From Idiomarina piscisalsi (lineage in GTDB: Bacteria > Pseudomonadota > Gammaproteobacteria > Enterobacterales > Alteromonadaceae), in the NCBI RefSeq assembly GCF_002211765.1, contig NZ_CP022133.1:1178001-1242000 (forward strand): 64,000 nucleotides of DNA. Direction: 5' to 3'. A program made the translations under genes and the position numbers. Below, in pieces: positions 1 to 64,000 of the stretch. The notes below the pieces were generated by a model that did no database searches, was not told where the DNA came from, and saw nothing but the letters and a program-made list of their open reading frames with translations. The number at the start of each line of letters is the position of its first letter. Positions within the stretch are counted from its first letter, which is position 1.

Positions 1-186
<186 letters not shown>

Positions 187-210
187 GCCAAAACACTCAA
201 AAAAGACAGA

Positions 211-241
211 AGCGGCGCTATGACTTAGCGCCGCTTTTTTT
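211..241 (+). terminator. Intrinsic terminator of katG
   Basis: A perfect 9-bp stem AGCGGCGCT / AGCGCCGCT (211-219 and 227-235) with a 7-nt loop is followed by a run of seven T. It sits 25 bases after the katG stop. The stop codon of the convergent DUF502 gene (218-220 on the minus strand) lies inside the stem, so the two genes share this hairpin. Confidence 0.85.
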
Positions 242-829
242 GTGGTTTTTGCCAATACCGGCACTAATGGTTAGCTGCAAGGCTTCGGCCGGTTTCATAT
301 CGAGGGACTCTATACAGTCCTTTGGTACCATAATCATGTAACCACCAACGTTGTAACTCATCGGTAAAAAGACGGCGACTTGTTCGTTATCGAGAATTTC
401 GGATAACTTATCGTCACTGGCTCCTGGCTTTTTCGTGACTATACCTATCAGCTTCGTATTGCTGTTCGGTAATGTCACCATCACAACGGACTCATCGGCA
501 AAGTCCTTACCTGACATCATTTCAAAAACGTCATTAACCGTGCCGTATAAGCTGCGAAGCAATGGCATTTTGTTCATGAGCTTGCCCGGTAGCTGCCAGA
601 TTGAGTTGAACAGGTTCCAGCGTGAGCTGAAGCCGACGAGTAGGGCAAGTACTAAAAAGCTTATAAACGCAAGGCCCGGGAAATAGTAAGCGTCACCACC
701 AAGTGCCATCCAAACCGGTTTCAGGGACTGCTCAATGGTGACCAACAACCAGCGAATGAGGTAAACGGTAATGACTATTGGCAGTAAAATCGCCAAGCCT
801 TTAAGAAAGTAATTCAGTATTTTTTTCAT
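218..829 (-). CDS. DUF502 family membrane protein
   Basis: A 203-residue protein of the DUF502 family, whose molecular function is not established. Two hydrophobic segments are visible: about residues 6-28 (a run beginning near LNYFLKGLAILLP) and about 48-66 (FPGLAFISFLVLALLVGF). The remainder is a soluble domain with the family-typical P-L-L-R-S-L-Y-G-T-V-N-D motif near residues 88-100. The C-terminus is basic (KNHKKSGAKS). It is convergent with katG and shares its terminator. The intergenic stretch to the next gene (830-1097) shows no further ORF. Family assignment is firm; a role in envelope homeostasis would be a guess. Confidence 0.85.
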   Translation of the reverse strand: MKKILNYFLKGLAILLPIVITVYLIRWLLVTIEQSLKPVWMALGGDAYYFPGLAFISFLVLALLVGFSSRWNLFNSIWQLPGKLMNKMPLLRSLYGTVNDVFEMMSGKDFADESVVMVTLPNSNTKLIGIVTKKPGASDDKLSEILDNEQVAVFLPMSYNVGGYMIMVPKDCIESLDMKPAEALQLTISAGIGKNHKKSGAKS

Positions 830-1097
830 AAGCCTGCTTTTTAGTTCGGGTTTTGGTACAAGCTTAGCGGTTTTTTAGGGTTCGTGAAATTCTTTACGGT
901 TTGTTAATGTAAGAGGAGATTAATACACAACTGATAAAAGGGACGGGCTGCGCGTTAGCGCTGTTCAGCGGAAATAACGAACTTAGATAAATTTATTATG
1001 GTATAGCATCTTTCAGCGCCGGACGGTTACTGATAGCCCGCACGTAAAGTACGGGCAATTCATGAACAAGATGGTGGTATAACATCTATTACTAATA

Positions 1098-2096
1098 TTA
1101 CAGTTTAACCAGCAACTTCCCTTTATTGTCCCCGGTTAGGAACAGGTTTAAGCCTTCAATAGCAGATTCGAGCCCTTCCAGCGTATGCGAGCGGTATTTG
1201 ATTTTGCCGCCCATGACATACGGGGTCAGTTTTTCCAGTAGACTAGGCACTTCATGGAAGTGATCGGGCATGGTGAACCCCTGAATTGTTAGGCGCTTTT
1301 TAATTATGGGGATCCAGCTTGGGCCGGGCGCTGGTTCGGCTTTGTCGTAGTCGGCTATCATGCCGCACACCACAATACGGCCATGGGCGTTCATGTGCTG
1401 CATAACATGATGTTGAATCGGGCCGCCGGTGTTTTCAAAATATAAATCAATACCGTCAGGTGTCAGCTCTTTTAGTTTGGCGTCTAAGTCATCGGTTTTG
1501 TAGTTAATGGTGCCGTCAAAGCCTAACTCGTTGGTAATCCAGTCGGCTTTTTCGTTGCTGCCGACTACACCGATAACCCGTAAACCGTCGGCTTTCGCGA
1601 GTTGCCCGACGATAGATCCGACTGAGCCAGCCGCGCCGGTGACCACCAGTGTTTCACCTGATTTAGGTTTGCCGACGTTAAATAAACCTTGAGTGGCGGT
1701 TAGTCCGGGTAGGGCGAACACCGACAGCACCATTTCGTCGGGCACGTCAGCTTGTACTTTATTAATGCCCTGACCGTCGCTCAGCGCGTATTCTTGCCAG
1801 CCCATCATGCCCATCACGCGGTCACCTTTGGCAAAGTCCGGATGTTTGCTTTCCACTACTTTACCCACGCCTGAACTGCGCATGACAGTGTTAAGCTCAA
1901 CCGGTGGGATGTAACTTTCGGTATCCGGGCTCATCCAGCCGAACATTGCGGGGTCGAGCGACATGTGGGTTTGTTTTATTAGTAGTTGGCCATCGTTAAC
2001 CGTTGGCAGTTCCTTCTCCACTACCTCAAAAACATCGGCACTGACCGGACCCGGGTTAGGGCGCTTCACCAAGTTTATCGCTTTATAGGTTGTCAT
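1098..2096 (-). CDS. NADP-dependent oxidoreductase, MDR family (CurA/leukotriene-B4-dehydrogenase type)
   Basis: A 332-residue medium-chain dehydrogenase/reductase of the zinc-free branch that reduces the C=C bond of alpha,beta-unsaturated ketones and aldehydes with NADPH. E. coli CurA (YncB) is the closest well-known relative. The dinucleotide fold is marked by VTGAAGSVGSIVGQLAK (about residues 146-162). The catalytic-domain opening 'NPGPVSADVF' and the 'PGLTATQG' segment before the nucleotide site are typical. No structural or catalytic zinc cysteines are seen. An in-frame codon 13 triplets further upstream is possible, but the ATG at 2094-2096 has a clear AAGGAG five bases before it and gives the family-normal N-terminus. 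It is monocistronic and divergent from the toxin-antitoxin pair. Confidence 0.9.
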   Translation of the reverse strand: MTTYKAINLVKRPNPGPVSADVFEVVEKELPTVNDGQLLIKQTHMSLDPAMFGWMSPDTESYIPPVELNTVMRSSGVGKVVESKHPDFAKGDRVMGMMGWQEYALSDGQGINKVQADVPDEMVLSVFALPGLTATQGLFNVGKPKSGETLVVTGAAGSVGSIVGQLAKADGLRVIGVVGSNEKADWITNELGFDGTINYKTDDLDAKLKELTPDGIDLYFENTGGPIQHHVMQHMNAHGRIVVCGMIADYDKAEPAPGPSWIPIIKKRLTIQGFTMPDHFHEVPSLLEKLTPYVMGGKIKYRSHTLEGLESAIEGLNLFLTGDNKGKLLVKL

Positions 2097-2317
2097 GTTG
2101 CTCCTTATTACGTCTTTATTGAGTGCCGTTAGCATAACGCTGTGGCTTGTATACGTAAAAGAAAAATAAACGGGTGTTTGAATTTAACGAATACTGGTTA
2201 AAACAGGCGTTCTGGTAAGAAAACGCTGAGATTGTTTGACGTTATGGCTTAGTTGCGAACTAGGGATGTGATCGTATGCTAGCTTAATAGAAAGGTTAGG
2301 CTTGTTGATATCAATAT

Positions 2318-2346
2318 TTGACCGTATCTCATTTGAGATACATAAT
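2318..2346 (+). promoter_or_regulatory. Promoter and palindromic operator of the toxin-antitoxin operon
   Basis: A -35 element TTGACC (2318-2323, 5/6 to consensus) and a -10 CATAAT (2341-2346, 5/6) are separated by exactly 17 bp. The spacer is filled by a perfect inverted repeat, GTATCTCA-TT-TGAGATAC (2324-2341). The predicted transcript would start near 2353, about 25 nt before the antitoxin ATG. A palindrome between the -35 and -10 boxes is the expected place for autorepression by the antitoxin or the antitoxin-toxin complex. The bases are seen directly; the binding protein is inferred. Confidence 0.7.
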
Positions 2347-2377
2347 ATTTTAAGTTTCTTAAACGTAGGTGAAAACA

Positions 2378-2674
2378 ATGCCCCATACCTCAATGCTACA
2401 TGTTCGGGTTGATGAAAAGTTAAAGTCAGAAGCATCAGAAAAACTAGCTAATGTTGGTTTAACGATATCTGACGCAGTACGTATTCTTTTAACTAGAGTT
2501 ACAAAGGAAGGCGGTTTGCCAGTAGGCTTAACAACAGACGATGCCGCTTATGACCGTTGGTTTAAAGAAAAAGTAGAGCAAGCGTTGTTGAGTGACTTGC
2601 CAACAGTATCGAATGAAAGTGTCATGGAAGATGCTAAAAAACTAGTGGAAAGGAAGCTTGGTGCTAAAAATTGA
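2378..2674 (+). CDS. RelB/DinJ-family antitoxin
   Basis: A 98-residue protein with the N-terminal ribbon-helix-helix fold of RelB/DinJ antitoxins: a short beta strand (SMLHVRVDEKLKSEA, about residues 5-19) and two helices including 'GLTISDAVRILLTRV' (about 28-42). This domain dimerises and binds operator DNA, while the acidic C-terminal part (about 50-98) would wrap the toxin. The ATG at 2378 is preferred over an in-frame GTG at 2369 because an AGGTG lies six bases before it. It overlaps the toxin gene by 14 bases, indicating translational coupling. The pair is AT-richer than its neighbours, consistent with horizontal arrival. Confidence 0.85.
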   Translation: MPHTSMLHVRVDEKLKSEASEKLANVGLTISDAVRILLTRVTKEGGLPVGLTTDDAAYDRWFKEKVEQALLSDLPTVSNESVMEDAKKLVERKLGAKN

Positions 2675-2936
2675 ATGGAAGCAGTCTGCTAAAAAGGATT
2701 TTATTGCCATAGTAGAATATATTTCACAAGAGAACTTGCTGGCAGCTGAAGCGTTTATTGAGATTATTGAGGACAGTGTCGAACTATTAAAAGCTCATCC
2801 TAAAGCAGGAAAAATAGGCAGAGTAAAGGAAACACTAGAATTCGTTGTGTCCTCAAATTATATAATCGTTTATCAGCTGAGTGCGGATAAACTAATCATA
2901 CTAGCTTTGTTACACGCCAAGAGGCAGTGGCCATAA
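2661..2936 (+). CDS. RelE/ParE-superfamily toxin
   Basis: A 91-residue protein of the RelE/ParE fold. The opening LKIEWKQSAKKDFIAIVEYIS is the usual first strand and helix, followed by 'SVELLKAHPKAGKIGRV' (the L..P..GR segment shared by ParE/RelE toxins), and closes with 'IILALLHAKRQWP', the family's C-terminal strand with conserved H-A-K/R. The wording 'LLHAKRQWP' favours the ParE/YafQ side of the family, so the target (ribosome-bound mRNA or gyrase) is uncertain. Start: GTG at 2661 with AAGGAAG just upstream (a TTG at 2658 is too close to that site). The gene ends 24 bases from the tRNA-Val 3' end. Confidence 0.85.
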   Translation: MLKIEWKQSAKKDFIAIVEYISQENLLAAEAFIEIIEDSVELLKAHPKAGKIGRVKETLEFVVSSNYIIVYQLSADKLIILALLHAKRQWP

Positions 2937-2960
2937 TTCTTTATGAAGAGACTAGAAAAG

Positions 2961-3037
<77 letters not shown>

Positions 3038-3134
3038 ACATTTTGAGGTGTGTCGTGAAGACGGGCGGTATATTAGTTATTTGCGGCCGCTCGTGCAAGT
3101 CATTTTTTGCAAAAAGTCACTGTTTGTCGAATTT

Positions 3135-4178
3135 CTAGTCAGGCGCAGGGGTGAAATTACACGCGCTGTAAAAACGCTGCCAGGGGCGAACAAAATGAAC
3201 GGTGGCATCGGTCAACACTTTGCTGAGTTTACCGAGCTCTGCAATATAGTCTTTCAGCGCTGGCTGCGGAGCTATTCCTTGTAAGTTTTCAAGGGTCATT
3301 AACAGCCGCTGATGTTGCTCAATAACTTCTGCAATGTCGCCCTGCATTTCTTTAATGTATATTTTGTTAAACGCGTCTCTCAACTGTTCTGCTTTTTTGG
3401 GAGCGCTGCCATTTGGGCAGTGCAGGGCTTCTGGAATTTCCGGTAACTGGTCATGCATGGCATCTAGCTTATGTGCGTAGTCCAGCATGGTTCTGAATAA
3501 GTCGGGTAGATAGTTACTGCGCTCAAGTCGTCCCAGCATTTTTATCATCTCGGACGGGTCATCCGCTTCTTTCGTATAGTTCCAGCGTTCCAAAATTCGG
3601 GTGAAACGCTCCAGAGCATTAACGGCGTAGTTATATTCGGTGACATGAATTTTCGGTAGAGAGTTATTGCCTATAGACAGCGCTTTACGAAGTCCGTCTT
3701 CAAATGCGAAAGCATTGGCAAGGCTGGCGCTTAACTGTGACTTTTTGTGCGCTAGCGCCTCTTCTAATTGCTTTTTCACGTTAGCAGACTCAGGGTGCTC
3801 AATGCACTCTTCCAACGCCTGTATCATGGTTAAGTCGGCGTGGTATTTACTGAAGCCGTCTTTTAACTTGCCCAACGAGCTGTTGTTTTCTGCAATTTCC
3901 TGACCCAGCCGACAGTGATTCAGACGCATACTGTCGATAAAACCAAGACTGGTGCGTTCAACGTCACGTTTGAGTTCGCTTTTTGCGGGATACTGAAGCG
4001 TTGGCTTGTTTGGAGTAATAGAGCGGGCCGGTAACTCAAGTGTGTCATGCACGTCGTTGTGCAGTTTGTCCGCGTACTCGGTTAACCCTGGATTGTCTGA
4101 GCAAGCGACCATACCCAGTGCGCTAAAGGCAATGAGTGCATAGCCAACGGGCCTAAAAATAAGTACACTTCGAGTCAT
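3135..4178 (-). CDS. DUF3080 family lipoprotein
   Basis: A 347-residue predicted lipoprotein of the DUF3080 family, which is found in Alteromonadales and Vibrionales and has no assigned function. The N-terminus has a basic start, a hydrophobic core and a lipobox ending MVAC with Cys26. Residue 27 is Ser and 28 Asp, so after Cys the +2 residue is Ser; sorting to the outer membrane is likely. The mature part is mostly helical and charged, with no enzymatic motif that I recognise. A GGAG lies seven bases before the ATG. It is divergent from ribE with 30 bases between start codons, so the two promoters must overlap. Confidence 0.85.
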   Translation of the reverse strand: MTRSVLIFRPVGYALIAFSALGMVACSDNPGLTEYADKLHNDVHDTLELPARSITPNKPTLQYPAKSELKRDVERTSLGFIDSMRLNHCRLGQEIAENNSSLGKLKDGFSKYHADLTMIQALEECIEHPESANVKKQLEEALAHKKSQLSASLANAFAFEDGLRKALSIGNNSLPKIHVTEYNYAVNALERFTRILERWNYTKEADDPSEMIKMLGRLERSNYLPDLFRTMLDYAHKLDAMHDQLPEIPEALHCPNGSAPKKAEQLRDAFNKIYIKEMQGDIAEVIEQHQRLLMTLENLQGIAPQPALKDYIAELGKLSKVLTDATVHFVRPWQRFYSACNFTPAPD

Positions 4179-4208
4179 TTCTCCGGTTCCTTGTCACACG
4201 GGTGGTTA

Positions 4209-4817
4209 ATGTTTACAGGTATTGTACAAACACAAGTTACGATATTTTCGGTTTCTGACCAAGCTTCTTTTCGACATATTGTGGTCGAAACTGAACCTAA
4301 GTTTTTAAAAGATTTAGCCATTGGTGCCAGTATAGCGATTAACGGTTGTTGTTTAACGGTCGTTGAATTCAGTGATACGCAAGTGCATTTTGATGTTATC
4401 GATGAAACCTTACGTTTAACGAATTTAGGCAAGTTGAAAGAAGGTGACAAGGTTAACTTTGAGCGCTCACTGCGGGTTGGTGATGAAATTGGCGGTCATG
4501 GTGTGTCTGGACATATTCATTGTTCAGGCAAAGTAACTGATGTGGAATTGTCAGAAAATAATTGTGCGATGTGGATCCAAATACCAGAAAAACACAGCCG
4601 TTACCTGTTCGACAAGGGGTTTATCAGCGTTAATGGCGCCAGTTTGACCATTGGCCGGGTTGAGGGAAATTGTTTTTCATTGCACCTCATTCCCGAAACT
4701 CTGCGCATTACCAACTTAGGTGAGTGCGAAGCGGGCTCAGAAGTCAATATAGAGCTTGACCAGCAGACGATAACAACGGTTGATACGGTAGAGCGAGTGT
4801 TGGCGAAACGTCAGTAA
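4209..4817 (+). CDS. ribE: Riboflavin synthase, alpha subunit
   Basis: A 202-residue enzyme that dismutates two 6,7-dimethyl-8-ribityllumazine molecules into riboflavin and a pyrimidinedione, the last step of vitamin B2 synthesis. It has the typical tandem lumazine-binding repeats: first half MFTGIVQTQ...GASIAINGCCLTV (residues 1-about 95), second half from 'GHIHCSGKV' with the matching 'ISVNGASLTI'. The start is ATG 4209, which restores the invariant MFTGIV N-terminus; an in-frame ATG at 4191 would add six unlikely residues. It is alone here, not in a rib operon, and its last seven bases overlap the convergent CPXCG gene. Some annotations use ribC for the same enzyme. Confidence 0.96.
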   Translation: MFTGIVQTQVTIFSVSDQASFRHIVVETEPKFLKDLAIGASIAINGCCLTVVEFSDTQVHFDVIDETLRLTNLGKLKEGDKVNFERSLRVGDEIGGHGVSGHIHCSGKVTDVELSENNCAMWIQIPEKHSRYLFDKGFISVNGASLTIGRVEGNCFSLHLIPETLRITNLGECEAGSEVNIELDQQTITTVDTVERVLAKRQ

Positions 4818-5020
4818 AATTGTTCATCGTTACCGTCGACTTTAATGCGCGTCTGTTGGTTAATTTCATCGACTTGTAATTGCACGTGAATGAGATCACC
4901 ACAGGCGGAGCACTCTTCCTGATAGTCCTGGTTTCCCTCGGAAGCATCAATATCTAAAAAGGTATTGTGGCCGCAATGCGGGCATTTCACTGGCACACTT
5001 TTTAGGTTCTCTTCGTTCAT
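4811..5020 (-). CDS. CPXCG motif-containing cysteine-rich small protein
   Basis: A 69-residue protein with two zinc-ribbon-like knuckles, CPHCGH (about residues 13-18) and CSACGD (about 37-42), the hallmark of the CPXCG cysteine-rich family. Four cysteines in two CxxC pairs predict one bound zinc. The middle and C-terminal parts are acidic. The function of the family is unknown. Its stop lies inside the end of ribE (7-base overlap, convergent). It is followed by the DMT transporter gene on the same strand with 32 bases between the transporter start side and this gene's own end region, so co-transcription is possible. Confidence 0.85.
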   Translation of the reverse strand: MNEENLKSVPVKCPHCGHNTFLDIDASEGNQDYQEECSACGDLIHVQLQVDEINQQTRIKVDGNDEQFY

Positions 5021-5052
5021 TGCTGTGTCCCGCTTATTGAGTCTTTCTGTAA

Positions 5053-5943
5053 CTATAGAAATAAAATGCCAATTCCGCCTAATGAGACTAAAGCACCTGC
5101 GACTGAACGCACGGTAATTCGTTGTTTTTTCAGAAAAGAAATCGGTATTAAAAAGAGCGGCGCGGTCGACAGTAACGTTTGAGTCAGGCCTGGGTTAATA
5201 TTGGCGATAGACACCTGCTGTAACCAAATAGCCAGGAAAGTGCCGAAAATAATGGCTCCCAACAGTGGCAAAGGGTTTATAGCGCGGAATTGTTTAATCA
5301 TTGCGAAATAAGCGCCACGTTGAGAGAACCCGACGATAGCGGCTAGCAGAACCGAGCCGGCGGCAAGTCGAACAAAGGCCGCGTCAATGGCATTCATTTG
5401 CTCGCTTTGTAATACGGAAAAGGCCATGACCAAACCGGTTGCCTGACATAATGCAGCGCCGCAGCCGAATAGTACTCCTGATAATGACAACACGGGTTGT
5501 TTGTCCGGGGCTTTTTCGCTGACCACCCATAATACGCCACTTAGCGTGACCACAGCACCCGTTATTTCAATGGCGGAGAGACTATCGGCTAAAAAGAGCC
5601 AGGCCATAAAAGCTGCGAGTGGCGGAGCCAAATATTCAAGTAGCATGGCGTGCCACGGACCGAGTCTGCGCAGTGCCGCAAAATGGCAGCTGTCACCAAT
5701 GGTAATGCCAATAATACCGCTTAGCGCTAACAGCCAAAGGCCATAGGTTATTGTTAATGAACTACCGAGAAACAGGCTGATGACTAGCAATAGGGGGGTA
5801 GCAATAACGCCTTTAACCAAGTTCATTTGTAGTGGCGAAAAATGACTACCCGCACGGTGATATAAAATCGTAGCGACCGCCCAAAAGCTAGCGGCCAGTA
5901 AGGCGGCAAGTTGTCCGGTTATTTCGGCCGTAAACTCTGACAT
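5053..5943 (-). CDS. EamA/DMT-superfamily transporter
   Basis: A 296-residue integral membrane protein of the drug/metabolite transporter superfamily with two EamA repeats and about ten hydrophobic segments. The first repeat begins at 'GQLAALLAASFWAVATILYHRAG', and 'LLEYLAPPLAAFMAWLFLADSLS' marks the end of the first half; the second half starts near 'GVLFGCGAALCQATG'. The substrate cannot be read from sequence; relatives export amino acids, metabolites or nucleobases. Its start lies 140 bases from thrS, on the other strand, and that gap also carries the thrS leader. Confidence 0.88.
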   Translation of the reverse strand: MSEFTAEITGQLAALLAASFWAVATILYHRAGSHFSPLQMNLVKGVIATPLLLVISLFLGSSLTITYGLWLLALSGIIGITIGDSCHFAALRRLGPWHAMLLEYLAPPLAAFMAWLFLADSLSAIEITGAVVTLSGVLWVVSEKAPDKQPVLSLSGVLFGCGAALCQATGLVMAFSVLQSEQMNAIDAAFVRLAAGSVLLAAIVGFSQRGAYFAMIKQFRAINPLPLLGAIIFGTFLAIWLQQVSIANINPGLTQTLLSTAPLFLIPISFLKKQRITVRSVAGALVSLGGIGILFL

Positions 5944-5994
5944 TGAAAGGCTCTAAGGTTGCTCAAAAGTAAGCGGTCGATTATAGTAGCGTCT

Positions 5995-6061
5995 TGCGTT
6001 CGATGGTACCGAACGCACCAAATTTCAATAAATAGAGCATGTGGCACTTGGTAGGTGTCAC
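5995..6061 (+). promoter_or_regulatory. thrS translational operator: two tRNA-Thr anticodon-arm mimics
   Basis: Two hairpins precede thrS. The first has a perfect 8-bp stem TGCGTTCG/CGAACGCA (5995-6002, 6010-6017) and a 7-nt loop ATGGTAC. The second has a 7-bp stem GTGGCAC/GTGTCAC with one G-U pair (6041-6047, 6055-6061) and a 7-nt loop TTGGTAG. Both loops read N-U-GGU-A-N, i.e. U33, anticodon GGU and A37 of tRNA-Thr(GGU). The second ends 23 bases before the ATG, next to the AGGAAGG ribosome site. In E. coli, ThrRS represses its own mRNA by binding two anticodon-like domains in the thrS leader, one per subunit; this arrangement fits that model closely. Confidence 0.8.
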
Positions 6062-6083
6062 CACTGGATAGGAAGGAAGTTTC

Positions 6084-7997
6084 ATGCCTGTAATTACTCT
6101 CCCTGACGGAAGTCAACGCGAATTTGAACAACCGGTTTCAATCATGGATATCGCTATGGATATCGGGCCTGGTCTGGCGAAAGCGACTGTTGCTGGTCGC
6201 ATCGACGGCGAGTTGGCCGATGCCTGCGATAAGATTGAACACGACGCCAAAGTAGAAATTGTCACGCCGAAAGACGATGACGGTGTTCATATTATTCGCC
6301 ACTCGTGCGCGCACTTAATGGGTCATGCGGTTAAACAGCTGTGGCCTGACGCGAAAATGGCGATTGGTCCGGTTATCGACAACGGTTTTTATTACGATAT
6401 CGACGTTGACCATACCTTCACCGAAGAAGACTTAGAAAAAATTGAAAAGCGAATGAAAGAGTTGGCGAAAACCAACTATCAGGTCGTTAAAAACAACGTC
6501 AGCTGGAAAGAGGCGCGTGAAACTTTTGTTGACCGTCATGAGCCTTACAAAATAGAGATTTTAGACGAGAACATTCCAACCGATTCTCGACCAGCGCTTT
6601 ACCACCACGAAGAATATATTGATATGTGCCGTGGCCCGCATGTGCCTAGCATGAAGTTCTGCGAGCACTTTAAAGTGATGAAAATGGCTGGCGCGTATTG
6701 GCGTGGCAACTCTGACAACAAAATGTTGCAGCGTATTTACGGCACTGCATGGGCAGACAAAAAACAATTAAAAGCCTATTTGAAGCGTTTGGAAGAAGCC
6801 GAAAAGCGCGATCATCGTAAAATTGGTAAGAACCAGGACTTATTCCACTGGCAGGAAGAAGCGCCGGGCATGGTGTTCTGGCACCACAACGGTTGGACTA
6901 TTTTCCGCGAGCTGGAAGACTTTGTACGCGAAAAACTGCGTGAATATGATTATCAGGAAGTGAAAGGTCCAATGATGATGGACCGCGTGTTGTGGGAAAA
7001 ATCAGGCCACTGGGAGAAATTCTCTGACTTGATGTTCACAACGGCGTCAGAAAACCGTGAGTATGCCGTTAAACCGATGAACTGCCCGGGACACGTGCAA
7101 ATCTTTAACCAAGGGTTGAAGTCTTACCGTGATTTACCTTTACGTATGGCTGAGTTTGGCTCGTGCCATCGAAATGAACCTTCGGGGGCATTGCACGGTC
7201 TGATGCGTGTACGTGGCTTTACTCAGGACGACGCACACGTTTTCTGTACTGAAGATCAAGTGCAGCCTGAAGTGGCGGCGTGTATCAAGATGGTTTACGA
7301 GACTTATGAAACCTTTGGTTTCGACAAAATCGATGTAAAACTGTCGACGCGTCCTGAAAAGCGTTTAGGCGATGATGCAACCTGGGATCGTAGTGAAAAA
7401 GCCCTGGCTGACGCGCTGAAAGCGCATGACATTGATTTTGAATACTTGCCAGGCGAGGGCGCATTCTACGGTCCGAAAATCGAATTCACGTTATTCGACT
7501 GCTTAGGCCGTGCTTGGCAGTGTGGTACTATTCAGTTGGACTTTGCGCTACCTGGGCGCTTAGGTGCGACTTACGTGGGCGAGGACAATGAGCGCCATAC
7601 GCCGGTGATGATTCACCGTGCCATTTTAGGCTCACTGGAGCGTTTCATGGGTATTCTTATTGAAGAGTACGCAGGACATTTCCCGGTTTGGTTGGCACCG
7701 ACACAGGTTGTTTTGATGAATATCACCGATAATCAGAGCGATTATGTGAAAAAGGTGGTAAAATCACTGAATGAAAAGGGAATTCGTGCCACGGCTGACT
7801 TGAGAAATGAGAAGATTGGCTTTAAAATCCGTGAGCATACTCTTAAACGAGTTCCTTATTTGCTGGTTGTCGGCGACAAAGAAGTCGAGGCTGGTGAGGT
7901 TGCGGTTCGTACTCGTAGCGGTGAAGACCTGGGTAAACTGGCTCTGGAAGACTTCATTGCAAAAATTGAAGACGAAGTACGTACTCGCAAAATTTAA
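6084..7997 (+). CDS. thrS: Threonyl-tRNA synthetase
   Basis: A 637-residue class II synthetase that charges tRNA-Thr. Domain order is normal: TGS domain (residues 1-about 62), second N-terminal editing domain with the metal-like HxxxH (His73, His77, in HSCAHLMGH), catalytic core with motif 2 '[23 protein letters not shown]', motif 3 '[11 protein letters not shown]', and the C-terminal anticodon-binding domain (from about 535). The zinc ligands expected in the core (Cys of 'MNCPGH' and downstream His) are present. The ATG follows AGGAAGGAAG. Length equals the E. coli enzyme to within a few residues. It starts the thrS-infC-rpmI-rplT cluster and is very likely controlled by the leader hairpins. 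Confidence 0.98.
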
Positions 7998-8019
7998 TAA
8001 TTACTTGGAGGAATAAACC

Positions 8020-8565
8020 ATTAAAGGCGGAAAAAGAACTCAAAAAGCTGCAGATAAAAACCGTATCAACGACCAAATTACCGGTGTTGATGAAGTTCGC
8101 TTAATCGGAACCGATGGTGAACAAGCTGGTGTCGTCAGTATTAACGAGGCTCTTGATGCAGCAGCGGAAGCTGGTGTTGATTTGGTGGAGATGAGCCCTA
8201 ACGCAGAGCCACCGGTCTGCCGCTTAATGGATTACGGCAAGTTCCTCTTCGAGAAGAGTAAAGAACAGAAAGAACAGAAGAAAAAGCAGAAACAGATTCA
8301 GGTTAAGGAAGTGAAATTCCGACCTGGCACAGATGAGGGCGACTACCAGGTAAAACTGCGCAACCTGCGTCGCTTCCTCGAGGGAGGTGACAAAACCAAA
8401 GTCACTATCCGTTTCCGTGGCCGGGAAATGGCACACCAAGAGCTGGGCATTGACTTGCTAAACCGTGTTAAAGCGGATTTAGAAGAAATCTCAACTGTTG
8501 AGTCGTTCCCTAAAAGGGCTGAAGGTCGCCAGATGATTATGGTTCTGGCACCGGTTAAGAAGTGA
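8020..8565 (+). CDS. infC: Translation initiation factor IF-3, AUU start codon
   Basis: A 181-residue IF-3, which binds the 30S subunit, blocks premature 50S joining and proofreads the start codon and initiator tRNA. The reading frame has no ATG/GTG/TTG in the right place; it begins at ATT (8020-8022), eight bases after a strong GGAGG (8007-8011). From there it reads [10 protein letters not shown], the same N-terminus as E. coli IF-3, which also uses AUU. AUU lets IF-3 reject its own mRNA when abundant. A start limited to standard codons would miss 54 residues and truncate the N-terminal domain. The C-terminal domain (from about residue 85, '[20 protein letters not shown]') is intact. It lies 22 bases after thrS. 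Confidence 0.97.
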
Positions 8566-8580
8566 TCGTGGTCTACAAGT

Positions 8581-8596
8581 AGGCAGCTAGCTGTCT
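8581..8596 (+). promoter_or_regulatory. Hairpin in the infC-rpmI spacer (possible L20 control element)
   Basis: AGGCAGCTAGCTGTCT is a near-palindrome that folds as a 6-bp RNA stem with loop CUAG. It lies in the 73-base gap between infC and rpmI. In E. coli ribosomal protein L20 represses rpmI translation by binding structures in this region. Whether this particular hairpin takes part is only an inference; it lacks a T-tract, so it is not an intrinsic terminator. Confidence 0.3.
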
Positions 8597-8638
8597 CACC
8601 CTTTCACACTTTCAATCAACAATGCGGAGTTTAATTTC

Positions 8639-8836
8639 ATGCCAAAAATGAAATCAAACAAAGGCGCTTCTAAGCGCTTCAAAAAGACTGCTTCAGGCGG
8701 TTATAAGTGCAAGCAATCTCACTTGCGTCACATTCTGACTAAGAAAACTCCTAAGCGTAAGCGTCAGCTGCGTGCTAAGAGCATGGTCCACGAAGCGGAC
8801 ATTAAATTAGTCGATCGTATGTTACCGTACGCATAA
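8639..8836 (+). CDS. rpmI: 50S ribosomal protein L35
   Basis: A 65-residue strongly basic protein with the standard L35 sequence: [20 protein letters not shown] at the start and a '[15 protein letters not shown]' centre. It is a structural protein of the large subunit. A GCGGAG lies 9 bases before the ATG. rplT begins 14 bases later, so the two are co-transcribed and their synthesis is normally co-regulated by L20. Confidence 0.98.
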
Positions 8837-8850
8837 GGGGAGATTAGCAA

Positions 8851-9204
8851 ATGGCACGAGTAAAACGTGGTGTAATCGCGAGAGCGCGTCACAAGAAAGT
8901 CCTGAAGCAGGCGAAAGGTTATTATGGTGCCCGTAGTCGCGTTTATCGCGTTGCGGTACAGGCAGTCACTAAAGCAGGTCAATATGCATACCGTGACCGT
9001 CGCAACAAGAAACGTCAATTCCGTCAATTATGGATTGTGCGTATCAATGCTGCGGCACGTCAAAACGGGTTGTCATACAGCCGCTTTATCAACGGCCTTA
9101 AGAAAGCATCAGTAGAAATCGATCGCAAGATCCTTGCTGATATCGCAGTTCACGATCAAAACGGCTTTGCTGCTTTGGTTGAGAAGGCGAAAGGCGCACT
9201 GTAA
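8851..9204 (+). CDS. rplT: 50S ribosomal protein L20
   Basis: A 117-residue basic protein of the L20 family, an early 23S rRNA assembly protein and, in enterobacteria, the translational repressor of rpmI-rplT. The N-terminal '[19 protein letters not shown]' extension and the globular '[23 protein letters not shown]' C-terminal domain are both normal. GGGGAG precedes the ATG. A strong terminator follows within 40 bases, closing the thrS-rplT unit. Confidence 0.98.
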
Positions 9205-9239
9205 ATAACGACTTTTTAAGTTCGTTTAAACAGATTTCA

Positions 9240-9266
9240 AAGGGAGCCATTAGGCTCCCTTTTTTG
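9240..9266 (+). terminator. Intrinsic terminator after rplT
   Basis: Perfect 8-bp stem AGGGAGCC/GGCTCCCT (9241-9248, 9253-9260) with a 4-nt ATTA loop, directly followed by a T-run. It separates the ribosomal-protein genes from pheST. The 9205-9338 gap has no ATG, so no Phe-rich leader peptide of the E. coli pheM type is encoded here. Confidence 0.88.
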
Positions 9267-9296
9267 ATCGTTTTTCTGATAGAATAACGCCTTTAA

Positions 9297-10319
<1,023 letters not shown>

Positions 10320-10345
10320 TACAGAATTCAGAAGGCATTTGCAGC

Positions 10346-12733
10346 ATGAAATTAAGTGAACAGTGGTTAAGAGAGTGGGTTAACCCAGCCGTAGACAGTA
10401 ACGAGCTTAGCGAGCAGCTGAGCATGGCTGGCCTTGAAGTTGACGGTGTCGAGCCCGTAGCAGCTGACTTCCATACGGTTGTGGTGGGTGAAGTGGTTGA
10501 GTGTGGTCCTCACCCCGATGCGGACAAGTTGCAAGTCACTAAGGTGAATACTAACGACGGTGAGCTGCTAGACATTGTGTGTGGTGCGCCAAACTGTCGT
10601 CAGGGTATTAAGGTGGTTGTTGCTAAGGTTGGCGCGGTTTTACCGGGCGACTTTAAAATTAAAAAAGCGAAACTACGTGGGCATCCGTCATACGGTATGC
10701 TTTGCTCGTTCAAAGAGCTGGGCTTAATTGACGAACATGAAGGCATCATTGAACTGCCGGAAGATGCCCCAGTAGGCAAAGATTACCGAGAGTATTTAGG
10801 TCTTGAAGACCACAGCATTGATATCGATTTAACACCAAACCGCGGTGACTGTTTGAGTGTTCGTGGTATTGCTCGTGAGCTGGGTGTATTGAATCGAATG
10901 GATGTTAACGAGCCTGAAATTAAGGACGTTGCAGCCAAAGTTGATGAGCAAAAAGCGATTCATTTAGACGCACCGGAGCAGTGCCCACGTTATTTAGGTC
11001 GTGTTATTAAAGGCATTGATGTGTCACGCCCAACACCTATCTGGATGAGTGAAAAGCTGCGTCGCAGTGGCATCCGTAGTATTGACCCTGTGGTCGATAT
11101 TACCAACTACGTATTGCTCGAGTTGGGGCACCCAATGCACGCGTTCGACTTAGATACACTGGAAGGTGATATCCACGTGCGTTTGGCGGCGGCTAAAGAA
11201 AAGCTGACGCTGCTAGATGGTGAAGAAGTTGAGCTTGATGAAGACGTATTAGTGATAGCCGACGAACAAAAAGCGTTGGCAATGGCAGGCGTTTACGGCG
11301 GTAAAGACAGCGGTGTGACGGTTGAAAGCAAAAATATTTTCTTAGAAAGTGCGTTTTTTGCGCCGGATGCTATTTTAGGTAAAGCACGTCGTTTTGGCCT
11401 GCATACGGACGCATCGCACCGCTACGAGCGTGGAGTTGACCCACAATTGCAACGCACGGCTATGGAACGTGCAACGCAGCTATTGCTGGACATTTGTGGC
11501 GGTGAAGCAGGACCGGTTACTGAAGCCGTTTCTGAGAAGCACCTGCCAGAGCGTGCTAACGTCAAATTACGCAGCGCTCGTTTGGCGAAAGTGCTGGGCG
11601 TAAAAATAGCTGATGACGAAGTAACAGAAATTCTTCAGCGTCTGGGTCTGGAAGCTACCTATAACAGTGGTGAATGGCAGGTTCAGGTTCCGTCATACCG
11701 TTTTGATATTGCCATTGAAGAAGACTTAATTGAAGAAGTGGCGCGTGTATATGGTTACAATGCGATTAAAGCAGCGGCGCCAGCAGCGCAGCTTCGCATG
11801 ACTGATCGCAAAGAAGCTTCAGTGAGTCGCCATACCCTAACGAATGCACTTGTTGAACGCGGTTATCAGGAAGCTATTACGTACAGCTTTGTTGATCCTA
11901 AGCATCAGGCCATGTTGTTTAACGAAACTGCAGCATTAACCTTGCCGCACCCCATTTCGGTCGATATGTCGTCTATGCGTGTCAGCTTGTGGCCTGGGTT
12001 GGCGGGGGCTGTTGCACACAACCAGAAACGTCAGCAAGCCGTATTGGCGTTTGTTGAAACGGGCTTACGTTTTATTCCAGATGAAAGCGCGGAAAATGGC
12101 GTTCGTCAGGAGCCGGTGCTCGGCGGCATTCGTGCCGGAAAAGCACATACCGAACACTGGTCAGAAGGTGAGCGTGCGGTCGACTTTTTCGATGTAAAAG
12201 GCGACGTTGAAGCCTTATTGGAAAAGACCGGCGAGGCGAATTTATTCCGCTTTGTTGCTGACCAGCACGATGCATTGCACCCAGGGCAATCTGCGGCAAT
12301 TTATAAAGGTGAACGCAAAGTCGGCTTTATGGGCGCTTTACACCCGCAGCATGAAAAGGCGTTAGGCTTAAATCAGCGTGCTTTTGTGTTTGAAATTGAG
12401 CTGGACGCAATAGCTGTTCGTCGTATTCCGGCAGCTCAGCCTGTGTCGCGTTACCCGAGTATTCGTCGTGACTTAGCCGTTATTGTTGATAAGCACATTG
12501 CGGCGGGTGAACTGTTGGCTGCGATGGAAAATATTGGCGTAAAACAGTTAGTTGACCTAAACTTATTTGACGTATACGAGGGCGACGGCGTGCCTGAAAA
12601 CAAACGTAGCTTGGCGTTGTCTGTAACATTACAGGATGCTGACAAGACGTTAGAAGAGGCCGACGTCACTGACATTATGACTCAATTTATAGACACCTTA
12701 AGAAGTGAGTTTAATGCAACATTGAGGGATTAA
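10346..12733 (+). CDS. pheT: Phenylalanyl-tRNA synthetase beta subunit
   Basis: A 795-residue beta subunit that binds tRNA-Phe and edits Tyr-tRNA-Phe. Visible domains in order: N-terminal tRNA-binding OB domain (residues about 39-150, 'VVVGEVVECGPHPDADKLQVTKV'), the B3/B4 editing domain ('RYLGRVIKGI', then 'DITNYVLLELGHPMHAFD'), B5, the inactive synthetase-like core, and a C-terminal ferredoxin-like anticodon-binding domain starting near 'PVSRYPSIRRDLAVIVDK'. Full length relative to E. coli. It is translated in series with pheS, and ihfA starts three bases after its stop. Confidence 0.98.
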   Translation: MKLSEQWLREWVNPAVDSNELSEQLSMAGLEVDGVEPVAADFHTVVVGEVVECGPHPDADKLQVTKVNTNDGELLDIVCGAPNCRQGIKVVVAKVGAVLPGDFKIKKAKLRGHPSYGMLCSFKELGLIDEHEGIIELPEDAPVGKDYREYLGLEDHSIDIDLTPNRGDCLSVRGIARELGVLNRMDVNEPEIKDVAAKVDEQKAIHLDAPEQCPRYLGRVIKGIDVSRPTPIWMSEKLRRSGIRSIDPVVDITNYVLLELGHPMHAFDLDTLEGDIHVRLAAAKEKLTLLDGEEVELDEDVLVIADEQKALAMAGVYGGKDSGVTVESKNIFLESAFFAPDAILGKARRFGLHTDASHRYERGVDPQLQRTAMERATQLLLDICGGEAGPVTEAVSEKHLPERANVKLRSARLAKVLGVKIADDEVTEILQRLGLEATYNSGEWQVQVPSYRFDIAIEEDLIEEVARVYGYNAIKAAAPAAQLRMTDRKEASVSRHTLTNALVERGYQEAITYSFVDPKHQAMLFNETAALTLPHPISVDMSSMRVSLWPGLAGAVAHNQKRQQAVLAFVETGLRFIPDESAENGVRQEPVLGGIRAGKAHTEHWSEGERAVDFFDVKGDVEALLEKTGEANLFRFVADQHDALHPGQSAAIYKGERKVGFMGALHPQHEKALGLNQRAFVFEIELDAIAVRRIPAAQPVSRYPSIRRDLAVIVDKHIAAGELLAAMENIGVKQLVDLNLFDVYEGDGVPENKRSLALSVTLQDADKTLEEADVTDIMTQFIDTLRSEFNATLRD

Positions 12734-12736
12734 ACT

Positions 12737-13030
12737 ATGGCGCTAACCAAAGCAGAATTGGCGGAAGTCCTGTTTGAGAAACACGGTATTAGTAAGCAAG
12801 ACGCAAAAGCGCTTGTTGAAGATTTTTTTGAGGAAATACGCACTGCTTTGGAAAGTGGTGAGCAAGTGAAGTTATCGGGCTTTGGTAATTTCGAGTTGCG
12901 AACCAAGGGCCAACGTCCGGGAAGAAACCCTAAAACCGGTGAAGAAATTCCGATTAAGGCTCGCCGAGTGGTGAGCTTTAAGCCAGGTCAAAAGTTTAAG
13001 AGTCGTGTAGAGAATGCAGAGCCTGAATAA
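12737..13030 (+). CDS. ihfA: Integration host factor alpha subunit
   Basis: A 97-residue HU/IHF-family DNA-bending protein. The alpha subunit pairs with IhfB (encoded at 55297-55572 in this window) and bends DNA sharply at specific sites. The signature '[37 protein letters not shown]' region, with the minor-groove-inserting Pro in RPGRNP, is intact. Location directly after pheT is the gammaproteobacterial arrangement. A terminator overlaps its end. Confidence 0.97.
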
Positions 13031-13046
13031 AATCAGGCTCTTTTTT
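13019..13046 (+). terminator. Intrinsic terminator of pheST-ihfA
   Basis: 8-bp stem GAGCCTGA/TCAGGCTC (13019-13026, 13033-13040), 6-nt loop, then six T. The left arm overlaps the last codons and stop of ihfA. Confidence 0.88.
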
Positions 13047-13063
13047 ATTTGAAGAGTAAGAAA

Positions 13064-13744
13064 TTAAGCTCTGAAGAATAGGCTGCTGAATGGATTAAGT
13101 AACCGACTGATGCCTGAGGTGAAATGCAGTGGGGCATCCAGAGTTGCTAACGTCAGACAGTCTTGCTCTTGAGTTTCAGGTGTATGTGTTTTTGATGGAT
13201 CAAGCAACACAAAGTCACCGTCTTTATACTCATCTTTTTCGTCATTAAACACACCATCCAACACCAGTGTTGCTTCCTGACCCTTGTGTGTATGCTCAGG
13301 AACTTTGGCACCAGGCGCCATATAAATTAGGTTCGTCTGGTTACCATTTTCAAGCGTCAGCGGCGCTCGCCATAGTTTCCCAACCAATTTTGACCAGTCG
13401 CCAATACGGTGACTATTGTGCGCCAAGGTTCTCGGTAGTGTGAAACGGCGACCTTCAAGATATAAGATATCGCTAGGCTCGTTTTCTACTTTGTTGCAAA
13501 CCGAAGACTGAAAAATAGCTTCGAGCATTTGGTCACACTGACTTTTGGTCATCGCGTGGTTAGCCACATTGACAATAGTGTCCAGGTTATCCTCACACAA
13601 TTTCTGTTCAATGTCGCACACCGTTCGACGACACGCCTTACACATATCGACGTGAGTCCCTACGACTATCGTCATGGCTGCACTTAAATCACCTGCAGCA
13701 TATTGGTATAAAAGGGCTTCGCCCGGGTGCGATTTAATCACCAT
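13064..13744 (-). CDS. chrR: ChrR-type zinc/cupin anti-sigma factor
   Basis: A 226-residue anti-sigma factor that in Rhodobacter sphaeroides holds its ECF sigma factor inactive until singlet oxygen appears. The N-terminal zinc anti-sigma domain has His6, His31, Cys35 and Cys38 (SHPGEA ... HVDMCKAC), the same positions as the ChrR zinc ligands. The C-terminal cupin domain keeps a full metal set, His151, His153, Glu157 and His187 (PEHTHKGQE ... KTHTP). It overlaps the sigma gene by 11 bases and would be translationally coupled to it. Loss of either metal site would change signalling; both appear intact. Confidence 0.92.
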   Translation of the reverse strand: MVIKSHPGEALLYQYAAGDLSAAMTIVVGTHVDMCKACRRTVCDIEQKLCEDNLDTIVNVANHAMTKSQCDQMLEAIFQSSVCNKVENEPSDILYLEGRRFTLPRTLAHNSHRIGDWSKLVGKLWRAPLTLENGNQTNLIYMAPGAKVPEHTHKGQEATLVLDGVFNDEKDEYKDGDFVLLDPSKTHTPETQEQDCLTLATLDAPLHFTSGISRLLNPFSSLFFRA

Positions 13745-14315
13745 TGACTATCAACTCTTTTAATTTCTTAAGTGCTAAACGAGTTCGGGACTTGATAGTC
13801 CCTAAAGGCACGCCAAGAGCATCAGAAACTTCCTGCTGTGACTTACCTTCAATGTAAATTTTTTCAATGACAATACGTTGAGCGTCTGGAAGTTGCGCAT
13901 AATATTGCGAAATTTCCTGCATCAACACGTCGTTGTCCAAACTGTAACCATCGTCTAAATTGTCGTTCTGCTCTGACAAAATAGGCCAAAGTTCATCGGC
14001 ACTGATGTCATCTTTACGTTTTTTGTTTTTACGTAAAAGATCAAAACGAATATTACGAGCAATGGTAAATATCCAAGTTGACGGTGAACCTTTATCTGGC
14101 TTAAACAAATGCGCTTTATGCCAAACATTCGTCATGGTTTCCTGAACCAGATCCATGGCGGTTTGTTCGTTGCCAAATTGCCGTGTTGCGTAAGATTGCA
14201 GTTTGGGCGCGAAATGTCGAAACAGTTCACTGAAAGCCGCTCGGCTTCGAGTTTCAGCTATACTTGCAAGCAGTTCGGCTGCACGTTCTGCAGCGTCTGT
14301 TTGGGTGGTATTCAT
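13734..14315 (-). CDS. ECF RNA polymerase sigma factor partnered with ChrR (RpoE/ECF11-like)
   Basis: A group 4 sigma factor of about 193 residues with region 2 ('AAFSELFRHFAPKLQSY' to 'GSPSTWIFTIARNIRFDLLRK') and region 4 ('LPDAQRIVIEKIYIEGKSQQEVSDALGVPLGTIKSRTRLALKKLK'). Pairing with a ChrR anti-sigma factor places it with the photooxidative-stress sigma factors. Start choice: an in-frame ATG at 14387 lies upstream of the predicted transcription start, so translation probably begins at 14315 (as used) or 14354. A TGATCC-type promoter just upstream suggests autoregulation. Its target genes probably include the LON-domain gene and the photolyase operon next door. Confidence 0.9.
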   Translation of the reverse strand: MNTTQTDAAERAAELLASIAETRSRAAFSELFRHFAPKLQSYATRQFGNEQTAMDLVQETMTNVWHKAHLFKPDKGSPSTWIFTIARNIRFDLLRKNKKRKDDISADELWPILSEQNDNLDDGYSLDNDVLMQEISQYYAQLPDAQRIVIEKIYIEGKSQQEVSDALGVPLGTIKSRTRLALKKLKELIVNGD

Positions 14316-14388
14316 AGACCCCCGAGTCGATGTTCTTCCTGACACCATCTGCATAATTAGACCTGCTATCTTTCCACAATGTACCAAT

Positions 14389-14417
14389 TAATACTTAAGC
14401 TCCGAATATTCGGATCA
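14389..14417 (-). promoter_or_regulatory. Predicted ECF (RpoE/ChrR-type) promoter of the sigma-chrR operon
   Basis: On the minus strand TGATCC (14417-14412) is followed after 17 bases by GTATTA (14394-14389). TGATCC is the -35 element of RpoE-dependent promoters in Rhodobacter sphaeroides. The start of transcription would be near 14382, just downstream of the spurious upstream ATG and 28-67 nt before the two plausible start codons. Confidence 0.6.
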
Positions 14418-14436
14418 CTCGATGACAGAAATTTAT

Positions 14437-15018
14437 TTATTTGCCCATTAAGTCTAGCAAATATTCCTGCGTTTTTAGACAACTTTCCTCTTTTATTAAA
14501 GATTGTTTCGTGTCTGTGTCGAGTGGGAGAATTTCAAGCCAGCGCGAGCAAAGCCAGTCAAGCCTGTCGTAGCTTAAATCTGGCAGCAATTCAGAGAGCT
14601 CAGGATAGGTTTCATAAGCTTCCTGAAGTTTTTCTTTTAGGTTTATACAAGAGTCCGGCAAAGCTGCTTGTGGCCAAGCTGGTAAGTGTTCAATGTTGCC
14701 AATTCTCAAATTATCAGACTCTAGCCAATGGCCAAGAATGCGAACTCGGCTCTGACCTTCGACAGTAATACCAAGCAAACCGTCGTCGCGTGGCTCAAAA
14801 TCGATGATTTTTACCGAAGTGCCATAAGGACGAATGTAGTCGTCTTCCGCCGGTGACTTGTCGTTATCAAACATGGCTATGACAAACTCTGCGTCGCGTT
14901 GCAATGAGTCCTTAACCAAACGAATATAGCGAGGCTCAAATATACGCAGCTTCATACGCCCCTCAGGTAAGACTTGAGAGGTGAGGGGAAAAATCGGTAA
15001 CTGCTCAGACAACGACAT
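14437..15018 (-). CDS. LON peptidase substrate-binding-domain protein
   Basis: A 193-residue stand-alone version of the N-terminal LON domain: 'LPIFPLTSQVLPEGRMKLRIFEPRYIRLVKDSL' near the start is the family signature. It lacks the AAA ATPase and protease parts of Lon, so it cannot degrade proteins itself; a chaperone or adaptor role is often supposed but unproven. It lies on the same strand as the sigma/chrR pair and upstream of it, and is divergent from the photolyase operon. Its own promoter region contains a second TGATCC-like element, which would put it in the same stress regulon. Confidence 0.85.
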   Translation of the reverse strand: MSLSEQLPIFPLTSQVLPEGRMKLRIFEPRYIRLVKDSLQRDAEFVIAMFDNDKSPAEDDYIRPYGTSVKIIDFEPRDDGLLGITVEGQSRVRILGHWLESDNLRIGNIEHLPAWPQAALPDSCINLKEKLQEAYETYPELSELLPDLSYDRLDWLCSRWLEILPLDTDTKQSLIKEESCLKTQEYLLDLMGK

Positions 15019-15056
15019 AACACCTCTTTCCGCTGAACTCGTGTGAATTAACTCCT

Positions 15057-15085
15057 TCTACGTGCGTTAAATCAAAGTTGGATCT
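15057..15085 (-). promoter_or_regulatory. Predicted ECF-type promoter of the LON-domain gene
   Basis: On the minus strand AGATCC (15085-15080, 5/6 to TGATCC) is followed after 17 bases by CGTAGA (15062-15057). The predicted start is about 32 nt before the ATG at 15018. Spacing and composition match the promoter found upstream of the sigma gene. Reading the other way, no equally good element was found for the photolyase operon. Confidence 0.5.
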
Positions 15086-15177
15086 ATTTTTGTTACAAGA
15101 AACGAAACTATTTTTTACAAAGCGCCGTAAATTAAACCAGCACAATACTGGAATGACGTTAATAAGAGGGAAGCACA

Positions 15178-16125
15178 GTGCGTTTAAAAGTTGGTATTAG
15201 CTCTTGCCTTATGGGCGATGAAGTGCGCTTTGATGGCGGTCATAAGCGCTCTGCGTTTGCGACCGATGAACTGACTCGTCATATTGATTTAGTTCGGTTC
15301 TGTCCAGAGGTGGGTATTGGCATGCCAGTCCCCAGACCCACGATTCGGCTGGAAAAGCACGGTAGCAATGGCAGCGAAACCGTTGAAGCGGTCGTACCGA
15401 AAACCGGTGAAATCGTCACAACGGAGCTGTCTGATTTTGCCGACAAAATTCAGATTAAGGCAAAAGATCTGAGCGGCTATATTCTTTGCGCAAAGTCACC
15501 CAGTTGTGGAATGGAGCGTGTGAAGCTTTATGATCCTGAAACTGGACATGCTCGCAAAGAGGCTACTGGTATTTTTGCTTCTCGTCTGCAAGAAAACAAC
15601 CCGGCCATGCCATTAGAGGAAGACGGTCGCTTGAACGACCCGCATCTGCGAGAAAACTTTATTATGCGGGTTTATGTGTATGGACAATGGAAGCAAATTG
15701 AGGACACGCCAACGAAGAATAACCTGTTGAGCTTCCATAGTTCCTGCAAGCTTTTGCTGTTAGCACACAATCAGCAACGCTATAGAGAGCTGGGCAAAAG
15801 ACTTGGCGAGACCGAGGTTGTCGATGCTGAGTTTGCTACGCAGTATATTCGGGACGTCATGGAGGCATTATCGGAACCCGCATCGCGTCGTAACCACACC
15901 AATGTGCTACAACATATTCAAGGGTATTTTAAAGGCGACTTAGACCCCCAACAACGTGAAGAACTCAGCGATATTATTTTGCAGTATCACGATGGCATTC
16001 TACCGTTAATGTCGCCGTTAACACTGATAAAGCACTATCTACGTGAGTTTCCGAAAGCGTATCTCGATAACCAATGGTACTTGAACCCGTATCCGGTCGA
16101 TTTGAAACTTCGTTATGGTCTATAA
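15178..16125 (+). CDS. DUF523 and DUF1722 two-domain protein (YbgA-like fusion)
   Basis: A 315-residue fusion. The N-terminal DUF523 domain (about residues 1-150) has conserved cysteines in 'GISSCLMG', 'RFCPEVGIGMPVPRP' and 'CAKSPSCGMERV'. The C-terminal DUF1722 domain (about 185-310) resembles E. coli YbgA, which lies beside phr (photolyase) in E. coli. Neither domain has a proven activity; the cysteines could bind a metal or a cluster. Start is GTG 15178, six bases after AGAGGGA. It leads a tightly packed operon with photolyase 12 bases downstream, so a role linked to light damage is a reasonable guess. Confidence 0.88.
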   Translation: MRLKVGISSCLMGDEVRFDGGHKRSAFATDELTRHIDLVRFCPEVGIGMPVPRPTIRLEKHGSNGSETVEAVVPKTGEIVTTELSDFADKIQIKAKDLSGYILCAKSPSCGMERVKLYDPETGHARKEATGIFASRLQENNPAMPLEEDGRLNDPHLRENFIMRVYVYGQWKQIEDTPTKNNLLSFHSSCKLLLLAHNQQRYRELGKRLGETEVVDAEFATQYIRDVMEALSEPASRRNHTNVLQHIQGYFKGDLDPQQREELSDIILQYHDGILPLMSPLTLIKHYLREFPKAYLDNQWYLNPYPVDLKLRYGL

Positions 16126-16137
16126 AGGGCAGAACCA

Positions 16138-17544
16138 ATGAAAAAGGCAATTTGGTTTCGAAGCGACTTACGTACGTTAGATAACGAAGCATTATATTTG
16201 GCGACCCAGTCAGAGGTAGCTCCTGAAGCGATTTTTCTGGTGTGCGAGGACACCTGGCAGTGTCACCATTGGGCGCCAATTAAGCAGGACTTTTTGTGGC
16301 GTACTCTCGAAGTGCTCAACGAAAAGTTGGCGGCATTGGGTATCAAACTCCATATTAAAAATATTGGTAAGTTTTCAAAAACAGGTGGTGCGCTTCGCGA
16401 ATTTTGTAAAACGCATAATATCAATAAGCTGTATTTTAATGCCGAATACGCGCTGGATGAAAAAAATCGCGATAGGGCGGTAACCGCGGTTTTAAAAAAT
16501 GACGGTGTTGAGGTAAGTAAGCACCATGGAAACCTGCTTATTAAGCCTGGCATGGTGAAAACTCAGCAGGGTGAGTACTATAAAAAGTTCACGCCTTTTA
16601 ATAAGCGCTGGCGAGCGGTTTTAGCTCAAGAAATAGACGTTACATCGCTTAAACCGAACCTCTTCCCGAACATTAACCCCGAACCTTTACCGAACGTTTC
16701 GCTGAAAGCTCAGGATTCATCACATTATCCAGCAGGCGAAGAGGCGGCTTTAAGTAAGCTGGGGCAGTTTGTAGGGCATTCGGTAGAAGTTTACCAGACT
16801 GGTCGCGACCGACCTGATGAGAACCACACCTCTGAGCTTTCTGCCTATCTTGCGATTGGAGCTATTTCTCCAGTGACGGCGGCCAGAACCTTACAGCAAT
16901 TCTCGCCGGAGTTTCCTTATGGTTTACCGGAAGGTCCCGATACCTGGCTTGCCGAACTGGCCTGGCGAGAGTTTTATCAGCATTTAATGGACTTTGAGCC
17001 GAGACTGTCGAAAGGGGAAAGCTTCCAGCGAGAAACGGACAGTATTCAATGGCGCGATGACGAAAAAGGGTTTATCGCATGGTGCGAAGGAAAGACCGGG
17101 TACCCGATTGTTGATGCGGGTATGCGCCAGCTGAATGAAACTGGCTGGATGCATAACCGCTTACGCATGATAACGGCTAACTTTTTAGTTAAAGACTTAC
17201 TTATTGACTGGCGCAAAGGCGAAGCTTATTTCATGCAAAATCTAATAGACGGAAGCTTTCCGGCGAATAATGGAGGCTGGCAGTGGAGCGCCTCTGTAGG
17301 TACTGATGCGGTGCCTTATTTTCGTGTGTTTAACCCGGTTAGGCAGAGCGAAAAGTTTGATCCGCAGGGGGCCTATATTCGTAAATGGGTTAAAGAGCTC
17401 GATAGTGTGCCGGATAAGCACATCCATTGGCCACATGAGTGGCTCAAGAATAAGAGTAATAATGAGTATTATCCGCCGATCGTCGAGCACAAAGCGGCTC
17501 GCGAACGTTTTTTAACAACCTTTAAGCAGGTGAAACATGGATAA
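16138..17544 (+). CDS. phrB: Deoxyribodipyrimidine photolyase
   Basis: A 468-residue cryptochrome/photolyase-family enzyme that splits cyclobutane pyrimidine dimers in DNA using blue light. The N-terminal antenna-binding Rossmann domain starts 'MKKAIWFRSDLRTLDNEAL'. The FAD-binding C-terminal domain shows 'TSELSAYLAIGAISP', 'WREFYQHLM', 'GYPIVDAGMRQLNETGWMHNRLRM' and 'WQWSASVGTDAVPYFRVFNP', the core flavin and lesion-contacting motifs. The electron-transfer tryptophans lie within these motifs. Length is normal for class I CPD photolyases. The next gene overlaps its end by eight bases. Confidence 0.95.
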   Translation: MKKAIWFRSDLRTLDNEALYLATQSEVAPEAIFLVCEDTWQCHHWAPIKQDFLWRTLEVLNEKLAALGIKLHIKNIGKFSKTGGALREFCKTHNINKLYFNAEYALDEKNRDRAVTAVLKNDGVEVSKHHGNLLIKPGMVKTQQGEYYKKFTPFNKRWRAVLAQEIDVTSLKPNLFPNINPEPLPNVSLKAQDSSHYPAGEEAALSKLGQFVGHSVEVYQTGRDRPDENHTSELSAYLAIGAISPVTAARTLQQFSPEFPYGLPEGPDTWLAELAWREFYQHLMDFEPRLSKGESFQRETDSIQWRDDEKGFIAWCEGKTGYPIVDAGMRQLNETGWMHNRLRMITANFLVKDLLIDWRKGEAYFMQNLIDGSFPANNGGWQWSASVGTDAVPYFRVFNPVRQSEKFDPQGAYIRKWVKELDSVPDKHIHWPHEWLKNKSNNEYYPPIVEHKAARERFLTTFKQVKHG

Positions 17545-17971
17545 CAAAGAGTTGGTCGACGCATTAAAGTCTTTTTACGACGAATTAAAAACCGACAACC
17601 TTGATGACATGGACGATATGTATCACGACGAGGTCAGTTTCACTGACCCGATTCATCAGGTTGTTGGACTAGAGGACTTAAAGAAATACTTTAAAGGCAC
17701 GATGGAGAACGTTGAGTACTGTCATTTCACATTTGATGATGAGTGCGTGAGCGAAGAAAGAGCCTATTTGTCGTGGCAGATGCGCTACTCACATCCCAAA
17801 ATTGGCAATGGTATGGAAATTATTCTGCCGGGCGTTTCTTATATTAGCTTCGAAGACGGCAAAATTCGTGAGCAGCGCGACTATTATGACTTGGGTGCAA
17901 TGCTTTATGAACACGTGCCGTTGGTTGGCTACGTTATTGATAAAATTAAAAGCAGGTTGGTCAGCGAATGA
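17537..17971 (+). CDS. NTF2/SnoaL-like protein
   Basis: A 144-residue single-domain protein of the NTF2-like cone fold: an N-terminal helix 'ALKSFYDELKTDNLDDMDDMYHDEVSFTDP' followed by strands ending in 'YISFEDGKIREQRDYYDLGAMLYEHVP'. This family includes small isomerases, hydrolases and plain binding proteins. The acidic pocket-lining residues common in SnoaL-type enzymes appear (D, E in 'VSFTDPIHQV'). No specific reaction can be assigned. Position between photolyase (8-base overlap) and the SDR gene (4-base ATGA overlap) shows strict co-translation. Confidence 0.8.
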   Translation: MDNKELVDALKSFYDELKTDNLDDMDDMYHDEVSFTDPIHQVVGLEDLKKYFKGTMENVEYCHFTFDDECVSEERAYLSWQMRYSHPKIGNGMEIILPGVSYISFEDGKIREQRDYYDLGAMLYEHVPLVGYVIDKIKSRLVSE

Positions 17972-18693
17972 GCATTCTAATTACCGGCGCGTCGTCAGGT
18001 ATCGGCCGTCAACTGGCATTGGACTACGCCGCAAGAAGTGAACACGTCATTGTGTGTGGACGCAATCAGGAAGCACTTGAAGAAGTACAGTCTGAATACC
18101 CTGAGTTCATCGACACATTGGCGTTTGATATTACCGATAAGAACGCGACAATTGAGGCTTTGAGTAGTGTTGAGACGTTGAACCGCGTTATTTTGTGTGC
18201 CGGTGTCTGTGAGTATTTGGATACTAATAGCTTCGACGCAGATATGTTTGAGCGCGTATTCCGGGTGAACGTATTTGGCACCATGAACTGCGTGGAAGCG
18301 GCGTTACCGAAAATGGCGCAGGGCTCAAAGCTTGTCATTGTGGATAGTTTGGCACGGTTGCTGCCCTTCACCAAAGCACAGGCTTACGGTGGCTCGAAAG
18401 CGGCCATGCACTACATTACGCGCAGCCTGGAAGTGGATCTGAAAAAACGCGGTATTCGAGTGCAAAGTGTTTCCCCCGGTTTTGTTAAAACACCGATGAC
18501 CGACGCAAACGACTTTGAAATGCCAATGCGCGTTACCGTAGAAACCGCATCGAAAGCCATTATTAACGGCATTGACAAAAACAAAAGAGATATCGCATTT
18601 CCGAAGCTTTTCAGTGGTATGCTCAAGTTTATGGGACTTCTTCCGGAAGGCATGCAAGTGAAGCTTTCCGAATACATGGCAAGGAAGCAGTAA
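17968..18693 (+). CDS. Short-chain dehydrogenase/reductase
   Basis: A 241-residue classical SDR. The cofactor motif TGASSGIG is at residues about 6-13, 'CAGVCEY' replaces the usual NNAG, and the catalytic Ser-Tyr-Lys is visible as 'VDSLARL' and 'YGGSK' (Y-x3-K). 'SPGFVKTPMTD' is the usual post-catalytic motif. Basic residues after the glycine motif (CGRNQ) suggest NADP(H). The substrate is unknown; in this operon a lipid-linked alcohol or ketone is possible. It starts in an ATGA overlap with the NTF2-like gene and ends with the flavoprotein gene starting at the next base. Confidence 0.9.
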   Translation: MSILITGASSGIGRQLALDYAARSEHVIVCGRNQEALEEVQSEYPEFIDTLAFDITDKNATIEALSSVETLNRVILCAGVCEYLDTNSFDADMFERVFRVNVFGTMNCVEAALPKMAQGSKLVIVDSLARLLPFTKAQAYGGSKAAMHYITRSLEVDLKKRGIRVQSVSPGFVKTPMTDANDFEMPMRVTVETASKAIINGIDKNKRDIAFPKLFSGMLKFMGLLPEGMQVKLSEYMARKQ

Positions 18694-19968
18694 ATGAAAA
18701 TTGCAGTTATAGGTAGTGGTATTGCAGGGCTAACCTGTGCCTATTATTTAAGTCGAGAACATGAAGTCAGTGTGTTTGAGAAGAGAGACCGCATTGGCGG
18801 GCACACCTGCACTAATGACGTAAAAGTCAATAATACGATGTACGCGGTGGATACCGGTTTTATTGTTTTTAATGACAAAACGTATCCACGCTTTAAGCGG
18901 TTATTGCGGGAGTTAAAAGTGGCGTGGCGAGACACTGAAATGAGTTTCAGTGTGACTGATCCCGAATCGGGGCTTGAATACAACGGTCACAATTTAAACA
19001 CACTGTTTGCGCAACGCAGTAATCTTTTCAGCCCTAAGTTTTACCGTCTGGTGTCGGGTATATTGGCCTTTAATAAAGCGGCCAAAAAAGCGTATGAGCA
19101 AGACAGCGAGACGCTTGATAAAGTCACTTTGGGCGAGTTTTTAAGCAAAAACGATATTCCACGGGCAGTGTCGGACTATTACCTGCTACCCATGGTGTCG
19201 GCCATTTGGTCGTCTACACTGGCCGACGCAGAAGCGTTCCCGTTAGGATTTTTTCTGCGCTTTTTTAATAATCACGGTTTGTTAAACGTGAGCGACAGAC
19301 CGCAATGGCATACGCTTGTTGGTGGTTCAAAAGCCTATATTCCCATGCTCACAGAGCCTTATGCAGAGCGTATACACTTGGGCAGCGAAATTACCGCGGT
19401 CACGCGTCAGTCCGATCAGGTGACACTGACGTTTTCTGACGGCAAACAACAGTTTTTCGATGAGGTTGTTTTTGCCTGTCACAGCAACCAGACATTGCAA
19501 TTACTGGGTGACGCAACTGACGATGAAAAAGTGATTCTCGGTGGTATTCCTTATCAACCGAATGAAGTGGTGCTGCATACCGATACCGCTTTGTTACCGA
19601 AGAAAAAGCGTGCCTGGGCTAGCTGGAACTATTTACTGAGAACCGATGAGGGGGCTGAACAGCAGCCCAGCTCTGTGACCTACAACATGAATATTCTTCA
19701 GGGTATTCAATGCGAGGATACCTTGTGTGTAACGCTCAACAACACGTCAATGATAGACGCTGAGAAGATCATAAAAACCATGACATTTGACCATCCACAA
19801 TATTCAGTGTCGTCAATGAAAGCTCGCGGGCAGCGCGACAGAATTTGTGGTAAGCGCAATACGCATTTTTGTGGCGCATATTGGTACAACGGGTTTCACG
19901 AAGACGGGGTGCGCAGCGCCATCGACGTTGTTAACCGCTTGAATAGCGAGCAGGTTCCCAATCAATGA
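18694..19968 (+). CDS. FAD-dependent oxidoreductase (flavin amine-oxidase/desaturase-like)
   Basis: A 424-residue flavoprotein. The N-terminal dinucleotide motif [14 protein letters not shown] and '[12 protein letters not shown]' bind FAD; a second family motif, '[26 protein letters not shown]', near the C-terminus closes the FAD site. Relatives are annotated as NAD/FAD-binding proteins or amine oxidases and nearly always lie beside DUF1365 and Cfa-like genes. In R. sphaeroides related genes of the RpoE/ChrR regulon take part in making methylated and furan fatty acids, so a role in oxidising a lipid acyl chain is likely here. The ATG begins directly after the SDR stop. Confidence 0.88.
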
Positions 19969-19981
19969 AAAGTGGCATTTA

Positions 19982-20683
19982 TTGGGGGATCTATTCCACG
20001 CCCGATACAAACCTAAAAAGCATGAGTTCCATTATAAATTCTTTCAGTGGGCAATTGATTTGTCGGAGCTGAAAGAGGCTCATCAGTTGAGTCGTTGGTT
20101 TTCGTGTAAAGGTTTTGCTCCGCTGTGGTTTCGGCGAAAAGACTACCTTAAAAAAGAGCCCGGCACTTTACATGAGGCAGCGCTGTCTAAAATGTCAGCG
20201 CTGGCGGGCAGAAAGCTAGATGGCCGGGTTATGTTTGTCGGCAACATTCGGACCTTCGGTCTGTTTTTCAGCCCGATTAACCTTTATTTTTTAGAGCAGC
20301 AGGGCTCTTATACCTATATGCTGGCTGAAGTCAGCAATACCCCCTGGCTGCAGAGGCATTATTATTTAGTCGATTTAGGCGAAAAGGAACCCACAAGCCA
20401 AAAGGTGTTTCACGTATCACCTTTTAACCCCATCGATATGACCTACCACTGGCGCATCATGCCGCCGGCAGAAAAACTGTTTGTGCAAATAAGTGCGCAT
20501 CAGGAAGAAAAGGACTTTGTGGCCGGTATGAATTTATTACGTTCTTCGCTAAACCAAGAAAGTATCCATAGCGTATTAAAGAAAACGCCTGTTATGGCTT
20601 TGAAAATAATCGGCGGTATTTATTGGGAAGCGTTAAAGCTATTTATAAAGCGGGTACCGTTCTACGGTCATCCAGGAAAATAA
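19982..20683 (+). CDS. DUF1365 family protein, apparent 5' frameshift
   Basis: A DUF1365 protein of about 233 residues as an open frame from TTG 19982; the family has no proven reaction. The conserved '[17 protein letters not shown]' and '[15 protein letters not shown]' motifs are present. The natural start should be ATG 19965, which overlaps the upstream stop as ATGA and encodes MKSGIYWG, exactly the family N-terminus, but in a different frame. One G is missing from the run at 19984-19988 (five G; six would join MKSGIYWG to DLFHARY). Either this is a sequencing/assembly error, a real deletion with start from TTG, or slippage in the G-run. The rest of the gene is intact. Confidence 0.82.
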
Positions 20684-20703
20684 TCTTAGTAAAGGAAAGT
20701 ATT

Positions 20704-21939
20704 ATGCCTGGCAGTGAAGTGGCATTGGAAACTCAAGTTCAGCGCGGGTTTTGGAATAATCAATTTCGCAACGTGGCGTTTACGTTATTACGCCATTTAA
20801 AAAAAGGCGAGTTGGTTATCGCCGAGAACGGACGCACGATAGAGCGTTTTGGTGAGAAAAACGCTGACTTAAGCGCGACAATTAACGTGCTGTCCGCAGA
20901 CTTTTATCGCCGCTTAGTGACCGGTGGAAGCATAGGTGCGGCCGAGCTTTATATTGATAGGAGTTGGGAAACCGATGACTTAACGTCCGTTATTCGCGTG
21001 TTTGCCCGTAACCTGCCCGCACTGGACAAGCTTGAAACGCGGCTGGCGTGGCTTACGTACCCGTTTAATAAATACCAACATTGGTCAAACCGAAACCATA
21101 AGTCACAAGCAAAGAAAAACATTTCGGCTCACTATGACTTGGGTAACGAACTGTACACTCGTTTTCTGGATGACGCGATGCAGTACTCCAGTGCGTTATT
21201 TTTAAGTGAAGAAGACACCTTAGATACCGCGCAGCAAAACAAAATGAAACGTCTGTGCGACGTTTTGGAGCTAAAAAAAGACGATCATTTACTGGAAATT
21301 GGTACCGGCTGGGGTGGATTGGCCGTTTTTGCGGCTAAAAATTACGGTTGCAAAGTAACCACCACGACTATTTCAGAAGAGCAGTTCGAGTATGCAAAAG
21401 CTCGGGTTGAGAAAGAAGGCTTAGAAAAGCAAGTGACTTTGCTTAAAAGCGATTATCGGGACTTAGAGGGTCAGTACGACAAGTTAGTGTCAGTTGAAAT
21501 GATAGAGGCGGTCGGTAAGCAGTATTTGCCAACCTTCTTCAAAACTTGCAACCGATTATTAAAGCCGCACGGTAAAATGGCGTTGCAGGCCATTACCATA
21601 GCGGATCAGCGTGAGAAAGCTTATGCCCGCTCTGTCGACTTTATTCAGAAGCACATATTCCCGGGTGGCTTTCTACCGTCGCTAAGCCAGATGACTCAGT
21701 TGTTTAAAAAGCATACCAACATGGTGGTCAGAGATACGTTTGACTTTGGTCTAAGCTACGCGAGAACGCTGAATATCTGGGCGGAGAACTTTAATGCAAA
21801 GGCAGATGAGTTAGCCAAGTTTGGTTATGACGAGCGTTTCTCAAGACTGTGGAACTATTACTTCAGTTATTGCGAAGGTGGCTTCTTGGAAAAGCGCGTG
21901 TCGGTCGTGCAAGTTGTTGCGGACAAGAGTCAGCTTTAA
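20704..21939 (+). CDS. cfa: Cyclopropane-fatty-acid-phospholipid synthase-family methyltransferase
   Basis: A 411-residue SAM-dependent enzyme that adds a methylene or methyl group to the double bond of membrane phospholipid acyl chains. The N-terminal lipid-binding region (about 1-125) includes 'GGSIGAAELYIDRSWETDDL'. The catalytic domain carries the SAM motif 'LEIGTGWGGLAVFAA', the Cfa-typical 'NISAHYDLGNELYTRFLDD', 'SVEMIEAVG' and 'IFPGGFLPS'. It may make cyclopropane or methylated acyl chains; sequence alone does not decide. Start is ATG 20704 with AAAGGAAAG upstream. It directly follows the DUF1365 gene, a pairing seen in RpoE/ChrR-type regulons. Confidence 0.93.
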   Translation: MPGSEVALETQVQRGFWNNQFRNVAFTLLRHLKKGELVIAENGRTIERFGEKNADLSATINVLSADFYRRLVTGGSIGAAELYIDRSWETDDLTSVIRVFARNLPALDKLETRLAWLTYPFNKYQHWSNRNHKSQAKKNISAHYDLGNELYTRFLDDAMQYSSALFLSEEDTLDTAQQNKMKRLCDVLELKKDDHLLEIGTGWGGLAVFAAKNYGCKVTTTTISEEQFEYAKARVEKEGLEKQVTLLKSDYRDLEGQYDKLVSVEMIEAVGKQYLPTFFKTCNRLLKPHGKMALQAITIADQREKAYARSVDFIQKHIFPGGFLPSLSQMTQLFKKHTNMVVRDTFDFGLSYARTLNIWAENFNAKADELAKFGYDERFSRLWNYYFSYCEGGFLEKRVSVVQVVADKSQL

Positions 21940-21963
21940 TTAAGACCTGGGCGGAAGGTATTT

Positions 21964-22464
21964 ATGCACAAGATTATTAGTTTTGTTCTGTTCAATGGTA
22001 TTTGGTTCAGCGCGGTTGTAGGACGTGGTGATTACCTTTGGCTGACAGTTGCGTTAGTGCTGATACAAGTCGTCTATAGCTTGCGTATTGGCAATACTCA
22101 CTGGACAGTTATGGCTCGCTTGTTTGCGGTGGGCCTTTTATTGGAAGCTATCAGCATTAGTTTGGGCGTCATTGATTTCGAAGGTGGTTACTTTCCACTA
22201 TGGCTCGCTCTATTGTGGCTTGGTTTTGCAGCCATGGCACCAGTTGCTCTTGACTGGCTGGCAAAAAAGGCGTGGTTGGCGTTGATCGCGGGAGCAGTTT
22301 CAGGACCGGTGACTTATATGACCGGCGTTCAGTTTGGTGCCGCCACTATTGAGTCAACGCTGTTAACGGTGGTGACCTATGCCGCTGTCTGGTCATTGAT
22401 GATGGGCTACTTTGTCTATCTTATGACGTCTAAGCCTAATGAACGTAAGGAGATATTGCCATGA
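21964..22464 (+). CDS. DUF2878 family membrane protein
   Basis: A 166-residue inner-membrane protein with about five hydrophobic segments, covering most of its length (for example 'YLWLTVALVLIQVVYSL' and 'LALLWLGFAAMAPVAL'). It belongs to DUF2878, whose function is unknown and whose genes commonly sit next to cfa in gammaproteobacteria. There is no soluble domain. GGAAGG lies before the ATG, and its end overlaps the next gene by four bases (ATGA). Confidence 0.82.
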   Translation: MHKIISFVLFNGIWFSAVVGRGDYLWLTVALVLIQVVYSLRIGNTHWTVMARLFAVGLLLEAISISLGVIDFEGGYFPLWLALLWLGFAAMAPVALDWLAKKAWLALIAGAVSGPVTYMTGVQFGAATIESTLLTVVTYAAVWSLMMGYFVYLMTSKPNERKEILP

Positions 22465-22979
22465 AACGTTTTCTGACAGCTGCATTGACGCTGCTATTAA
22501 GTGCCGTGAATGCTTCTGCGTTGGCGGCCAGTTGCGAGGCGTCGGTGCCCGGGGACTTTTCTAAAGTGGGTGAAACCCGGCTCAGTGTTTTGTTTTGGGA
22601 TGTCTATGATGCAGCGCTTTATAGCCCATCGGGTGCGTATGAAAAAAGTGAACGTCAGGCGCTCAAGCTGAATTATTTGCGCGATATTGACGCCGATGAG
22701 CTCATCGAAACCACTGAAGAAGAATGGCAAAAATTGGAGTTGGACGCTTCAGAGCATGATGAATGGTTAGCAAAATTAAAGGCTATCTGGCCGGACATTA
22801 AAGAGGGCGACTGCCTTCTTCTGGTGGAAAGTGATAACGGCTATGCAGAGTTTTATCAGGGCGAAGATCTGTTAGGCACAGTTGAGAGCCAGGCGTTTAC
22901 CGATCAGTTTCTAGCGATATGGTTGTCTCCGGAAAGTCGCTTCAAAGAAGAGCGTAACGAACTTGTGGGAGCAAAATAA
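22461..22979 (+). CDS. Exported chalcone-isomerase-like protein
   Basis: A 172-residue protein with a cleavable signal peptide (residues 1-about 22, hydrophobic core 'FLTAALTLLLSAVNAS', probable cut after ALA/A). The mature part fits the bacterial chalcone-isomerase-like family: 'VGETRLSVLFWDVYDAALYSPSG' and 'LKLNYLRDIDADELIETTEEEW' are the conserved blocks. Plant relatives include fatty-acid-binding proteins as well as the isomerase, so binding a fatty acid in the periplasm is plausible in this lipid-linked operon. No enzymatic evidence can be read from sequence. It overlaps its neighbours by four bases upstream and one downstream. Confidence 0.82.
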   Translation: MKRFLTAALTLLLSAVNASALAASCEASVPGDFSKVGETRLSVLFWDVYDAALYSPSGAYEKSERQALKLNYLRDIDADELIETTEEEWQKLELDASEHDEWLAKLKAIWPDIKEGDCLLLVESDNGYAEFYQGEDLLGTVESQAFTDQFLAIWLSPESRFKEERNELVGAK

Positions 22980-23509
22980 TGGTTAAGTTAATAAAAGTAC
23001 TTGTTCTGGTCAGTGTTGCTGCCTTGTTAGCCGCTTGCTCAACTAGCATAGACACTTACAAGTCAGCCAAGCCTGTATTAAAGCTCGAAGAGTTTTTTAA
23101 AGGCGACTTAGTGGCTTATGGCATGGTTCAGGACTACAGCGGTGAAGTGATACAACGCTTCACTGTTGAAATGACTGGAACCTGGGACGGTAACGAAGGG
23201 AAGCTAGACGAATATTTTACCTACGCCGACGGCCGTGAACAGCGTCGTATTTGGTACATTACCAAAACCGGTGAAAACAGTTATGAAGGGCGAGCCGATG
23301 ACGTTGAGGGCGTGGCAAAAGGTACAACCGCAGGTAACGTTCTTAACTGGGAGTATCAGTTAGAAGTACAAATGGACGGCGAGCCTCTGGTACTGACTTT
23401 AGATGACTGGCTGTATTTGGTTGATGAAGATAATATGATCAACCGTACCAACATGTATAAGTGGGGCATTCCGGTTGGTGAAATCACGCTTTATATTGGT
23501 AAAAAATAA
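22979..23509 (+). CDS. DUF3833 family lipoprotein
   Basis: A 176-residue lipoprotein with lipobox LAAC (Cys20) and residues Ser-Thr after it, predicting outer-membrane sorting. The mature domain 'LEEFFKGDLVAYGMVQDYSGEVIQRFTVEMTGTWDGNEGKLDE' is the DUF3833 signature and looks like a small beta-barrel or lipocalin-like fold. Function is unknown. It is the last gene of the operon that starts at 15178; its ATG overlaps the preceding stop (TAATG). Its position suggests binding or moving a modified lipid in the envelope. Confidence 0.82.
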   Translation: MVKLIKVLVLVSVAALLAACSTSIDTYKSAKPVLKLEEFFKGDLVAYGMVQDYSGEVIQRFTVEMTGTWDGNEGKLDEYFTYADGREQRRIWYITKTGENSYEGRADDVEGVAKGTTAGNVLNWEYQLEVQMDGEPLVLTLDDWLYLVDEDNMINRTNMYKWGIPVGEITLYIGKK

Positions 23510-23587
23510 AGGTTAAGAAACCCTGTCATAAGCCGATAACAAACGTATAATGCACGTTAGTGTTAAACTGTAATCTGGGAATCGGCT

Positions 23588-23845
23588 GTGGCAATTAATT
23601 ATCCGTCATTTACCTACAATAACCCGCGTATTCAGGGGCAAACAGTATTTATCAAGCGAGGCCCTCATCAGGGCAAGCTTGGCATTATTGCTAAGGTCAT
23701 GGATAACGAGCGTTATTTAGTGTCACAGGCAGATTTTGGCTCTGAGCAAGTCATTTTCAAACGCAGCGACTTTTTGGTGCATCGTTACCGAAAAATTAAG
23801 GTGCCGATTGACCGTGTGGCGGGCAAAAATCCAGACGTTCTGTAA
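23588..23845 (+). CDS. Small protein with a KOW-like motif, function unknown
   Basis: An 85-residue protein starting at GTG 23588. Residues about 18-45 (TVFIKRGPHQGKLGIIAKV and following) look like a KOW motif, the RNA-binding loop found in NusG and several ribosomal proteins: V-x-I-x-x-G-P-x-x-G-x-x-G. The rest is basic ('HRYRKIKVPIDRV'). I do not recognise a named family. It stands alone between the stress operon and a bidirectional terminator. The alternative, that the ORF is spurious, is unlikely given the coherent motif and terminator. Confidence 0.65.
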   Translation: MAINYPSFTYNNPRIQGQTVFIKRGPHQGKLGIIAKVMDNERYLVSQADFGSEQVIFKRSDFLVHRYRKIKVPIDRVAGKNPDVL

Positions 23846-23865
23846 TAGATAATGTATTAAATAAT

Positions 23866-23894
23866 AAAAAAGCGACATTGAATGTCGCTTTTTT
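23866..23894. terminator. Bidirectional intrinsic terminator
   Basis: AGCGACATT/AATGTCGCT stem (23871-23879, 23881-23889; the innermost pairs form the loop) with five A on the left and a T-run on the right. It serves the KOW-like gene (plus strand) and the convergent lysine-rich gene (minus strand). Confidence 0.85.
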
Positions 23895-23914
23895 ATTGGG
23901 TTAGAGCGCTGTGT

Positions 23915-24331
23915 TTATGCGCTACCGCGGGGTAGACGGCAGTCAGTGCCTTTGTCATCTAATTTCTGTTTCCACAGTTCTTTCGCAGTTAAGCCACCAG
24001 AGTTTGATTTTTTAACAGCAGGCTTTTTCGCGGCCGCTTTTTTAGGAGTCTCTTTCTTAGTAGCGCTTTTCTTAGGGGCTGCTTTTTTGCTTTCAGACTT
24101 AGTTTCCGTCTTTTTCGCCGTTGCCTTTTTAGGCGCGGCTTTCTCAGCTTTAGCCGATTTACCTTTCGCTAACGCTTTGGCTTCTTCGTCAAGCTGGGCC
24201 AAGCGGACGTTTTTGCCACCATCAACGCTGTACCAACCGTTGCTTGCTTCAATTTTTGGCTTTTTACCATGAGCTTTTTCGTAAGCTTCGGTATATTCCG
24301 CCAGTACCTTTTCTTTATCCAGTTTGCTCAT
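23915..24331 (-). CDS. Lysine/alanine-rich histone-H1-like protein
   Basis: A 138-residue protein in three parts. Residues 1-about 52 form an ordered segment with 'EKVLAEYTEAYEKAHGKKPKIEASNGWYSVDGGKNVRL'. Residues about 55-112 are a low-complexity tail of AAPKK, ATAKK and KKAAAKK repeats, closely resembling histone H1 and bacterial H1-like proteins such as AlgP. A short C-terminal block 'GLTAKELWKQKLDDKGTDCRLPRGSA' follows. The tail should be disordered and bind DNA or RNA non-specifically; nucleoid association is an inference. It is monocistronic and ends at the shared terminator. Confidence 0.7.
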   Translation of the reverse strand: MSKLDKEKVLAEYTEAYEKAHGKKPKIEASNGWYSVDGGKNVRLAQLDEEAKALAKGKSAKAEKAAPKKATAKKTETKSESKKAAPKKSATKKETPKKAAAKKPAVKKSNSGGLTAKELWKQKLDDKGTDCRLPRGSA

Positions 24332-24470
24332 GCAAATTTTCCTTTATTCAAGGGTTACTTTAAAACTCTGCTTAAAAAAGCTTCACACTTTGTTTATACC
24401 GTTTTTTCGGATTATTGTCTAATTTACGTTAATATAACGTTTTTTCAGGCCTTTTAAGCGAGAAAGCAGT

Positions 24471-25232
24471 ATGACAGTTAAGCGTTCTGAACTTCACCAG
24501 TATTTAAATTCGTATTTAAACAGTGGAGCAATAAAAGATTATTGCCCAAACGGGTTACAGGTGGAGGGTACCGAATCTATTGGTAAAGTCATTACTGGAG
24601 TGACAGCGTGTCAGGCGCTCATAGATAAGGCCGTGGAAGAGCAGGCCGATGCTATTCTCGTGCATCATGGTTATTTCTGGAAGGGGGAACCTGAGCCTAT
24701 AACCGGCATGAAAAAAAACCGTATAAAGCAATTGCTGAAGCACGACATTAACTTGTTTGCCTATCACTTACCGCTCGATGTTCATTCTGAGGTAGGTAAT
24801 AACGCTCAGTTAGCAAAGCTGATGGGGTGGCAAATGGATGGGCCGGTCGACTCGAGTGACCCGGCGTGTCCTTTAGTGATTGGTTCGGTAAGTGAATCAA
24901 TGACAGGGCAGCTATTCGCAAATGAACTTGAGAGCAAATTACAACGCCCACTCACGTGCTGGGTAGAGCCGACTCGCCCTATTCAGAGATTAGCTTGGTG
25001 TACCGGCGGTGGGCAAGGCTTTATCGACAGGGCCGCCGCATTGGGCGTCGACGCTTTTATTACTGGCGAGGTCTCAGAGCCGACAATTCATAGCGCTCGC
25101 GAGCAGGGTATTGGTTTTTATGCCGCAGGGCATCATGCCACTGAGCGTTATGGCGCGAAAGCACTGGGTGAACATCTTGCTGGCAAGTTTGGTTTGGATG
25201 TACGCTTTATCGATATAGACAGTCCGGCCTAG
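24471..25232 (+). CDS. Nif3-like dinuclear metal-centre protein (YbgI family)
   Basis: A 253-residue member of the NIF3/YbgI family, hexameric proteins with a two-metal centre. The metal-binding 'DAILVHHGYFWKGEP' (His-His), 'AYHLPLDVHSEVGNN' (His, Asp) and 'AGHHATERYGAK' (His, Glu) motifs are complete. Relatives have been called GTP cyclohydrolase I type 2, but the physiological reaction is not settled. cmoM starts 11 bases after it, suggesting co-transcription. Confidence 0.92.
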   Translation: MTVKRSELHQYLNSYLNSGAIKDYCPNGLQVEGTESIGKVITGVTACQALIDKAVEEQADAILVHHGYFWKGEPEPITGMKKNRIKQLLKHDINLFAYHLPLDVHSEVGNNAQLAKLMGWQMDGPVDSSDPACPLVIGSVSESMTGQLFANELESKLQRPLTCWVEPTRPIQRLAWCTGGGQGFIDRAAALGVDAFITGEVSEPTIHSAREQGIGFYAAGHHATERYGAKALGEHLAGKFGLDVRFIDIDSPA

Positions 25233-25243
25233 GCGATGCATGA

Positions 25244-26023
25244 ATGAACAACGAAAAACGTCAACGTGGCGACTTTAGTGGTATTAGCAAAAAGTTTTCT
25301 AAGAACATTTATGACAGCACAAAAGGGCGCTTGAGAATGGCGGTTCTCAAAAGAGATTTACAGCCTTTTTTGAGCGGTCAGCCGCGTCACGTGTTGGATG
25401 TCGGCGCGGGCCTTGGTCAGGCGAACGAGTGGTTTTTAGAAAGAGGCTTCGATGTGTTGCATACGGACATTTCTGAAGAAATGGTTGAAGCAGCTCGGCT
25501 GCGTCATGAAGAGCTCGGGTTAGCCGGTAACTGCCGCTACCAAATTGCCGATTTAGCGACGTTAGCAAGTAATGAAAGCCAATTTCCAATAGTGCTTTGC
25601 CACGCAGTTTTGGAATGGGTGCCAGATGCCGAAACAGCATTGGCTCAATTGAATGCGTTGCTAGAGCCGGGCGGTACACTTTCACTGATGTTTTACAACC
25701 GTAATGCCAAACTGTTTGCTAATGCGGTTTACGGTAACTTTGATTATATCGAGCGAGGCTTAAAGGTGAAAAAAACGGTGCGGTTAAGTCCGCAGAACCC
25801 GTTGGTGCCGGAAGAGGTTGAAAACATCGTGCATAAGCTTGGGCTGGAAGTGACCCAAAAAACCGGGGTTCGTTGCTTTCATGACTATTTGAGAAACCTT
25901 GATGATCAGCAGCGTTTCGACGAGCTGCTCGCCATTGAATTGAAATATAACCAGCAACCCCCTTATCGCGACTTGGGGCGCTACCAACATTGGTTGATAA
26001 GAAAACCGGAGAACGAACAATGA
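25244..26023 (+). CDS. cmoM: tRNA 5-carboxymethoxyuridine methyltransferase CmoM
   Basis: A 259-residue SAM-dependent methyltransferase related to E. coli CmoM (formerly SmtA), which methylates cmo5U34 of some tRNAs to mcmo5U. Evidence: 'FSKNIYDSTKGRLRMAVLKRDL' near the N-terminus, SAM motif 'VLDVGAGLGQANEWF', 'LCHAVLEWVPD', 'GGTLSLMFYNRNA', 'GNFDYIERGLKVKKTVRLSP' and 'KTGVRCFHDYLR', all in the order seen in CmoM. It overlaps the next gene as ATGA. Confidence 0.92.
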   Translation: MNNEKRQRGDFSGISKKFSKNIYDSTKGRLRMAVLKRDLQPFLSGQPRHVLDVGAGLGQANEWFLERGFDVLHTDISEEMVEAARLRHEELGLAGNCRYQIADLATLASNESQFPIVLCHAVLEWVPDAETALAQLNALLEPGGTLSLMFYNRNAKLFANAVYGNFDYIERGLKVKKTVRLSPQNPLVPEEVENIVHKLGLEVTQKTGVRCFHDYLRNLDDQQRFDELLAIELKYNQQPPYRDLGRYQHWLIRKPENEQ

Positions 26024-26889
26024 CAAAACAGTGCGCATTTATTGGTTTAGGTGTTATGGGCTACCCAATGGCGGGCCATTTGCAAAAGCAGGGCTTTGAT
26101 ACGTGTGTGTATAACCGTACGGAGAGCAAAGCGAAAGCCTGGGTAAACGAGTACCAGGGGCGCTATGGTGAAACACCGGCACAAGCGGTTAAAAGTGCGG
26201 ATGTTGTTTTGGTTTGCGTTGGCAACGATGACGATGTGCGCAGTGTATTTTATGGAGACGATGGTATTTTAGCTGGCTTAAAAAATGGCGCTATTGTTAT
26301 TGACCATACCACCGCGTCGGCAGAGTTGGCCCGAGAGCTTAATGAAGCTGTCGTCCAACAAGGAGGTCACTTTATGGACGCGCCGGTATCTGGTGGACAA
26401 GCTGGTGCTGAAAATGGCGTGTTAACGGCAATGATTGGCGGTGAACAGGCGGCTTTTGATGCAGCCAGCGATGTATTGGCGTGTTATAGCAAAACACGTG
26501 AATTAATGGGCGACGCTGGTGCCGGGCAATTAGCTAAAATGGTGAACCAAATTTGTATTGCCGGCGTGGTTCAAGGTTTGTCGGAAGGTTTACAGTTAGC
26601 GCGCAAAGTGGGATTAGATCCTGACAAACTTATTGCTGCAATAAGTCAAGGCGCTGCGGGCTCCTGGCAAATGGAGAATCGTTATAAAACGATGTGGAAT
26701 AACGAATATGAACATGGCTTTGCGGTAGACTGGATGCGCAAAGACCTAAAAATTGCGTTGAACGAAGCCGACAGGCAAGGTCTCTCCATGCCATTAACTG
26801 CATTAGTCGATCAGTTTTACGCTGACGTACAGAAGATGGGCGGCAACCGCTGGGATACCTCAAGCCTTCTAGCCCGCCTGGAAAAATAA
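26020..26889 (+). CDS. NAD(P)-dependent beta-hydroxyacid dehydrogenase (3-hydroxyisobutyrate dehydrogenase family)
   Basis: A 289-residue dehydrogenase. 'FIGLGVMGYPMAGHLQ' is the dinucleotide motif, 'DAPVSGGQAGAENGVLTAMIGG' the substrate-binding signature, and 'GAGQLAKMVNQI' holds the catalytic Lys. The family includes 3-hydroxyisobutyrate, tartronate-semialdehyde and succinic-semialdehyde reductases; the substrate cannot be fixed, since no mmsA or glycerate genes lie alongside. Arg in 'VYNRTESKA' favours NADP(H). Start is ATG 26020, in a four-base overlap with cmoM, chosen over an in-frame GTG-region start 30 bases upstream. Confidence 0.9.
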   Translation: MTKQCAFIGLGVMGYPMAGHLQKQGFDTCVYNRTESKAKAWVNEYQGRYGETPAQAVKSADVVLVCVGNDDDVRSVFYGDDGILAGLKNGAIVIDHTTASAELARELNEAVVQQGGHFMDAPVSGGQAGAENGVLTAMIGGEQAAFDAASDVLACYSKTRELMGDAGAGQLAKMVNQICIAGVVQGLSEGLQLARKVGLDPDKLIAAISQGAAGSWQMENRYKTMWNNEYEHGFAVDWMRKDLKIALNEADRQGLSMPLTALVDQFYADVQKMGGNRWDTSSLLARLEK

Positions 26890-26952
26890 CATAACTGAAG
26901 TAGCGTGATGCTATTGCATCAGGTGAGATATCCAAAAAGAACACCGGATAAT

Positions 26953-26984
26953 AAAAAAGGAGACTCATGTGAGTCTCCTTTTTT
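26953..26984. terminator. Bidirectional intrinsic terminator
   Basis: AAAAAAGGAGACTCA / TGAGTCTCCTTTTTT, an almost unbroken inverted repeat around a TG centre, with A- and T-runs at either end. It lies between the dehydrogenase (plus) and DUF1329 (minus) genes. Confidence 0.87.
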
Positions 26985-27005
26985 GTGGTTTGTTACCGTG
27001 ACGGC

Positions 27006-28355
27006 TTATCTGAAGCCTTTACGGCGCAGAGCGTTAGTAGTGAACTCGTCACGGCTTACTTCAATATCCCACTCCATGTATGGGTCTTCTTCGTTACCCA
27101 AGCCAAGGGAAATGTAACGACCAGAGTTTAAGTCGTACAGTGCTTCGGCAGCCATCCATGGTACGTCTTGGTTATAGAACTGAGTATTCAGAGCTTCACC
27201 AACACGCCATAGCTCGCCACGACCGTCATAATGGTCGATGATAGACGCTGTCCAGCTATCTTCGTCAATGTACATAGTACGTTTTGAGTAGATGTGGCGT
27301 TCGCCTTCTTTCAGGCTGCCTTCAACGACCCAGACACGGTGTTTTTCGTAACGAATAAGATCCTGGTTCATATGACCAGCCTGAATGATATCTTCATAAT
27401 TTAATTCAGGGTTCATGATCTTAAAGTTGTTGTAAGGGATATAAATCTCTTTTTTACCCTTAAGCTCCCAGTTGTACTTGTCAGGAGCACCGTTGTACAT
27501 ATCAAGGTTGTCTGAGGTACGCAGACCATCGGACGCGGTACCCGGACCGTCATACGCAACGTTAGGTGCGCGACGAACGCGGCGTTGTCCTGCGTTATAA
27601 ATCCACGCACGACGACCTTCTTTAACCTGGTTAATGGTTTCATGAACCAACAGAACGGTACCGGTTAAGCGAGAAGGTGCTTCAACTTCCTGCATGAAGT
27701 AAAACAGGATGTTGTCGTCAGCTTCTTGGCGACCTGTTTCTAAGTATTCAGGAAATGCCAGTGTTTCTTTTAGTTCAACGGTTACGTAATCACCATTCGC
27801 CAATACTGGAAATTGTGCAATGTTACGTGTGACTGCACCACCGCGATAACGAGTAATATGGTTCCAGACAACCTCTAAACCGTTCTGAGGAATAGGGAAT
27901 GGAATAGTCGTATCGAAGTTTTCCAAGCCGTTACCGCCGGCAACCATTTCCGCGTTTTCAGCATTTGACTTGATTTTTGGCCACAGCTCGTCGGGGTAAG
28001 TCGCCGTACGGTGTGTAGGGTAAACGTGCATTTTATAGTCCGGATACTTCTCGAACATTGCCACTTGACCCGGCGTTAAGTTGTCTTTGTACTCAGCCAG
28101 GTTGTCGTTAGTAATTGTAAATAATGGCTTCTCGTCAGCAAACGGGTCATTACCGCGAACAACTTCTACGGAGTGATCAGAGTAACCACCGTCCCACGCG
28201 GGGATAGAACCATCGGCATTTGCTGCTTTCTCAGCACCAATAGGGGTTAAGTCTTGACCAAGCCGTGCGGCTTCTTCAGGTGATACTTTAGCCGCAACGC
28301 TCGCGGAAATCACCGACATGGCGAAAACGCCAGCTTTTAGCATCAGTTTATTCAT
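27006..28355 (-). CDS. DUF1329 family exported protein
   Basis: A 449-residue protein of the DUF1329 family, predicted to be periplasmic or outer-membrane associated. Signal peptide: residues 1-about 22 (MNKLMLKAGVFAMSVISASVAA, shown here only by its hydrophobic core) with a probable A-x-A cut. Family marks include 'LTPIGAEKAANADGSIPAWDGG', 'GGAVTRNIAQFPV' and 'GQRRVRRAPNVAYDGPGTASDGLRT'. Homologues often accompany DUF1302, YCF48-like and RND genes in bacteria that use or move hydrophobic compounds; DUF1302 is not in this window. Start is ATG 28355 with AAGGA upstream. It is divergent from the YCF48-like gene. Confidence 0.88.
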   Translation of the reverse strand: MNKLMLKAGVFAMSVISASVAAKVSPEEAARLGQDLTPIGAEKAANADGSIPAWDGGYSDHSVEVVRGNDPFADEKPLFTITNDNLAEYKDNLTPGQVAMFEKYPDYKMHVYPTHRTATYPDELWPKIKSNAENAEMVAGGNGLENFDTTIPFPIPQNGLEVVWNHITRYRGGAVTRNIAQFPVLANGDYVTVELKETLAFPEYLETGRQEADDNILFYFMQEVEAPSRLTGTVLLVHETINQVKEGRRAWIYNAGQRRVRRAPNVAYDGPGTASDGLRTSDNLDMYNGAPDKYNWELKGKKEIYIPYNNFKIMNPELNYEDIIQAGHMNQDLIRYEKHRVWVVEGSLKEGERHIYSKRTMYIDEDSWTASIIDHYDGRGELWRVGEALNTQFYNQDVPWMAAEALYDLNSGRYISLGLGNEEDPYMEWDIEVSRDEFTTNALRRKGFR

Positions 28356-28517
28356 TATGATTTTCCTTGTTGTTCTACTTTCCAACATCACTTTGCCAGA
28401 GGACTGACCTCTCAGGCAATACTTTAACGAAAAAAAGCATGAAATTAACGAAAAAAGGTTTTCAAATTATCTTGAGCTTATACAATCCTATGACATTTTG
28501 AGTACCCAGGAGGTTCC

Positions 28518-29693
28518 ATGCGTTCGTCTTTTGCCCTGTCCGGGCTGTTGTTGGGGGCGTTTTTTAGCACCGCGGTATATGCCCAGGACGGCGATACAAC
28601 AACAAACACTGACTACGAAGTTATCAGTGCACCAGCGCTGTCGTCTGATGAAATACAAAGTGAAGTACTTATTGAAATTGCTTCTAATGGTCAACAACTG
28701 GTTGCTGTTGGCGCACACGGGAATGTGATTCGTCAGGACAGTAATGGCAATTGGGTGCAGGCAGACGTTGATAGTAGTGTACTCATCACCAGTGTTGATT
28801 TTGCGAACGCTGAAAAGGGCTGGGCGACTGGGCATCATGGTGTCATTTTAACAACTGAGGATGGCGGTCAAAGCTGGACGCGTCAATTGGACGGTTTTCA
28901 ACTCATGGCGTTGGAAAAAGCCTTTTATCAGACGAAAGTCTCAGCTCTTCAAGCTCAAATAAAAGAAGAGGAAGATCCAGAGGTTATTGGCGAACTTGAG
29001 TGGCAGCTGGAAGAAGCGCAGTTTCAAATCAGTAATATTGAAGTGGCAGAGGAAGAAGGTCCCAGCAAACCATTTTTAGACATACTGGCACTCAATGGAC
29101 AAACGGCGTTTGCTATTGGCGCATACGGAACCTTCCTGAAAACCACTGATGGTGGAGCAAACTGGCAGGTTATTTCCGACAAGCTGGACAACCCCGGTGG
29201 TTATCATTTAAATGCCATTATTGCTCGTGGCGATGACTTTTTCATTGTTGGCGAAGCAGGACTGTTATTTAGCAGTGACGATAAAGGCGAAAACTGGACG
29301 CGTTTAGAGTCGCCCTACAGGGGCTCGCTATTTGGCGCACATTTAGATAATGCGGATAACTTATGGATTTATGGTCTTCGTGGGAACGCTTATGTTTCGT
29401 CGGACAAAGGTCAGTCTTTTGAGCAAATTGAAACGGGCACTGGCGTTAACCTGTCTGCTGGTGTTGCAACGGAGTCGGGCGATCAGCTCATTGTCGGGCA
29501 TTCTGGGACGATTTTAAAAGTCGATACTGATCTCAATGTTGAGGCGCTCAGACACCCTAGTGGCTCAGTAATGACAGACATTGTCGTCGTTAGCGACGGA
29601 AAGTGGTTAATGACAGGACGTAGCGGGTTATTGCATTGGCCTGCTAAAGTGACTGAGGACGAAGCGTTGGCATCTCAACAAGGAGCGCAGTAA
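28518..29693 (+). CDS. YCF48-like beta-propeller protein, exported
   Basis: A 391-residue protein with a signal peptide (core 'FALSGLLLGAFFSTAVYAQ', cut near AYA-Q). The mature part has repeating 'G..G.I..T.DGG..W' units typical of YCF48/BNR propellers, for example 'GHHGVILTTEDGGQSWTRQ', 'GAYGTFLKTTDGGANWQV' and 'GEAGLLFSSDDKGENWTRL'. A charged coiled-coil insertion (about residues 135-180) interrupts the propeller. It is separated by two bases from the RND transporter gene; this pairing recurs and suggests the propeller is a periplasmic partner of the transporter. AGGAGG-type ribosome site (28506-28511) precedes the ATG. Confidence 0.87.
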   Translation: MRSSFALSGLLLGAFFSTAVYAQDGDTTTNTDYEVISAPALSSDEIQSEVLIEIASNGQQLVAVGAHGNVIRQDSNGNWVQADVDSSVLITSVDFANAEKGWATGHHGVILTTEDGGQSWTRQLDGFQLMALEKAFYQTKVSALQAQIKEEEDPEVIGELEWQLEEAQFQISNIEVAEEEGPSKPFLDILALNGQTAFAIGAYGTFLKTTDGGANWQVISDKLDNPGGYHLNAIIARGDDFFIVGEAGLLFSSDDKGENWTRLESPYRGSLFGAHLDNADNLWIYGLRGNAYVSSDKGQSFEQIETGTGVNLSAGVATESGDQLIVGHSGTILKVDTDLNVEALRHPSGSVMTDIVVVSDGKWLMTGRSGLLHWPAKVTEDEALASQQGAQ

Positions 29694-29695
29694 CG

Positions 29696-32029
29696 ATGGA
29701 TAATCCAATATCGAAAAAGCCGGCGGGAATTATCGAGAAGTTACTTTTCGGATTTCGTGCACCCTGGCTCGTCATATTCTTACTGATTACCGTTTTTCTT
29801 GGTTACAACGCGGCGCAGGTTCGTCCCGATGCCAGCCTGACCAAGATGATTCCAACGCATCATCCGTTTATTCAAAACTATTTTGAGTATCAGGATGACC
29901 TTGCCAGCTTAGGTAACGTTGTCCGTATTGCTGTTGAACATAAAAACGGTGATATTTTTGATGCCGAGTTTCAAAAGAAACTTCAGGAAATTACGGATGA
30001 GGTCTTTTTTATTCCGGGCGTTAATCGTTCAGGCTTAAGAAGTTTATGGACGCCTAATGTCCGCTGGATGGAAGTGACCGAAGAAGGCTTTGTGGGTGGC
30101 CCGGTTATTCCGGACAGTTACGATGGCAGTGAAGAGTCGTTAGAACAGCTGCGCACAAATGTCCTGCGATCGGGTGAGGTAGGGAACTTAGTCGCGAATA
30201 ACTTTGAGTCGACCATTATTTACGTGCCACTTGACGAAGTGAATCCGGAAACGGGCAAGAAGCTCGACTATCAGGAGTTTTCAGAAAAGCTGGAAACCTT
30301 GGTTCGCGAAAAATACCAAAGTGAAGACATTGCCATTCATATTACCGGCTTCGCCAAACTCATTGGTGATCTCATTGAAGGCGCTGAGCAGGTCGGTTTG
30401 TTCTTCTTGCTGGCTATTGCTATTACGTTAGCGATGCTTTACGCCTACAGTCGTTGCTGGCGAAGTACTTTTACGGTACTTGGCTGCTCTATTATCGCGG
30501 TACTTTGGCAGCTGGGCATTATTAAGCTGATAGGCAGTGGTATTAACCCCTATTCGATGCTGGTACCATTCCTGGTCTTTGCGATAGGAGTATCGCACGG
30601 TGTTCAGGTTATCAATGCGATTAGTCATAACCGCGTTGCCGGTTTTGACAAGCTTGAATCTGCCAAGCTAGCGTTCCGCGGGCTTTATGTTGCGGGTCTA
30701 ACGGCACTGGCAAGTGACGCCATTGGCTTTACCACACTCATGGTTATTGACATAGAAGTCATTAAAGAGCTGGCGATTGCCGCAAGTATTGGTGTTGCGG
30801 TTGTCGTGTTGACTAACTTGGGTCTACTGCCAATTTTAATGTCGTACCTGGGCACTTCTAAAAATGGCGTAGAGTATGAGAAGCGCATAGAAGGCGAACG
30901 TCACCCCATATTTGAGTTGTTTGCTAAGTTCACTCAACCTAAATGGGCTTATTCCGCAGTAGCCGTTGCATTAGCAATGTTGGCCTGGGGCTTAATTAAT
31001 AGCCAGAACATGGAGATTGGCGACCTTGATAAAGGGGCGCCAGAGTTGCGTCCTGACAGTCGTTACAATCAGGATAACGCCTTTATTGTCGACAACTACA
31101 GCTCAAGTACTGATATCTTTGTTGTTATGGCAGCGTCAGCGCCAGAGCAATGCATTGCTTATGACAATCTGGAGCTAATGGAGCGCTTTAGTTGGCACAT
31201 GGAAAACACCCCTGGTGTGCAAGACGTTAAATCCGTCGTCTACGTGTCAAAGATGGGCATGTTCGGTATTAATGAGGGGAACCTGAAGTGGTTCAGTCTG
31301 AACCGCAACAAATATGTTATTAACGCATCATTAAGCCGTATTCCGGATGGTTTAATTAATAACGATTGCTCAATGGCGCCTATCATCATTTATCTGGATG
31401 ATCACAAAGCAAAAACTCTGCAAACCGTTGTCGACTCAGTGGAAAGCTTCAATAACCGTTACCAACAGGAAGGGCTAGATTTACTCATGGCTGCCGGTAA
31501 TTCGGGTATTGAAGCGGCAACGAACGATGTTATCTCCAAAGCTCAGAACAAAATGCTGTTGTGGGTGTATGGTGTGGTTATTGTGCTTTGTTTCATCAGT
31601 TTCCGCAGCTTAAGAGCTGTTGCCTGTATCATTTTACCGTTGGCGTTTACCACCGTCATGAGTCAAGGCTTAATGGCCGTGCTGGGCATTGGCATTAAAG
31701 TCGCAACCTTACCGGTCATTGCCTTGGGTGTCGGTATTGGTGTTGACTACGGCATTTATATTTACAGTAAAGTGAAAGAAGGCTTACAGCAGGGAATGTC
31801 ACTGCAAGACACCTATAAATATTCGCTGGATAATACGGGTAAGGCCGTTGGTTTTACGGGGCTTACTCTGGCAATAGGTGTGGCAACCTGGATATTCTCG
31901 CCCATTAAATTCCAGGCGGATATGGGCATACTGCTGACCTTCATGTTCCTTTGGAATATGTTGGGTGCGCTCATTCTTATTCCGGCATTGGCGCGTTTAT
32001 TCCGAGTAGGCAGTAAAAACGAGCAGTAA
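29696..32029 (+). CDS. RND-superfamily (MMPL/HAE3-like) transporter
   Basis: A 777-residue transporter with two repeats, each of one N-terminal helix, a large periplasmic loop and a cluster of five helices (about 12 membrane segments in all). First cluster: about residues 230-385 ('GLFFLLAIAITLAMLYAYS' to 'VVLTNLGLLPILMSYLG'); second: about 620-770. 'VALGVGIGVDYGIYIYSKV' is the conserved helix-4 motif. Such MMPL/HAE3-like proteins move lipids, hopanoids or other hydrophobic molecules. The energy-coupling acidic residue is present as Asp in 'GVDYG'. The substrate is unknown; the neighbouring YCF48-like and DUF1329 genes suggest a lipid-like ligand. Confidence 0.9.
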   Translation: MDNPISKKPAGIIEKLLFGFRAPWLVIFLLITVFLGYNAAQVRPDASLTKMIPTHHPFIQNYFEYQDDLASLGNVVRIAVEHKNGDIFDAEFQKKLQEITDEVFFIPGVNRSGLRSLWTPNVRWMEVTEEGFVGGPVIPDSYDGSEESLEQLRTNVLRSGEVGNLVANNFESTIIYVPLDEVNPETGKKLDYQEFSEKLETLVREKYQSEDIAIHITGFAKLIGDLIEGAEQVGLFFLLAIAITLAMLYAYSRCWRSTFTVLGCSIIAVLWQLGIIKLIGSGINPYSMLVPFLVFAIGVSHGVQVINAISHNRVAGFDKLESAKLAFRGLYVAGLTALASDAIGFTTLMVIDIEVIKELAIAASIGVAVVVLTNLGLLPILMSYLGTSKNGVEYEKRIEGERHPIFELFAKFTQPKWAYSAVAVALAMLAWGLINSQNMEIGDLDKGAPELRPDSRYNQDNAFIVDNYSSSTDIFVVMAASAPEQCIAYDNLELMERFSWHMENTPGVQDVKSVVYVSKMGMFGINEGNLKWFSLNRNKYVINASLSRIPDGLINNDCSMAPIIIYLDDHKAKTLQTVVDSVESFNNRYQQEGLDLLMAAGNSGIEAATNDVISKAQNKMLLWVYGVVIVLCFISFRSLRAVACIILPLAFTTVMSQGLMAVLGIGIKVATLPVIALGVGIGVDYGIYIYSKVKEGLQQGMSLQDTYKYSLDNTGKAVGFTGLTLAIGVATWIFSPIKFQADMGILLTFMFLWNMLGALILIPALARLFRVGSKNEQ

Positions 32030-32059
32030 CTTCGGTTAACGGAAAAATGGTGGAAAAAC

Positions 32060-33694
32060 CTAAGCGTCGGCTTTTATTAAGTCGGCGCTTTTTTCTGCAA
32101 TGGCGATAGTGGGGGCGTTGGTGTTACCGCTAATAACCGTGGGCATAATTGACGCATCGACGACCCGTAAACGCTTAATGCCATGTGCTTTCAGCGACGC
32201 ATCGACAACGGCTTCTGAATCATTGTCAGGACCCATCTTACACGTGCCGACTGGGTGGTAAATAAGCCCTGTCCTCGACTTAATTTCTTCAAGTAGTAGC
32301 GAATCGTTTGTCGCCCCTTCGGTTGGGAATAAACGTCCACCATTGTGTTTTGCGAGCGCTGGTTGTTTCATTATCTCAAAGGCTTTTTTTATTCCATGTA
32401 ACAGCGCTTGTTGATCGTCTTTTTCTTTTAGAAAGCCATAAGTAATTGTCGGCTTTCCCATTGGACTATCTGGATTTAACTGAACCTGGCCACGAGACTT
32501 AGGCCGAAGCAGGCAGACGTGACAGGTGAAGCCGTTGACTAGCGTGGGTAGCCAGTCATAACCACTGTCATTGAACATTACGGGCAGTAAGTGGACTTGT
32601 ATGTCGGGCTCGTTAACCGCCTCTGATGAACGATAAAACGCGCCAACTTCAGCAATCGAATGCGCCAATTGGCCTTTACCGGTAAACAGGTATTTTAAGA
32701 AAGGCACCGAAAGCTTCAGTAAATTCCAGGGCGTCAGAGTCAATCCGTCTTTGGCTTTGTTTTTGTAATGCAGACTGATGTCGACGTGCTCTTGTAAGTT
32801 TTTACCTACACCGGGTAACTCATGAACGAGGTTAATACCTGCATTCTCTATTTCATTAGCCGGACCAACACCAGAGCGCATTAGAATCTGCGGTGAGTTA
32901 AAAGTGCCAGCGCTTAAAATAACCTCTTTATTCGCCATTGCGATATAAGACTCACCAGACCTTTGATAGGCGATGCCGGTGGCAGTTTTTCCGCAGAATA
33001 GAACACGCTCAGTGAGGGAGTCGGTTAACACCGTTAGATTCGTTCTATGCAACGCGGGCTTTAGGTAAGCATGATAGGTACTGCAGCGCTTGCCATCTTT
33101 CATCGTAAACTGATAAGGGCCATGACCTTCTAATTGCGCGCCGTTAAAGTCTGTATTTCGGGGTAAACCGTATTCCTGACAGGCGCTTAGAAATTGTCTT
33201 GAAACGCAGTAGTAAGGCGTGACATCGGAAACATGTAACGGACCTTCAGCTCCATGATAAGCGTTAGCTCCGCGACTGTTGTTTTCACTTTTAATGAAGT
33301 AGGGCAGTAAGTCGTTATAACCCCAGCCACGGTTTCCTAAAGCGACCCAGTGATCATAGTCGGATGCAAGACCGCGAGTGTATATCATGGCATTGATACC
33401 ACTGCTGCCACCCAGCATTTTTCCGCGTGGCGTGTAGCTGCCTTTAGCCGAGGTTAAATGCGGTTCTTTTTCGGCGCGATACAGCCAATTAAATTTGCGG
33501 CTGTGCATAAAGCGGGCGAAGCCGGATGGCATGTCAGAAAACAGCCCACCGTGCGATGCTCCGGCCTCTAATAGCAAAACGCTGTATTTACCGCTTTCAG
33601 TAAGCCTATTGGCGAGCGTACAGCCGGCAGAGCCGGCTCCGACAATAATGTAGTCGTATGACTTTTGAGTGTTAGAGTGAGGCGACGTAGTCAT
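32060..33694 (-). CDS. GMC-family FAD oxidoreductase (choline-dehydrogenase-like)
   Basis: A 544-residue glucose-methanol-choline oxidoreductase. The FAD motif 'YIIVGAGSAGCTLANRL' lies at residues about 15-31; GMC signature 1 is 'PRGKMLGGSSGINAMIYTRG', signature 2 'GTFNSPQILMRSGVGP', and the catalytic His region is 'LIYHPVGTCKMG' with 'SGNTNAPTIAIAEK'. It oxidises an alcohol; absence of betB or betI neighbours argues against a dedicated choline pathway, and a long-chain or aromatic alcohol is equally possible. Its start overlaps the end of sbcB by 23 bases on the same strand, indicating co-transcription. Confidence 0.9.
   Translation of the reverse strand: MTTSPHSNTQKSYDYIIVGAGSAGCTLANRLTESGKYSVLLLEAGASHGGLFSDMPSGFARFMHSRKFNWLYRAEKEPHLTSAKGSYTPRGKMLGGSSGINAMIYTRGLASDYDHWVALGNRGWGYNDLLPYFIKSENNSRGANAYHGAEGPLHVSDVTPYYCVSRQFLSACQEYGLPRNTDFNGAQLEGHGPYQFTMKDGKRCSTYHAYLKPALHRTNLTVLTDSLTERVLFCGKTATGIAYQRSGESYIAMANKEVILSAGTFNSPQILMRSGVGPANEIENAGINLVHELPGVGKNLQEHVDISLHYKNKAKDGLTLTPWNLLKLSVPFLKYLFTGKGQLAHSIAEVGAFYRSSEAVNEPDIQVHLLPVMFNDSGYDWLPTLVNGFTCHVCLLRPKSRGQVQLNPDSPMGKPTITYGFLKEKDDQQALLHGIKKAFEIMKQPALAKHNGGRLFPTEGATNDSLLLEEIKSRTGLIYHPVGTCKMGPDNDSEAVVDASLKAHGIKRLRVVDASIMPTVISGNTNAPTIAIAEKSADLIKADA
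32063..32094 (+). terminator. Probable terminator of the YCF48-RND operon
   Basis: AGCGTCGGCT / AGTCGGCGCT (32063-32072, 32080-32089), a 10-bp stem with two G-U pairs and a 7-nt loop, followed by a T-run. It overlaps the 3' coding end of the convergent GMC oxidoreductase gene. Confidence 0.6.
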
Positions 33695-35111
33695 ACAATG
33701 ATTTTAAAAGGCGCAACTTGTGGGCGTCTTCCTGATGCTGGTTAGCCAACTCTTCCAGGCGCAACGCAAAAGCGTCCGCAGAGAGCATCCCTTGCGGCGG
33801 GTCAATGAGACGTTGCTGACAAAACTGACGCCACTGATTCAGCTCTTTGTCCGTTAATGTCGACGGATAGTTACGAGCACGGTATCTCAGCAGCAGCTTT
33901 TCCATACGCGGGTCTTCAAAGGCTAAATCCAGCCCAGCTAATTGTTGCGGCTCTGATGATCGAATAATTTCCATGTGCTTTTTGTCTTGCGGCGAGAAAA
34001 AACCGTCGTAAATTTTGTGGTCAACATCGGTTCTTGGGGCAAACTCTTTGGTTTGCTCGAACACTTGCATTAGCTTGTCTCTGAACGCACTGTTTTCCTG
34101 CAGCCACTGCGCATTTGCAGCTACGGTTTCCATATTGAGGTCAGCTCGTGCAGAAGCGTCCTCAGAGATTGTTTTAATAGGCGCAAGAAACGGACTGCGG
34201 CCTAGATGAATGTTTTGTAGACCACTTTTTTGCTGCCCTTGAGCTTCCAGCTCTTCGCGGCTGGTGTAAGTCAGTTCAACAAGTTCATCGACTGACTTAT
34301 CGGCAAAGAGCTTAGGATCAATGCGCAAGTCCCAGGCAATAACATTACTGTTTTGTTTGGGGTGAAAGCCCAGGGGCAATATGGCGGACAAATACCGGTT
34401 TACGGTGCCGTAAAAGCCGCTGACGTGTGCTAGAGGTTCAGGTGCTTGCCAGTTAAAAAGGTTAAGCAGCTTTTGCTTACGGCGAATACTGTACGCCCAC
34501 TGCCATAACTTTGGCTGCTTTTCTTTAATGAGTTTAGCCAGTCCAATGGTCGCGTAGACGTCGGACATTGCATCGTGCGCTTGGCCGTGTTCAATGTTAT
34601 TAGCGACACTTAAATGCTCGAGTTTCAAGCTAGGCTGGCCGTCCTCATTGTCTGGCCAGTTAATACCTTCAGGCCGCAATGCGAAGCAGGCTCGGGTGAC
34701 ATCAATTAAATCCCACCGGGAATTGCCATTTTGCCAGCTGTATTCATAAGGGTCATAGAAGTTGCGATAGAACAGGGAACGGGTTACTTCGTCGTCAAAG
34801 CGAATATTGTTGTAACCAATAATGGTGGTGTTTGGCTTTTGAAACTCTTCGGCAATGGCTTTGCTGAACGCAGCCTCACTGATCCCTTGTTTTAGTGCCA
34901 ACTGTGGTGTTATGCCGGTCACTAACGTCGCCTCAGGGTTAGGCAGAAAATCTGGCGTAGGCTGCACATACAGTGTTAACGGACGTCCAACCACATTAAA
35001 GTCCGTGTCGGTGCGAAGCCCAGCAAATTGCGCCGGACGGTCAACTAATGGGTTGGCTCCCCAAGTTTCATAGTCGTGCCAGTAAAAGGTCTCTTGTTCG
35101 TTTTGTGCCAT
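33672..35111 (-). CDS. sbcB: Exodeoxyribonuclease I
   Basis: A 479-residue 3'-5' single-strand DNA exonuclease of the DEDDh group, used in recombination and mismatch repair. 'TFYWHDYETWGANPLVDRPAQFAGLRTD' holds the first acidic residues (D-x-E), 'TIIGYNNIRFDDEVTRS' the second Asp region, and 'HDAMSDVYATIGLAKLI' the final His/Asp. The SH3-like and helical ExoI C-terminal domains follow. Length matches E. coli ExoI (475). The GMC gene overlaps its 3' end. Confidence 0.95.
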   Translation of the reverse strand: MAQNEQETFYWHDYETWGANPLVDRPAQFAGLRTDTDFNVVGRPLTLYVQPTPDFLPNPEATLVTGITPQLALKQGISEAAFSKAIAEEFQKPNTTIIGYNNIRFDDEVTRSLFYRNFYDPYEYSWQNGNSRWDLIDVTRACFALRPEGINWPDNEDGQPSLKLEHLSVANNIEHGQAHDAMSDVYATIGLAKLIKEKQPKLWQWAYSIRRKQKLLNLFNWQAPEPLAHVSGFYGTVNRYLSAILPLGFHPKQNSNVIAWDLRIDPKLFADKSVDELVELTYTSREELEAQGQQKSGLQNIHLGRSPFLAPIKTISEDASARADLNMETVAANAQWLQENSAFRDKLMQVFEQTKEFAPRTDVDHKIYDGFFSPQDKKHMEIIRSSEPQQLAGLDLAFEDPRMEKLLLRYRARNYPSTLTDKELNQWRQFCQQRLIDPPQGMLSADAFALRLEELANQHQEDAHKLRLLKSLYDYVASL

Positions 35112-35209
35112 AACCTAAGCTTACGCTGCTCTATAGAAAAGAAAAACTATAGCATGAGCTCAATACTAAATTCAGTCACTTATTAAGCCGAGGTTATCAA
35201 AATAGCGCA

Positions 35210-35449
35210 TTAAACCCGCTCATAATCCTCAATAATCAAGTCGTAAGCTTTCTTCAATTTTTCTGTCAGTGTTCTGTTGTCGTCATGACGAAAGGCAAGC
35301 TCCGCATGTGGTAACACTCGTTCGCCTACGCGACGGGCAATGGCGTCTTCTAACTGCTGCTGGTCGCCCGATGAGGCCTTGGTTGGCACTTCAACGGTAA
35401 TGTCGCCTTTTGAACCGATGTGTTCATAGTTAACACGATAAGTTGGCAT
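35210..35449 (-). CDS. Small conserved-looking protein, function unknown
   Basis: A 79-residue acidic-to-neutral protein, MPTYRVNYEHIGSKGDITVEV at the start, with a helical C-terminus 'TLTEKLKKAYDLIIEDYERV'. I do not recognise the family. A beta-strand pair followed by two helices is suggested by the pattern. GGAGGGATT lies right before the ATG (a strong ribosome site), supporting that it is real. It stands alone between sbcB and the isoaspartyl peptidase, divergent from the latter. Confidence 0.65.
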   Translation of the reverse strand: MPTYRVNYEHIGSKGDITVEVPTKASSGDQQQLEDAIARRVGERVLPHAELAFRHDDNRTLTEKLKKAYDLIIEDYERV

Positions 35450-35538
35450 AATCCCTCCATCAATCGCATTGCTAAATGCGTGTTTATCCCCTCTAATAAG
35501 ACTAGACGAAATACAATAAAAAGCAGGGGATATTGGTT

Positions 35539-36570
35539 ATGAAAAAAACACTTCTCTTATCGGTACTGGCTGGCGCACTGATTGGATCAGCGCCGTTGCA
35601 GGCGGATGACCACGGTGCTGAATACGCAATGGCGATTCACGGTGGTGCCGGAACCATTACGCGTGCGAATTTAACGGATGAACAAGAGCAAGCCTACAAA
35701 GACAAACTCAACGAAGCGTTGGAAGCGGGTAGGGCTGTATTGAAAGACGGTGGTGACAGCACCACTGCGGTTATTGCGGCTATCCAAGTGATGGAAGAGT
35801 CTCCGTTATTTAACTCGGGCAAGGGCGCTGTTTATACCTGGGACGGTGAACACGAACTGGATGCGTCATTAATGGAAGGCGAAAAGGGTAACGCCGGCGC
35901 AGTTGCTGGTGTAAAAACCGTGAAAAGCCCTATTGAACTGGCACGTGAAGTGATGGAAGAGTCCGTACATGTCATGCTCAGTGGTGAAGGCGCTGAACAG
36001 TTTGCCAGACAGCAAGGTTTAGAGCAGGTCGATAACAGCTATTTTAATACGGAACGTCGCTATCAACAGCTGTTAAAAGCCAAAGAAAAAATTAAGGCAA
36101 GTGAGCAGCCAGAGCAGCAAGCCTGGGAGTATCTCGATTTAGATTATAAATACGGCACGGTTGGCGCTGTAGCGGTCGATAAAAACGGTTTATTAAGCGC
36201 TGGTACGTCAACAGGCGGCATGACGGCGAAGCGTTATGGTAGAATAGGTGATTCCCCTATTATTGGTGCTGGCACTTGGGCGGATAACGACAGTTGTGCG
36301 GTATCAGCTACTGGGCACGGTGAGTATTTTATTCGCTTTCACGTGGCGGCAGATATTTGTTCGCGGGTTAAGTACAAAGGCCTTTCGGTCAGTGAAGCCG
36401 GCGACGAAGTCATTCATGGTGTCCTGGAGCAAGCCGGAGGTACCGGTGGCGTGATTATTATTGATGCCGAAGGCAATGTGGCCATGCCGTTCAATACCGA
36501 AGGTATGTATCGTGGCTACTTTAAAGGCGACGGTAACACGCACATTGCTATTTATAACGAGGAAGAATAA
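35539..36570 (+). CDS. iaaA: Exported isoaspartyl peptidase / type 2 L-asparaginase
   Basis: A 343-residue Ntn-hydrolase that removes N-terminal isoaspartate from damaged peptides and hydrolyses asparagine. A signal peptide is visible (residues 1-about 22, 'LLLSVLAGALIGSAPLQA'), so unlike many relatives it acts in the periplasm. 'MAIHGGAGTI' begins the mature domain; the self-cleavage site and nucleophile Thr207 are in 'YKYGTVGAVAVD'; 'GTSTGGMTAKRYGRIGDSPIIGAGTWAD' and 'TGHGEYFIR' form the active site. The Cys pair in the beta part may form a disulphide. Start is ATG 35539, not the TTG six bases upstream. hrpA begins 11 bases after its stop. Confidence 0.92.
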   Translation: MKKTLLLSVLAGALIGSAPLQADDHGAEYAMAIHGGAGTITRANLTDEQEQAYKDKLNEALEAGRAVLKDGGDSTTAVIAAIQVMEESPLFNSGKGAVYTWDGEHELDASLMEGEKGNAGAVAGVKTVKSPIELAREVMEESVHVMLSGEGAEQFARQQGLEQVDNSYFNTERRYQQLLKAKEKIKASEQPEQQAWEYLDLDYKYGTVGAVAVDKNGLLSAGTSTGGMTAKRYGRIGDSPIIGAGTWADNDSCAVSATGHGEYFIRFHVAADICSRVKYKGLSVSEAGDEVIHGVLEQAGGTGGVIIIDAEGNVAMPFNTEGMYRGYFKGDGNTHIAIYNEEE

Positions 36571-36581
36571 GTTCGGAGTTT

Positions 36582-39500
36582 ATGAGTCGTAACAAAACGA
36601 ATACCAACCCTTTCGTTAAAAAATATCAGTCTCAATTAGAGCAATGTACGTACCAAAAGGCCGCGCAACTGCGCGGTCGTTTGCGTGGGCTGGTGAAAGT
36701 AAAGGATGAAAAGAAGCAGCAAAAAGTGCTCAGAGCCATTGAGGCAGACATTGAGCAGGCCGAGTTGAACTACTTACAGCGCTGCGAGCAGTCTTTTCAT
36801 ATTGAATATCCTGAAAACTTACCGGTTGCGCAGCAGCGAGATGATATTAAAAATGCCATTGAGGAAAACCAGGTCGTTGTTGTCGCTGGTGAAACCGGAT
36901 CGGGTAAGACGACTCAGCTACCGAAGATGCTACTGGAGCTTGGCTATGGCTGCAAAGGTGTCATCGGCCATACACAACCGCGACGTTTAGCGGCTCGAAG
37001 TGTTGCTGCGCGCATTGGTGAAGAGCTTCAGGATTACGCTAAACAGCAAGTCGGTTACAAAATTCGCTTTCAGGATGAAACGGCACCGACGACTGCTGTG
37101 AAGCTAATGACCGATGGTATGCTGCTTTCCGAGCTGCAGCAGGATCCGTTATTACTGCAATACGACGCCATTATTATCGATGAGGCGCACGAACGCTCGT
37201 TAAATATCGACTTTTTGCTCGGTGTTTTACACACCTTGCTGCCCAAACGTCCGGACTTAAAAGTTGTTATTACCTCCGCAACTATCGAAACAGAACGTTT
37301 TTCTAAACACTTCCACGACGCACCGGTGTTAACGGTCAGCGGTCGGACTTATCCGGTGGAAGTGCGTTATCGAGACCCGTCAGAAGGGAATAAAACCTCT
37401 GAAACGGATATTTTGCAAGGTGTTTGCGATGCGGTAGAAGAGCTGCAAAGTGAAGGGGACGGCGATATTCTCATTTTTGCCAGTGGAGAGCGGGAAATTC
37501 GTGATTATGCCGACGCTATTGGTGATTTAAAACTGAGAAACACCGAAATACTGCCTCTTTATGCCCGGTTGTCCTCTCACGAGCAAAACCGAGTGTTTCA
37601 GTCACATTCTCAGCGCCGTATTGTCATTGCTACCAATGTGGCGGAAACGTCATTGACGGTGCCGGGCATTCGCTATGTTATCGACCCGGGAACAGTACGT
37701 ATCAGTCGTTACAGCTACCGAACTAAGGTTCAGCGCTTGCCGATTGAGCCAATCTCTCAAGCTAGCGCGAATCAGCGTAAAGGCCGTTGTGGACGTATTG
37801 GCCTGGGCATTTGTATTCGCTTGTACAGCGAAGACGATTTTTTACAGCGCCCGGAATATACCGACCCGGAGATACTACGGACGAACTTAGCTGCCGTTAT
37901 TCTTCAAATGTCGGCGTTGCGTCTTGGGGACATTAGAGACTTTCCGTTTGTACAAAAGCCGGATGAGCGCTTTGTTAAAGACGGTTTGAATCTGCTGGAA
38001 GAGCTCAATGCCATAGAGCCGGGTAAAAAGCGAGAGAAGCCAAGGCTCACGGAAATAGGACGGCAGCTTTCTCGTTTACCGTTAGACCCTCGGTTGGCGC
38101 GAATGGTGTTAGCCGCCAAACAGTATGGCTGTGTGCGGGAAATGCTGGTGATAACAGCAGCGTTGAGTATACAGGATCCGCGTGAGCGTCCGCATGAGTT
38201 TAAACAAAAAGCTGATGAGTGGCATCAGCGATTCCACGATAAACATTCCGATTTCATGGCGTATCTGAACCTGTGGAATTACATAAAAGACAAGCAAAAA
38301 GCGCTTTCCGGTAATCAGTTTCGCAAGCAAGTGGCGCGCGAATTTATTCACTTCATGCGGCTGCGCGAGTGGCAGGACATTTACACACAAAGTCGCCAGA
38401 CGGTGCGGGAACTGGGTTTTTCGATTAATGAAGAGCCAGCGACTTATGAACAAGTGCATCGTGCGCTCATTTCTGGCCTGTTGTCGCAAGTGGGGATGAA
38501 AGAAGACCGGCATGAATATCAGGGGACACGTCAAACTAAGTTTCATATTTTTCCAGGCTCAGGACTTTTTGGTAAACCGCCTAAATGGGTGGTTACCGCT
38601 GAACTTGTCGAAACCTCGAAGCTGTATGCGCGCATTAATGCGGATATCGATCCTTTATGGGTGGAGGAAGCGGCATCTCATTTGGTGAAGAAAAGCTATT
38701 TAGAGCCGCACTTTGAGAAGAAAAAAGGCAGTGTGGTGGCAGACGAACAGGTCACTATGCTGGGCTTAGTGTTAGTGCCAAGACGACGTGTTCAGTATGG
38801 CCCTGTAGCACCAACTAAGGCGCGTGAGATATTCATCCGCGAGGGCTTGGTTAACAGTCAGTTGCAACGCAAGTTGCCGTTTATTCAACACAACTTGAAA
38901 CTGATTCAAGATGTTCAGGCCCTGGAGGCGAAGTCGCGGCGCCGCGATATTCTGGTGGACGAGGAAGTCCTTTTTGAAGCGTATGAACGGCACATACCGG
39001 AAGGCATTTATAACGAAAAGCTGTTAGCCGGTTGGTGGCATAAAGCCGCCAAAAAAGAGCCGAAGCTATTGTTTTTTGAACGAGATGATCTCATCGCCGG
39101 TGAGACCGAACACATTACCGAGAACGATTATCCGGAGTTCTGGCGACAGGGTAACTTGCGTTTGCCATTAACCTATCACTTTGAGCCTAATGCGGTTGAT
39201 GATGGGGTGAGCGTCAATATTCAATTAGGGGTGCTTAATCAGGTAAAACCAGAAGGCTTTGATTGGCATATACCGGCACTGCGCGAAGAGCGCATTGCTC
39301 ATTTAATTAAGTCACTACCTAAGGCGTTGCGCAGAAACTTTGTGCCTGCCCCTAACTTTGCTGGCGCCATAATGGCCGACGTTGAGCCCTTTGAAACGTC
39401 GCTGTTAGAAGCCATGACACACAAACTTCGCCGTATGACCGGTGTAACCGTACCGGATGACAGCTGGGACGAAAGCAGCTTACCATTGCATTTACGTATG

Positions 39501-40505
39501 AACTTTAAAGTGTTAGATGGCAAAAAGCTCATAAAGCAGGGCAGAGATTTACAACGTTTACAAGACGAGCTGTCCGGGAAAGTTCAGCAACGTCTGGAAA
39601 AGGCTGCCGGTGATGACATCAGCCGCGATGATGTTGAAAGCTGGGACTTTGACGATTTGCCGGAGGTGGTGACGGAAGCGCAGCAGGGGTTTGAAATTAA
39701 GGCCTATCCTGGCTTAGCGATTAAAGGTAGCCGTGAGGTTGCGTTGCAGTTGTTTGACTCGAAAGAAGAAGCCGAACAGCAGCACCGACAGGGCTTGCGT
39801 CGACTGTTGTTAAAGCAAATTCCGTCGCCAGTAAAGCATTTGCAAAAGTCACTATCGAATAAAGCGAAGCTGGCGATGTATTTTAACCCCTGGGGTAAGG
39901 TAGAAACACTGATTGAGGACTGTATTGCTGCGGCTGTGGATGCGGTGATTGATGAACAACTTGAAGTGGGCAATAGGTTGCGAAGCGAACAAGGTTTTGA
40001 GCGGCTGAAAGAGCAAGTTCGTGGTGAATTAAATGAACGAGTTGAACAGATAGCCCTTAGGGTCGAGCAATGTCTGACACATTCGCAGGATGTTCGAAAA
40101 GCGCTGAAAGGTAAAATTCCGCTCGATCAAATTCAGTCGCGAGGCGATATTCAGGATCAGCTGGATAATTTAATTTTTCCGGGCTTTGTCTCGAGGTTTG
40201 GTGAACGACGGCTCGACGATATTGTGCGCTACTTAAAAGCCATGCAACGTCGTTTGGAAAAACTGCCGGTGGACCCGAATAAAGACCGCTTAATGACCAT
40301 AGCACTTAGTAATTTACAGGAAGCCTATAGTGCGGTCTTAAAACGTTATAAAACCGGCGCTTTGATTCCTGAAGATGTGGCTGAAATTCGTTGGATGATA
40401 GAGGAGCTGAGAGTTTCGTTCTTTGCTCAGACGTTAGGAACGAAATATCCAGTGTCTGAGAAGCGAGTGAAGCAGGCAATAGAAACGATCAAAAAAGGCG
40501 GCTGA
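36582..40505 (+). CDS. hrpA: ATP-dependent RNA helicase HrpA (DEAH-box)
   Basis: A 1307-residue DEAH-box helicase, normal for HrpA (E. coli 1300). Walker A GETGSGKT is at residues 103-110, DEAH at 200-203, 'SATIE' follows, and motif VI appears as 'QRKGRCGRIGLG'. Next come the winged-helix and ratchet (HA2) and OB domains, then the long HrpA-specific C-terminal region (DUF3418), from about residue 690. HrpA helps resolve stalled or collided ribosomes and process certain mRNAs. A hairpin terminator for the opposite grxA gene overlaps its last codons. Confidence 0.96.
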   Translation: MSRNKTNTNPFVKKYQSQLEQCTYQKAAQLRGRLRGLVKVKDEKKQQKVLRAIEADIEQAELNYLQRCEQSFHIEYPENLPVAQQRDDIKNAIEENQVVVVAGETGSGKTTQLPKMLLELGYGCKGVIGHTQPRRLAARSVAARIGEELQDYAKQQVGYKIRFQDETAPTTAVKLMTDGMLLSELQQDPLLLQYDAIIIDEAHERSLNIDFLLGVLHTLLPKRPDLKVVITSATIETERFSKHFHDAPVLTVSGRTYPVEVRYRDPSEGNKTSETDILQGVCDAVEELQSEGDGDILIFASGEREIRDYADAIGDLKLRNTEILPLYARLSSHEQNRVFQSHSQRRIVIATNVAETSLTVPGIRYVIDPGTVRISRYSYRTKVQRLPIEPISQASANQRKGRCGRIGLGICIRLYSEDDFLQRPEYTDPEILRTNLAAVILQMSALRLGDIRDFPFVQKPDERFVKDGLNLLEELNAIEPGKKREKPRLTEIGRQLSRLPLDPRLARMVLAAKQYGCVREMLVITAALSIQDPRERPHEFKQKADEWHQRFHDKHSDFMAYLNLWNYIKDKQKALSGNQFRKQVAREFIHFMRLREWQDIYTQSRQTVRELGFSINEEPATYEQVHRALISGLLSQVGMKEDRHEYQGTRQTKFHIFPGSGLFGKPPKWVVTAELVETSKLYARINADIDPLWVEEAASHLVKKSYLEPHFEKKKGSVVADEQVTMLGLVLVPRRRVQYGPVAPTKAREIFIREGLVNSQLQRKLPFIQHNLKLIQDVQALEAKSRRRDILVDEEVLFEAYERHIPEGIYNEKLLAGWWHKAAKKEPKLLFFERDDLIAGETEHITENDYPEFWRQGNLRLPLTYHFEPNAVDDGVSVNIQLGVLNQVKPEGFDWHIPALREERIAHLIKSLPKALRRNFVPAPNFAGAIMADVEPFETSLLEAMTHKLRRMTGVTVPDDSWDESSLPLHLRMNFKVLDGKKLIKQGRDLQRLQDELSGKVQQRLEKAAGDDISRDDVESWDFDDLPEVVTEAQQGFEIKAYPGLAIKGSREVALQLFDSKEEAEQQHRQGLRRLLLKQIPSPVKHLQKSLSNKAKLAMYFNPWGKVETLIEDCIAAAVDAVIDEQLEVGNRLRSEQGFERLKEQVRGELNERVEQIALRVEQCLTHSQDVRKALKGKIPLDQIQSRGDIQDQLDNLIFPGFVSRFGERRLDDIVRYLKAMQRRLEKLPVDPNKDRLMTIALSNLQEAYSAVLKRYKTGALIPEDVAEIRWMIEELRVSFFAQTLGTKYPVSEKRVKQAIETIKKGG

Positions 40506-40519
40506 AATAAGCCGCCTTT
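40491..40519 (-). terminator. Terminator of grxA embedded in the hrpA 3' end
   Basis: AAAGGCGGCT / AGCCGCCTTT (40494-40503, 40510-40519) with a 6-nt loop. On the minus strand it is followed by six U, so it works best for grxA; on the plus strand the U-run is only three, so it may also weakly end hrpA. It includes the hrpA stop codon. Confidence 0.75.
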
Positions 40520-40540
40520 CTTAAGCTAATGCTCGAAATA

Positions 40541-40807
40541 TTAAGCCGTGTATAGGCCTAAGTTCTCTTTTGCGTATGCTTCAAACTCAGTGAAGCCGCC
40601 AACGTGTGACTCGTCGACAAATATTTGAGGTACTGTGTGTACCGGCTTCCCAACCGTTTTTTCTAAGTCCGCTTTAGAAATGCCTTCTGCGTGAATATCA
40701 ACGTAGCGATAATCGAAGTCATCGCGGTCTGCTTTTAATTGATCGGCAACTTCTTTTGCGCGTACGCAGAACGGGCAGCCAGGACGTCCAAAAATTACTG
40801 TAAACAT
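40541..40807 (-). CDS. grxA: Glutaredoxin 1
   Basis: An 88-residue glutaredoxin with active site C11-P-F-C14 and the GrxA sequence pattern ('TVIFGRPGCPFCVRAKEVADQL', 'TVPQIFVDESHVGGFTEFEAYAKENL'). It uses glutathione to reduce disulphides and is a hydrogen donor for ribonucleotide reductase, whose genes nrdA-nrdB-yfaE lie directly upstream on the same strand. The 115-base gap to yfaE shows no clear terminator, so joint transcription is possible. Confidence 0.96.
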   Translation of the reverse strand: MFTVIFGRPGCPFCVRAKEVADQLKADRDDFDYRYVDIHAEGISKADLEKTVGKPVHTVPQIFVDESHVGGFTEFEAYAKENLGLYTA

Positions 40808-40922
40808 GAAATACCTCTTCCTTAATCAGTGTTATCGGGAATTATCCATTTTTTAGGCATAAAAACAAATGGCTCTTACCGATGACTGTAATCGATTCTG
40901 TGAATAGCCAATACGCTCTGTG

Positions 40923-41183
40923 CTAGTGTTCAATATCGAGGTCGGATTCCGGCACGCAACAGCAGGGCAAAATATCGCCCTTTCGAACGTAAGCTAACGG
41001 CTCAGTGGTATAACGTACTTGACCAGATTTTAGTTTAGTCCGGCATGCACCACAAAATCCACTACGACAATGGTAGTGCATTTCCAGCTGGTGTTTTTCC
41101 AGTGTCTCCAGCAATGTTCCTTCAGTCGCGTCAACGGCAAGCTCAGGCCCGCCGTTAACTTTGACTTTAAAGGTTTTAGTCAT
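40923..41183 (-). CDS. yfaE: 2Fe-2S ferredoxin YfaE, ribonucleotide-reductase maintenance
   Basis: An 86-residue plant-type ferredoxin. Cluster ligands appear as Cys39, Cys44, Cys47 (CRSGFCGAC) and one of Cys74-76 (PCCC). In E. coli YfaE supplies electrons to regenerate the diferric-tyrosyl radical cofactor of NrdB. The gene is three bases after nrdB, the standard position, which supports this role. Confidence 0.94.
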   Translation of the reverse strand: MTKTFKVKVNGGPELAVDATEGTLLETLEKHQLEMHYHCRSGFCGACRTKLKSGQVRYTTEPLAYVRKGDILPCCCVPESDLDIEH

Positions 41184-41186
41184 GGC

Positions 41187-42320
41187 TTAGAGATCAAAGT
41201 CCCCAAGATCAGAAGCATTGACTTCACTGTCAATTTGGCCAACCAGGTAAGAGGTAATTTCCGCTTCCTGAGGAGCCACCTGCACGTTGTCAGAAACCAA
41301 ATACTTGTTCATCCACGGTAATGGGTTAGAGCGCATATTTTCGAACGGAGCGTCAAAACCAATGGCCTGCATACGTAAGTTAGCGATGTACTCAACGTAC
41401 TGACATAACATGCTCTCGTTCAGACCAATCATTGAGCCGTCTTTGAATAGGTAGTGAGCCCACTGTTTTTCCTGCTTCACTGCGGTCATGAAAATGTCAT
41501 AGGCTTCGTCGCGCAGCTCTTCGGCAATTTCTTTCATTTCCGGGTCGTCTTCGCCGTACTGCCATAAGTTCAGAATATGCTGCGTTGAGGTTAGGTGAAC
41601 GTTTTCGTCACGCGCAATCAGCTTAATGATTTTGGCGTTACCTTCCATGAGCTCCCGCTCAGCGAATGCGAAAGTACAAGCAAAACTGACATAGAAACGA
41701 ATGGCTTCCAGTGCGTTCACCGAGTTAATGCACAAGAACAGTTTCTTTTTAATTTCGCGCTGAGTCACATTGTATGTTTCACCGTCGACCGTTACTTCAC
41801 CTTCACCGTGGGTTTGCCATAGCTGCGTGTAGAAAATAAGGTCGTCGTAGTATTGCGAAATATCGTTCGCACGAATTTTAATTTGCTCGTTAATAACGAT
41901 GTCTTCAAACACTTCGCTTGGGTCAGTAAACAAGTTACGCAAAATGTGCGTGTATGAGCGAGAGTGAATGGTCTCAAAGAATGACCAGGTCTCAATCCAG
42001 GTTTCTAACTCTGGAATGGACACAATCGGCAACAACGCAATATTTGGTGAACGGCCCTGAATAGAATCCAGCAGTGTTTGATATTTCAGGTTTGAAATAA
42101 ACACGTGCTTTTCGCTGTCAGTGAGTTTATTAAAGTCGACTCGATCGCGGCTTACGTCAATTTCTTCAGGGCGCCAGAAAAAGCTAATTTGTTTTTCTAT
42201 AAGCTTTTCAAAAATACTGTGCTTTTGTTGATCGTATCGAGCCACATTAACCGAATTACCTAAAAACATAGGCTCGGTTAACGGATTCGTTTGTTCCTGG
42301 TTAAACGTTGAGTACGACAT
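41187..42320 (-). CDS. nrdB: Class Ia ribonucleotide reductase beta subunit
   Basis: A 377-residue subunit that carries the diiron-tyrosyl radical. '[19 protein letters not shown]' and '[17 protein letters not shown]' are the class Ia N-terminal pattern; iron ligands lie in '[15 protein letters not shown]', '[13 protein letters not shown]' and '[14 protein letters not shown]' (Glu/His). The radical Tyr is the Y in 'SRSYTH'. The C-terminal tail 'SDLGDFDL' that docks with NrdA is intact. It follows nrdA by 17 bases. Confidence 0.97.
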
Positions 42321-42337
42321 TTCGCAAAATCCTTCTT

Positions 42338-44668
42338 TTAAATTTTACAAGCGCCGCCGGCACAATCGTCATCTTCTTCAATGATGACTTCGGATGGCTG
42401 TGCACCAGGCTTTTCTGCTGTTTTACGGGCTGCGATATCTGACTGGTTATCGGCTGCACCGTCGCGCGTGTTGTGATAATAGAGGGTCTTAACGCCCAGT
42501 TTGTATGACGTTAGCAGGTCTTGTAGCAACTGTTTCATCGGTACTTTGCCCGCATCGAACTTGCCTGGATCGTAGTTGGTGTTCGCAGAAATAGTTTGGT
42601 CAACAAACTTCTGCATAATACCGACTAACTCTAAGTAACCTTTATTATTCGGAATTTGCCACAGCAGCTCGTATTTATCCTTAAGCGTCTCGTAGTCAGG
42701 CACTACCTGCTTCGTAACGCCGTCTTTTGACGCTTTCACGCTGACAAAGCCGCGTGGTGGCTCGATACCATTGGTCGCATTTGAAATTTGCGACGACGTT
42801 TCAGATGGCATAAGCGCTGAAAGGGTAGAGTTGCGCATACCGTGCTGCTTGATATCTGCGCGCAGTTGATCCCAGTCGAGATGCAGAGGCTCATTACAAA
42901 CACTGTCCAGTTCTTTCTTATAAGTATCTGTCGGCATAATGCCTTGCGAGTAGGTAGTCTCGTTAAACTTCGGACACGACCCTTTTTCTTTTGCCAGGTT
43001 CATTGAGGCTTTCATCAGGTAATACTGTATAGCTTCGAAGGTTTTGTGAACCAGACTGTTCGCCGAGCCGTCAGAGTATTTAACACCGTGCTTAGCCAAG
43101 TAATAAGCGAAGTTAATGACACCAATACCTAAAGTACGACGGTTCATAGTCGCATTATACGCTGCTGGAACTGGGTATTCCTGATAATCCAGTAGGCTGT
43201 CGAGCGCACGAACGGCTAAGTCAGCCAGTTCTTCAAACTCGCCTAAGTCGCTAATTTTACCCAAGTTGAATGCTGACAGGGTACACAGCGCAATTTCACC
43301 TTCTTCGTCATTGACGTGTTGTAATGGCTTAGTTGGCAAAGCAATTTCCAGACACAGATTGCTTTGACGAATAGGCGCCACTTTCGAGTCAAACGGGCTA
43401 TGCGTATTGCAGTGGTCAACGTTTTGTACGTAAATACGCCCCGTGCTGGCACGCTCCTGCATAAACAGGCTGAATAGCTCAATGGCTTTAATGCGTTTTT
43501 TACGAATGCTTTCGTCTTGCTCATACTGAACGTACAGCTGCTCGAACTTCTCCTGATCTTCGAAGAACGCGTCGTACAGGCCCGGTACGTCAGAAGGGCT
43601 GAATAGCGTAATGTAGTCGTCTTTAATCAAACGTTGATACATCAAGCGGTTGAATTGAACTCCGTAGTCCAAATGACGAACACGGTTTTCTTCAACACCA
43701 CGGTTGTTCTTAAGCACCAACAAGCTTTCTACTTCTAAATGCCATAGTGGGTAGAACAGAGTTGCTGCGCCACCACGAACACCGCCTTGCGAACAGCTCT
43801 TAACCGCTGTCTGGAAGTATTTGTAGAAAGGAATACAGCCAGTGTGGAACGCTTCACCGTTTCGAATTGGGCTGCCCAGCGCACGAATGCGACCGGCATT
43901 AATACCAATACCGGCGCGTTGAGAAACGTACTTCACAATGGCGCTGGCGGTCGCGTTAATAGAGTCCAGGCTGTCGCCCGTTTCAATTAATACGCATGAA
44001 CTGAACTGACGTGTTGGTGTACGAACGCCAGACATAATGGGGGTTGGTAGTGAAATTTTAAACTCAGACGTTGCATCATAGAAACGCTTGATGTAATCCA
44101 TGCGAGTTGCTTTCGGATAGTTCGCGAACAAGCAGGCAGCGACTAAAATATATAGGAACTGGGCGCTTTCATAAATATCGCCCGTCACACGGTTTTGAAC
44201 CAAGTATTTATTCTCAAGCTGTTTGACCGCTGCGTATGAGAAGTTCATGTCTCGCCAGTGGTCGACAATCTCATCCATTTGGTCGAACTCGGCTTCGCTG
44301 TAGTCTTCCAGTAAGTGCTCGTCATAACGGTGCTCTGCCACCATTTTCTTGACGTGATCAAATAAACGAGGTGGCTCAAACTTTCCATAAGCGCGTTTGC
44401 GTAAATGGAAAATGGCCAAACGGGCTGCCATGTATTGATAGTCAGGAGCTTCTTCCGAGATTAAATCAGCTGCCGCCTTTATAATGGTCTCGTGAATGTC
44501 TTCGGTTTTAATACCATCGTAAAACTGAATATGAGACTTAATTTCGACTTGAGAAGCGGAAACATTATGCAGACCTTCCGCTGCCCACATGATCACTCGA
44601 TGAATTTTATCTAGGTTTAGCGGTTCACGTTCGCCGCTACGTTTGGTGACATACAGTTGCTCGTTCAT
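42338..44668 (-). CDS. nrdA: Class Ia ribonucleotide reductase alpha subunit
   Basis: A 776-residue catalytic subunit that reduces ribonucleoside diphosphates. The N-terminal ATP-cone (about residues 1-95, '[20 protein letters not shown]') provides overall activity control. The catalytic barrel shows '[13 protein letters not shown]' (active-site Cys), '[10 protein letters not shown]' (Asn/Cys/Glu) and '[20 protein letters not shown]'. The C-terminal CAGGACKI holds the shuttle cysteines, as in E. coli (CESGACKI). Transcription probably starts behind the NrdR boxes at 44707-44763. Confidence 0.98.
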
Positions 44669-44706
44669 TTTGCGCCGACTCTTAGCTTTTTGTTATAGAG
44701 ATGTAG

Positions 44707-44763
44707 CCACAAGATATTGTGGTCATTAGTTATACAGAGTGAAATTCACACAATATCTAGTGT
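44707..44763 (-). promoter_or_regulatory. Two NrdR boxes in the nrdAB promoter
   Basis: ACACAATATCTAGTGT (44748-44763) and CCACAAGATATTGTGG (44707-44722) both match the palindromic NrdR box (ACACWATATAKWGTGT type). Their centres are 41 bp apart, close to four helical turns. A minus-strand -10-like TATAAC (44734-44729) lies between them. NrdR represses nrd operons when dATP is plentiful; box sequence is seen, binding is inferred. The remaining part of the 44669-44938 gap holds only AT-rich sequence. Confidence 0.8.
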
Positions 44764-44938
44764 CTTTGATTTTTCAGTATGCTAGGTCTTAGTCAGACTT
44801 TGATCAAGCGAATTTATCGAGAAAATGAAAAGAAATTTGACGTTTAATTGTTGATTTTTTTCTAGCCTTTAATAGACGTGAGTTTGCGAGGACCTCGGCT
44901 TTTTATAACTTTTTTGTCTTTAAAAATGGGTTAATAGA

Positions 44939-45625
44939 TCAAGGTTGTGGTAGTCCAATAATATCCAATAATTCTAATGGCGTGCTAATTCCATAGTCGG
45001 CTTTCCAGTCGGCTGGTGAGTCACTGTCACTAATATACCCATAATGGGCCAGTACCGTTGTCATTGCAGCATTACGGCCAGCCTGAATATCACGTTCAGC
45101 GTCACCCACGTAGATACAGCTTTTAGGGTTAACCCCCAGCTGCTCCGCGGCCAGAAGCAAAGGTGCAGGGTCAGGTTTTGATACACTTAGAGTGTCCCCG
45201 CAGACAACCGACTCAAAGACATTAAACTCGGGAAAGCTAGGCAGTAATTCTTGGGTCAACTGCTTAGGTTTGTTCGTAACAATCGCCACTTTTACCCGGG
45301 CTTGAATCAGAGTATTAAGTAGCGGTACAACCCCTTCGTATACATGGGTTCTAGCGGCAATGCTGTTCGAATAGGCGTCCAAAAAAGCTTTCCGTAACTC
45401 GCTTTCATGGGTCTGCAGCTCCTCTGAAAAGGCCAGCTTTAGCAAGCCTCTGGAACCATGGGAAGCAACCGGAGTGTAAATGCTTTCATGAACAGGTTCT
45501 TTACCATATAAAGCGCACACATTGTTGAGTGCGGCTCCAAGATCAGGCGCCGTGTTCAGCAAGGTGCCGTCAAGATCAAACAGCACGCCTTCGGGAAGCT
45601 TCGGGTTGTTTGCGAGATTCGTCAT
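44939..45625 (-). CDS. gph: HAD-family phosphatase (Gph or MupP type)
   Basis: A 228-residue HAD-IA phosphatase with motif I DLDGTLLNT, motif II 'AIVTNK', and motif III/IV 'KPDPAPLLLAAEQLGVNPKSCIYVGDAERDIQAGRNA'. The family hydrolyses phosphoglycolate made during DNA repair. In Pseudomonas the HAD gene directly next to ubiG is mupP, an N-acetylmuramic-acid-6-phosphate phosphatase for cell-wall recycling, so that function is an equally good candidate. It starts three bases after ubiG on the same strand. Confidence 0.85.
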   Translation of the reverse strand: MTNLANNPKLPEGVLFDLDGTLLNTAPDLGAALNNVCALYGKEPVHESIYTPVASHGSRGLLKLAFSEELQTHESELRKAFLDAYSNSIAARTHVYEGVVPLLNTLIQARVKVAIVTNKPKQLTQELLPSFPEFNVFESVVCGDTLSVSKPDPAPLLLAAEQLGVNPKSCIYVGDAERDIQAGRNAAMTTVLAHYGYISDSDSPADWKADYGISTPLELLDIIGLPQP

Positions 45626-45628
45626 GAG

Positions 45629-46360
45629 CTATGTCAACGGCTTTTGTAAAACGGTAATGTAATTCACGTCTATGTCGGTTTCTGACAAAGTGAATCCTTT
45701 TAATGGATGGAAAGTTAATCCATTAATATCAATCTCATTAAGTCCGGCTTCATCGGTCATGCGAAGGAGTTCCGACGGCTTAATAAAACGCTGATGTTGG
45801 TGTGTTCCTTTCGGCACCCAGCCAAGTATGTGTTCGGCTGCTAGAATGCCTAACAGCCATGATTTCACGTTGCGATTTAAGGTAGAAAAAAACACCAGGC
45901 CGCCTGGTTTAACCGCTTGTGTGCAGGCATTTACAATGGACGCTGGGTCAGGGACGTGCTCCAGCATCTCCAGGCAAGTTACCGCATCATATTGACCCTC
46001 ATGTTCGGCCGCGTGATTTTCAACGGCGACACATTGATAATCGACAGAAACTTCGCTTTCCAGTGCATGTAGGCGCGCTATTTTTAATGACTCTTCGGCT
46101 AAGTCAATACCGGTAACCTTAGCGCCGCGTTCTGCCATAGCTTCACTTAGCAGACCACCACCACAACCAACATCGAGAATATTTTTGCCAAATAAGCCAT
46201 TAGCGTGTTGCTCAATGAAAGACAGCCTCACCGGGTTAATTTGGTGCAACGGTTTGAATTCGCCTTCCGGATCCCACCAACGCGAGGCGAGGGCGGAGAA
46301 CTTAGCGATCTCTTCTAAATCGACGTTTTTTTGTTCAGTATTTTGGTTTTCTTGGGTCAT
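45629..46360 (-). CDS. ubiG: Ubiquinone biosynthesis O-methyltransferase UbiG
   Basis: A 243-residue SAM-dependent methyltransferase catalysing both O-methylations in ubiquinone synthesis. Features: '[31 protein letters not shown]' in the N-terminus, motif I '[16 protein letters not shown]', '[11 protein letters not shown]' and '[12 protein letters not shown]'. Start is ATG 46360; an in-frame GTG lies nine bases upstream. It diverges from gyrA, the same arrangement as in E. coli. Confidence 0.95.
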
Positions 46361-46509
46361 GTGGTGCACTGTTGTGAGCGATAAATAACGCCGCTAGTCT
46401 ACCCTAGCTAAAGAATAAGAAAAAGAGGGTGCGAGACTCGTTTCGGATGGGTACAATGACTGCATCAAAATAACAAAGATATGCGGATTTTTATTTTAGG
46501 GACTGAACT

Positions 46510-49137
46510 ATGAGCGATCTAGCCAGAGAAGTGTCACCGGTTAATATCGAAGATGAATTAAAAAGCTCTTATCTCGATTATGCGATGAGCGTTATCGTCG
46601 GGCGTGCATTGCCTGACGTCAGGGACGGACTAAAACCGGTACACAGACGTGTCTTGTTCGCGATGAACGAGTTACGTAACGACTACAACAAACCCTATAA
46701 AAAGTCAGCGCGTGTGGTCGGTGACGTTATCGGTAAATATCACCCGCACGGTGACAGTGCGGTTTACGACACGATTGTTCGTATGGCGCAGGACTTTTCA
46801 TTACGCTACATGTTGGTTGACGGGCAGGGTAACTTTGGCTCGGTCGATGGTGACTCGGCAGCGGCGATGCGTTACACCGAAATTCGCATGGCCAAAATCT
46901 CTCACCAATTACTGGCCGATTTAGACAAAGAAACGGTTGATTTTGTCGATAACTACGACGGCACTGAACGCATTCCTGACGTACTGCCAACTCGTGTTCC
47001 TAACCTGTTAGTCAATGGCTCTTCCGGTATCGCGGTTGGTATGGCAACGAACATTCCGCCGCACAACCTCACAGAAGTCATCAATGGCTCTTTGGCGATG
47101 ATAGACAACCCGGACATCGATGTTGATGGTTTAATGGAATACATTCCGGGGCCTGACTTCCCAACGGCTGCAACAATTTCAGGCCGCAGCGGCGTTGTTG
47201 AAGCGTACAAAACGGGTCGAGGTCGCATTCACTTACGTGCGAAAGCGGAAGTTGAAGTCGACGAGAAAACAGGCAAAGAGACCATCATTGTTACGGAAAT
47301 TCCGTACCAGGTGAACAAAGCGCGTTTGATTGAAAAAATTGCTGAATTAGTCAAAGAGAAGCGCGTTGAAGGTATTAGTGCACTGCGTGATGAGTCTGAC
47401 AAAGACGGTATGCGCATTGTCATCGAAATACGCCGTGGTGACGTTGGTGAGGTGGTACTGAACCACTTATACGCAAACACCCAATTACAAGTGGTGTTTG
47501 GTATTAACATGGTGGCGCTGGATAAAAACCAACCCCGCCTATTTAATCTGCGCGACATGCTGGACTGCTTCATCCGTCACCGTCGTGAAGTGGTAACTCG
47601 CCGCTCGGTTTACGAGTTACGTAAGGCACGTGAACGTGCCCATATTTTGGAAGGCCTGGCGATATCGCTGGCGAACATCGATGAAGTTATTGAGTTAATT
47701 CGTCGTTCCCCAACACCTGCGGAAGCGAAAGCCGGCCTTATTTCCCGCGCGTGGAAACTGGGTGATGTAGCCGCCATGCTGGAAACGGCAGGTGTCGATG
47801 CGGCACGCCCGGATCACTTACCGGAAGAGTACGGCATTAAAGGTGATAACTATCACCTGACCGAAGCTCAAGCGCAAGCCATTCTTGATTTACGCTTACA
47901 CAAACTCACAGGCTTAGAGCACGAGAAAATTCTCGACGAATACAAAGGCCTGTTAGAGCAAATTGCTGAACTGCTACATATTTTGCGTAGCTCAGAGCGC
48001 CTAATGGAAGTGATTCGCGAAGAGTTAGTCGAAATTCGAGATAACTTTGGTGACGAGCGTAAGACGGATATTACTTCTGCAGCGCATGATATCAGCATGG
48101 AAGATCTTATTAACGAAGAAGACGTTGTGTTGACGCTCTCTCATGAAGGTTATGTGAAATATCAGCCGCTGACTGAGTACGAAGCACAGCGCCGTGGCGG
48201 TAAAGGTAAAGCCGCAACGAAAATGAAGGACGAAGACTTCATTGAGCGTCTGTGGGTTGCTAACACGCACGACACCATTTTGTGCTTCTCGACTCGTGGC
48301 CGTATCTATTGGATGAAAGTGTATCAGCTACCACTAGCCAGCCGTGCGTCGCGAGGTAAGCCGATTGTTAACTTGCTGCCGCTTGAAGAAGATGAGCGTA
48401 TTACCGCTATTCTGCCAACTCGTGACTATCCGGAAGATAAGTTTGTGGTGATGGCAACGAAGAACGGCACGATTAAGAAAACGCCATTGCCTGAGTATTC
48501 TCGCCCACGTAACGGTGGCATTATTGCCCTGAACCTGGTGGATGGTGACGAGCTTATCGGTGTTGATATTACCGATGGTAATGGCGATATTATGCTGTTC
48601 TCAGATGCGGGTAAAGTGGTTCGCTTTGCGGAAGAGCAAGTTCGCTCAATGGGTCGTACCGCAACAGGGGTTCGTGGTATTCGTTTAGAAGAAGACCAAC
48701 GTGTTGTGTCACTCATAGTGCCGCGTGAATACGAAGAACAGGAAGCGGCCGTTCTGACGGTTACGGAGAATGGTTACGGTAAACGTACGCCGCTGACTGA
48801 GTATCCAGCGAAGAGTCGTGCGACCAAAGGTGTCGTTTCGATAAAAGTGAGTGAGCGTAATGGCTCTGTGGTCGGTGCGATGGAAGTTATCGACGGCAAT
48901 GAAATTATGCTTATTAGTAATAAAGGCACACTGGTTAGAACTCGTGTTAATGAAGTGTCTACTGTTGGTCGTAACACTCAGGGTGTTCGCTTAATTCGCA
49001 CCGCTGATGACGAAAAAGTCGTTGGCTTGCAGCGCATCGATGAAATTGATGAAGACGAAGAGCTGATTGAAGGTGACGTTGTTGCCGATAATGGCGAAGA
49101 AGACGGAGCCAACGAAGAAGGAGCGTCTGAAGAATAA
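46510..49137 (+). CDS. gyrA: DNA gyrase subunit A
   Basis: An 875-residue type II topoisomerase subunit that, with GyrB, introduces negative supercoils. The catalytic Tyr122 lies in '[11 protein letters not shown]'. The quinolone-resistance region is wild type: Ser83 and Asp87 in '[13 protein letters not shown]'. The C-terminal beta-pinwheel starts after residue about 530 and has a GyrA-box 'QRRGGKG' near 565. The acidic tail '[20 protein letters not shown]' is typical. serC starts within its stop codon (TAATG), so the two are translationally coupled. A likely -10 TACAAT lies at 46452-46457. Confidence 0.98.
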
Positions 49138-50222
49138 TGAGTGACGTATTTAACTTTTCAGCAGGACCGGCAATGTTGCCGGTCGATGTGTTAAAGCAAG
49201 CTCAGGAAGAACTTCTTAATTGGAATAACCAAGGCGTTTCTGTGATGGAAATGTCGCATCGTGATCCGGCGTATGTACGTATGGCACGAGAGGCAGAGCA
49301 AGACTTACGTGACTTAATGAACGTTCCGGATGACTACGACGTCTTGTTTTTGCAAGGTGGCGGGCGCGGCCAATTCTCAGCCGTTCCGCAAAATATCGCT
49401 TCGCCTGATTCAACGGTCGACTACCTGGATACCGGTATTTGGTCTGGTTTTGCTATACGAGAAGCTGAGAAGTTCGTCGCTAGAGTCAATGTAGCCGGGC
49501 AGGTGAAAGAGGGCGTTAAAGGCAAGGAAATTGAGTCTCCGAATGACTGGCAGTTGTCTGACAATGCAGCGTATTTTCATTATTGTCCCAATGAAACCGT
49601 GGATGGTATTGCACTTCACGATATCCCTAATGTTAATGCACCCATTGTGGCAGACATGTCGTCAAATATTTTGTCAGAGCCGCTGGATGTTTCTAAGTTC
49701 GGCGTTATTTACGCCGGCGCTCAAAAGAATATAGGTCCGTCAGGCTTCGCTATTGCCATCGTTAAACGAGACTTGCTGGGGTCACCACAGAAGCAGGTTT
49801 CATCGATTATGGACTATCAGCTTCAGGCGAAAGACGGGTCTATGTACAACACGCCTAACACCTTTGCCTGGTATTTAGCTGGGTTGGTGTTCAAGTGGCT
49901 TAAGGCGCAAGGTGGTTTGTCCGAAATGGGTCGAATCAACCATGAAAAGGCGCAGTTATTGTATGACTTTATCGACAAGTCTGACTTTTACCGAAATACC
50001 GTTAACCCGCATTATCGTTCTATTATGAATGTGCCTTTCCAGCTTGCTGATGACAAACTGGATGCTGAGTTTTTAGCTCAGGCCGAAGCAGCAGGTTTCA
50101 AAGGCTTGAAAGGGCACCGTTTTGTAGGCGGTATGCGAGCCAGTATTTATAACGCAATGCCGGTAGCCGGTGTTAAAGCGTTACTAAACTTTATGGCGGA
50201 ATTTGAGAGAAGCCAAAGCTAG
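49137..50222 (+). CDS. serC: Phosphoserine aminotransferase
   Basis: A 361-residue PLP enzyme converting 3-phosphohydroxypyruvate to phosphoserine, also used in pyridoxal phosphate synthesis. '[26 protein letters not shown]' is the N-terminal signature; the PLP lysine is in '[12 protein letters not shown]'; '[14 protein letters not shown]' is the C-terminal signature. Its ATG overlaps the gyrA stop. Confidence 0.97.
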
Positions 50223-50276
50223 GCTCACAATAGAGTTAAGTTCCAAAAATAATAAGACAAAAGGCTTACGAGAATT

Positions 50277-51380
50277 ATGAGTAATTTTGATGCATTGTCA
50301 TTAGTTAACCCTGGTGTAAAACAGCTCCGTCCCTATCAAGCGGGAAAACCGGTGTCTGAATTGCAGCGCGAATTGGGTTTGCAACACGTTGTTAAATTGG
50401 CGTCAAACGAGAACCCTCTGGGGTTAAGTGAAAAAGTGAAGACGGCGCTGGAAGCCGAGCTGAATGATTTGGTTCGTTATCCGGACGCAAACGGGTATTA
50501 CCTGAAAAGTCGCCTGGCTGAGCTGAACTCCGTGACAACGCAACAAATTACTCTGGGTAATGGCTCTAACGATGTTTTGGAAATTCTGGCACGGACGTTC
50601 GTTTCAGATCAGGACGAAGTCATCTTCTCACAGCATGCGTTTGTGGTTTATCCGCTAGTCACTCAGGCTATTGGTGCAAAACCTGTTGCCGTACCAGCGG
50701 TTGACTACGGTCACGATCTTGATGGTATGGCAGCAGCCATAACCGACAAGACGAAGATGATTTTCATCGCTAACCCGAATAACCCAACGGGCACTTTTTT
50801 AACGACAGCGGCGATTAAAGCGTTTTTGGATAAAGTGCCTCAGAGCGTTATTGTTGTGTTGGATGAAGCCTATTACGAATACGTACCTGAAGGTGAGCGC
50901 GCGCCGTCGGTTGAATGGATTAAAGAATACCCGAACCTTGTCGTCAGCCGCACGTTTTCAAAAGCCTACGGGTTGGCTGGATTACGCGCAGGTTATGCAG
51001 TAAGCCATGAAAGCATTGCTGATGTATTAAACCGTATTCGTCAGCCATTTAATATGAATTCTCTGTCCTTAAAAGCGGCAGAAGTCGTGTTGGATGATCA
51101 TGCTTACTTGCAAAAAGCAGTTGAAATTAATGCGCATGGTATGAAACAGCTAACAGACTTTTGTGAAGATGCAGGCTTCAACTATATTCCCTCTTACGGT
51201 AACTTCCTGACCATTGAAGTCGGTCCGGATGCAGAAAAACTGTACGGTGAGCTGCTGCACGAAGGCGTGATTGTTCGTCCGGTTACTGGCTATGAGTTGC
51301 CGAACCATTTGCGTGTCAGTATCGGTTTACCCGAAGAAAACGATGCGTTTATTAAGGCGATGAAAAAGCTGCGTGGCTGA
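50277..51380 (+). CDS. hisC: Histidinol-phosphate aminotransferase (HisC2 type)
   Basis: A 367-residue fold-type I aminotransferase. 'VKLASNENPLGLS' starts the domain, 'IFIANPNNPTGTFL' binds PLP phosphate, 'VVLDEAYYEY' has the ring-stacking Asp, and the Schiff-base Lys is in 'SRTFSKAYGLAGLRAGYA'. It transaminates imidazole-acetol phosphate. In this aromatic-pathway setting (between serC and aroA) it probably also makes phenylalanine or tyrosine from prephenate-derived keto acids, as in organisms where hisC lies in the aro supra-operon. The end overlaps aroA by eight bases. Confidence 0.93.
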   Translation: MSNFDALSLVNPGVKQLRPYQAGKPVSELQRELGLQHVVKLASNENPLGLSEKVKTALEAELNDLVRYPDANGYYLKSRLAELNSVTTQQITLGNGSNDVLEILARTFVSDQDEVIFSQHAFVVYPLVTQAIGAKPVAVPAVDYGHDLDGMAAAITDKTKMIFIANPNNPTGTFLTTAAIKAFLDKVPQSVIVVLDEAYYEYVPEGERAPSVEWIKEYPNLVVSRTFSKAYGLAGLRAGYAVSHESIADVLNRIRQPFNMNSLSLKAAEVVLDDHAYLQKAVEINAHGMKQLTDFCEDAGFNYIPSYGNFLTIEVGPDAEKLYGELLHEGVIVRPVTGYELPNHLRVSIGLPEENDAFIKAMKKLRG

Positions 51381-52662
51381 ATCGATCTTCCTTGAATCCC
51401 GGAGTCAATGCAGCGGAACCGTTGTGCTTCCGGGCTCTAAAAGTATTGCCAACAGAGCGCTGTTAATGTCAGCGCTCTGCTCTGAACCTGTCCGGTTACA
51501 TAATTTACTCAACAGCGAAGACACGGAACATATGCTCAATGCGCTGACTGCCTTGGGCGTTCAGTGTGAAAAAGTCGATAAGACGATGGTGGTTACCGGG
51601 CTTTCCGGTCGTTGGAAACCTGCCGAAACATCATTGCATTTAGGTAATGCCGGAACTGCCATGCGACCATTAATAGCGGCTTTGGCGTCAACATTAAGTG
51701 CGAATCAGCAAGTTGAGCTCACCGGCGACTCTCGCATGCAAGAACGGCCTGTTCAGCATCTGGTCGAAGCGTTGCAAGCACAAGGCGCAGAGGTAAGCTA
51801 TAAAAAGGCGTCCGGCTTTCCCCCTGTTCTAATTAAACCGGGCCTGAACGCTGGTGATTTTTCTATTGACGGCTCCGTTTCCAGCCAGTTTATTTCCGCG
51901 TTGCTCATGGCATTACCGCTGCTAAAAGGCAACTCTACCTTAACGTTGGTGGGTGAGGTGGTGTCGAAACCTTATATCGAACTCACGTTAAAAATGTTAG
52001 CTGATTTTGGAATTGTAATAGAGCGTGTGTCTGAAAGCCGTTTTCATATAAAAGGCAGCCAGTCTTATGTATCTCCCGGTAATTATCATGTTGAAGGTGA
52101 TGCCAGCGGTGCTTCCTACTGGATGGCTGCGGCATTGCTCGGTGGGGGACCGGTTACTATCGAAGGTGTCGGCGCTGCTTCTATTCAGGGTGATAAAGCG
52201 TTTACTGAGGTCATTCAGGCAATGGGCGGCAACGTTGATATGGGCCAGCACCAAATGACAGTAACAGGCTTCGGACATATTAAAGGTATTGAGCAAGACT
52301 TTAATGCTATTCCGGACGCTGCAATGACGGTTGCTCCGTTAGCGTTATTTGCCGACAAACCGACCATTATTCGCAACGTTGCTAACTGGCGTGTAAAAGA
52401 AACAGACCGATTATCGGCAATGGCGACAGAGTTACGAAAGCTGGGGGCAGAAGTAGAAGAGGGTGTTGATTACATAAAGATACACCCGGTTCAGCAATGG
52501 CAAAGCGCTGAAATAGATACCTATAACGACCACCGGATGGCCATGTGCTTCTCGTTGGTCGCTTTTTCTCCCGTTGGTATCACTATTAATGATCCTGACT
52601 GTTGCCGTAAAACGTATCCCACTTATTTCCAAGAGTTTTCACGAATCTGTCAAAGTTACTGA
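51373..52662 (+). CDS. aroA: 5-enolpyruvylshikimate-3-phosphate synthase
   Basis: A 429-residue EPSP synthase, step six of the shikimate pathway. Evidence: 'VLPGSKSIANRALLMSALC' (substrate Lys and Ser), 'LGNAGTAMRPLIAAL' (class I type NAGTA-x-R motif), 'GDSRMQERPVQHLV', 'VSSQFISALLMALP', 'AAALLGGGPVTIEG' and the closing 'DHRMAMCFSL'. Class I, i.e. glyphosate-sensitive type by motif. Start is GTG 51373 inside the end of hisC. Confidence 0.97.
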   Translation: MAESIFLESRSQCSGTVVLPGSKSIANRALLMSALCSEPVRLHNLLNSEDTEHMLNALTALGVQCEKVDKTMVVTGLSGRWKPAETSLHLGNAGTAMRPLIAALASTLSANQQVELTGDSRMQERPVQHLVEALQAQGAEVSYKKASGFPPVLIKPGLNAGDFSIDGSVSSQFISALLMALPLLKGNSTLTLVGEVVSKPYIELTLKMLADFGIVIERVSESRFHIKGSQSYVSPGNYHVEGDASGASYWMAAALLGGGPVTIEGVGAASIQGDKAFTEVIQAMGGNVDMGQHQMTVTGFGHIKGIEQDFNAIPDAAMTVAPLALFADKPTIIRNVANWRVKETDRLSAMATELRKLGAEVEEGVDYIKIHPVQQWQSAEIDTYNDHRMAMCFSLVAFSPVGITINDPDCCRKTYPTYFQEFSRICQSY

Positions 52663-52697
52663 TTAAACTCAGCCTTCCTGTTATTTCGTGCGTCTGA

Positions 52698-52728
52698 TTA
52701 ATGCAATTTTTTTACAAATGCGTATAAT
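52698..52728 (+). promoter_or_regulatory. Possible promoter of cmk-rpsA
   Basis: A perfect -10 hexamer TATAAT (52723-52728) lies 44 bases before the cmk start. The -35 side is weak: TTAATG (52698-52703) at 19 bp is the best guess. The aroA-cmk gap (52663-52772) has no terminator, so read-through from aroA is also possible. Confidence 0.4.
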
Positions 52729-52772
52729 TGCGCCGCTAAAAGCTGCAATACGCACAGCAAATTGAGGATTTT

Positions 52773-53465
52773 ATGGCAACGCATATCCCCGTCATTACAA
52801 TTGATGGTCCTAGTGGTGCAGGGAAAGGCACTATCAGTCGGTTACTCGCAGAAAAGCTGGGGTGGCACTTGCTCGACAGCGGTGCAATTTACCGTGTTTT
52901 GGCCTTGGCTGCGATACATCACGACTTCACGCCGGAAGATGAGGAAAGCCTGGTGGCTTTAGCCGCTCATTTGGATGTTAAATTTGAAGCCGACGAAGAA
53001 AAGTCACTGACACATATTATTTTGGAAGGCGAAGACGTTACGTTAACTATACGCACAGAAGAAGTCGGTAATATGGCATCGAAGATTGCGGCCCTACCGC
53101 GTGTGCGCGAGGCGTTATTGCGTCGTCAACGCGGCTTTAAGGAATTGCCTGGTTTAGTCGCTGATGGTCGCGATATGGGAACCGTGGTGTTCACTGACGC
53201 CGACGCAAAAGTGTTTTTAACCGCGTCCGCCGAAGAACGCGCCCAAAGACGCTTTGATCAATTGAAGGAAAAAGGCTTTGATGCTAATATTGATCAGTTA
53301 GTAAACGAAATTAAAGAACGCGATGATCGCGATATGAATCGCTCTGTGGCGCCATTGAAGCCCGCGGAGGGTTCTTTGTATTTAGATTCTACTGATACGC
53401 CGATTAAAGACGTATTGGAACAAGTATTGACGTTTGCCCACAGCAAACTCTCAGAAACTAGCTAG
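52773..53465 (+). CDS. cmk: Cytidylate kinase
   Basis: A 230-residue nucleoside-monophosphate kinase that phosphorylates CMP and dCMP. The P-loop '[33 protein letters not shown]' region is at residues about 9-41; '[24 protein letters not shown]' and '[18 protein letters not shown]' are the CMP-binding and LID motifs. Directly upstream of rpsA, as in most gammaproteobacteria. Confidence 0.97.
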
Positions 53466-53575
53466 GGCCTGGCCCTAATTAGGGGTTCACAGTAAGGATA
53501 CAGGTGAACATTTTTAATAACCCCGCTGCATACGGAATTTCAGTGGACGTCATTTATTAAGCGAAGTTAATTATT

Positions 53576-55252
53576 ATGTCAGAAAATTTTGCACAGCTGT
53601 TTGAAGAAAGCCTGAAAGAAGTCGAAACTCGTCCGGGCTCTATCGTAAAAGGCACAATCGTTGCTATCGAAAAAGACTTAGTATTAGTTGATGCAGGTCT
53701 TAAGTCTGAAAGTGCGATTCCTGCAGAACAATTCCGCAACGCTGAAGGTGAGCTTGAAATCAACGTCGGTGACGAAGTTGACGTAGCCCTTGACGCTGTT
53801 GAAGACGGCTTCGGTGAAACGATTCTTTCACGTGAAAAAGCGAAGCGCTATGAAGCTTGGCTGCAGCTGGAAAAAGCACACGAAGAAAACGCAACAGTTA
53901 CCGGTTACATCTCTGGTAAAGTTAAAGGCGGCTTCACAGTTGACCTTGGCGGCGTTCGTGCGTTCTTACCTGGTTCATTGGTTGACGTACGTCCAGTACG
54001 TGAAACGACCCACCTTGAGAACAAAGACTTAGAATTCAAAGTTATCAAGCTTGATCAGAAGCGCAACAACGTTGTTGTTTCTCGTCGTGCTGTTATCGAG
54101 AAAGAAAACAGCGCAGAGCGCGAAGAGCTGCTTGAGAACTTGCAAGAAGGTCAGGAAGTACAAGGTATTGTTAAGAACCTGACTGACTACGGCGCATTCG
54201 TAGATTTAGGCGGCGTAGACGGCCTATTGCACATCACCGATATGGCTTGGAAACGTGTTAAACACCCAAGCGAAATCGTGAACGTTGGCGATGAAATCAC
54301 AGTTAAAGTATTGAAGTTTGACCGTGAGCGCACTCGTGTATCTCTTGGCCTGAAGCAATTAGGCGAAGATCCGTGGGCAGATATCGCAAACCGTTACCCA
54401 GAAGGTCACCGTTTAACTGGTCGTGTTACGAACTTGACTGATTACGGCTGCTTCGTTGAAATCGAAGAGGGTGTTGAAGGTCTTGTTCACGTTTCTGAAA
54501 TGGACTGGACTAACAAAAACGTTCATCCTTCTAAAGTGGTTAACCTTGATGACACTGTTGAAGTTATGGTTCTGGAAATTGACGAAGAACGTCGTCGTAT
54601 TTCTCTTGGCCTTAAACAGTGCAAGCCTAACCCTTGGGAAGAGTTTGCTAAGAACCACAATAAAGGCGAGAAAGTTACCGGTAAAATCAAGTCAATCACT
54701 GACTTCGGTATTTTCATTGGTCTGGACGGTGGCATCGACGGCTTGGTTCACTTGTCAGACATCAGCTGGAACACTCCAGGTGAAGAAGCGGTTCGCGATT
54801 ATAAGAAAGGCGAAGAAGTTACCGCTGTTGTCATGCAAGTTGACGCAGAGCGTGAGCGTATCTCTCTAGGTATCAAGCAATTAGAAGAAGATCCGTTTAA
54901 CAATTACCTGGCAGCTAACAAAAAAGGTGCTATTGTTGAAGGTACAGTAACTGAAGTTGACGCTAAAGGTGCTAAAGTTGAATTAGCAGAAAGCGTTGAA
55001 GGTTACGTACGTGCAGCAGACATCGCACGCGACCGCGTTGAAGATGCAAGCACTGAATTAAGCGTTGGTGATAAGATCGAAGCTCGCTTTATGGGCGTTG
55101 ACCGCAAAAACCGCACTCTGAGCCTGTCTATCAAAGCGAAAGACGAAGCTGAAGAGAAAGAAGCGGTAGAAAGCGTTAACAAACAGCAAGACAGCTCTGG
55201 TATCAACAGCGCTATGGCTGACGCGTTCAAAGCGGCAAAAACTGACGACTAA
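53576..55252 (+). CDS. rpsA: 30S ribosomal protein S1
   Basis: A 558-residue protein with six S1 (OB-fold) repeats, which pulls mRNA to the ribosome. Repeats begin near residues 20, 105, 190, 275, 362 and 450; motifs such as '[29 protein letters not shown]' and '[28 protein letters not shown]' recur. Full length (E. coli 557). The 110-base cmk-rpsA gap holds A/T-rich sequence with no classical strong Shine-Dalgarno, as expected for rpsA, which is autoregulated by S1. Confidence 0.98.
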
Positions 55253-55296
55253 GACAGTTTTTAGTCGGAATAAACGGCTTTATCAGGAGGTAAGTT

Positions 55297-55572
55297 ATGA
55301 CAAAATCAGAGCTAATTGAACGGTTAACTTTGAAGCATGAGTTGCCTCCTAAGCAAGTTGAAGCTTCTGTTAAAGAAATTCTCGAACAAATGGTGCAGTC
55401 CCTGTCTCAAGGGAAGCGCGTTGAAATTCGAGGTTTTGGAAGCTTCTCTTTGCATTATCGTGCGCCACGTGTTGGCCGTAACCCGAAAACAGGGGAACCG
55501 GTAAACTTAGATGGGAAATACGTTCCTCATTTTAAAGCTGGCAAGGAGCTGCGTGAGCGCGTCGATTTATAA
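55297..55572 (+). CDS. ihfB: Integration host factor beta subunit
   Basis: A 91-residue HU/IHF-family protein, partner of IhfA. '[29 protein letters not shown]' and '[27 protein letters not shown]' are IhfB-type, with the DNA-inserting Pro in the RVGRNP beta-arm. AGGAGG is eight bases before the ATG. It follows rpsA by 44 bases and ends at a terminator. Confidence 0.97.
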
Positions 55573-55595
55573 AGTGGTTTTTACGCTCGATTGAT

Positions 55596-55630
55596 AAAAA
55601 CGGCATGCTATACTGGCATGCCGTTTTTTT
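55596..55630 (+). terminator. Intrinsic terminator after ihfB
   Basis: CGGCATGC / GCATGCCG (55601-55608, 55616-55623) with a 7-nt loop, flanked by five A and seven T. lapA starts 22 bases later, so lapAB-pyrF is probably reached by read-through or by its own promoter. Confidence 0.85.
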
Positions 55631-55651
55631 ATAAATAACAGGTAAGCGAAC

Positions 55652-55909
55652 ATGCTCAGGAAGTTGCTTATTCTTATTCCCGTTTTGGCTATATTCCTTT
55701 TAGCCTTGGCGTTTGGAGCCCAAAATACGCAAGTCATAAATGTCAATTTATTGGTTCTGAATGCCGACATGACCGTTGCGTCGTTATTGGCAATCTTCTT
55801 TGGTAGCGGTGTATTAGTCGGATTATTGGCGATGTTGTTATCCAATTTATATTGGCGTTATCGCTGTCGAAAACTTTCAAAGCTGTTGTCTAAACAGCAA
55901 AGTAAGTGA
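55652..55909 (+). CDS. lapA: Lipopolysaccharide assembly protein A (LapA/YciS, DUF1049)
   Basis: An 85-residue inner-membrane protein with two hydrophobic helices (about residues 4-20 and 40-63) and a basic cytoplasmic C-terminus 'YWRYRCRKLSKLLSKQQSK'. The 'FGAQNTQVINVNLLV' loop is typical of LapA. With LapB it controls LpxC turnover and LPS assembly. lapB starts 11 bases downstream. Confidence 0.93.
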   Translation: MLRKLLILIPVLAIFLLALAFGAQNTQVINVNLLVLNADMTVASLLAIFFGSGVLVGLLAMLLSNLYWRYRCRKLSKLLSKQQSK

Positions 55910-55920
55910 GACAGCGCTGA

Positions 55921-57078
55921 ATGTTAGAGCTTCTTTTCTTGCTTCTTCCAATTGCTGCCGCCTATGGTTGGTTCATGGGGCGCAACAGTGTGCGTACAGA
56001 AGAAAGAAGAGAGCAAAAGCGATTTTCAAAACAATACGCAACCGGTATTAACTTACTACTCTCTGATCAGCCTGATAAAGCGGTCGATTTATTTGTCGAG
56101 TTGCTTGATGTCGATAGTGAAACCATAGAGACACACTGGACGTTGGGTAAGTTATTTCGTCGTCGGGGTGAAGTAGAGCGGGCGATTAAAATACATAAGA
56201 ATCTGACATCATTACCTAACCTGTCTGAAACCGACCGCCTTACTGCAATGTACGAGTTAGGCAAAGATTATTTAGCGGCGGGTATCTATGATCGTGCAGA
56301 GAAAATGTTTCATGGTTTACAAAGCAATAAGCTTTTTAAAGAACGCAGCCAGAAGCATTTACTCGAGCTTTATGAAGCTACCCATGAGTGGGACAAAGCT
56401 ATTATTGTTGCGTTAAAGCTGATAAAGCAGGACGCAGCGGTAAAAGTGACATTGGGCCAGTTATATTGCGAAGTGGCTGAAACTGTCGACCCGATTTCAG
56501 GTAAAATAAAGTACTTCAATAAAGCGTTAAAGCAAGATTCGGGGTGTGTACGGGCGTCGTTATCGCTGGGGAAAATCTATCTGGAGCAGAGCGAAAATAA
56601 CCTAGCAATAGAGCATTTAACGAAAATAATTGAACAAGACAAGGCGTACGTTTGCGAAACTATTCCGTTGTTAGAGCAAGCATTTGAAGCTAAGAAAAAC
56701 CGTCATGGCTTTGTCGACTACTTGCATACCTGTGTCGAACGGGAGGCGGGTATTACTGCGGTTATCAAGTTGTCGGAAAAAATGGCTGAGTCGCAAAGTA
56801 TTGAAGATGCCGAAAGCTTTATGGCGACTGCATTGGAGAAACATCCAACGATGCGCGGTTTCCACCATTTGATGGGGCTTCATATACAGGCAGCCGACAT
56901 AGGCAGCGCCAGAGACAGTCTTAAACGATTGCAAAGAATGGTGCACGAACATATAGTTCAGCGACCAAATTATAAGTGTTATCACTGTGGTTTTTCAGGA
57001 CACACACTGTATTGGCAGTGCCCGTCATGTAAAAGCTGGTCAACAACAAAACCGATATTTGGATTAGATGGTGAATAG
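55921..57078 (+). CDS. lapB: Lipopolysaccharide assembly protein B (LapB/YciM)
   Basis: A 385-residue protein that links LPS synthesis to FtsH-driven degradation of LpxC. One N-terminal membrane helix (residues about 1-18), a run of TPR repeats (about 35-330), and a C-terminal rubredoxin-like metal site with Cys353, Cys356 (CYHC) and Cys367, Cys370 (CPSC). Full length and all four metal cysteines intact. The pyrF start codon overlaps its end. Confidence 0.95.
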
Positions 57079-57775
57079 TCGAATGGAATTACCGAAAGTT
57101 TATGTTGCTCTCGATTACCAAAATGCGTCCGACGCAGATCTATTGATCAATCAGCTTGCTCCAGGGAAAGTAGGCTTAAAGGTTGGGAAAGAGTTGTTTA
57201 CATCTGCTGGTCCGGAGTGGGTGAAAGGACTTGTACAAAAAGGCTTTTCTATTTTTTTGGATTTAAAGTTTCATGACATTCCTAATACCGTCGCGAAAGC
57301 CGTTACCGCGGCGGCTAAGCTTGGAGTCGACGTTGTTAACGTGCATGCCAGTGGTGGTAGCCGCATGATGAAGTCGGCTGCAGAAGCTCTAAAAGGTTTA
57401 GATGCTCAGCCGTTGTTAATCGCTGTTACAGTATTGACCAGTATGGACGAAGATGATTTAAAAGAGTTGGGCATTTCTAAGACAATTAATGAGCAAGTTG
57501 AATACTTAGCGAGTTTGGCCAAATCATCAGGTTTGCAAGGGGTAGTTTGTTCCGCTCAGGAAGCAAAGATGTTGAAAGCAGTTTGCGGTAAGGACTTTAA
57601 ACTTATGACCCCTGGTATTCGTCCTGAAGGCAGCAATAAAGATGACCAGCGTCGTACGATGACGCCTCCTGAAGCAGTCTCCGCGGGGGTTGATTACATG
57701 GTGATAGGGCGACCTATTACACAATCCTCAGACCCGGCAAAGGCAGTGGACGATATACTTGCGAGTATAGCTTAG
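57068..57775 (+). CDS. pyrF: Orotidine 5'-phosphate decarboxylase
   Basis: A 235-residue TIM-barrel enzyme making UMP from OMP. The catalytic D-x-K-x-x-D is in '[13 protein letters not shown]'; '[20 protein letters not shown]' opens the domain and 'MTPGIRPEG' with '[15 protein letters not shown]' binds phosphate. Start is ATG 57068 (11-base overlap with lapB); ATG 57083 is also possible and would drop five residues. It ends the long rightward series that began at gyrA. Confidence 0.95.
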
Positions 57776-57885
57776 TGACTTACCAATCTGTCTTATAAGT
57801 CGTAATTTGAATTAGCCTCAGCAAAAACCGTTTATAGTATGGCCACTGCAGTGACGCAGTGGTTTTCAAAAAGGATGAACATACT

Positions 57886-58191
57886 ATGAAATTAAAAATG
57901 CTACCAATTGTTGTGGCTTCATTTATTGGTTTTTCAGTTCAGGCAGTACCCATCGTTTCTCCCTCGCCAATTGCTTTGCAAGCAGAAGCTCAAACCGGCG
58001 TAAACATTAATACTGCTTCGGCTCAGGAAATAGCGTCAGCATTGGTCGGTATTGGCGTTACAAAAGCAGAAAAACTGATTGAAATGCGAGAGCAGCTAGG
58101 TGGGTTTACCGAGTTAGAGCAGTTATTAGATGTAAAAGGAATAGGCTTGAAAACGCTTGAGAAGAATCGCGACAATATTCGTTTGAATTAG
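57886..58191 (+). CDS. ComEA-like secreted helix-hairpin-helix protein
   Basis: A 101-residue protein with a signal peptide (residues 1-about 23, 'LPIVVASFIGFSVQA') and a C-terminal ComEA helix-hairpin-helix DNA-binding domain: 'VNINTASAQEIASALVGIGVTKAEKLIEMR' and 'LLDVKGIGLKTLEKNRDNI'. In competent gammaproteobacteria such proteins pull incoming DNA into the periplasm; no other competence genes are nearby. A hairpin (CCACTGC/GCAGTGG, 57843-57862) lies in its leader. Start is ATG 57886 with AAGGA upstream. Confidence 0.88.
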   Translation: MKLKMLPIVVASFIGFSVQAVPIVSPSPIALQAEAQTGVNINTASAQEIASALVGIGVTKAEKLIEMREQLGGFTELEQLLDVKGIGLKTLEKNRDNIRLN

Positions 58192-58207
58192 TGATAATGA
58201 AGAGAAT

Positions 58208-58247
58208 AAAAAAAGCCAGTAAACAGGGAATGTTTACTGGCTTTTTT
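58208..58247. terminator. Bidirectional terminator between comEA-like gene and rne
   Basis: Perfect 12-bp stem AGCCAGTAAACA / TGTTTACTGGCT (58214-58225, 58231-58242), 5-nt loop, A-run on the left and T-run on the right. It serves both converging genes. Confidence 0.9.
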
Positions 58248-58250
58248 GTG

Positions 58251-61166
58251 TTAGTCACATTTTGTCATTTCAGAAAATGAACGTGAGCGGGCATTTGCAT
58301 AGCCTGCAGTTTGTTCATCTTTCACGAACGCTAAACGTGTTTCCTCTGAGGCAACGTTTAGTGCTTGAAAAGGTGCTTGTCTTTCAACGGCTGAGGCTTT
58401 AGTCATTGGAGAAAATGCAGAGCCGCTCAACTTACGTGCCGGAATAATAGGCGCATCGTCTTGTTCTTTATTTTCACGATTTTGCTTGCGTTGTTGACCA
58501 GCTGCCCTCTGATGTCTTGGTGAGCGACGTGCTCGGTTGCGTGCCTTTTTCTCTTCGGCATCACTTTGAGGCGTATTCTCAGCAGACTCTGTTGAGTCAC
58601 CTTTCAACGGCGCTTCTTTCTCAGACTCCGTTGTTTCTGACTCAACCGCATCGTTTGACTCAGAAGCCTTTGTCTGTTCGCTGCCAGTTTCAGGCGTTTG
58701 ATCCGTCGCTCCCTGAGTATCAGGCTCTGGAGTGGGTTCGGCTTTAGTCGCGACTTCTTCCGGAGTAGAGTGGTCCGCTGTTTGTTCGTCGGAGTCTTTA
58801 CCAGATTCAGCAGCCGATTCTTCAGCAGGCTTCTGCTCATTTACTGGCAGGTGTTCGTTGTTTTCAACAAGTTCCGCCGCTGCCTTCATTCGAGGATCTA
58901 ACGCGCGTTGTTGAGTCGCTTCGCTATTGCCTTTTTCGGACTCAGTGTTTTTCTTAACGCTAGTTGAATCGGCTTTTTGTTCAGGCGCTTGGCGAGCCTC
59001 AACATTCTTAGCCGCAGGTTCCTCCTGCTTTGCCGGAGACGATTGTACTTGTTGCTCTAAACCTCTCTCATCTCCTTTTACGCGAACGGATTTGTCCATC
59101 GGTTTACGTTGACGGCGAGGTTTAACTTCCTGTGTCTTCTCCGTAACAGCTTGTGATTGAGCGTTTTGCTCAGACGTTTGTTGCTGATTTTGAGCACTAG
59201 CATTTTGTGTGTTTTGTTGATTACGATTGCGGCCACCGCGACGGCGGCGATCATTTCTGTTGCGGTTCGGCTTATTATTAGACCCTTTTGTATCGTCCGT
59301 ATTTTTATCGGATTTAGCAGAGTCTTCAGCCGTCTTATCGGCTGGGTTATTACGACCTTGCTGCTGGCGGTTAGCAGGGCGACGGCCTCGGCCACGTCGG
59401 TTATTGTTGTTGCGACGTTGATTAGGGCGACGTTGATTTGAACTCTGCTTATTTTTGTCGTTCTCTTCTTCGCTTTCAAACAGCTTGCTCAACCAAGTTG
59501 ATAAGCGCTTCAATAAAGAAGGTTTTTCAGGTCGCTTCGGCGCCGGTGCTGGAGTCGGTGCGGCACTTGGTGCCTGCAGGCCTTTAAGAGCTGGCTCATC
59601 AAATTTAGCGGACTCTTGGGTTAGCGTAATAGAAACCGGTGATTCGTGTTGCTCGGGCTTTTGAACCAGTTCAAAGCTGGCCGCTTCCGGCACTTCATCA
59701 TCGCGAATACGCAGTACTTCAAAGTGTGGCGTTTCTAAATGATGATTTGGAATAATAACGATTTTAACGTCATGGCGTTTTTCAATATGGTTCAGCGACT
59801 GACGTTTCTCATTCAGTAAATAGGTCGCAACGTCAACGGGCACCTGCGCATGAACTTGTATCGTGTTGTCTTTCAGCGCCTCTTCTTCAATAAGCCGCAA
59901 GATAGACAACGCTAAAGAGTCGCTTGAACGAATGGTCCCCTGGCCGTTACAGCGTGGACAAACGTTATTGGCAGACTCACCCAGTGACGGGCGCAACCGT
60001 TGACGCGACATCTCCATTAAGCCAAAGCGAGAAATGCGGGCTACCTGAATGCGTGCCCGATCTTGCGCAAGGCTGTCACGTAAACGGTTTTCGACATCAC
60101 GCTGGTGTCTGGCTGGTGTCATATCAATAAAGTCAATAACGACTAAGCCACCAACATCACGAAGTCTCAGTTGACGAGCAATTTCTTCAGCTGCTTCCAG
60201 GTTTGTCTGCAAAGCGGTTTCTTCAATGTCACCGCCCTTGGTCGCACGAGACGAGTTGATATCAATTGAGGTTAGAGCTTCGGTCGGATCAATAACAATT
60301 GAACCACCTGAAGGTAGGCGAACTTCACGTTGGAACGCTGATTCAATTTGACTCTCAATTTGGTAATGGCTGAATAAAGGGACATCGCCTTCATATTGCT
60401 TAACGCGCTGCAAGAAGTCAGGGCGAATAATTTGGATATGGTTACGCACCTGTTCGTAGACTTTTGGGCTATCGATAAGCACTTCGCCAATGTCACGGCG
60501 TAAATAGTCACGAAGGGCGCGGAAAATAACATTACTTTCCTGATGAATTAGAAATGGGGCAGGGCGTTCAGTAGCGGCTTTGCTAATCGCTTCCCAATGA
60601 TGAATAAGAACATTTAAGTCCCATTCTAACTCTTCTTTAGATTTACCAACGCCTGCGGTACGGACAATAAGGCCCATTTCTTTGGGTACATTAATTTCCG
60701 ATAAGGCTTCTTTTAATGCTGAACGTTCGTCACCTTCTATACGACGAGAAATACCCCCAGCCCGAGGGTTATTCGGCATTAATACAAGGTAGCTACCCGC
60801 CAGAGAAATAAACGTGGTGAGTGCAGCGCCTTTTTGGCCACGTTCTTCTTTATCAATTTGAACGATAACTTCCTGACCTTCAGAAACAACGTCTTTAATG
60901 TTTGGACGTCCCTGGAAGGTATAGCCTTCAGGAAAATAGGTTTTGGCAATTTCTTTTAATGGAAGGAAGCCGTGACGCTCTGCGCCATAGTCGACAAAAG
61001 CGGCCTCTAGGCTAGGCTCTATGCGGGTTATTTTACCTTTGTAGATATTTGCTTTTTTCTGTTCATGTCCCGGACTTTCAATGTCCAGGTCGTAAAGGCG
61101 CTGGCCATCTACCAGTGCCACACGCAACTCTTCTAATTGCGTGGCATTTATTAGCATTCTTTTCAT
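58251..61166 (-). CDS. rne: Ribonuclease E
   Basis: A 971-residue endoribonuclease, core of the RNA degradosome. The catalytic half (about residues 1-515) has the S1 domain, 5'-sensor, DNase-I-like domain with '[15 protein letters not shown]' and '[10 protein letters not shown]' (Mg-binding Asp), and the zinc link CPRCNGQG. The scaffold half has an amphipathic membrane anchor '[16 protein letters not shown]' (about 553-568), an arginine-rich RNA-binding tract (about 580-620), a long acidic low-complexity region (about 700-880), a second basic site '[18 protein letters not shown]' and a C-terminal 'SPMTKASA' block like the PNPase-binding end. Shorter than E. coli (1061) mainly in the acidic region. 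Confidence 0.97.
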
Positions 61167-61618
61167 TACTGTGACTCAATGTTTTCGGGCCACAATATGA
61201 CACACGCACTCTGGTGTCCGTGCGATTATCGAATTCGTCTGTTGTACAGGCTTATGACCTGTGCCACCCGTTATTGAAACGTGTGGTTAAAATGATTTTG
61301 ACTGTGCCGATAACACCATTATGTCCGGTGTCATATTGTCGCTATATTATACGTCTGCAATCGCTCTTTCTTTTGAGCGAGGTTCTCTGTTCTTTTTCCG
61401 TGCCATCAACATCTCGGATTTTGTTTATTGTCTTTGAAAGACTTTTCAACCGTACGCTGATGTGGATAATGCGTCGCTCTGTTGACACGATTGCGCGAAT
61501 TAGTTTCTCTGTCTGCCATCCACGATGGACTTTGACACTTAATTATTTCACGAAAAACGCCGAAAATACAAGCGCTAATTTCACTGAATATTACTAGGAA
61601 GCGTGTTAAAATACCGCC
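61167..61618. promoter_or_regulatory. rne leader and rne/rluC promoter region
   Basis: This 452-base gap has no believable gene. On the minus strand a -10 TATAAT (61351-61346) would start rne RNA near 61339, giving a leader of about 173 nt with hairpins (for example ACAGG/CCTGT, 61246-61262, and ACACC/GGTGT around 61312-61332), as expected for an RNase E autoregulation leader. On the plus strand TGTTAAAAT (61604-61612) is an extended -10 that puts the rluC transcript start at about 61619, its first codon. Between lies a hairpin TCGCTC/GAGCGA (61361-61380). Confidence 0.5.
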
Positions 61619-62566
61619 ATGAAAAGCATTCAACAAAAAGTCCGTTGGCATACTGTTCTGACCGATGAATCGGGTCAGCGTTTGGACAATTTCCTTATTG
61701 CCCAATTAAACAAAGTACCAAAGTCGTTGGTTTATCGAATTATTCGCAAAGGTGAGGTGCGGGTCAATAAAAAGCGCGCGAAGCCAGATTATAAAATTAA
61801 CAGTGGTGACTTAATCCGAATTCCTCCGGTGAAAGTCGCTGAAAAAGCGCCTCTGCCCTCGGCAAAGCTCGATAAAATAGCGAAGCTTGAAGCGCATATT
61901 CTTTATGAAGATGCTTCTTTGATTGTGGTTAATAAACCATCAGGTCTGGCGGTTCATGGTGGTTCAGGTTTGAATTTCGGGCTTATTGAGGGCCTAAGAG
62001 CACTACGACCTAAGGACAAGCATCTTGAGCTGGTTCACAGAATCGACCGCGATACCAGCGGTATTTTGCTCGTTGCAAAAAAGCGTTCTGTACTGAAAGC
62101 GCTGCATGAGCAACTGCGTAATAAAGAAATGAATAAACAGTATTTAGCATTGGTTCGTGGTCAGTGGCAGAAGCGGGTGAGGTTAATCGAAGCGCCATTG
62201 CAGAAAAACACACTGCTATCTGGTGAGCGAATTGTTCGGGTGAGTGCGGAAGGAAAACCATCACAAACGCGCTTTCGGATTCATCAGCGTTATGCTGAAG
62301 GAACACTTATTGAAGCATCACCGTTAACAGGCCGTACGCATCAAATTCGTGTGCATTGCCAGCATGCTGGTCATCCTATCGCTAAAGATCCTAAATATGG
62401 TGACACTGACTTTGATGAGTTAATCGCGTCGAAAGGGCTCACTCGATTGTTTCTACATGCCTGGAAACTTGCGTTTAAGCATCCGGAAACCGACAAAAAC
62501 ATCCAGTTTGAAGCGCCCTTAGATGAAAATTTAACGCTGGCGTTGTCTCAATTAACAAAGCAATAA
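61619..62566 (+). CDS. rluC: 23S rRNA pseudouridine synthase RluC
   Basis: A 315-residue RluA-family enzyme that makes pseudouridine 955, 2504 and 2580 of 23S rRNA. An N-terminal S4 RNA-binding domain (about 20-75, 'GQRLDNFLIAQLNKVPKSLVYRIIRKGEVRVN') is followed by the catalytic domain with Asp in 'HRIDRDTSGILLVAKK', 'GRTHQIRVHCQHAGHPI' and 'LFLHAWKLAF'. No good Shine-Dalgarno is in reach of the ATG (AGGAAG is 17 bases away), see findings. The divergent rne/rluC arrangement is typical. Confidence 0.95.
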   Translation: MKSIQQKVRWHTVLTDESGQRLDNFLIAQLNKVPKSLVYRIIRKGEVRVNKKRAKPDYKINSGDLIRIPPVKVAEKAPLPSAKLDKIAKLEAHILYEDASLIVVNKPSGLAVHGGSGLNFGLIEGLRALRPKDKHLELVHRIDRDTSGILLVAKKRSVLKALHEQLRNKEMNKQYLALVRGQWQKRVRLIEAPLQKNTLLSGERIVRVSAEGKPSQTRFRIHQRYAEGTLIEASPLTGRTHQIRVHCQHAGHPIAKDPKYGDTDFDELIASKGLTRLFLHAWKLAFKHPETDKNIQFEAPLDENLTLALSQLTKQ

Positions 62567-62591
62567 CGCCGTAATCAACTGAGTAGTAGTC

Positions 62592-63251
62592 ATGTCGCAA
62601 TTTAAATTCATTATTTTTGACTGGGACGGCACCTTAATGGATTCCATCGGGCGCATTGTTTCTTCAATGCAACGAACCGCGGAGTACGTTGGCCTAGCAC
62701 CGCCCTCTGAGCAAGCAACAAAAGACATTATTGGATTAAGTTTGGAGCCGGCTATTGAAGCCTTATTTGGGAAATTGGATTCAGCGCAAAAACAACGGTT
62801 TTTAGATCGTTACAAAGACGAATATGTGACGTTAAATAAGGTAGCCTCGCCTTTATTCGGTGATGCAATTACGACACTGGAGCGGCTGAGAGAGAATAAT
62901 TTGAAACTTGCAGTAGCGACAGGGAAAGCACGCAGAGGTTTGGATAGAGTTTGGCAGGAAACAAATATGGCTGCTTTCTTTCCTCACTCACGATGCGCTA
63001 ACGAATCAAAGGGCAAACCCAACCCAGATATGTTGTTTGAACTTATGGATGAGGCCGGACACAGCCCCAGGGACACCGTTATGGTCGGTGACTCAGTCCA
63101 TGACATAAAAATGGCTTCTGCTGCAGGCGTGTTTCCAATCGGTGTGACGATGGGCGCCCATCAAGCAGAACAGTTAGAAGCGGCTGGAGCAAAGTATATT
63201 GCGTCATCGTTGACGGAACTTTCTAACTTTATTTTAAAGGAGAGGTTATGA
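62592..63251 (+). CDS. HAD-IA family hydrolase
   Basis: A 219-residue HAD phosphatase: motif I 'FDWDGTLMDSIGRIV', motif II 'AVATGKARRGLD', motif III/IV 'KPNPDMLFELMDEAG' and 'MVGDSVHDIKMASAAGV'. The HAD gene after rluC is conserved in many gammaproteobacteria but its substrate is not known; it is distinct from the one beside ubiG. It overlaps the Maf gene by four bases. Confidence 0.9.
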   Translation: MSQFKFIIFDWDGTLMDSIGRIVSSMQRTAEYVGLAPPSEQATKDIIGLSLEPAIEALFGKLDSAQKQRFLDRYKDEYVTLNKVASPLFGDAITTLERLRENNLKLAVATGKARRGLDRVWQETNMAAFFPHSRCANESKGKPNPDMLFELMDEAGHSPRDTVMVGDSVHDIKMASAAGVFPIGVTMGAHQAEQLEAAGAKYIASSLTELSNFILKERL

Positions 63252-63841
63252 CACTCCCACTGGTGCTTGGCTCGGGTTCAAAATATCGCCGGGCGATAAT
63301 GGATAAGCTGCATTTAATCTATAATGTCGTGAAGCCTGATATTGATGAGTCAGCGGTTAATGAAGAGCAACCAGAGCAGCTGGTCGGACGCTTGGCAGAA
63401 GAAAAAGCGCAAGCGGTAGCAAAAAAACTCAACGGAGAACCGGCTATTATTATCGGCTCTGACCAAGTAGCCGTATGTGACGGTAATATTCTGGGAAAAC
63501 CGGGAACCACGCAGAAAGCTATTGAGCAATTAAAAAGCTTCGTTGGCAGAACCGTCACTTTCTACACCGGACTTGCGGTATTAAATTCAAAAACATCACA
63601 GTGTGAAGTCCGTATTGAGCCTTTCTTCGTGACATTTCGGAACAACCTTACCGACAACGAAATTACACGCTATGTCGAGCTTGAACAACCGCTGGACTGT
63701 GCTGGCAGCTTTAAAAGTGAAGGGTTAGGCGTAAGTCTGTTTAGTGAAATGAAAGGGAATGATCCCAATACGTTGATAGGACTTCCCACTATTGCGCTAC
63801 TGGATATGCTAAGATCTCAAGGGATTAACCCATTGAACTAA
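63248..63841 (+). CDS. Maf-family nucleotide pyrophosphatase (YceF type)
   Basis: A 197-residue Maf protein, which hydrolyses non-canonical or modified nucleoside triphosphates; the YceF branch prefers m7GTP. 'LVLGSGSKYRRAIMDKL' (S-x-S-x-x-R), 'IIIGSDQVAVCDGNILGKPGT' and 'CAGSFKSEGLGVSLF' are the family motifs. Position after rluC-HAD and before yceD matches the yceF locus. Confidence 0.92.
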   Translation: MTLPLVLGSGSKYRRAIMDKLHLIYNVVKPDIDESAVNEEQPEQLVGRLAEEKAQAVAKKLNGEPAIIIGSDQVAVCDGNILGKPGTTQKAIEQLKSFVGRTVTFYTGLAVLNSKTSQCEVRIEPFFVTFRNNLTDNEITRYVELEQPLDCAGSFKSEGLGVSLFSEMKGNDPNTLIGLPTIALLDMLRSQGINPLN

Positions 63842-63916
63842 TTATTGAAGATAATAGGCAAACAAGCCCGATTTATCTTGTCACTTGACACCAACTTAAG
63901 GTAACATTCGCGCGCT

Positions 63917-64000
63917 ATGCAAAAGGTTCGTATTCCCGTAACGGTAGACCCCGTAAAATGTGCCAATAAAAAGGTCACTTACGAGGGCTTAGTACCAGCA
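63917..64000 (+). CDS. yceD: YceD family protein (DUF177), 5' fragment
   Basis: Only the first 28 codons are in the window. MQKVRIPVTVDPVKCANKK resembles E. coli YceD (MQKVKLPLTLDPVRTAQKR), a 23S rRNA accumulation protein encoded before rpmF. The frame is open to the window's end. The 75-base gap after maf probably carries its promoter. rpmF-plsX are expected just downstream. Confidence 0.88.
   Translation, partial: MQKVRIPVTVDPVKCANKKVTYEGLVPA

Follow-up and report, generated by a model that had tools for sequence, protein, structure and literature searches.

The thrS leader of Idiomarina piscisalsi very probably carries a two-arm translational operator for threonyl-tRNA synthetase

Introduction

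What are the two hairpins with anticodon-like loops doing immediately upstream of thrS, the threonyl-tRNA synthetase (ThrRS) gene, in Idiomarina piscisalsi? The thrS operator of Escherichia coli comprises domains 1–4, and PDB entry 1kog is presumably ThrRS with an operator domain. In the E. coli leader, ThrRS binds two hairpins that resemble the tRNA-Thr anticodon arm, excludes the 30S subunit and is relieved by tRNA-Thr, and giving the anticodon-like positions the Met bases instead places the leader under MetRS control (PMC3858243, PMC9956033, PMC9976931, PMC7373986, PMC11088916). A preliminary description of the 64,000-nucleotide stretch analysed here (the window) had read the Idiomarina hairpins as a sign of ThrRS autoregulation, and here we examine that reading in the window and in related leaders.

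Results

Two anticodon-arm-like hairpins precede thrS

In the window, thrS is flanked on the 5' side by a divergent transporter-like gene (5053–5943, minus strand, named by eye), and both hairpins sit in the intergenic region between the two genes. The features of the locus are as follows:

5959..5987, plus strand: probable thrS promoter, with TTGCTC at 5959–5964, a 17 nt spacer and TATAGT at 5982–5987
5995..6017, plus strand: distal putative anticodon-arm mimic, 8 bp, loop AUGGUAC at 6003–6009 with GGU at 6005–6007
6018..6040, plus strand: A/U-rich linker separating the arms, at the position of E. coli domain 3, with 19 of 23 nt unpaired in the minimum free energy (MFE) prediction
6041..6061, plus strand: proximal putative anticodon-arm mimic of 7 bp, corresponding to operator domain 2 of E. 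coli, with loop UUGGUAG at 6048–6054 with GGU at 6050–6052
6061..6066, plus strand: conserved CCACTG, the last two bases of which pair with C6038–A6039
6070..6079, plus strand: Shine-Dalgarno region AGGAAGGAAG, partly paired in the predicted fold
6084..7997, plus strand: thrS, threonyl-tRNA synthetase, 637 aa, open reading frame with ATG at 6084, aligned to E. coli ThrRS 1qf6

The distal arm reads UGCGUUCG (AUGGUAC) CGAACGCA and has eight Watson-Crick pairs, while the proximal arm reads GUGGCAC (UUGGUAG) GUGUCAC, has seven pairs including one G–U, and leaves 22 nt before the thrS ATG. The perfect 8 bp stem, the 7 bp stem with a single G–U, the two 7-nt loops, and the U33, GGU at 34–36 and A37 common to both loops are thus all present as originally described. 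The low probability of two chance copies that had been claimed is also borne out by a scan of the window and by shuffling of the leader: arms of at least 5 bp (at most one G–U) with a NUGGUAN loop occur nowhere else on either strand of the 64-kb window, and in 20,000 dinucleotide shuffles of the 99-nt leader no such arm of 7 bp was formed (with the looser loop NNNGUNN, 44 of 20,000 shuffles held at least one arm and a single shuffle held two). Both hairpins are real and chance is excluded as their source.

In partition function calculations the pair probability is at least 0.9 throughout both arms except for the outermost distal pair (0.77), and the folding stability of the whole 141-nt leader is ordinary (z = -0.51). 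The MFE structure adds two pairs closing the proximal loop, and CCACTG pairs to give a short helix at the base, across an internal loop of 1 x 3; two of the three pairs in this helix are kept in the window row when compared with the structure of the 71-row alignment described below.

We also note other features of the window. Downstream of thrS, infC apparently starts with AUU at 8020 (ATT after GGAGGAATAAACC), so that the open reading frame listed from 8182 begins too late; an AUU start is also used for E. coli IF3. Two small adjacent open reading frames at 2369–2936 resemble, by eye only, a RelB/DinJ-type antitoxin and a RelE/ParE-type toxin, and a tRNA-Val(GAC) gene lies at 2964–3037 on the minus strand.

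The proximal arm is conserved across the Gammaproteobacteria

We examined 283 leaders including that of E. coli K-12, of which six had an unusable start, leaving 277. Named ThrS loci were the best 80 of 280, from Idiomarina and neighbours and from the Vibrionaceae, and the genome samples covered the genus (19), family (89), order (148, with part of the 140 matched genomes used as 30 loci and 47 stretches) and class (114, the class-level leaders coming from the 29 genomes with the highest scores among 104 other matched ones, and 17 of the 29 having CCACTG), with a further 100 leader stretches. As an anchor we took a CCACTG no more than 75 nt from the ATG, which was found in 240 of the 277 usable leaders (217 distinct); it was absent in the other 37, some of which have a variant arm.

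The 21 bases ending at the first C of CCACTG form an arm with 6–7 of 7 pairs in 215 of the 217 distinct leaders, and the remaining two (L020 and L132) have a one-base insertion in the arm. The loop, which was not used in the anchor search, is NNNGUNN in 217/217, so that G35–U36 is invariant, with G134, C64, A15 and U4 at position 34, U185, G17, A14 and C1 at position 33, and A145, G64 and U8 at position 37; as these leaders share ancestry, their counts do not represent independent events. The arm ends 17–25 nt before the ATG in 210 leaders.

An alignment (A1) of 70 of the 102 distinct arm types plus the window (71 rows, with E. coli K-12 among them, and with L020 and L132 excluded from stem counts) has 96.9% of stem cells paired. 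Two-sided changes fill 103 cells compared to 26.8 in shuffles, a value reached in none of 500 (kinship uncorrected), and the covariation score is 0.512 compared to 0.146 or less when the alignment is slid; the number of pairs with a two-sided change is 6 compared to 5.0 in shuffles, which was reached in 73 of 500. The most constant feature across the leaders is the loop together with CCACTG.

The preliminary description had proposed that relatives be compared for compensatory stem changes and a fixed UGGUA loop. Conservation in Idiomarina and other Gammaproteobacteria was found, as were two-sided pair changes in both stems (see below for the distal arm), but the loop is not fixed in that form: the constant element is NGU, in which 34 varies, and there is some variation at positions 33 and 37. 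In the thrS operator of E. coli, domain 2 corresponds to the proximal arm, and the constancy at 35–36 together with the stem covariation fits recognition by ThrRS.

A covariance model (R1) built from the 71 rows, including that of the window, matches the proximal arm of the window (E 4.2e-12), and no other site in the genome gives an E below 0.4. In a sample of the phylum under stricter filters, 53 of 299 genomes were matched, 49 of them in the same class (counted by model match). The four matches outside the class were judged false, having no thrS start in the fetched stretch and being coding-like by eye. No Rfam family matched the leader element, including the T-box at the thrS leader, and a covariance model would therefore let annotation find it; the sole Rfam match in 5900–6200 with E up to 10 was to a CRISPR repeat and was rejected as due to chance.

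The distal arm recurs in differing forms

A distal NGU arm is found in 19/19 genomes of the genus (18 with at least 6 bp and L099 with 5), with the loops AUGGUAC, AUUGUAC, ACUGUAA and ACAGUAG, in which 34 is G, U or A and G35–U36–A37 are constant. The leaders of the nearest Idiomarina species are almost identical, and orthologous Idiomarina distal stems show two-sided changes (e.g. L006 and L011 compared to the window) that are independent of any choice of rows by loop.

Upstream of the proximal arm, the 217 leaders contain 34 hairpins of at least 6 bp with a 7-nt loop and GU at 35–36 compared to 2.0 in shuffles (17-fold, with 13 of the 34 from the window's own genus), while the next commonest dinucleotide at this place occurs 9 times and all non-GU dinucleotides together 55 times compared to 32 expected (1.7-fold). 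GT at other offsets of 7-nt distal loops occurs 1–6 times, and 8-nt distal loops with GT at the same offset occur 21 times compared to 2.2 in shuffles. Distal arms of at least 5 bp with a purine at 37 are found in 41/217 leaders (2.2 expected), and AYNGTAN arms in 28/217 (0.15 expected, with 14 of the 28 from the window's genus), for which a control with seven other dinucleotides gave 0 for each in the same leaders. When 7- and 8-nt loops are combined, 83/217 leaders have an arm compared to 10.4 expected, and here the control TA reaches 45 and the result is less clean; it should be noted that the shuffle expectations for all these arms are uncorrected for relatedness among leaders.

A second alignment (A2) consisted of 20 rows chosen for the AYNGTAN loop and at least five paired bases, a choice which inflates its pairing share. 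All seven pairs have a two-sided change compared to 5.3 in shuffles (reached in 30 of 500), and two-sided changes fill 43 cells compared to 13.7 (reached in none of 500). The 7-nt rule misses the E. coli distal hairpin, and the combined 7- and 8-nt rule finds a distal hairpin in 17 of 40 Vibrionaceae; as simple rules miss arms, absence under a hairpin rule is weak evidence. The second arm recurs with differing form, and most leaders are without one by simple hairpin rules.

Other hairpins were seen in these leaders. In the linkers of five Idiomarina leaders (L092–L096) there is a further hairpin after the distal arm, with 6–7 A/U-rich pairs and the NGU-containing loop UUCGUAG located 87–89 nt before thrS, and a UUUCGU stretch is found at this place in other species too; both are absent from the window. 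In L064, L066, L069 and L074 (Vibrio and a Vibrionaceae metagenome-assembled genome, MAG) a 5-bp stem carries the distal loop UUCGUGU, the very sequence of the domain 2 loop in E. coli.

Comparison with known systems

The window leader belongs to the E. coli-type thrS operator, with five of the seven features listed for it being found, and binding and repression would follow by analogy. The two systems share the gene, a proximal element with GUCACCACUG and an NGU loop at a similar distance from the ATG, a location immediately before thrS and close to the ribosome binding site, G35 and U36 in a proximal domain 2-type hairpin, a further hairpin upstream whose loop contains NGU (the counterpart of domain 4 by place), an A/U-rich linker which like domain 3 is single-stranded in prediction, and the length of ThrRS. 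The Shine-Dalgarno sequence, compared here with E. coli domain 1, is partly paired in our predicted fold; that of E. coli thrS is described as unpaired (PMC3858243).

They differ in the proximal triplet, which is GGU in Idiomarina and CGU in E. coli, and in the distal arm, which in Idiomarina is short and perfect with a 7-nt loop near the probable mRNA 5' end, whereas the E. coli distal hairpin has the 8-nt loop AUUUGUUG inside a longer imperfect stem. CGU-like loops had been assumed for both E. coli hairpins, and CGU is stated for the stem-loop pair in a review (PMC7373986); this holds for domain 2 (loop UUCGUGU) but not for the distal hairpin, which is UGU-like.

In the T-box leaders of Gram-positive synthetase genes, the leader RNA controls the gene in response to tRNA and pairs with uncharged tRNA, whereas the thrS leader RNA here would imitate tRNA instead. 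The yeast AspRS and HisRS mRNAs are likewise bound at anticodon mimics by the enzymes that they encode (PMC9976931, PMC6542539), although these are eukaryotic and involve other enzymes.

The probable promoter and the mRNA 5' end

A strict consensus promoter scan found no promoter, so that our call at 5959..5987 rests on conservation: TTG...TATAGT is repeated at this spacing across the Idiomarina leaders, and a script located the motif in the majority of the leaders examined from Idiomarina, Pseudidiomarina and Aliidiomarina. The distal arm of the window starts 7 nt after the probable -10, and in Idiomarina the distal loop lies 21–22 nt after the start of TATAGT, which would place the arm at or near the mRNA 5' end. 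On the basis of these predicted promoters, the distal arm in Idiomarina probably forms a cap at the mRNA 5' end.

The Pseudidiomarina and Aliidiomarina group consisted of 28 leaders, including two MAGs titled Idiomarina sp. (L029 and L037, with ThrS 82 and 80% identical and the distal arm absent) and family members L113–L116. A -10 was recognised in 24 of these and the arm was found in 0/24 (four had no recognised -10). In Pseudidiomarina with a recognised -10, TATAGT is 68–73 nt before the ATG, which, with transcription assumed to start about 56–61 nt before the ATG, leaves 14–17 nt ahead of the proximal arm and no room for a second arm; Aliidiomarina leaders are longer, yet no distal arm was found after the promoter under a relaxed rule. 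Distal-like hairpins in 4 of the 28 leaders were rejected as they overlap or precede the probable -10. We also note a hairpin overlapping the probable -10 box TATAGT in L016 and L019 (Pseudidiomarina). Pseudidiomarina and Aliidiomarina may therefore have natural one-arm operators, judging from predicted promoters and from hairpin rules that miss some arms.

Discussion

We consider it very probable that the thrS leader is a two-arm translational operator for ThrRS autoregulation, in which ThrRS binding, tRNA-Thr competition and repression in Idiomarina would operate as in E. coli. The two leader hairpins would imitate the anticodon arm of tRNA-Thr, and once there is more ThrRS than tRNA-Thr the homodimer would bind the arms via its anticodon-binding domains, block the 30S subunit from the Shine-Dalgarno site just downstream and so lower ThrRS synthesis, until competition by tRNA-Thr for the enzyme relieved the repression. 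Autoregulation is the best explanation because of the mechanism of the E. coli homologue, the invariant bases, the tRNA-like loop and the ThrRS alignment, and the original proposal gains support from the pair changes, the constancy of G35–U36, the distal enrichment and the conservation.

The loop of the organism's own tRNA-Thr(GGU), UUGGUAA, is one base from the proximal UUGGUAG, and the invariant bases at 35–36 are those common to all Thr anticodons. G34, G35 and U36 are listed as bacterial Thr identity elements in a review table (PMC9976931), and to judge from the variation at 34 the operator does not seem to require G34; with position 34 free, the difference between GGU and CGU matters little. 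Repression in E. coli needs the N-terminal region of ThrRS according to a review (PMC7373986), and the Idiomarina enzyme retains both N- and C-terminal regions at the level of alignment (residues 1–636 with 1qf6, N-terminal region included, and 1–224 with 1tje).

An alternative is that the proximal arm alone is the ThrRS operator and the distal hairpin is a stabiliser of the mRNA 5' end with a coincidental loop. The position of this hairpin 7 nt past the probable -10, at or near the 5' end, and its seeming lack in related genera are in keeping with such a role, but a mere stabiliser needs no GU at 35–36, where GU is 17-fold over shuffles and the other dinucleotides together 1.7-fold, and A-Y-N-G-U-A is retained in the distal loops of Idiomarina and other genera despite changes in the stems (in rows chosen by loop), and we regard this explanation as unlikely. 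As the gene is related to an amino acid, its leader hairpins might also be proposed to act on transcription as an attenuator or terminator; this is highly improbable given that there is no terminator-like site in 5700–6300 and no U run after either stem, and that the constant feature of the leaders is the loop with CCACTG and not a U tract. The near identity of the closest Idiomarina leaders would favour a chance pair of hairpins, or conservation by recent common descent only, yet the loop counts in anchored leaders, the distal enrichment, the shuffles and the covariation of both stems strongly oppose chance, and the proximal element extends to E. coli and other Gammaproteobacteria, leaving us to give almost no credence to this explanation.

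Returning to the two-arm operator, the self-control system of E. coli thrS is already known and is found here with an unusually clean second copy; of greater interest is the overall pattern, in which the NGU proximal arm is invariant and the distal arm labile. No comparative study of thrS leaders was found in the literature searched (one may exist among the original E. coli papers), nor any literature on Idiomarina and threonyl-tRNA synthetase, and thrS or threonyl was absent from the main texts of the RNA-motif literature examined; neither the probable capping of the mRNA 5' end by the Idiomarina distal arm nor the possible one-arm operators in Pseudidiomarina and Aliidiomarina were found in print. 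We tentatively suggest, with slightly less than even confidence, that the operator is modular, with an old and widespread proximal arm and a second arm gained, rebuilt or lost between genera, Idiomarina having a minimal perfect arm at the 5' end and Pseudidiomarina and Aliidiomarina a single arm.

These findings make a textbook case of molecular mimicry widespread in the Gammaproteobacteria, in which evolution has served as a near-saturation test, with positions 35 and 36 unchanged in all 217 anchored leaders while 34 changes. If the modular reading is true, ThrRS need not bind two arms symmetrically, as it is described to do in E. coli. What the second arm contributes could be tested directly with the apparent one-arm and two-arm leaders that neighbouring genera provide.
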